This document shows, piece after piece, positions 1 through 21,269 of a stretch of DNA of 21,269 nt. The notes beneath the pieces were generated by a model. The model was not told the origin of the DNA and did not search any database. It saw only the letters and a program-made list of their open reading frames with translations. The stretch spans positions 1-21,269 of the IMG/VR virus record IMGVR_UViG_3300027782_000428; one strand, 5' to 3'. Made by a program: the position numbers and the translations under genes. Source of the stretch: a virus. Numbering within the stretch: the stretch's first letter is position 1; the number at the start of each line of letters is the position of its first letter.

Positions 1-108
1 AAAATGGGACAAGTCATTAGTGATGAACAAAAGTGGATTAACGACTTTAAAAAGTATCGGAACACTAGTAATCAACCCCCAATAGAAATTAAGTCCCCAT
101 CCGAATAA
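1..108 (+). CDS. C-terminal end of an unidentified protein (5' truncated by the window)
   Basis: Frame 1 is open from the first base and ends at TAA (106-108), giving a 35-residue tail that is hydrophilic and rich in Lys, Asp, Asn and Pro. A Met codon lies at 4-6, so a very short ORF is formally possible, but a tail running in from the left is more likely. The stop codon sits in the loop of a terminator hairpin, which supports this being the true 3' end of a transcribed gene. No family can be recognised from so short a piece. Confidence 0.6.
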   Translation, partial: KMGQVISDEQKWINDFKKYRNTSNQPPIEIKSPSE

Positions 109-121
109 GGTGGGGTTTTTT
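95..121 (+). terminator. Rho-independent terminator overlapping the stop codon of the first gene
   Basis: CCCCA (95-99), a bulged T and CC pair with GG and TGGGG (109-115). The 6-nt loop contains the TAA stop, and TTTTTT follows (116-121). It separates the upstream gene from the nuclease operon, whose promoter begins in the T run. Confidence 0.85.
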
Positions 122-122
122 G

Positions 123-154
123 TTTGACAAAACCAATAAAATATCTTATATTTT
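123..154 (+). promoter_or_regulatory. Bacteroidetes-type promoter for the gp47/gp46 operon
   Basis: TTTG at 123-126 is followed after 20 bp by TATATTTT (147-154), 7 of 8 positions of the Bacteroidetes TAnnTTTG element. The same bases also read as TTGACA (124-129), 17 bp, TATATT (147-152), so a sigma-70 type reading fits as well. The predicted transcript start (about 157-160) falls on or next to the ATG at 159, implying a leaderless or nearly leaderless mRNA. Confidence 0.65.
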
Positions 155-158
155 ATAT

Positions 159-938
159 ATGGTTAAAAAAATTATACATTTCTCTGATTTACATATCAGA
201 TTATTTAAAGATCACGATTTATATCGTTCCATACTTGAAACTGCAATTGGACAATGGAGAGAATTAGAACCTGATCGTATCGTGTTTACGGGAGATTTAC
301 TACACTCTAAAAATCAATTAACTCCGGAATTAATAAATATTGTTTCTTGGTTATTAAAAGAATGTAGTTATGTTGCAAAAACAATAATAATTCCGGGTAA
401 CCATGATGCTCTTATAAATAATTTAGATAGATTAGATTCTCTAACACCAATAATTGAATCATTAAATAATTCAAATATTATCTATTATAAAGATAGGGGT
501 ATTTATGACGATGAAAATATCAGTTGGTGTGTATATTCTCAATTCCAAGGAAATATTCCACCCGATTTAAACATTGCGACAGGTATTAAAATTGGTCTAT
601 TTCACGGACCAATACAAGGGATGAAAACTGATCTTGGTTTTGACTTTGGAGAAGAAGCTTATGATATTGAAAAATTTAACGGACTTGAAGTCGTTTTATG
701 TGGAGATATTCATAAAAGACAAGAATTTAACTTTAAAACGGGTAAGGGATATATGGTGGGATCAGCAATACAGAATAATATGGGGGAAAGTATTGGAAGA
801 CACGGATATGGAGTGTATAATGTGGAAACAAAAGAATATACATACACTGACTTATTCAATCCAAAACCTTTTTTGAAGTTTGAGATTAAATCATTTGAAG
901 ATATTGAAAATGGAACCGAACTACTCAAAAATATTTAA
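159..938 (+). CDS. 47: SbcD/Mre11-type recombination nuclease subunit (T4 gp47-like)
   Basis: Calcineurin-like metallophosphoesterase of 259 aa. Visible metal-binding motifs in order are FSDLH (residues 8-12), GDLLHS (45-50), GNHD (80-83), FHG (148-150) and GDIH (182-185), the full set expected of an active Mn-dependent nuclease. In T4 this subunit pairs with the gp46 ATPase to resect DNA ends for recombination-dependent replication; the partner is encoded at 2224-4599. An upstream in-frame TTG at 120 would add 13 residues, but it lies in the terminator T tract and the family begins close to the motif K-x-IHFSDLH, so ATG 159 is preferred. The C-terminus overlaps the next gene by 29 nt. Length is slightly below that of T4 gp47 (about 340 aa), so the C-terminal capping region is reduced. 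Confidence 0.93.
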   Translation: MVKKIIHFSDLHIRLFKDHDLYRSILETAIGQWRELEPDRIVFTGDLLHSKNQLTPELINIVSWLLKECSYVAKTIIIPGNHDALINNLDRLDSLTPIIESLNNSNIIYYKDRGIYDDENISWCVYSQFQGNIPPDLNIATGIKIGLFHGPIQGMKTDLGFDFGEEAYDIEKFNGLEVVLCGDIHKRQEFNFKTGKGYMVGSAIQNNMGESIGRHGYGVYNVETKEYTYTDLFNPKPFLKFEIKSFEDIENGTELLKNI

Positions 939-1533
939 CAAAAAAACCATACAGTCGGTATTATCGTTTTGTGAATTAAACAAAATTGACGACACCGATA
1001 AATTTTTTAAAAAATGTTTTCAATCAGGATTTAATATTGAAAAGTATGGACTCTTGGGAAATTCACTTAATGATGAGGAAATACACTTAAAAACAGACGG
1101 GATTGAGGAAAAACACACGGAAATAGAGGTAATAGTTGAAAAACGAGTGGAAGTTCCCGTTGAAAAAATTGTCACAAAAATAGAATACATTAGTGACAAA
1201 ACCACCGAAAATGAACTTGGAGGAATTATCACCAAGTTGGAAGAAAAAATGTCTAAAAAAGATGAAGAATTAGACAAAGTTAGACAAAGTTTAGACGAAC
1301 ATTTATCTAAACCACCAATTGAAATAATAAAAGAGGTGGAGGTAATTAAGGAAGTTGAAAACAATGAAAAGTTAAAAATGATGGGGGAAACTTTACAGAA
1401 ATTAAGAAAAGAACTATCATTGAAAGACAAAAAAATAGAAGAGCTGGAAGGCATAAATAAACAATTAGAAAGTATTAAGGTCAGTCAAGGGGCTGTTTAT
1501 CTTAAAGGTTCTAATATAACACAAAAATTATGA
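910..1533 (+). CDS. Coiled-coil protein of unknown function
   Basis: A 207-aa protein. The N-terminal 50 or so residues are mixed and probably globular. The middle contains valine/glutamate/lysine-rich repetitive stretches such as VEKRVEVPVEKIV and IKEVEVIKEVE, and the C-terminal half (about 95-190) is a heptad-like coiled coil rich in E, K, L and Q. No signal peptide or membrane segment. The ATG at 910 lies inside the gp47 gene and is preferred to a TTG at 880. The stop overlaps the start of the next gene (ATGA, 1530-1533), so translation is probably coupled. Its place between the two nuclease subunits suggests co-expression with recombination genes, but no family is recognised. Confidence 0.8.
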   Translation: MEPNYSKIFNKKTIQSVLSFCELNKIDDTDKFFKKCFQSGFNIEKYGLLGNSLNDEEIHLKTDGIEEKHTEIEVIVEKRVEVPVEKIVTKIEYISDKTTENELGGIITKLEEKMSKKDEELDKVRQSLDEHLSKPPIEIIKEVEVIKEVENNEKLKMMGETLQKLRKELSLKDKKIEELEGINKQLESIKVSQGAVYLKGSNITQKL

Positions 1534-1934
1534 GCATATTAATTTGGATATTATCAGCATATGGTATGTCAAACATATTGGTTTATGGATCAATATTTCA
1601 GGGATTAAGAAATTGGTTCCGAAGAGTTGGGGATAGTGGTATTCCCGTATTAAGTCAGTTATTTGGATTTATATCTGATTTGGTTTCCTGCATGATGTGT
1701 ACTAGCACTTGGTCAGGATTTTTTATGTCATTTGTAGCATATTCTCCTTGGCATGAAATGTTGGGAGTTAACCAATACGCATCAATATTCTTTGACGGTT
1801 TATTAGCGTCAGGAGCAGTATGGGGAATAAATGCTATTGTGGAATGGTTTGAAGAAAACAGATTATCAAATCAAAAAATTGAGACAACATATATCGTGGA
1901 AGATGAAAATGGACCACAAATTTTAAACGACTAA
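1530..1934 (+). CDS. Small membrane protein with a CxxCTSxWSG motif (DUF1360-like)
   Basis: A 134-aa protein with hydrophobic stretches at about residues 1-20, 40-70 and 85-105, consistent with three membrane segments. CMMCTSTWSGF (about 54-64) resembles the Cys-x-x-Cys-x-x-x-Trp-x-Gly signature of DUF1360 membrane proteins, seen in phages and Firmicutes. The C-terminal 30 residues are hydrophilic and acidic. The start overlaps the previous stop by 4 nt. Function is unknown; membrane anchoring of a replication or packaging factor and a holin-like role are both only guesses. Confidence 0.75.
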   Translation: MSILIWILSAYGMSNILVYGSIFQGLRNWFRRVGDSGIPVLSQLFGFISDLVSCMMCTSTWSGFFMSFVAYSPWHEMLGVNQYASIFFDGLLASGAVWGINAIVEWFEENRLSNQKIETTYIVEDENGPQILND

Positions 1935-1944
1935 TAAAATAAAA

Positions 1945-2220
1945 ATGGGGAAAAGAGACAAAGAGCACAGAGCAAAAGTTGCAAAACGAAATCAAAAAAT
2001 TGTGTTAGAAAAAACAAAGATGCAAAACGCATTTAACAAACTTCTTAAAGAACAAATGGACAAATTCAAAGAATCGGAAGGTTTGGAGGTTCAAGTGGGG
2101 GATAGTCCTATTGAATTTAATATTGTTGACACTAACGACATTGAAAACGTAACTGATGTTGAAACTATTGACGAAGTAAACACAGTTGAAGAATCTATAA
2201 CATCTGAAGACGAACAATAA
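1945..2220 (+). CDS. Small charged protein of unknown function
   Basis: A 91-aa protein with a strongly basic N-terminal third (KRDKEHRAKVAKRNQK) and a strongly acidic C-terminal half full of E, D, T and V. There is no membrane segment or cysteine. The bipolar charge suggests nucleic-acid or protein binding through the basic helix, but no family is recognised. It sits 10 nt after the membrane protein gene and 3 nt before gp46, so it belongs to the same operon. Confidence 0.75.
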   Translation: MGKRDKEHRAKVAKRNQKIVLEKTKMQNAFNKLLKEQMDKFKESEGLEVQVGDSPIEFNIVDTNDIENVTDVETIDEVNTVEESITSEDEQ

Positions 2221-2223
2221 TAG

Positions 2224-4599
2224 ATGGATCTATTTAATCCACCAAAAACATTTAATTACAATATTATGATAAAAGATTTAGAGTTTTCTAACTTTGAAAA
2301 CCCATCTATTCAGGTAGTTTGGGAAGACATTTCGGATAATTTCACTCAAGATAAAATCAAGAGTGTTAAACATTACTTTCAAAAGAAGTATAATTCCACC
2401 AATGTAAATGTTATTACGAAAGTTAAAAACATTCAGGAAGATACGATGCAAAGTGTTGATGTGTCCGTAAATATTATGGATACAAATTATCAATCTGATT
2501 TGTTGAAACAATTCCTTAAATCTAAAGGGTATGAAAACCGTGTTGACGAGGTAATGTCAATCAATAGAATGGTTGAGAATAAAATGTCCGAATCGGAAGA
2601 AGAAACCTCATCATTTAAGAAATGGTATATTAAAAACATTGAGTTCTCTAATTTCTTATCATATGGTGAAAACCAGCGTATTGATTTTGATAAATGTAAT
2701 GGAATTACGGTGGTTGAGTCTAATCCACCTAACTTTGGTGGCAAGACGGTATTGTCAGTGGATCTATTGATGTTCCTATTCTTTAATGAAACCACAAAAA
2801 CATCAAAAGCGGAAGAAATCTTCAACAGATTTACAACCAAAGATAAAGTATCCGTTAAAGGTGAGATTATCATTGATGGTGAGGAATATGTTATTGTTAG
2901 GAATATTGAAAGAAAAATGTCCAAAAAAGGTGAATGGAATGTAAAAACTGAATTGGACTTTTTCAAAAAACTTGCCGATGGAAGTTTACAAAATTTTACT
3001 GGTGAACAAAGACGAGAAACCGAGAACTTTATTAAAACATCAATAGGTTCTAAAGAGGATTTCTTAATGACAATCCTAACTACCGCAACAAATCTTGAGG
3101 ATCTTTTAGAATCAAAACCAACCGCAAGAGGACAAGTTCTTTCAAGGTTTATGGGGTTGGAGTTTTTAAAGAAAAAAGAAGAATCTGCAAAACAAATTTA
3201 TTCTGATTTCTCCAAATCAATGTTGTCAAATGTTTATAACACCGAACAATTAAAAAGTGATAATGAAACATATGAAACTAGTATTGGAACATTAAAAACC
3301 GGTATTGAAACATTAAAAGAAGAACTTAATCAAATTGATGTAAATTTAACGAAGGGTAAGGATTATCGTGATGATATGTTAAAAAAGAAACATACCAATA
3401 TTGATAATGATATCGCTCAAACAAATCCTGATAAAGTTAGTGAGGAAATAAAATCATTTGAACGTCAAAAAAATGATGTGATTGGAAAGTTAAATGAATT
3501 ACAGGTGGTTGAACCATCTTCATTTTATTACGAAGATAAACACGACAAGGTTAAGGAAGAATATAACGAATCGTTTAAACAAAAAGTTGAGGTAGAAACC
3601 AAAATTAAGTCAATTGAAGAATTGAAAAGTTCTGTGGACGGTGGGATTAAATGTGAACACTGCGGAATTGACTTAATGATGGCATCTATTACCCATTCTA
3701 AAATTGCCGAACTTGATGGTTATAATAGGCAAAAAGACGAAATATTGGGGTTAATGCAAGTTTTAACAGGCAAAGAACAAGCCTTCACTCAACTTAAAAA
3801 AGAGTTTGACGAGTATGAAAAAAACAAACTAATCAAAGAAAAATATGATTTGAGTATTGAGGGATTTGATTTAAAAATTGAAAACCTTAAACAAAAATTG
3901 GTTAAATATTCTGAACTTCAGGATAAAATCAAAGAAAACGAAAAGATTGAAACATTGTTATTGAAAGCCGGTATTAGAATTGAAGAACTTGAAAGAGATA
4001 AAACATTAAAAAATACATCAATCAATAATAACACTTATCAGATAACATCTTTAGAAGAAAAGATTAAGAATAATTTAAGTATGATTATCAAAATTCAGGA
4101 AGAATCTGAAAAAGAGAAATTGTATAAAATATATTTGGAAGCTTTTGGTAAAAATGGGATTTCTAAAATCATAATGAAAACTATGACGCCATTGATAAAC
4201 TCGGAACTTCAACGACTAATGGAGGACAGTTCATACTTTAAACTTGAGGTTAGAATTAGCGATAAAAATGAAGTTGAATTTATGATGATTGATAATGGTA
4301 CCGGTGTGGAGAAACTAATGGTTTCAGGTTCGGGATATGAAAAGACAATCGCATCATTGGCATTGAGATCCGTATTGAGTAAGATTTGTTCATTACCAAA
4401 ACCGAATATAATCGTGTTTGACGAGGTTTTCGGGAAGATTTCAAACGATAATTTGGAAATGGTTTCAGAGTTCTTTGTTAAAATTAAAGAATACTTTGAG
4501 AAGATATTTGTTATCACACACAATCCAATGGTTAATCAATGGGCGGATACTGTTGTTAAAATTAGAAAAGAAGATAATATTTCGCAAGTGTATCAGTAA
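2224..4599 (+). CDS. 46: SbcC/Rad50-type recombination ATPase (T4 gp46-like) with an extra N-terminal domain
   Basis: A 791-aa SMC-like ATPase. The head begins near residue 134. The Walker A region (about 168-175) reads NPPNFGGKT: GKT is intact, but the first P-loop glycine is replaced by proline. Long coiled-coil arms run from about 310 to 640 and are interrupted by a zinc-hook motif, KCEHCG (Cys477, Cys480). The C-terminal head has a signature-like SGSGYEK (about 701-707), a Walker B IIVFDE (Asp733) and the switch histidine in VITHNP. In T4 this protein pairs with gp47 to resect DNA ends. Residues 1-130 are an additional domain not found in T4 gp46 (560 aa); its opening IKDLEFSNF resembles the start of the head, IKNIEFSNF at 136-144. 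Confidence 0.93.
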   Translation: MDLFNPPKTFNYNIMIKDLEFSNFENPSIQVVWEDISDNFTQDKIKSVKHYFQKKYNSTNVNVITKVKNIQEDTMQSVDVSVNIMDTNYQSDLLKQFLKSKGYENRVDEVMSINRMVENKMSESEEETSSFKKWYIKNIEFSNFLSYGENQRIDFDKCNGITVVESNPPNFGGKTVLSVDLLMFLFFNETTKTSKAEEIFNRFTTKDKVSVKGEIIIDGEEYVIVRNIERKMSKKGEWNVKTELDFFKKLADGSLQNFTGEQRRETENFIKTSIGSKEDFLMTILTTATNLEDLLESKPTARGQVLSRFMGLEFLKKKEESAKQIYSDFSKSMLSNVYNTEQLKSDNETYETSIGTLKTGIETLKEELNQIDVNLTKGKDYRDDMLKKKHTNIDNDIAQTNPDKVSEEIKSFERQKNDVIGKLNELQVVEPSSFYYEDKHDKVKEEYNESFKQKVEVETKIKSIEELKSSVDGGIKCEHCGIDLMMASITHSKIAELDGYNRQKDEILGLMQVLTGKEQAFTQLKKEFDEYEKNKLIKEKYDLSIEGFDLKIENLKQKLVKYSELQDKIKENEKIETLLLKAGIRIEELERDKTLKNTSINNNTYQITSLEEKIKNNLSMIIKIQEESEKEKLYKIYLEAFGKNGISKIIMKTMTPLINSELQRLMEDSSYFKLEVRISDKNEVEFMMIDNGTGVEKLMVSGSGYEKTIASLALRSVLSKICSLPKPNIIVFDEVFGKISNDNLEMVSEFFVKIKEYFEKIFVITHNPMVNQWADTVVKIRKEDNISQVYQ

Positions 4600-4674
4600 T
4601 AATTTACAACCATTATGAACGTTTGATAATTTAAGTAAAGGAAGTAAATACGAATGAAATAATATTAAAATAGT

Positions 4675-5427
4675 ATGGAAAAAAATATTTTTTATAATGA
4701 GGATTGTTTTCTCAGTATGAGTAAAATGGAGAAAAATTGTGTTGATGTTATTTTAACTTCACCACCCTATAATATGACAAAACGAAAAGGTGGGTATGCC
4801 GATAAACAAAACAGGTATGATGAGTATCAAGATTGGAAAACGGAAGAGGATTATAATATATGGACTGTTAAATTATTTAACGAATTTGATAGTGTTTTAA
4901 AAAAAAATGGGGTTATATTATATAATTTTTCATACTCAATAGAAAATCCAGGACTTCCATATACAATGGTTTCATCAATTATTGAAAAAACAAATTTTAC
5001 TGTTGCAGACACAATTATATGGAAAAAAAATAATAGTATTCCCCATCCAGCATCGTATAATAGGTTGAATAGAAATATTGAGTTTATCTTTGTAATTACA
5101 AGAAAAAAAGAATTAAAAACATTTAATTGTTTTAAAAATGTTGTAAAAATATCACCTAAAGGACAAAAATATTATGAAATAATTGACAATTTTATTGTTG
5201 CAAAAAACAATGACGAATCAACACCATTAAATAAAGCAACCTATTCGGTTGAATTATGTGAAAAATTATTAAAAATATATTCAAAAGTGGGGGATTTAAT
5301 TTATGACCCATTTATGGGTACCGGAACCACTGGAGTGTGTTGTAGTTTAATTGAACGAGATTTTATTGGAAGTGAAATAAGTGAAAAACAAGTTGAATTT
5401 AGTTATGAAAGAATAAAAAAAATGTGA
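4675..5427 (+). CDS. DNA methyltransferase, beta class (N4-cytosine or N6-adenine)
   Basis: A 250-aa methyltransferase. The catalytic motif IV TSPPY (residues 28-32) precedes the S-adenosylmethionine motif I DPFMGTGTTG (about 211-220), the order of beta-class enzymes. TSPPY is common among N4-cytosine methylases but also occurs in N6-adenine enzymes, so the modified base is open. The short variable region between the motifs should hold the recognition domain. The gene looks more A-rich than its neighbours, with runs such as AAAAAAAA, and is followed after 12 nt by a nuclease gene, which together look like a restriction-modification pair. It begins 75 bp after gp46. Confidence 0.9.
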   Translation: MEKNIFYNEDCFLSMSKMEKNCVDVILTSPPYNMTKRKGGYADKQNRYDEYQDWKTEEDYNIWTVKLFNEFDSVLKKNGVILYNFSYSIENPGLPYTMVSSIIEKTNFTVADTIIWKKNNSIPHPASYNRLNRNIEFIFVITRKKELKTFNCFKNVVKISPKGQKYYEIIDNFIVAKNNDESTPLNKATYSVELCEKLLKIYSKVGDLIYDPFMGTGTTGVCCSLIERDFIGSEISEKQVEFSYERIKKM

Positions 5428-5439
5428 TATATTTGTAGT

Positions 5440-6042
5440 ATGACTAAAATACAACTTTTTTTATTGTTAGCGGATCCTAATGAATTTGGGGTTTCTCGTA
5501 AAATTTTTGCAACTGAATTTATAAATGAATTTAAATTTTTAAGATCGGGAAATGGGTATAAATGGCCTGAACAATTAAAAGGTAAATATCTTTTTGAAAG
5601 AGGAGGTTCGGGGGATAATTGGTTTATTAAATTAAATGGTATTGATAATAATCACGTAGGGACAAGACAAATAAGGAATGACATATTCACTAAAATAAAA
5701 AGTTTAAGATGTGAACACACCGGATTCGCGGGGATAAGCTCTGATGATATTGAAGTGGATCATCGCAATGGAAGATATGATGATTTAAATGTGTTAAATT
5801 TAGAATCTCAAAATTTTAATGATTTCATACCATTAACCCGTAGATCGAATATGTTAAAAAGAAGTTCAGGTTGTGTCCCTTGTAAAAAAACGAATAAAAG
5901 ATTTGATGCAACACAATTAGGGTTTTCAATTGGGTTCATTAGAGGGGATGTTAATTATGATGAATCTTTAGGTTGTGATGGTTGTTATTGGTATTCACCA
6001 ATAGATTTTAAAAAATCTTTAGTAATTAATAAAAACGATTGA
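5440..6042 (+). CDS. HNH-type nuclease, probable type II restriction endonuclease
   Basis: A 200-aa protein. The core around residues 88-150 looks like a beta-beta-alpha-metal fold: Cys and His (CEHTG), then IEVDHRNGRYDD with the DH pair, then DFIPLTRRSNMLKR, where an Asn two residues before a basic pair fits the HNH motif, followed by CVPC. The C-terminal part (GCDGCYWY) has a second Cys pair, suggesting a structural zinc. Placement directly after one methyltransferase and before another strongly suggests the restriction enzyme of a modification system. A free-standing HNH homing endonuclease is the main alternative. A TATATTTG element (5428-5435) lies just before the ATG, but no -33 partner is evident. 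Confidence 0.68.
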   Translation: MTKIQLFLLLADPNEFGVSRKIFATEFINEFKFLRSGNGYKWPEQLKGKYLFERGGSGDNWFIKLNGIDNNHVGTRQIRNDIFTKIKSLRCEHTGFAGISSDDIEVDHRNGRYDDLNVLNLESQNFNDFIPLTRRSNMLKRSSGCVPCKKTNKRFDATQLGFSIGFIRGDVNYDESLGCDGCYWYSPIDFKKSLVINKND

Positions 6043-6084
6043 AAAGGTTATCATAGGATAAATATTGAATTTAAATTAAAATAA

Positions 6085-6996
6085 ATGAACGAAATAATTT
6101 TAGGTAATGCTATAGAAACATTACAAAGATATGAAGATAACACATTTGACTTAACTGTGACATCACCCCCCTATGATAATATGAGAACCTATAATGGTAA
6201 GATTAAGGATGAGGTTGTTTTTGAGGACGGGTTTAGTTTTCCATTCGTGGAAATGGCTCGTGAACTATATAGAGTAACCAAAAAAGGTGGTGTTGTTGTT
6301 TGGGTTGTAAATGATCAAGTAAAAAATGGTGGTGAGACAGGAAGTTCATTCAAACAAGCTCTTAAGTTTATGGAGATTGGATTTACCCTTTATGACACTA
6401 TGATTTATCATAAGAATGGTGCTCCATTTCCTGAAACGGGAAGATATTCTCAAGTATTTGAGTATATGTTTGTATTATCAAAGGGGAAACCAAAAACGGT
6501 TAATCTATTAAAGGATAAACCAAACAGATGGGCGGGACATAGTAATTTTGGTGATCCGTCAAAAAGAGAAAAAGATGGTAACCTTAAAAAGGTAGATAGA
6601 TTTGTTGTTTCCGAATTTGGAACTAGATACAATGTTTGGTATGTTAATAACGGTAAGGGATTCTCATCCAAAGATGACATTGCATTTCAACATCCAGCAA
6701 TATTTCCTGAATCATTGGCGGAAGATCATATTTTGTCTTGGAGTAGTGAAGGTGAATTGGTGTTGGATCCTATGTGCGGAAGTGGAACCACATTAAAAAT
6801 GGCGAAACTTAATAATAGAAACTATGTTGGAATTGATTTAGATAAAGATTATGTTGATTTATCTAACAGAAGGGTTGAGAACTTAATACCTTATAATGAG
6901 GAAACACCAAATCCAAAAGTTAAATTTCTTTTATCTAAAGAGGACGCTTTATTGAAACGAAAAAATAATAAAGAATCTAAAAAATTGTCAGTTTAA
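6085..6996 (+). CDS. DNA methyltransferase, beta class
   Basis: A 303-aa methyltransferase with TSPPY at residues 26-30 (motif IV) and LDPMCGSGTT at about 227-236 (motif I). It is longer than the methyltransferase upstream, with an extended central target-recognition segment and a basic lysine-rich tail (KRKNNKESKKL). Resemblance to the first methyltransferase is limited to the catalytic motifs. Codon use looks more like the phage core genes than that of the two preceding genes, so it may be a resident phage methylase; alternatively the trio is a type IIS-like system with two methylases for an asymmetric site. The next promoter overlaps its last codons. Confidence 0.9.
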   Translation: MNEIILGNAIETLQRYEDNTFDLTVTSPPYDNMRTYNGKIKDEVVFEDGFSFPFVEMARELYRVTKKGGVVVWVVNDQVKNGGETGSSFKQALKFMEIGFTLYDTMIYHKNGAPFPETGRYSQVFEYMFVLSKGKPKTVNLLKDKPNRWAGHSNFGDPSKREKDGNLKKVDRFVVSEFGTRYNVWYVNNGKGFSSKDDIAFQHPAIFPESLAEDHILSWSSEGELVLDPMCGSGTTLKMAKLNNRNYVGIDLDKDYVDLSNRRVENLIPYNEETPNPKVKFLLSKEDALLKRKNNKESKKLSV

Positions 6997-7014
6997 GAAT
7001 TATTTATATCTTTG
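6985..7014 (+). promoter_or_regulatory. Bacteroidetes-type promoter for the sigma-factor operon
   Basis: TTG (6985-6987), a 19-bp spacer, then TATCTTTG (7007-7014) match the Bacteroidetes -33/-7 consensus. The predicted start is near 7017, leaving about a 10-nt leader before the ATG at 7028. The -33 lies inside the end of the methyltransferase gene. Confidence 0.75.
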
Positions 7015-7027
7015 TAAAAAAAATAAT

Positions 7028-7570
7028 ATGAGGTATCTAATGTGTGTATATGGTGAAAGTGAAACTATGGGTAGTGAAGAACTAACCACCAAAATTGCTA
7101 AAGAAATACAACCTATCATAATTTCGGATCATATAAAATATGTTTATGGTGATGGGAATGCAATTTTTCATTTTGATTCTGCTTTGAATCACGATGAAAT
7201 GTCAATCTATATTGGTTTGGTATTTGAGGAGTTTGTAGATATTATGTTTACCCTTATTCCCTTCGAAGGTGGAATTATGACAACAAATATGGGTAAGGAC
7301 AAAGAAAATCACCTTTTATCTGTTAATAATGGTGATAAGATTGATATTAAAAATATCACATTTAAACCCAAAGATCTTAATCATAATGATGATGCAATTT
7401 TTGATATGTTACTTGATATGGTTAAATTAAACAATCCATTAGTTGTTGACAAACAAAAAGAAGATGTGTGTAATATGTCTTTGGACGAACTTCTTGATAA
7501 AATCAATGATGAAGGAATGGATTCTCTCACGAGTGTGGAGAAACTAAAATTGGAAGAATATTCAAAATAA
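7028..7570 (+). CDS. Acidic protein of unknown function with a LDEhLDKIxxxGxxSLT tail
   Basis: A 180-aa acidic protein without membrane segments. Residues 1-115 form an alpha/beta-looking region of unknown family. The last 30 residues contain LDELLDKINDEGMDSLTSVE, which resembles a short C-terminal helical motif found on various Bacteroidetes proteins, including rhomboid-family ones. It is the first gene after a consensus promoter and ends 5 nt before the sigma factor, so the two are co-transcribed. A role in sigma regulation is possible from position only. Confidence 0.75.
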   Translation: MRYLMCVYGESETMGSEELTTKIAKEIQPIIISDHIKYVYGDGNAIFHFDSALNHDEMSIYIGLVFEEFVDIMFTLIPFEGGIMTTNMGKDKENHLLSVNNGDKIDIKNITFKPKDLNHNDDAIFDMLLDMVKLNNPLVVDKQKEDVCNMSLDELLDKINDEGMDSLTSVEKLKLEEYSK

Positions 7571-7575
7571 AATAT

Positions 7576-8376
7576 ATGAAAGAAAAAGGAACAGGAATGC
7601 CGATTAATCAGGACGAAATCTCTCACTATTTAAAAGATATTAGGAAGATTAAAGTTATGACACCTGAAAGGGAAAAAGAATTGTCAAAACTTATGATGTC
7701 AGATACTTTAACTGATAACCAACGAAGACAGGTTGAACAAGAATTATTGGTTGGTAATTTGCGATTTGTCATTACTGTTGCAAAACAATATCAAAATCAA
7801 GGTTTGGACTTTCCTGACTTGGTTGCCGAAGGTAATTTGGGATTGTTGAAAGCAATTAAAAACTTTGATTGGAGTAAAAACTTGAGGTTTATTTCATATG
7901 CGGTTTGGTGGGTTAAACAATCAATCATCCAATCATTGAATGATAACGCAAGAACAATCAGGTTACCGGTAAATGTGGTTCAAGATCTTCACAGGGCGAA
8001 GAAAGAAATTCAAAACAATGGTGGAAAACTATCCGATAAATTCGCTTCATTACCATCAATGATTGATTTGGATATGAATATCAATGATGAAGGAGATACA
8101 TTCATAGATATGATTCCAAATATGGACGCTGACGCTCCTGATGCGGCGTTTAACACTGCGGACATCCTTAAAGAAAAATTAATAAATACTCTCAATGTTT
8201 TGGACGAAAGAGAACGAGTAATCATTGAGGATTACTTTGGGCTATCCGGCACACCAAGAACTTTGGAGGACATTGGTTCGGATTTTGGTTTGACGAAAGA
8301 GAGGGTTCGTCAGATAAAACAAAAGGCTTTAAGGAAATTAAGAAACGAAACCACTGAATTATTTGATTACTTATAA
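7576..8376 (+). CDS. RNA polymerase sigma factor, sigma-70 family, RpoD-like
   Basis: A 266-aa sigma factor. A region 1.2-like segment (DEISHYLKDI, about 13-22) is followed by region 2 with NLRFVITVAKQYQNQGL (61-77), DLVAEGNLGLLKA (81-93) and the -10 recognition helix FISYAVWWVKQSI (105-117). Region 4 (about 205-262) has a clear helix-turn-helix, TLEDIGSDFGLTKERVRQIK. Sequence and compact size are close to Bacteroidetes primary sigma factors, which lack most of region 1. Region 3 is markedly shortened and diverged (about 130-200). It probably directs host RNA polymerase to phage promoters of Bacteroidetes type. The ATG at 7597 is preceded by AGGAACAGGA, so translation may start there, giving 259 aa. 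Confidence 0.95.
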   Translation: MKEKGTGMPINQDEISHYLKDIRKIKVMTPEREKELSKLMMSDTLTDNQRRQVEQELLVGNLRFVITVAKQYQNQGLDFPDLVAEGNLGLLKAIKNFDWSKNLRFISYAVWWVKQSIIQSLNDNARTIRLPVNVVQDLHRAKKEIQNNGGKLSDKFASLPSMIDLDMNINDEGDTFIDMIPNMDADAPDAAFNTADILKEKLINTLNVLDERERVIIEDYFGLSGTPRTLEDIGSDFGLTKERVRQIKQKALRKLRNETTELFDYL

Positions 8377-8397
8377 AAAATAAAAATAAAAATAAAA

Positions 8398-8802
8398 ATG
8401 GGAAGTGTAATAGATTATATTGAGTGTCCAAATTGTAAACAAGAAGCGTTTAGCGATTTCTATTACAAAACGGGGGAAGATTATGTAAATTGTAATAATT
8501 GTGGTTATCATAGATCGGCATTTTATAAAAGAGATGAGAATGGTAAATTTCTTACCAACGATGGAACTGAAAATTATACCTTTGATAATTTAATTTGGGA
8601 AACCAATGAGTTAAAAAATCCATATGGATCGTATAGATTGAAAGTATATCAATCACCGGCAACTCAATGTGGTTCATTAGAAAATGAAGAACAATACAAT
8701 GAATTTAAAAACACCATTGAAGGTGATGTTGAAATTGAACATTGTTCAGTGTCAAGGTTTGTTGATGGTGAAATTAAAGTTGAAACATTGATTGATAATT
8801 AA
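8398..8802 (+). CDS. Zinc-ribbon protein of unknown function
   Basis: A 134-aa protein. The N-terminal CPNC (residues 10-13) and CNNC (32-35) pairs form a zinc-ribbon like those of transcription or nucleic-acid-binding proteins. The remainder is acidic and mixed, without a recognised domain. The 20-nt gap after the sigma gene is an A-rich leader of AAAAAT units. It is the last gene before a strong terminator, so it closes the sigma operon. Position and zinc ribbon make a transcription-related role plausible but unproven. Confidence 0.8.
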   Translation: MGSVIDYIECPNCKQEAFSDFYYKTGEDYVNCNNCGYHRSAFYKRDENGKFLTNDGTENYTFDNLIWETNELKNPYGSYRLKVYQSPATQCGSLENEEQYNEFKNTIEGDVEIEHCSVSRFVDGEIKVETLIDN

Positions 8803-8826
8803 AAAATAACTAACCTATCATATATA

Positions 8827-8852
8827 AACCCCCACCTAAAATGGGGGTTTTT
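8827..8852 (+). terminator. Rho-independent terminator after the sigma operon
   Basis: AACCCCCA (8827-8834) pairs perfectly with TGGGGGTT (8842-8849) around a 7-nt loop, and the T run covers 8848-8852. Strong stem. Confidence 0.93.
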
Positions 8853-8890
8853 CTTTATCTTTAGTATTTATTGGGTATAGTTTATATATT

Positions 8891-10087
8891 ATGAAAGAAA
8901 AATTTTTACCTTGGTTTTTATTATTTTGTGCCTTGGGGTTATCTGGGACTGCAGCATATTATTCAGTAGTCGGATTATCAATCGTATTTGTTGGAGTTGC
9001 ATTACCTGTGATTATTATGGGTTCATTCCTTGAAATATCTAAAATTGCAATTGCAACTTATCTACACGATAAATGGAAGGAAACCTATGGAGTGTTAAAA
9101 ATATATTTAACAATTGCGTTAGTGACTCTATCAATCATTACTTCACTTGGGATTTACGGTTTATTAAGCACAGGATTCCAAGGGAATATTGCAAAACTTG
9201 AAATAAACGAGAAACAAGTTAAGAACATTGAGGTTAAAAAGAAACGATTTGAGGAAGTTAAGGATGAGTTAAGTGAAGAGAAAACAACTTTAGATGGGGA
9301 CATCACCAAATTAAGAGATGGATTGTCCAACAACACCACAACACAATCTGTGGATAGAAAAACGGGACAAGTAATAACTAAAGCGAATAACGCCAACAGA
9401 AAGTCGTTTGAAACACAATTATCACAAGCACAAGTAAGACGAGATACAATTGCAAAAAGAGTTGATTCTATGAATGATAGTATCACAAAACTTGATGTTG
9501 ATATTTTGAATATGGAATCGGAAGAAATTTCGGGTAGTGAATTGGGTGCGTTAAAATATGTTAGCGAATTATTAAATTGGGATATTAAGAAAACCGCCAA
9601 CCTTTTTATATTAGTATTAATCTTTGTGTTTGATCCATTGGCAATCACATTAGTTATCGCAACAAATCAGGCATTCAAAGGACGAAGAAAAAAACCTGAT
9701 ACCACAAAAGAATTGTTGGAGGATATTGTTGAGGAGTTAACCACCCACCAAGCACCGACCAAGCACCGACCAAGCACCGACCAAGCACCGATCAAGCACC
9801 GACCAAGCACCCACCAAGCAAAAAAAATATGGGAAAAGGTTAAAAGATTGAGAGAAGAAGGTAAACTTCCCACACCAACACCTGAAGATTTGAAAGATGA
9901 ACCAACCGCATTGGCGTTTACACCATATGAAACCGAAGAAGATAATTTTGTTGATTACGAAACATCTGAACCAATACCATCCTTTGACGATGTCACAAAT
10001 GAGGAATTATTTGACACAACTGACGATTATGAACTGTATGATAGGGGGGTGAAAAATAAAAAAAGGTTAGTATATAAGAAGGGATGA
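8891..10087 (+). CDS. Membrane protein with a periplasmic-type coiled coil and a repeat-bearing tail
   Basis: A 398-aa protein. Hydrophobic segments lie at about residues 5-27, 29-52, 69-95 and 235-258. Between the third and fourth is a hydrophilic heptad-rich coiled coil (about 100-225). The C-terminal 140 residues are soluble, beginning with a basic 11-residue repeat (QAPTKHRPSTD, QAPIKHRPSTH) and ending acidic. It lies directly upstream of, and overlaps by 4 nt, the endolysin gene, which suggests a role in lysis or the cell envelope. It is larger than typical holins. The only gene of the block that follows the 8827 terminator with a 39-bp leader; a TATCTTTA element (8856-8863) lacks a clear -33. 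Confidence 0.82.
   Translation: MKEKFLPWFLLFCALGLSGTAAYYSVVGLSIVFVGVALPVIIMGSFLEISKIAIATYLHDKWKETYGVLKIYLTIALVTLSIITSLGIYGLLSTGFQGNIAKLEINEKQVKNIEVKKKRFEEVKDELSEEKTTLDGDITKLRDGLSNNTTTQSVDRKTGQVITKANNANRKSFETQLSQAQVRRDTIAKRVDSMNDSITKLDVDILNMESEEISGSELGALKYVSELLNWDIKKTANLFILVLIFVFDPLAITLVIATNQAFKGRRKKPDTTKELLEDIVEELTTHQAPTKHRPSTDQAPIKHRPSTHQAKKIWEKVKRLREEGKLPTPTPEDLKDEPTALAFTPYETEEDNFVDYETSEPIPSFDDVTNEELFDTTDDYELYDRGVKNKKRLVYKKG
9748..9820 (+). repeat. 11-bp tandem direct repeat (CCAAGCACCGA) inside a coding region
   Basis: Six units start at 9748, 9759, 9770, 9781, 9792 and 9803, with a 7-bp partial at 9814. Units 1-4 are identical, unit 5 begins with T, and unit 6 ends CCCA. The unit is 7/11 G+C in an A+T-rich genome. 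As 11 is not a multiple of 3, each copy is read in a different frame, giving an 11-residue peptide repeat every three copies. Gain or loss of one unit would frameshift the protein. Confidence 0.95.
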
Positions 10088-10680
10088 TTGATATTACAAA
10101 ATATGGGGAGTTTAAACCAATAGGTAAACAAAAGAAGAAAAAACAAATAATTTTATCACATACTTCAAGGGACATTAAAAATTATTTGATGTCTTTAAAG
10201 TATCGTTATAACGGTAAATACGACAAAATTCCAAACTATATAATAAATAGAGAGGGTAAAATTTTAAAACTTTTAAACGATAATGAGCATACCAATTATT
10301 TCTCTGACACCAATATAAATAAAAACTCAATCATAATATGTTTAGAGAATTTAGGTTGGATGGAAAAAGAACCATTAAAAAATTCACACATTAATTGGAT
10401 TGGTAATATTTATAAAGAGAAGATATATGATAAAAAGTGGAGAGATTACTTTTTTTGGCAACCATATACTGAAATTCAGATAGAAAAAACCGCTGAATTA
10501 TGTAAAAAATTAACCAAAGAACTCTCCATAAATAAGGAATGTGTTGGACATAATACTAAAATAAATGGTGTTGAAAGATACGAAGGTATTGTGACTAAAA
10601 GTAATTTTGATATAGAATTTACAGATGTTAGTCCGGCTTTTAATTTTGAACAATTTACAAAACTAATTGAAAATGAATAA
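10084..10680 (+). CDS. N-acetylmuramoyl-L-alanine amidase endolysin (T7 lysozyme / Amidase_2 type)
   Basis: A 198-aa putative peptidoglycan amidase. The fold is recognisable from the first zinc ligand in IILSHTS (His26), IPNYIINREGKI (the usual YH-x-IxRDG strand, here without its His), the helix PYTEIQIEKTAELCKKL, GH in VGHN (His156), and DVSPAFNF (Asp181), matching the D/C-P-G-P-x-F block that supplies the third ligand. The distance between the last two ligands is about 25 residues, longer than the 8-10 of T7 lysozyme or AmpD, so there is an insertion. No signal peptide, so export needs a holin. The start overlaps the previous stop, and GAAGGG precedes it. Confidence 0.82.
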   Translation: MIDITKYGEFKPIGKQKKKKQIILSHTSRDIKNYLMSLKYRYNGKYDKIPNYIINREGKILKLLNDNEHTNYFSDTNINKNSIIICLENLGWMEKEPLKNSHINWIGNIYKEKIYDKKWRDYFFWQPYTEIQIEKTAELCKKLTKELSINKECVGHNTKINGVERYEGIVTKSNFDIEFTDVSPAFNFEQFTKLIENE

Positions 10681-11287
10681 TTACGAGGAGTTAAAACAAT
10701 TATTGGAATCGTCAAGAAGATTACTTGGGGGTAATTTATTAAATGAAGAATCTAATAGAATTAGAGAAAGTTATGGTATGATTACCGAACAATCCAATCC
10801 TACTACTGATATTACAAAAAAAATTAATCCATTAGAAGATTCGGAAGAAGAGATTGATTACGAAACTGCAGAGGATGACAACGAGGAGAAAGTAAGTAAA
10901 CCTGAAAAGAAAAAGGCTTACCGAATATCTGGAGGAATTTTAGTTCTTCACGGAACCGATAGCACAGACATCCAATTAACCACTGATGATAAAATTGCAT
11001 TTCAAGAAAGTATGGATGAGTTCGTAACTGAAGTTGCGGAAATCGTGGATTTTAATAAACTTAATGTTTACGAAAACAATGTTGAATGGTCAGGTAAAAT
11101 TACAGAATTAGATCTTGAATTTTTCTTCTCAATTGGGGAATCTAAAGGAGTATATATAAACGGGACTATGATTAAGTTAGATGACGATTTCCTTGAATTT
11201 ATCAATAAATTGCAAACATATTACGAGAAATTTAAATCTAAATGGTCTAAAGTAATTGCATCAAAAAAGAAAACATCTGAAAAATGA
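10673..11287 (+). CDS. Acidic protein of unknown function
   Basis: A 204-aa protein. The N-terminal 35 residues (KQLLESSRRLLGG, LNEESNRIRESYGM) form a helical segment resembling the C-terminal LNEESIRMKSLMG of the protein at 13122. Residues 45-75 are an acidic linker; about 80-190 look like one globular domain and the end is lysine-rich. The ATG at 10673 lies within the endolysin gene and overlaps its stop; a TTG at 10667 is less likely. It overlaps the next gene by 4 nt. No known family. The shared LNEES motif suggests a virion or assembly context. Confidence 0.75.
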   Translation: MNNYEELKQLLESSRRLLGGNLLNEESNRIRESYGMITEQSNPTTDITKKINPLEDSEEEIDYETAEDDNEEKVSKPEKKKAYRISGGILVLHGTDSTDIQLTTDDKIAFQESMDEFVTEVAEIVDFNKLNVYENNVEWSGKITELDLEFFFSIGESKGVYINGTMIKLDDDFLEFINKLQTYYEKFKSKWSKVIASKKKTSEK

Positions 11288-11637
11288 AAGAATTTTTAAA
11301 AACGAATCTTAAAGATATTCTAATTGTTGGAATAGGATTATTCGTAATTTATTTGTTGGTTTATTTATTTACACCAAAACCCCAAATGCCCGAATTAGAT
11401 AAGTATAAATTAGAACAATTAAATAAAGATATTGATTTAATTTTAAAAAACCAACAACAACTTGATAAAACAATTGAGGGTTATAAAAGTGAATTAACCA
11501 AAATTGACTCAACAATTGCTCAAGTTAGAAATCAAAAAACAATAATACGGGAATACTATAAAGATAAGGGAGAAGAAATTTCAAAAATGGATGTAGCCCA
11601 ACTTGATAGTTTATTCCATAAAAGATATAAATATTAA
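11284..11637 (+). CDS. Membrane-anchored coiled-coil protein, candidate inner-membrane spanin
   Basis: A 117-aa protein with one N-terminal membrane segment (about residues 13-30, ILIVGIGLFVIYLLVYLF), followed by a proline-rich turn and a coiled coil (about 40-100) rich in L, I, K and Q. This layout matches Rz-type inner-membrane spanins. It follows the endolysin region and is two bases upstream of another membrane/coiled-coil protein. No sequence family is recognised, so the spanin call rests on architecture and position. Confidence 0.72.
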   Translation: MKEFLKTNLKDILIVGIGLFVIYLLVYLFTPKPQMPELDKYKLEQLNKDIDLILKNQQQLDKTIEGYKSELTKIDSTIAQVRNQKTIIREYYKDKGEEISKMDVAQLDSLFHKRYKY

Positions 11638-11639
11638 AA

Positions 11640-12050
11640 ATGAAAAAGTTATTAATCATATTATTATTAACATTAATACCGTCAATAATTTTTAGTCAGG
11701 TTAAACAGGACACAACACAAATTTGTTTTCCTTATGGTGTGGCTAAACAAATCGCCTTGGATTTAAATAAATTGGATCAATTGACTGAAGTTCATAAATT
11801 GACTGAAACCGAATTAAAACAAACTCAAAATAAAGTTACTATTCAGGACAGTATTATTGCGACTATGGAATTAAAAGAAGATAATTATAAGTTACAAATT
11901 AAAAAAGAACAAGAGAAATTTACAATAGTTGAGAACCAAAATGATGGTTTGAGAAAGGACATTAAAAAATTAAAAACCAAGAATACAATTATTGAAATCG
12001 TAGGAGGTGCAATAATTGGGGGATTAACCTACATAATCATTTTTAAGTAA
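11640..12050 (+). CDS. Secreted or membrane coiled-coil protein next to the endolysin (Bacteroidetes phage type)
   Basis: A 136-aa protein with an N-terminal signal sequence (MKKLLIILLLTLIPSIIFSQ, cleavage likely near residue 19-20), then a short QICFPYGVAKQIALDL block, a coiled coil (about 40-110) and a C-terminal hydrophobic helix (about 115-134). A Cys-x-Pro-Tyr block followed by a coiled coil is, from memory, common in proteins near endolysins in Flavobacterium-type phages. It could span the periplasm and act with the previous protein as a spanin pair; alternatively it is a holin partner. Shares its last A with the ATG of the next gene (TAATG). Confidence 0.75.
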   Translation: MKKLLIILLLTLIPSIIFSQVKQDTTQICFPYGVAKQIALDLNKLDQLTEVHKLTETELKQTQNKVTIQDSIIATMELKEDNYKLQIKKEQEKFTIVENQNDGLRKDIKKLKTKNTIIEIVGGAIIGGLTYIIIFK

Positions 12051-12295
12051 TGGCATTATCACAAACAGATAAACGAGAAATTGAAACATTGATTAAAAAA
12101 GAAATTAAAGATTTCTTGGGATCAACAACTATAAAACAGTTTGAGGACAAACTATTGGACAGAATCTCTAAAGAGATGAAACGAGGTAAAATAGAAAAAG
12201 ATGTTAAAGAACTAATAATAAAATCATTCAGAGAATTCTATACGATAATGTATCAACAAAGAAGTTTCTGGGAATCTAAATTCAGAAGTGCGTAA
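12050..12295 (+). CDS. Small helical protein of unknown function
   Basis: An 81-aa basic protein, all-helical in appearance, with charged heptads (EIETLIKKEIKDFL, KEMKRGKIEKDVKELI) and an aromatic C-terminal end (FYTIMYQQRSFWESKF). No membrane segment or cysteine. It shares bases with both neighbours through TAATG junctions (12048-12052 and 12293-12297), so it is translationally coupled to both. Its neighbour downstream is probably virion-related. Family not recognised. Confidence 0.78.
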   Translation: MALSQTDKREIETLIKKEIKDFLGSTTIKQFEDKLLDRISKEMKRGKIEKDVKELIIKSFREFYTIMYQQRSFWESKFRSA

Positions 12296-13095
12296 TGGAA
12301 AATTTAACCGACTTATTTAAAAAACAATTCAACCAAGAAGCAACTAGTATGGGGGTGACAGGTATTGATCAAGCAAATGCGAGAAAAGAGTTTACCGAGA
12401 ATAAAGAGTCGGAAGAAGATGATATTAGGGACAAATCAACTGATTATCTTAAAGATGATTATACATTATCTGATGTTATGAAATTAGTTAAGAATAAAAA
12501 AATGAATAACAATAAAATCAAAGCTGAAATAAGAAAAATATTGAAGAATCCTGATGAGTTAATTGATTTTTTAAAATCTCTAATAAAGAAAGATAAAACT
12601 GAAACTAAAGAGGCGACAGGTTCAGGTGGTGGTGTTGGAGCATTTGAATCACCATTATTTGGTGATATGAAAGAAGAGGACGAGATTGAAGAAAAATGGT
12701 CTAAAAAATATAAAGACAGTATTGATTGTAATAATCCAAAAGGGTTTAGTCAAAAAGCACATTGTCAAGGAAAAGTTAAGAAAGTGGAAACAAAGGAAGC
12801 CACATCTACCGCATCTTCAGGTTCTTACGAAGGAACTAGTATTTGGGCAAAAACCAATAGTAAGAAAAATTGGAAACCATCAAGAAAAACACAGTTACCG
12901 GGAGGAAAATTCGTTCAGGTTAAAAAAAAATGTAAAACATTTCCCTATTGTAATCAGGGGGATATTAACGCCCTTAAAATATTTGAAAACGAAACTCTTA
13001 AGGATATTATTGGGAAAGTGAGTAACACCTATAACTTACACGAAGATCATATAAAAGATATTATTTTGTATGAATTAAGAAAAACAGGTAAATAA
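12295..13095 (+). CDS. Modular phage protein with repeated KEAT segments and a Cys-rich CNNPKGFSQKAHC motif
   Basis: A 266-aa protein. Helical N-terminal 100 residues are followed by low-complexity modules. KEATGSGGGVGAF (about 103-115) and KEATSTASSGSYEG (about 166-179) are two versions of the same Thr/Ser/Gly segment. Between them lies CNNPKGFSQKAHC, and CKTFPYCNQGD comes later; both Cys motifs recur in structural-region proteins of large phages from marine and freshwater viromes. The C-terminal 40 residues are helical. No membrane segment. Probably virion-associated or assembly-related; the exact role is unknown. It is preceded by a TAATG overlap and followed by a 26-bp gap. Confidence 0.75.
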   Translation: MENLTDLFKKQFNQEATSMGVTGIDQANARKEFTENKESEEDDIRDKSTDYLKDDYTLSDVMKLVKNKKMNNNKIKAEIRKILKNPDELIDFLKSLIKKDKTETKEATGSGGGVGAFESPLFGDMKEEDEIEEKWSKKYKDSIDCNNPKGFSQKAHCQGKVKKVETKEATSTASSGSYEGTSIWAKTNSKKNWKPSRKTQLPGGKFVQVKKKCKTFPYCNQGDINALKIFENETLKDIIGKVSNTYNLHEDHIKDIILYELRKTGK

Positions 13096-13121
13096 CGATA
13101 TTTATTATAAAAAACAAAACT

Positions 13122-14327
13122 ATGAAAAGTAACACTTATTACGATAATTTATTTAGAAAGGTCTTAACTGAAACATTAGAAGATAAGGCGGATGAAATAA
13201 TGGAAAAGTTAAAATTTAATCCTCCCGGGTCATCATTTGATTATGTTCAAGAAGGGGAAACCTGTGAGGAGTGTGGTTCAGAAATGAATGAAGGTGAATG
13301 TATGGAATGTGGATATTCAGGTGGTGAAGTTATGGAAAAACTACACGGAAAACAACGCAATTTAGATAAAAACAAGAACAATAGATTAGATTCCGAAGAT
13401 TTTAAAATGTTAAGATCTAAAAAGGAAAGAAAAGAAGGAAAAGGTGAATGCATGGAATGTGGCAAATCTTCAATGGAAGAAGAAGAAATGGAAGAAGGTA
13501 ATGCGTTTTCAGGAGCTCTTGCCGACGCTAAAAAAGATGGTAAATCAAGTTTCTCTGTTGACGGTAAAAAATATCCTGTTAAAGAAAGTAAAAAACAAAA
13601 TGTTGACAACACCTTATATAAATTAGAATACATTAATGAAACCGCTTTATTCACCGAAGATGAAATAATTGATATTATTGAAGGTATTATAAAAGAAGAA
13701 AGTAAAACAAAAGATACTATCAAAAAAGGAAAAACACCGGCAGGATATGTTGCTTATGAAAAATCACATAAGGGTTCTAAAAAAGAAGAAGACGACTATA
13801 TGAAAAGTGTTCAAAAGAAGATGAAAGATTATCTTAAGGACGGATCTAAAGGTGACTACGATATGAATCCTAAAAATTTCCCAATGGGTAATGGTGAGAT
13901 TGAAAAAATGGAAAAAATGGCATATGTCCCATCAAATGCGGTTCAAGATTATGTGGACAACTTTACTGCCGCTGGATTAGAAAACCTTGACTACGATGAA
14001 ATCCATCCAAATGAAGATTGGGTGAGTGATAATGTTGAAGGTTCTTCAAGGACAGGAAATAACCCTGAATGGGCTAACGCAGTTGAAACACCAACAAACA
14101 AAAAACGAAATACAATTAGAAAAGACAATTTACTTGCTAAACTAAAAAGAAAGGCATATAATAAATCACCACAACCTGTTGTTAATGATAAATCAGGAAG
14201 TGAAACAGATAAAGCAAGTAAAATAATGATGAAACTTGAATCAACTGAAGATAAGACAACTAAAAAACTCAATGAGGAGTCAATTAGAATGAAATCATTA
14301 ATGGGATACGAGGATAGAACCCAATAA
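13122..14327 (+). CDS. Modular phage protein with Cys pairs and an EF-hand-like loop
   Basis: A 401-aa acidic protein. In order: a helical N-terminus, a CEECG / CMECG zinc-ribbon-like region (about 48-65), HGKQRNLDKNKNNRLDSED (about 75-93) with an EF-hand-like calcium loop (D-x-N-x-N-x-R-x-D), another CMEC pair (about 109-112), and NAFSGALADAKKDGK with a VDGKKYPV segment. The C-terminus ends LNEESIRMKSLMGYE, resembling the N-terminal motif of the protein at 10673. Several of these blocks occur as interchangeable modules in large-phage proteins. The product is probably structural or scaffold-related; it is followed by a terminator at 14355. Confidence 0.75.
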   Translation: MKSNTYYDNLFRKVLTETLEDKADEIMEKLKFNPPGSSFDYVQEGETCEECGSEMNEGECMECGYSGGEVMEKLHGKQRNLDKNKNNRLDSEDFKMLRSKKERKEGKGECMECGKSSMEEEEMEEGNAFSGALADAKKDGKSSFSVDGKKYPVKESKKQNVDNTLYKLEYINETALFTEDEIIDIIEGIIKEESKTKDTIKKGKTPAGYVAYEKSHKGSKKEEDDYMKSVQKKMKDYLKDGSKGDYDMNPKNFPMGNGEIEKMEKMAYVPSNAVQDYVDNFTAAGLENLDYDEIHPNEDWVSDNVEGSSRTGNNPEWANAVETPTNKKRNTIRKDNLLAKLKRKAYNKSPQPVVNDKSGSETDKASKIMMKLESTEDKTTKKLNEESIRMKSLMGYEDRTQ

Positions 14328-14354
14328 TTTACATAAAAAATATCTTTATTATTA

Positions 14355-14389
14355 TTCTCCATAGATACTTGTCTATGGAGAATTTTTTT
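14355..14389 (+). terminator. Strong terminator hairpin containing the start codon of the next gene
   Basis: TTCTCCATAGA (14355-14365) and TCTATGGAGAA (14372-14382) are a perfect 11-bp inverted repeat around TACTTG, followed by TTTTTTT (14383-14389). It ends the operon of the 13122 gene. The right arm includes ATG 14375-14377, the likely start of the next gene, so the same stem could also hide that start in a read-through transcript. Confidence 0.92.
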
Positions 14390-14839
14390 AATTATATAGC
14401 AAAACCAATGGAGCCCGATGATGTGGACATATGGTTTAAAGTTAATAATATAATACCTGAAAAAATGGATTTATATTATGACTTTAGTTTTTCTTTATAT
14501 TATCTGATTTTAGATACATATTTGGGGGACGATAAGAACAGTGAAACTCAAATTATTTTATCCGAAGAGGATAACCTTAAACATTTTGAGTGGTGTTGGA
14601 GTAAAACTGTTGAGAATTTCCAAAAGGAAGGAATTGTCTTTAATAAAAGGGGTGATCATTATGATTATTTTTCATTATTCTTCGGAGACATCTTTTACGA
14701 TCAAAAAGAAAGTAGGATAAAAAATTCTATAGGGGAATTTTTTAATGATCTATTTGACAGAAAAAAACCATTCACTAAATCGGATTTGGATATGATTTCT
14801 AGTATATATAAATCATTAGATAAAAATATGTCAGTATAA
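14375..14839 (+). CDS. Acidic, aromatic-rich protein of unknown function
   Basis: A 154-aa protein rich in Phe, Tyr, Asp and Glu, without a signal peptide or membrane segment. It looks globular and mainly helical. The first ATG (14375) lies in the right arm of the terminator hairpin; a second ATG at 14408, directly after the T run, would give 143 aa and avoid the overlap. No known family. A TATCTTTA element (14341-14348) would place a transcript start just before the hairpin, but no -33 is evident. Confidence 0.7.
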   Translation: MENFFNYIAKPMEPDDVDIWFKVNNIIPEKMDLYYDFSFSLYYLILDTYLGDDKNSETQIILSEEDNLKHFEWCWSKTVENFQKEGIVFNKRGDHYDYFSLFFGDIFYDQKESRIKNSIGEFFNDLFDRKKPFTKSDLDMISSIYKSLDKNMSV

Positions 14840-14841
14840 TA

Positions 14842-14871
14842 TTGACATTGTAGTTAATTAATTTAAATTTA
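14842..14871 (+). promoter_or_regulatory. Bacteroidetes-type promoter for the histone H1-like gene
   Basis: TTG (14842-14844), a 19-bp spacer and TAAATTTA (14864-14871) match 7 of 8 positions of the -7 element. The predicted start near 14874 gives a leader of about 32 nt before ATG 14906. A very A+T-rich leader follows. Confidence 0.6.
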
Positions 14872-14905
14872 GGTTAACATAAATAAACTTTTTTAATTAA
14901 TAAAA

Positions 14906-15079
14906 ATGGAAACATTAGAAAAAATTAAAGTGCTTACCGAAGAACTTAGTGTTGATGTGACTAAGTTTGAATCAGGAAATAAAAGTGCTGGGACGAGAGC
15001 AAGAAAAACCTCTCAAGAATTAAAAGCTTTGCTTCAACAACTACGAGGTGAAATATTAGAAGCGAAAAAAACTGCGTAA
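14906..15079 (+). CDS. Bacteroidetes histone H1-like (Hc1-type) DNA-binding protein
   Basis: A 57-aa protein read directly from the sequence. It matches the small H1-like proteins conserved in Bacteroidetes: an acidic/hydrophobic first helix (EKIKVLTEEL), the block GNKSAGTRARKTSQELKAL (about 24-42), which is the family hallmark, and a lysine-ending C-terminal helix. In the host these proteins are thought to bind DNA and shape the nucleoid. Here it has its own promoter-like element. A phage copy could condense or protect phage DNA, or compete with the host protein. The stop is 1 nt before the next ATG. Confidence 0.88.
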   Translation: METLEKIKVLTEELSVDVTKFESGNKSAGTRARKTSQELKALLQQLRGEILEAKKTA

Positions 15080-15080
15080 T

Positions 15081-15272
15081 ATGACAAGTTTAAACACCAT
15101 ATATCTTTTTGTATTTGTGTTTTCACTAATTTCAGTTTTTGGAATTGTTTTTAGATTTATTGTTTCCCTACTACAATCCGAACCTAAAAAGTTTGAGATG
15201 AGTGGTAGGGGAACCATTTTTTTCGGTTTATTTTTATCTTACATCATAACATATTTAATACAATTAAATTAA
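15081..15272 (+). CDS. Small membrane protein with two helices
   Basis: A 63-aa protein with two hydrophobic helices (about residues 5-30 and 44-62) separated by a basic/polar loop (QSEPKKFEMSGRG). It starts one base after the H1-like stop and shares its final A with the ATG of the next gene (TAATG), so the whole run is one operon. Size and two helices would suit a holin or a membrane adaptor, but nothing identifies it further and the endolysin is 5 kb away. Confidence 0.75.
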   Translation: MTSLNTIYLFVFVFSLISVFGIVFRFIVSLLQSEPKKFEMSGRGTIFFGLFLSYIITYLIQLN

Positions 15273-15718
15273 TGGGATTATTTGAAGAGTTCAATATATT
15301 ATTTCCTTACCTACAATCGGTTAGGAAAATTAAAAACTACCTATCTTTTGACATAGAATTTCCTGAAAGTTGGAAATTACCTAAAAAGTTTGTTAATGAG
15401 AAATCAGTAATGGAAAATGAAAAAACTACAACAGGTTATAGATTTTTCTCTTTTGTTGCGGAGTTTAGTGAAACATCAACTAATGAGTTGATTGATAGTA
15501 TTAAAAATGTTATCTCTTATAATAAAGAAAGGGAGGATAAAGATAAATTGTTCCAACATAAGGTAAATGAGTTGAAAGCAATCTTTGAAAAACAAAATTT
15601 AAACAGTTTGCAAGCGTTAACCTTTGACATAAATGAACCTAAAATTGAATTAGAGGATGATGAAGAAACCGCTGAACCAACTGGAAGGGATGCAGGATTG
15701 GTTGAAGAACGAGATTAA
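15272..15718 (+). CDS. Phage protein of unknown function
   Basis: A 148-aa protein. Residues 1-70 are mixed and contain FPESWKLPKKFV (about 30-41), followed by a helical middle segment with KEREDKDKLFQHKVNELKAIF and a very acidic tail. No cysteine, signal peptide or membrane segment. It overlaps a following small gene by 29 nt if that gene starts at 15690. The arrangement of this gene and the next two looks conserved in style with T4-like accessory regions, but no function is known. Confidence 0.78.
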   Translation: MGLFEEFNILFPYLQSVRKIKNYLSFDIEFPESWKLPKKFVNEKSVMENEKTTTGYRFFSFVAEFSETSTNELIDSIKNVISYNKEREDKDKLFQHKVNELKAIFEKQNLNSLQALTFDINEPKIELEDDEETAEPTGRDAGLVEERD

Positions 15719-15863
15719 AAAAGATCAAAAAGAGATTGAACTTGACAAGTTAAAATTTTTAAATGAGATAAAAAATTTTAAGAAGGATGACATAATCCCC
15801 AACAAAACAAATGAAGTTAAATTAACGCTATGGCAGAAACTGAAGAAAATGTTATTGGGATAA
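15690..15863 (+). CDS. Small basic coiled-coil protein
   Basis: A 57-aa lysine-rich helical protein (WLKNEIKKDQKEIELDKLKFLNEIK), ending TLWQKLKKMLLG, an amphipathic helix suitable for membrane or protein binding. ATG 15690 follows GGAAGGG and is preferred; ATG 15657 would add 11 residues and enlarge the overlap with the preceding gene from 29 to 62 nt. The stop lies 34 nt inside the next gene. The dense chain of overlaps and sensible codon pattern support it being real. Confidence 0.65.
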   Translation: MQDWLKNEIKKDQKEIELDKLKFLNEIKNFKKDDIIPNKTNEVKLTLWQKLKKMLLG

Positions 15864-16147
15864 TGGAGAAACTAGCGTTAATTTCTGACGCTACATTATC
15901 TATGTTTCCCGAAGGAAAATCCGCAATGCTTTTTGAATTAAATGAAGAAGATTTTAAAAAAGTGTTGGGGCATTTTAGACAAATAGACCAAGGACATAAA
16001 AAGTTTAAAATTGATATGTCAGGTGTTGAGATGGTTTTTATTTTGGAGGGACATCAATATGCGGATCCAAAACCAATTGAAAAACCCGTAAAAAAACATT
16101 TCATTAGAAGATTATTCTCTTCTATAGGTGGTGAATCTTCTATATAA
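15830..16147 (+). CDS. Small phage protein of unknown function
   Basis: A 105-aa protein, mixed alpha/beta in appearance, with a hydrophobic strand MVFILEG (about 67-73) and a basic C-terminal end (KKHFIRRLF). It overlaps the previous gene by 34 nt, and its last 36 nt overlap the 3' end of a convergent reverse-strand gene. A 9-bp inverted repeat (TAGAAGATT, 16105-16113; AATCTTCTA, 16134-16142) brackets this overlap. No family recognised. Confidence 0.72.
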   Translation: MAETEENVIGIMEKLALISDATLSMFPEGKSAMLFELNEEDFKKVLGHFRQIDQGHKKFKIDMSGVEMVFILEGHQYADPKPIEKPVKKHFIRRLFSSIGGESSI

Positions 16148-16750
16148 GATTGATTTAGGTATACCGTTACTATTCAATAAATCGTAAAGATATTTCTTTT
16201 GATGTTGTGAAGAATCTTTAACTATAATCGTATCTATTCTACCACCATCCATCATATAATTAGAAATACCATCAACAAATCTATCACAATCATCCTCACT
16301 CTTTAATGAGAATAAATTTATATCACTATCTCGTTGAACAACAATTTTATTATTTATTTTTGATAATAATTTAACCCCAACTTTGGGTAGATATTTCCTT
16401 AAAAACTCCGGAATACTAATTCGTTTTGAGTTCTTAATATCAAACAACATTTCCTCTTTATTATACGAGTTAATTTCAAGGATCATAAAATCAGGGTCCT
16501 CCATCTCAATCTTTATCGTTCTACCATATTCATCTCTAACGAAGTAAGGATTTGAATCAGTCATTCTTGAAACTAAAGCAATTTCATACTTACATTGTTT
16601 TCCGTTTTCAGTTTCAACACCAAAAAACACTTTTTTGTTCTCATCAATTAAATCTTTATAAAACTTTGTTGCTCTGGCTTTAGTTTTAAATTTCTTTATA
16701 ATTCTTTTTTTTACCTTATTTTTGAATAATACAATTGTAAAATTGTCCAT
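16112..16750 (-). CDS. Reverse-strand phage protein of unknown function
   Basis: A 212-aa basic protein. Residues 1-90 hold lysine-rich helices (KNKVKKRIIKKFKTKARATKFYKDL) and strands; the C-terminal part (about 130-200) has KSEDDCDRFVDGISNYMMDGGRIDTIIVKDSSQHQKKYLYDLL, which looks like a folded alpha/beta domain. No signal peptide. It is the main gene on the minus strand, divergent from dnaJ: its ATG lies inside the dnaJ promoter, and its 3' end overlaps the convergent upstream gene by 36 nt. Family not recognised. Confidence 0.78.
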   Translation of the reverse strand: MDNFTIVLFKNKVKKRIIKKFKTKARATKFYKDLIDENKKVFFGVETENGKQCKYEIALVSRMTDSNPYFVRDEYGRTIKIEMEDPDFMILEINSYNKEEMLFDIKNSKRISIPEFLRKYLPKVGVKLLSKINNKIVVQRDSDINLFSLKSEDDCDRFVDGISNYMMDGGRIDTIIVKDSSQHQKKYLYDLLNSNGIPKSILYRRFTTYRRE

Positions 16751-16765
16751 TTTTTAATATCTTTG
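16735..16765 (+). promoter_or_regulatory. Bacteroidetes-type promoter for dnaJ
   Basis: TTG (16735-16737), a 20-bp spacer and TATCTTTG (16758-16765) match the consensus. The predicted start near 16768 leaves a leader of about 26 nt. The element overlaps the first codons of the divergent reverse-strand gene, so the two are likely to influence each other. Confidence 0.75.
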
Positions 16766-16794
16766 TAATTAAATATAACCAAAATACAGTATAA

Positions 16795-17712
16795 ATGAAT
16801 AATCAAAATTATTACGACATATTAGGGGTTCCCGAAACCGCAACTCAAGATGAGATTAAAAAAGTGTATCGTAAATTGGCAAAAGAGAATCACCCTGATG
16901 TTGGTGGTGATGAAGAAATGTTTAAAAAAATTAGCGAGGCGTATGATACGATCGGTGATGAAGGTAAACGACAAGAATACGATATGAGAAAAAATAATCC
17001 ATTTGGTGGACACGAGGAAGCTCTCCGAAATATGTTCAATCAGACATTTGGTGGTAGACAACAAAATAGAGTTCACGATTTAGTTATTGACACCGAATTA
17101 AATGTAACCGAATCATATTTGGGGGCAAAAAAAGAATTCACATATAAGAGAAAACTAAAATGTGATCCTTGTAATGGGGGTGGTGGTGAAAAGAAAATAT
17201 GTTCCACTTGTAACGGACAAGGTTTTATTTTCAAACAAATGGGTTCAGGAATGTATATACAGATGGTTCAGGCAGCTTGTAACACTTGTTCAGGACAAGG
17301 ACAGGTTATCACAAATCCTTGTCATATTTGTAACGGTGCGGGGACTAAAGACGAAATGAAAACTGTGGAGGTTCAATTACCTGTGGGTATTGATGAAGGA
17401 CAATTCATACGACTACAAGGTATTGGTGATTTTAGAAATGGAGTTTACGGTAATTTAGTGGTTAGAATCAAGTTGGTTTCAGATAATAATTTTGAGAAAT
17501 ACGGACCACATTTAGTTTATAATGTATATTTCACATTGGAAGATTTGAAAAACAGTGATTTTGAAATCCCACATCCTGACGGGACTGTAAGATTGAAGTT
17601 CCCAAAAGTATTTGATACAACAAAACCCTTAAGAGTTAAATCAAAAGGGTTTAAAGGTGAGATGGTAGGTGATTTGTTGGTTAACCAACACGTAAGATTT
17701 GAGAGGGATTAA
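16795..17712 (+). CDS. dnaJ: DnaJ co-chaperone, compact type
   Basis: A 305-aa J protein. The J domain (about 1-65) has the HPD tripeptide at 33-35. Four zinc-binding repeats begin at residues 122 (CDPCNGGG), 135 (CSTCNGQG), 161 (CNTCSGQG) and 175 (CHICNGAG). The substrate-binding C-terminal domains follow (LPVGIDEGQFIRLQGIGD and GDLLVNQHVRF). It is about 70 residues shorter than E. coli DnaJ because the Gly/Phe-rich linker is nearly absent (only NPFGG) and the C-terminus is trimmed. It probably recruits host DnaK for phage protein folding or for replication-complex remodelling. Own promoter, and convergent with a short minus-strand gene with a 4-nt overlap. Confidence 0.95.
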   Translation: MNNQNYYDILGVPETATQDEIKKVYRKLAKENHPDVGGDEEMFKKISEAYDTIGDEGKRQEYDMRKNNPFGGHEEALRNMFNQTFGGRQQNRVHDLVIDTELNVTESYLGAKKEFTYKRKLKCDPCNGGGGEKKICSTCNGQGFIFKQMGSGMYIQMVQAACNTCSGQGQVITNPCHICNGAGTKDEMKTVEVQLPVGIDEGQFIRLQGIGDFRNGVYGNLVVRIKLVSDNNFEKYGPHLVYNVYFTLEDLKNSDFEIPHPDGTVRLKFPKVFDTTKPLRVKSKGFKGEMVGDLLVNQHVRFERD

Positions 17713-17885
17713 AATAAAGAAATAATGTCTTTAACTATATGATAGGTTCCGTAAATACCGGAGCCAAACATATATAACGAAAATATTAGTAATCCCCATT
17801 GAGTTTTACTCATACCTTTTTTACATTGTTTACACCCTTTAACTTGAGTTGCTTCACCTTTTGGTTGTTCTAATTCTTGTTCCAT
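17709..17885 (-). CDS. Small CxxC membrane protein
   Basis: A 58-aa protein read on the minus strand: ATG at 17885-17883, TAA ending at 17709. The N-terminal half is polar and has GCKQCKKG (Cys18, Cys21); the C-terminal half is one hydrophobic segment (WGLLIFSLYMFGSGIYGTY, about 30-48). No recognised family. Its last four bases overlap the dnaJ stop. It lies downstream of the minus-strand promoter and terminator at 18011-18199, so it may depend on read-through of that terminator. Confidence 0.7.
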   Translation of the reverse strand: MEQELEQPKGEATQVKGCKQCKKGMSKTQWGLLIFSLYMFGSGIYGTYHIVKDIISLF

Positions 17886-17888
17886 AAT

Positions 17889-17995
17889 TTAAATAATATA
17901 GATAATGATATCACCTTTAACAATTTTAGTAAAGTGATTTAAATCAAAATCTTCTCTAATAATAATACTATCGTTTTTGGTGATTAGAATTTCAT
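17889..17995 (-). pseudogene. Possible frameshifted micro-gene upstream of the CxxC protein
   Basis: Reading the minus strand, ATG AAA TTC at 17995 runs at once into TAA, but a one-base insertion in the AAA run would give an open frame of about 36 residues containing ITKNDSIIIREDFDLNHF and ending 3 nt before the next gene's start (17885). The open stretch without a proper start, and the tight spacing, suggest a small gene broken by a one-base deletion or a sequence error. An unusual start codon is another option. Confidence 0.3.
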
Positions 17996-18010
17996 ATTGT
18001 TATAAATATG

Positions 18011-18039
18011 AAAAAACCCCATCTTTTTGGGACGGGGTT
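18011..18039 (-). terminator. Minus-strand terminator ending the candidate ncRNA
   Basis: Read on the minus strand, AACCCCGTC (18039-18031) pairs with GATGGGGTT (18023-18015) with a single mismatch around a 7-nt loop, and TTTTTT occupies 18016-18011. There is no T run on the plus-strand side, so the direction is clear. Confidence 0.85.
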
Positions 18040-18165
18040 ACAATTATTTCATTCCTAAAATTGGGGTAATCAACCCAGACCGATTCACCCAGTCATTAGT
18101 GGTCAGTTTGTTTAATAGGATTCTGACAACCTGTTGATAACATTGATTACTCAATCACATCAACG
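18011..18165 (-). ncRNA. Candidate structured non-coding RNA, or attenuated leader RNA
   Basis: On the minus strand a consensus promoter is followed by about 155 nt with no ORF above 15 codons, closing in a terminator. Predicted hairpins in order: (1) GUUGAU/AUCAAC with an inner AUUGA/UCAAU stem capped by a GUAA tetraloop and separated by a 3x3 internal loop (18133-18164); (2) GUCAG/CUGAC (18102-18127, 16-nt loop); (3) GACUG/CGGUC with a 7-nt loop (18078-18094); (4) GGGU/ACCC with a UGAUU loop (18064-18076); (5) the terminator (18011-18039). The first stem begins within about one base of the predicted transcript start. It may be a free RNA, or the leader controlling the small genes at 17709-17995. 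Confidence 0.62.
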
Positions 18166-18168
18166 ATA

Positions 18169-18199
18169 CAAAGATAGTAAAGTTTTTGGTTCTGCCAAA
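18169..18199 (-). promoter_or_regulatory. Perfect Bacteroidetes-consensus promoter on the minus strand
   Basis: On the minus strand TTTG (18199-18196), exactly 19 bp, then TATCTTTG (18176-18169): the best match to TTTG-N19-TAnnTTTG in the window. Predicted start about 18165. It overlaps the inverted AAAACTTT repeats described separately. Confidence 0.85.
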
Positions 18200-18221
18200 A
18201 CTTTTTTAAAAAAAACTTTAC
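18177..18221. repeat. Inverted AAAACTTT repeats, likely operator for the adjacent regulator
   Basis: GTAAAGTTTT (18177-18186) is an exact inverted copy of AAAACTTTAC (18212-18221). Between them AAAACTTT occurs again (18197-18204), so a second palindrome forms: AAAGTTTTTGG (18179-18189) with CCAAAACTTT (18195-18204) around TTCTG. They cover the spacer and -33 of the minus-strand promoter and lie 43 bp from a divergently placed ribbon-helix-helix gene. Confidence 0.6.
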
Positions 18222-18263
18222 TTTTAACGCACTTTTCTTATATTTAAGTATATTTATAATTAT

Positions 18264-18428
18264 ATGGCAACAAAAGGAAAACCTTATAAGGAAGAAAAAG
18301 ATAAAAAAGTTAAATACGGAATTAGTATTGATAGATATCTTTTTGATAAGATGAAGAATGAGGAAATAAGTGTTTCTAAATTTATTCAGAATTTAGTTAA
18401 AGAGTATTATGACGGGAAAAATTTGTAG
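18264..18428 (+). CDS. Ribbon-helix-helix (Arc/MetJ-type) DNA-binding regulator
   Basis: A 54-aa protein read directly from the sequence. A basic N-terminal arm (about 1-16) leads to VKYGISIDRYLFDKM (a beta strand then helix A) and ISVSKFIQNLVKEYY (turn and helix B), the layout of ribbon-helix-helix dimers, which bind inverted repeats in the major groove. It is divergent from the candidate ncRNA promoter. A TATATTTA element at 18239-18246 gives a possible weak promoter with a short leader. The last 20 nt overlap the homing endonuclease gene and its C-terminal residues (DGKNL) may have been replaced when that gene inserted. Confidence 0.75.
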   Translation: MATKGKPYKEEKDKKVKYGISIDRYLFDKMKNEEISVSKFIQNLVKEYYDGKNL

Positions 18429-19254
18429 TAAATGTGGGATTGAGAAGGAATTAGAAGAATATTATAAAAAAAATAAAACCACTGATGATACTAGAGAATC
18501 TTGTATTTTATGTGTTAAAGATTATAATAAAAAACAAATTATAAAAAGAAAAGATGTTAATTATATTAAGAAGCGTAAATATTTTTATAACGAAGATTTC
18601 TTTGAAAGAATTGATAATGAAGAAAGGGCATATTTTTTAGGGTTTTTATTCGCTGATGGTTGTGTTATTAATAATGTGGAAAAATATAGATATCAAGTAA
18701 CTTTAAAATTACATACAAAAGATAGACATATTTTGGAATCTTTTATTGTGAGTGTTAATGGTGAAATGCCCATATGGAAACATGGTCAGAGAGAGATGGT
18801 GGAAATTCATTTTTCGGGTAAAAAAATGGTTAACGATTTAATTAATTTAGGAGTAACCTCAAATAAAACATTTACATTACAATACCCCATCATTGATGAA
18901 ACATTGGAAAGACATTTTTTAAGAGGTTATTTTGATGGTGATGGATGTATTAGAATTAAAGAAGATAAAAGAGATAATACAAAAAGAGGTGATTTAAGAA
19001 TTGTTAGCGGATCAATAGATATGTTAAATAAAATAAACGAAAGAATGAATGTTTTGTTTGGTGTGAACACAAATAAGTTATACGGACCAAAAGATAAAGA
19101 TTATAAATATATTGGTTGGTCAGGTATGTCAGATATTGAAAAAATTTACAATGGATTTTATTCTGAATCTGTCTTGTTTTTAAATAGAAAAAAGATTATC
19201 TTTGATGAGGTAATTGATATAATAAAAGATAAATATAAATACAGAAAAAAATAA
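18409..19254 (+). CDS. LAGLIDADG homing endonuclease with an N-terminal zinc finger
   Basis: A 281-aa protein with two LAGLIDADG motifs, FLGFLFADGC (about 76-85) and FLRGYFDGDGC (about 170-180), so it can act as a monomer. Residues 6-35 hold two Cys pairs (CSKC, CILC) forming a zinc finger that often guides such nucleases. It makes a double-strand break in an allele lacking the gene and is copied in by repair. It is free-standing: there is no intron-like flanking sequence. The codon pattern looks more A+T-rich than its neighbours, in keeping with transfer. Its ATG lies inside the RHH gene, and its stop is 5 nt before the methyltransferase. Confidence 0.9.
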   Translation: MTGKICSKCGIEKELEEYYKKNKTTDDTRESCILCVKDYNKKQIIKRKDVNYIKKRKYFYNEDFFERIDNEERAYFLGFLFADGCVINNVEKYRYQVTLKLHTKDRHILESFIVSVNGEMPIWKHGQREMVEIHFSGKKMVNDLINLGVTSNKTFTLQYPIIDETLERHFLRGYFDGDGCIRIKEDKRDNTKRGDLRIVSGSIDMLNKINERMNVLFGVNTNKLYGPKDKDYKYIGWSGMSDIEKIYNGFYSESVLFLNRKKIIFDEVIDIIKDKYKYRKK

Positions 19255-19259
19255 TAATT

Positions 19260-20099
19260 TTGGTTTCATATATAGGAGGTAAGAGTAAAATTGGAAAGTG
19301 GATAGTCCCTTTCTATGATAAAAATATGGAAACATATGTAGAGTGCTTCGGAGGTGCGTACTGGTGTTTCTTTAATATGGATTTAAAACAATTTCCAAAT
19401 CTAAAAAAAGTTGTTTACAACGACTTTAATCCACTAAACTACAATTTATTCAAGTGCATTCAAAACCCAACAGAATTATTGAATGCAATTAATGCGATTG
19501 AGTGTCAAAAATTTGGTGAATTTCCTACACCACCGATTTACAAAGAACAATTCATCAGGTTTCAGGCTGAAATTTTTGGTGAGGGTTTCAGTGTAGAACC
19601 TGGTAATTATGAGGTTGCTGCGAAATATGTTTACATTCTAACACAAGTTTTTAGTGGTAGTAAACCTGAAACAAGTTCATTTATTGATTTAAAGGGTAAG
19701 TATAAATCAAAGTATTTAACATTTAGAGATAAATTGTCAAAACCTGATTGGATTGAACATTTTTTAAAAATTACCGACGTTGAGAATATGGATTTTGAGG
19801 ATGTGATTAAAAAATATGATTCACCGAACACATATTTTTATGTTGATCCACCTTATTGGAAAACAGAGAATTATTATTCAAACCACGACTTTGACAGAAA
19901 AGATCACGAAAGGTTGGCAAAAGTATTAAATGAGGTTCAGGGTAAATTTACTTTATCTTATTATGACTTTGAACAATTACATTTTTTCTTCCCCGACAAC
20001 ATATACAGGTGGGAAAGAAAGGAGTTTGCAAAGGCTGCCGCGGCAAAAAAAGGAACCAAACAAAATATGGGTGAGGAACTTCTCATAATGAATTATTAA
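19260..20099 (+). CDS. D12-class N6-adenine DNA methyltransferase (Dam-like)
   Basis: A 279-aa methyltransferase. Family features in order: the N-terminal SYIGGKSKIGKWIVPF (about 3-18), the S-adenosylmethionine site ECFGGAYW (28-35, a diverged FxGxG), VYNDFNP (about 57-63), and the catalytic DPPYW (196-200) for N6-adenine transfer. Length is usual for the family (about 270-280 aa). No ATG is available; the start must be TTG at 19260 or a rarer codon, just after the homing endonuclease stop. This suggests the original ATG was lost at insertion. T4 encodes a related Dam; the target is probably GATC-like but cannot be read from the sequence. Confidence 0.92.
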   Translation: MVSYIGGKSKIGKWIVPFYDKNMETYVECFGGAYWCFFNMDLKQFPNLKKVVYNDFNPLNYNLFKCIQNPTELLNAINAIECQKFGEFPTPPIYKEQFIRFQAEIFGEGFSVEPGNYEVAAKYVYILTQVFSGSKPETSSFIDLKGKYKSKYLTFRDKLSKPDWIEHFLKITDVENMDFEDVIKKYDSPNTYFYVDPPYWKTENYYSNHDFDRKDHERLAKVLNEVQGKFTLSYYDFEQLHFFFPDNIYRWERKEFAKAAAAKKGTKQNMGEELLIMNY

Positions 20100-20148
20100 T
20101 TAATTCGTCCATTTTTAATTATTGTAATATTTATAGTAAAAACATCAA

Positions 20149-21269
20149 ATGAAATTAGTAAAAATTTTATCATCAGTAATTGTAGAAAATGTTGATCCAA
20201 GATTTAGGTTAACGGAAATATCAAATAAATTAATGAATCAACTTGTTGTTAAATTCCAAGAAGGAACTGAAGATTCGGAGGACGACATCAAAAGTTATAT
20301 TAACGATTTTGACAAATATAAAAACGGATTGGCATCAGACAAACGAGACATTACAAAATATACATATGATCAACTTAAATCTTTAATTCAATCTAAAAGA
20401 GTTAAGAAAGAAGAAGGTGATATATATAAGACATATATGAAAGGTCCTGGTAAAGGTTCTGATCAAAGACAAGTTAAGTCAATGATTAAAAAATTCTTGG
20501 AGATAAGAAATTATTTACCTGAACCAAATAGAGATATTATGAAATATCCTTATTTGAAATTAGTGGAGGTAATCCAAAATAAATTTGGAGGACTTATTAC
20601 TAAAGCGGCTTTTGAAAAATTTAAAAGAGAAAGAAATGATTTAACAAATGAACAAATCCTTTCATACATTGAAAGATATGTTGATTTATACGATAGATTG
20701 GAACCTAATACTCCACCAATTATGTTAATGTCATTTGATGATTTAGAAGCATCATTGGATCACTTACCTGATGGTGATGATGTTCCGCAAAAGAAAGGTG
20801 ATGACTTTCAAGGGATAGAAAACATTTACGACAAAGATAATTTATACATCTTCAAACCAAATGGTAAAGAACAATGTATTAGATTAGCACACGGAAGACC
20901 TTGGTGTACATCAAGAGTTGGTGGTGGTAACTTATACTACAACTATCGTTTGGAAAACAACCTAACACTTTATTATGTTATTGATAAAGACAAACCATTT
21001 GACGATTTAAACTTTGCGGTGGTTATCTTGGTTGATGAATATGGAAGAAAAAGAATTGCCGATGGTAAAAATATGGCGGGAGGATTCTCGGGACATAAAA
21101 CTGAAAGTTGGGATGTAATATCTTCAAAAGTTCCTAAATTAGCGGACAAAGAATATTTATTCACTGCCGATCCACTTACAGATAGAGAAAAGGAATTATT
21201 AAGAAGATATAAAAATATCAATGTGAATGAGGATGCGGTTCAAGAACTTGGTTCAGTTGAAGACGCTGA
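20149..21269 (+). CDS. Long phage protein with a WCTSR motif (3' end beyond the window)
   Basis: Open from ATG 20149 to the last base: 373 complete codons and two bases, with no stop in the window. The N-terminal 230 residues are charged and helical. Around residues 238-300 is a conserved-looking block: LYIFKPNGKEQCIRLAHG, PWCTSRVGGGNLYYNY, LYYVIDKD and VVILVDEYGRKRIADG. From memory, similar WCTSR-VGGGN blocks start large proteins in big phages, often ahead of repeat-rich regions; the function is unknown. No signal peptide. Preceded by a 49-bp A+T-rich gap with no clear promoter. Confidence 0.82.
   Translation, partial: MKLVKILSSVIVENVDPRFRLTEISNKLMNQLVVKFQEGTEDSEDDIKSYINDFDKYKNGLASDKRDITKYTYDQLKSLIQSKRVKKEEGDIYKTYMKGPGKGSDQRQVKSMIKKFLEIRNYLPEPNRDIMKYPYLKLVEVIQNKFGGLITKAAFEKFKRERNDLTNEQILSYIERYVDLYDRLEPNTPPIMLMSFDDLEASLDHLPDGDDVPQKKGDDFQGIENIYDKDNLYIFKPNGKEQCIRLAHGRPWCTSRVGGGNLYYNYRLENNLTLYYVIDKDKPFDDLNFAVVILVDEYGRKRIADGKNMAGGFSGHKTESWDVISSKVPKLADKEYLFTADPLTDREKELLRRYKNINVNEDAVQELGSVEDA

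What the first reader, a model, noticed from the sequence alone, without database searches (positions are those of the whole stretch)
18011..18165. Orphan promoter-terminator unit encoding a multi-hairpin RNA on the minus strand
The window's best Bacteroidetes promoter (TTTG, 19 bp, TATCTTTG) drives about 155 nt with no meaningful ORF, ending in a real terminator. The first hairpin starts at the predicted transcript start and has two exactly paired stems, a symmetric 3x3 internal loop and a GNRA-type GUAA tetraloop; three more hairpins precede the terminator. This order suggests a functional small RNA of the phage, or a regulated leader (attenuator or riboswitch) for the two small genes downstream. 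I recognise no known RNA family.
Basis: partly seen in the sequence, partly recalled or inferred. Interest (0 to 1): 0.82.

Follow-up and report, generated by a model that had tools for sequence, protein, structure and literature searches.

The report
Phage RNA orphaned from protein partner
This phage carries an undescribed, strongly conserved structured small RNA that in relatives always sits beside, and evolves together with, one small protein gene; here that gene has been deleted and only the RNA remains, so the pair is probably a new phage RNA-protein system rather than an ordinary gene leader.

Summary
At window 18165-18011 (minus) a Bacteroidota-type promoter (TTTG-N19-TATCTTTG) drives a ~155-nt structured RNA that ends in an intrinsic terminator. 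It matches no Rfam family. Related phage contigs give about 18 distinct copies of its ~90-nt core, some as tandem units. The stems keep pairing through compensatory changes. Between the window and a 304-kb relative the RNA is 96.0% identical, against 82-85% for neighbouring genes (63% at third codon positions).

The key result lies outside the window. All 28 contigs that encode a ~160-aa family of unknown function carry this RNA next to it. The RNA is usually upstream, with the terminator between. In a distant group it is downstream and convergent, so it is not a leader. RNA and protein distances correlate (r=0.80); distances to other neighbouring genes correlate less (0.19-0.49). In the window a 386-nt deletion removed the protein gene and left the RNA untouched. 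A second lineage also lost the gene and kept the RNA. Protein without RNA was never seen.

Best reading: the RNA is half of an accessory RNA-protein cassette and probably binds and controls the protein, as a type III antitoxin would. The protein matches no known toxin, so this is analogy, not membership.

The parts
18169..18203 (-). Promoter: TTTG (18199-18196), 19-nt spacer, TATCTTTG (18176-18169), inside an imperfect dyad AAGTTTTGGCAGAACCAAAAACTT (18203-18180)
   Evidence: 39 of 40 bp identical in the 304-kb relative
18133..18165 (-). P0: 5' hairpin starting about at the predicted transcript start, GUAA tetraloop
   Evidence: z -3.5; sequence differs in other lineages but a 5' hairpin remains in most
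18043..18132 (-). Conserved RNA core (91-position covariance model R1); the unit that occurs once or twice in relatives
   Evidence: R1 98.1 bits, E 6.7e-26 (the window is in the training set); untrained relatives 41-58 bits
18102..18132 (-). P2 GUCAG/CUGAC (18127-18123 with 18106-18102) and possible H-type pseudoknot P1 AGG/CCU (18132-18130 with 18119-18117); alternative: extended P2
   Evidence: P2 has double changes C-G to U-A and A-U to G-C; P1 nearly invariant, so undecided
18077..18095 (-). P3 hairpin (18095-18090 with 18082-18077), 7-nt loop GGUGAAU
   Evidence: All 6 pairs have changes on both sides; 5 of 6 pairs formed in 20/20 sequences
18064..18076 (-). P4 hairpin GGGU/ACCC
18047..18061 (-). 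P5 small hairpin followed by invariant GAAA
   Evidence: Three pairs formed in 20/20, two of them with common double changes; GAAA in 20/20
18010..18039 (-). Intrinsic terminator
   Evidence: present in relatives with a different stem sequence
17889..17993 (-). 3' remnant of the partner gene (~160-aa family); the rest removed by a 386-nt deletion between short direct repeats (GAAATT)
   Evidence: 110 of 111 nt identical to the intact gene in L006
17709..17885 (-). 58-aa small membrane-type protein, the next gene; not RNA-linked
   Evidence: Distances correlate weakly with the RNA (r 0.30)

Best explanation
The locus encodes a stand-alone structured small RNA, made from its own host-type promoter and ended by its own terminator. 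It is one half of an accessory RNA-protein cassette of T4-like jumbo phages of Bacteroidota. Shown by comparison: the RNA folds into P0-[P1/P2-P3-P4-P5]-terminator; the core can be duplicated; it is always the neighbour of a ~160-aa protein gene; it travels and diverges with that gene; it outlives the gene. Inferred: the RNA binds the ~160-aa protein and holds it inactive, in the manner of a type III antitoxin. Strong RNA synthesis and a terminator before the gene would keep RNA in excess of protein. In the window the protein gene is deleted, leaving an orphan RNA that may still neutralise the protein made by co-infecting or resident relatives.
For: (1) All 28 contigs with the protein have the RNA within about 700 nt. 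L086-L095 (10 contigs) were found by the protein alone and were not used to build the RNA model. (2) Two arrangements keep the pair together: RNA upstream on the same strand, or RNA downstream and convergent. (3) RNA-protein distance correlation r=0.80 over 10 lineages, 0 of 2000 permutations as high; RNA with the 58-aa gene 0.30, dnaJ 0.19, Dam 0.49; protein with the 58-aa gene 0.08. (4) One-way loss: the protein was lost with RNA kept in the window and in L028/L043 (same junction; RNA core differs at only 2 of 87 positions while DnaJ is 77% aa identical). RNA loss with protein kept was never seen, as expected for an antitoxin and a toxin. (5) Whole-cassette absence in L007 and L009, whose flanks are nearly identical, shows an accessory module. 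(6) Covariation. (7) Promoter, 1-2 tandem RNA units, terminator, then a start codon about 20-25 nt further on, is the type III layout (PMC5086642; AbiF with two RNA motifs, PMC12373285).
Against: The protein has no recognisable toxin, RNase or RNA-binding family and no solved structural match; the only nuclease-like hint is a weak viral match to a T4 RegB-type endonuclease (rank 12, E 0.19). Many copies have a single unit, and units are 57-92 nt rather than the 34-50 nt reported for ToxIN, TenpIN and CptIN. The convergent arrangement is not known in type III systems. No transcript, binding or toxicity data exist. Tight linkage alone could create part of the distance correlation.
Confidence: 0.42

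Rival explanations
1. Trans-acting phage small RNA whose main target is a host or phage mRNA or a host RNA-binding protein; the linkage to the ~160-aa gene reflects co-regulation or a helper protein rather than inhibition.
For: The RNA is its own transcription unit and is kept, highly conserved, in two lineages that lost the protein.
Against: Does not explain 28/28 co-occurrence in several loci and two orientations, nor why RNA divergence tracks the protein rather than the other neighbours. The most conserved parts are structured, with no obvious long single-stranded seed.
Confidence: 0.25
2. Functional ribonucleoprotein: the RNA is an essential cofactor or guide/scaffold of the ~160-aa protein, possibly a protein loaded into the virion. 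Its N-terminus, e.g. MKLLSIFKNLISES, resembles the T4 capsid-targeting sequence (recalled from general knowledge).
For: Same linkage and co-divergence evidence; the phages encode a T4-type prohead protease.
Against: A cofactor RNA should decay after the protein is lost, but it stays conserved. The N-terminal motif is not significantly enriched among the phage's proteins (4 against a shuffled mean of 1.0, maximum 5).
Confidence: 0.2
3. Cis-acting leader: attenuator or riboswitch whose terminator controls the downstream gene.
For: Promoter, conserved structure, terminator, then a gene start about 20-25 nt on, in the L006, L011, L017, L020, L086 types.
Against: In L087-L095 the RNA is downstream and convergent. 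It persists after gene deletion. The terminator stem sequence is not conserved. Different genes follow it in L044/L046.
Confidence: 0.06
4. Chance promoter-terminator arrangement with no function.
For: The window-level fold score is only moderate (z -2.44).
Against: Conservation far above neighbouring genes, double compensatory changes, persistence across many contigs.
Confidence: 0.01

Closest known systems
Type III toxin-antitoxin systems (ToxIN, CptIN, TenpIN)
   Same: One promoter, structured RNA in tandem units (possible H-type pseudoknot with A-rich loop), intrinsic terminator, then a ~160-aa protein gene; the RNA can outlive the protein.
   Different: Protein not homologous to ToxN/CptN/TenpN; units 57-92 nt, 1-2 copies; convergent arrangement in some relatives; toxicity unknown.
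AbiF/Abi_2 RNA-protein system (phage-encoded example in C. difficile, PMC12373285)
   Same: Phage-carried module: non-coding RNA with two motifs and a terminator before a protein gene.
   Different: The protein is not an Abi_2 member (no Pfam hit); RNA sequence and structure unrelated as far as tested.
AvcID (deaminase toxin with RNA antitoxin, PMC10511110)
   Same: A structured RNA paired with a single protein outside the ToxN fold.
   Different: No deaminase family found in the ~160-aa protein; phage-borne here; a terminator lies between the two parts.
Phage pseudo-ToxI RNA that suppresses host ToxIN (phage TE escape mutants, reviewed in PMC5086642)
   Same: A phage genome carrying antitoxin-like RNA without the toxin gene.
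   Different: Here the orphan arose by deletion from a phage-borne pair; no matching host system was found.

Membership tests
Type III toxin-antitoxin (ToxIN/CptIN/TenpIN) | Toxin homologous to ToxN, CptN or TenpN endoribonucleases | tested here: not met
   No Pfam hit, no PADLOC hit, no solved-structure match by sequence or fold
Type III toxin-antitoxin (ToxIN/CptIN/TenpIN) | Tandem array of short RNA repeats | tested here: inconclusive
   Two units in L017, L025, L022, L031, L044, L046; one in the window and others; 57- or 92-nt spacing
Type III toxin-antitoxin (ToxIN/CptIN/TenpIN) | Intrinsic terminator between RNA and downstream protein gene in one operon | tested here: inconclusive
   Seen in the upstream types; not in the convergent L087-L095
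Type III toxin-antitoxin (ToxIN/CptIN/TenpIN) | Protein toxic alone and neutralised by the RNA | not testable with these tools
   Needs expression experiments
AbiF/Abi_2 | Abi_2 domain protein | tested here: not met
   No Pfam family up to E 1
Riboswitch or attenuator leader | RNA lies in the 5' leader of the regulated gene | tested here: not met
   Downstream and convergent in L087-L095
Known Rfam families | Match at the gathering score | tested here: not met
   0 matches for the window and six relatives; only chance-level hits with relaxed thresholds

The most novel reading that the evidence does not exclude
A new class of phage RNA-controlled effector: the structured RNA keeps a ~160-aa protein silent inside the infected cell, the protein is loaded into virions through a capsid-targeting-like N-terminus, and it acts RNA-free in the next cell. 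Orphan RNAs, as in the window, would be immunity genes against phages that still carry the protein.
Probability: 0.1. Interest if true: 0.92.

Novelty: new variant of a known kind. Interest (0 to 1): 0.72.

Why it matters
It adds an undescribed RNA family with compensatory-change support, plus a protein family that appears to depend on it, in poorly studied jumbo phages of Bacteroidota. If the pair works as an RNA-controlled toxin or effector, it would widen RNA-antitoxin systems to a new protein family and a new gene arrangement. The natural losses of the protein with RNA retained make the immunity idea directly testable in a laboratory strain.

Tried and rejected
Known RNA family: no Rfam match. 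tRNA/tmRNA: none. Small conserved peptide inside the RNA: rejected because of 1-nt insertions and deletions. In L087 and L093 an upstream reading frame (MSKKR..NPNTSKDG) looked conserved, but its changes also fit compensatory pairs in GNRA-loop hairpins and L094 has a stop in it. Intron or homing-endonuclease RNA: rejected, because L006 has the RNA without the endonuclease and L007 the endonuclease without the RNA. Pseudoknot: possible but not proven; P1 is nearly invariant and an extended P2 explains the same bases. Copies in annotated phages or plasmids: none. Copies in bacterial genomes: one exact-pattern scan gave a single weak hit in a Lachnospiraceae MAG (18 bits), taken as chance; the pattern misses some RNA types, so this search is limited. 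More copies per genome: none beyond tandem units. Capsid-targeting motif enrichment: inconclusive. Structure of the protein: two models (pLDDT 75), no significant PDB match.

Full report
CHECK OF THE OBSERVATION. The fold is moderately better than shuffled sequence (z -2.44), and the first hairpin is clearly better (z -3.5). Rfam has no match. Single-sequence evidence alone would be modest; the comparative evidence is what makes the case.

A FAMILY OF RNAs. Exact-pattern scans of viral contigs and a covariance model (R1) gave about 18 distinct versions of a 56-58-nt unit plus a 3' part. Several loci have two units in tandem (L017, L025, L022, L031 at 57-nt spacing; L044, L046 at 92-nt spacing). 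A hand alignment of 20 distinct cores shows P3 formed at 5 of 6 pairs in 20/20 sequences, with G-C, A-U and U-A types exchanging. P5 forms in 20/20 with double changes. P2 has double changes in the distant members. P4 is almost invariant apart from one-sided G-U changes and one G-U to A-U exchange. On the 14 closer sequences all six P3 pairs and three P5 pairs have changes on both sides; the structure pairs in 94.7% of cells, against 29-46% when partners are slid by 1-3 columns. The AGG/CCU pseudoknot P1 is almost invariant and therefore unproven; an extended P2 competes with it.

CONSTRAINT. Window against the 304-kb relative (L011): RNA without terminator 96.0% (5 of 125 differ), promoter 39/40, dnaJ 83.0%, Dam 82.1% (third codon positions 62.9%), 58-aa gene 84.7%. 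Window against L006: RNA 100%, genes 96-98%.

THE PARTNER GENE. In the closest relatives a ~160-aa gene starts about 20-25 nt after the terminator. A profile scan with the protein returned 28 contigs, and every one has the RNA beside the gene. Ten of these (L086-L095) were found only through the protein and score 41-58 bits with a model that had never seen them. In L087-L095 the RNA is downstream and convergent, separated by a shared terminator region. In L042, L044 and L046 one other gene lies between RNA and protein in a different gene neighbourhood (for L044). A cis-leader role cannot explain these arrangements.

CO-DIVERGENCE. Over 10 lineages at the same locus, RNA distances correlate with ~160-aa protein distances (r 0.80, 0 of 2000 permutations). 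The correlation is weak with the next gene on the far side of the protein (58 aa, r 0.30) and with dnaJ (0.19), and moderate with Dam (0.49). Protein distances do not follow the 58-aa gene (0.08) or dnaJ (0.03). RNA and protein behave as one evolutionary unit.

LOSS PATTERN. In the window 386 nt between short direct repeats are gone, which leaves the start codon region, the last ~35 codons of the protein gene and an intact RNA. L028 and L043 share another deletion that leaves about 12 C-terminal codons; their RNA cores differ at 2 of 87 positions although their DnaJ proteins are only 77% identical and the adjacent small genes 59% at the nucleotide level. L007 (dnaJ product 100% identical) and L009 lack RNA and protein altogether. 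Protein without RNA was not seen. This one-way loss fits an antitoxin-toxin or immunity relation better than an obligatory cofactor.

MECHANISM. Shown: an own transcription unit by sequence signals, conserved structure, partnership with the protein, accessory status. Inferred: transcription in infection, RNA-protein binding, inhibition of the protein, immunity role of the orphan RNA. The analogy is type III toxin-antitoxin systems (PMC5086642), AbiF with its two-motif RNA (PMC12373285) and AvcID (PMC10511110). Membership is not claimed, because the protein has no homology to their toxins.

LIMITS. All relatives are uncultured contigs; hosts are inferred from promoter type only. Several contigs are near-identical, so independent lineages are fewer than contigs. 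The bacterial genome scan used one strict pattern. The distance correlation can partly reflect tight linkage, though the equally close 58-aa gene does not show it.

Noticed in passing
window 18264-19254; L007 1803 onward; L022 2104-3049; L043 2560-3373: Different homing-endonuclease genes (LAGLIDADG in the window and L043, an HNH-like one in L022), each with a ~54-71-aa Arc-like (ribbon-helix-helix type) companion, occupy the same gap between Dam and the RNA promoter in different phages, suggesting repeated homing into this spot.
   Followed up: partly
L007 and L009 around the dnaJ/58-aa genes: Alleles lacking the whole RNA + ~160-aa cassette with nearly identical flanks; a presence/absence polymorphism of the cassette.
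   Followed up: partly
L009 7199-8050 and L043 1682-2539: The Dam-type methyltransferase has a different N-terminal part but a conserved C-terminal part compared with the window's 19260-20099, which looks like recombination inside the gene.
   Followed up: no
window 18180-18203 (minus); also position 114733 of the 304-kb relative: The promoter -33 region lies in an imperfect dyad (AAGTTTTGGCAGAACCAAAAACTT); a similar TTTTGGCA..TATCTTTG promoter occurs elsewhere in the relative, possibly a phage early-promoter class.
   Followed up: partly
window 20149-21267; L006 4775-6619: A 614-aa protein (complete in L006) with leucine-rich-repeat-like C-terminus and an N-terminus (MKLVKILSSVIVEN) resembling that of the ~160-aa family; possible shared capsid-targeting signal.
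   Followed up: partly
window 7576-8376: Phage-encoded sigma factor with regions 1.2, 2 and 4, in a phage group whose relatives also encode a T4-type prohead protease.
   Followed up: no
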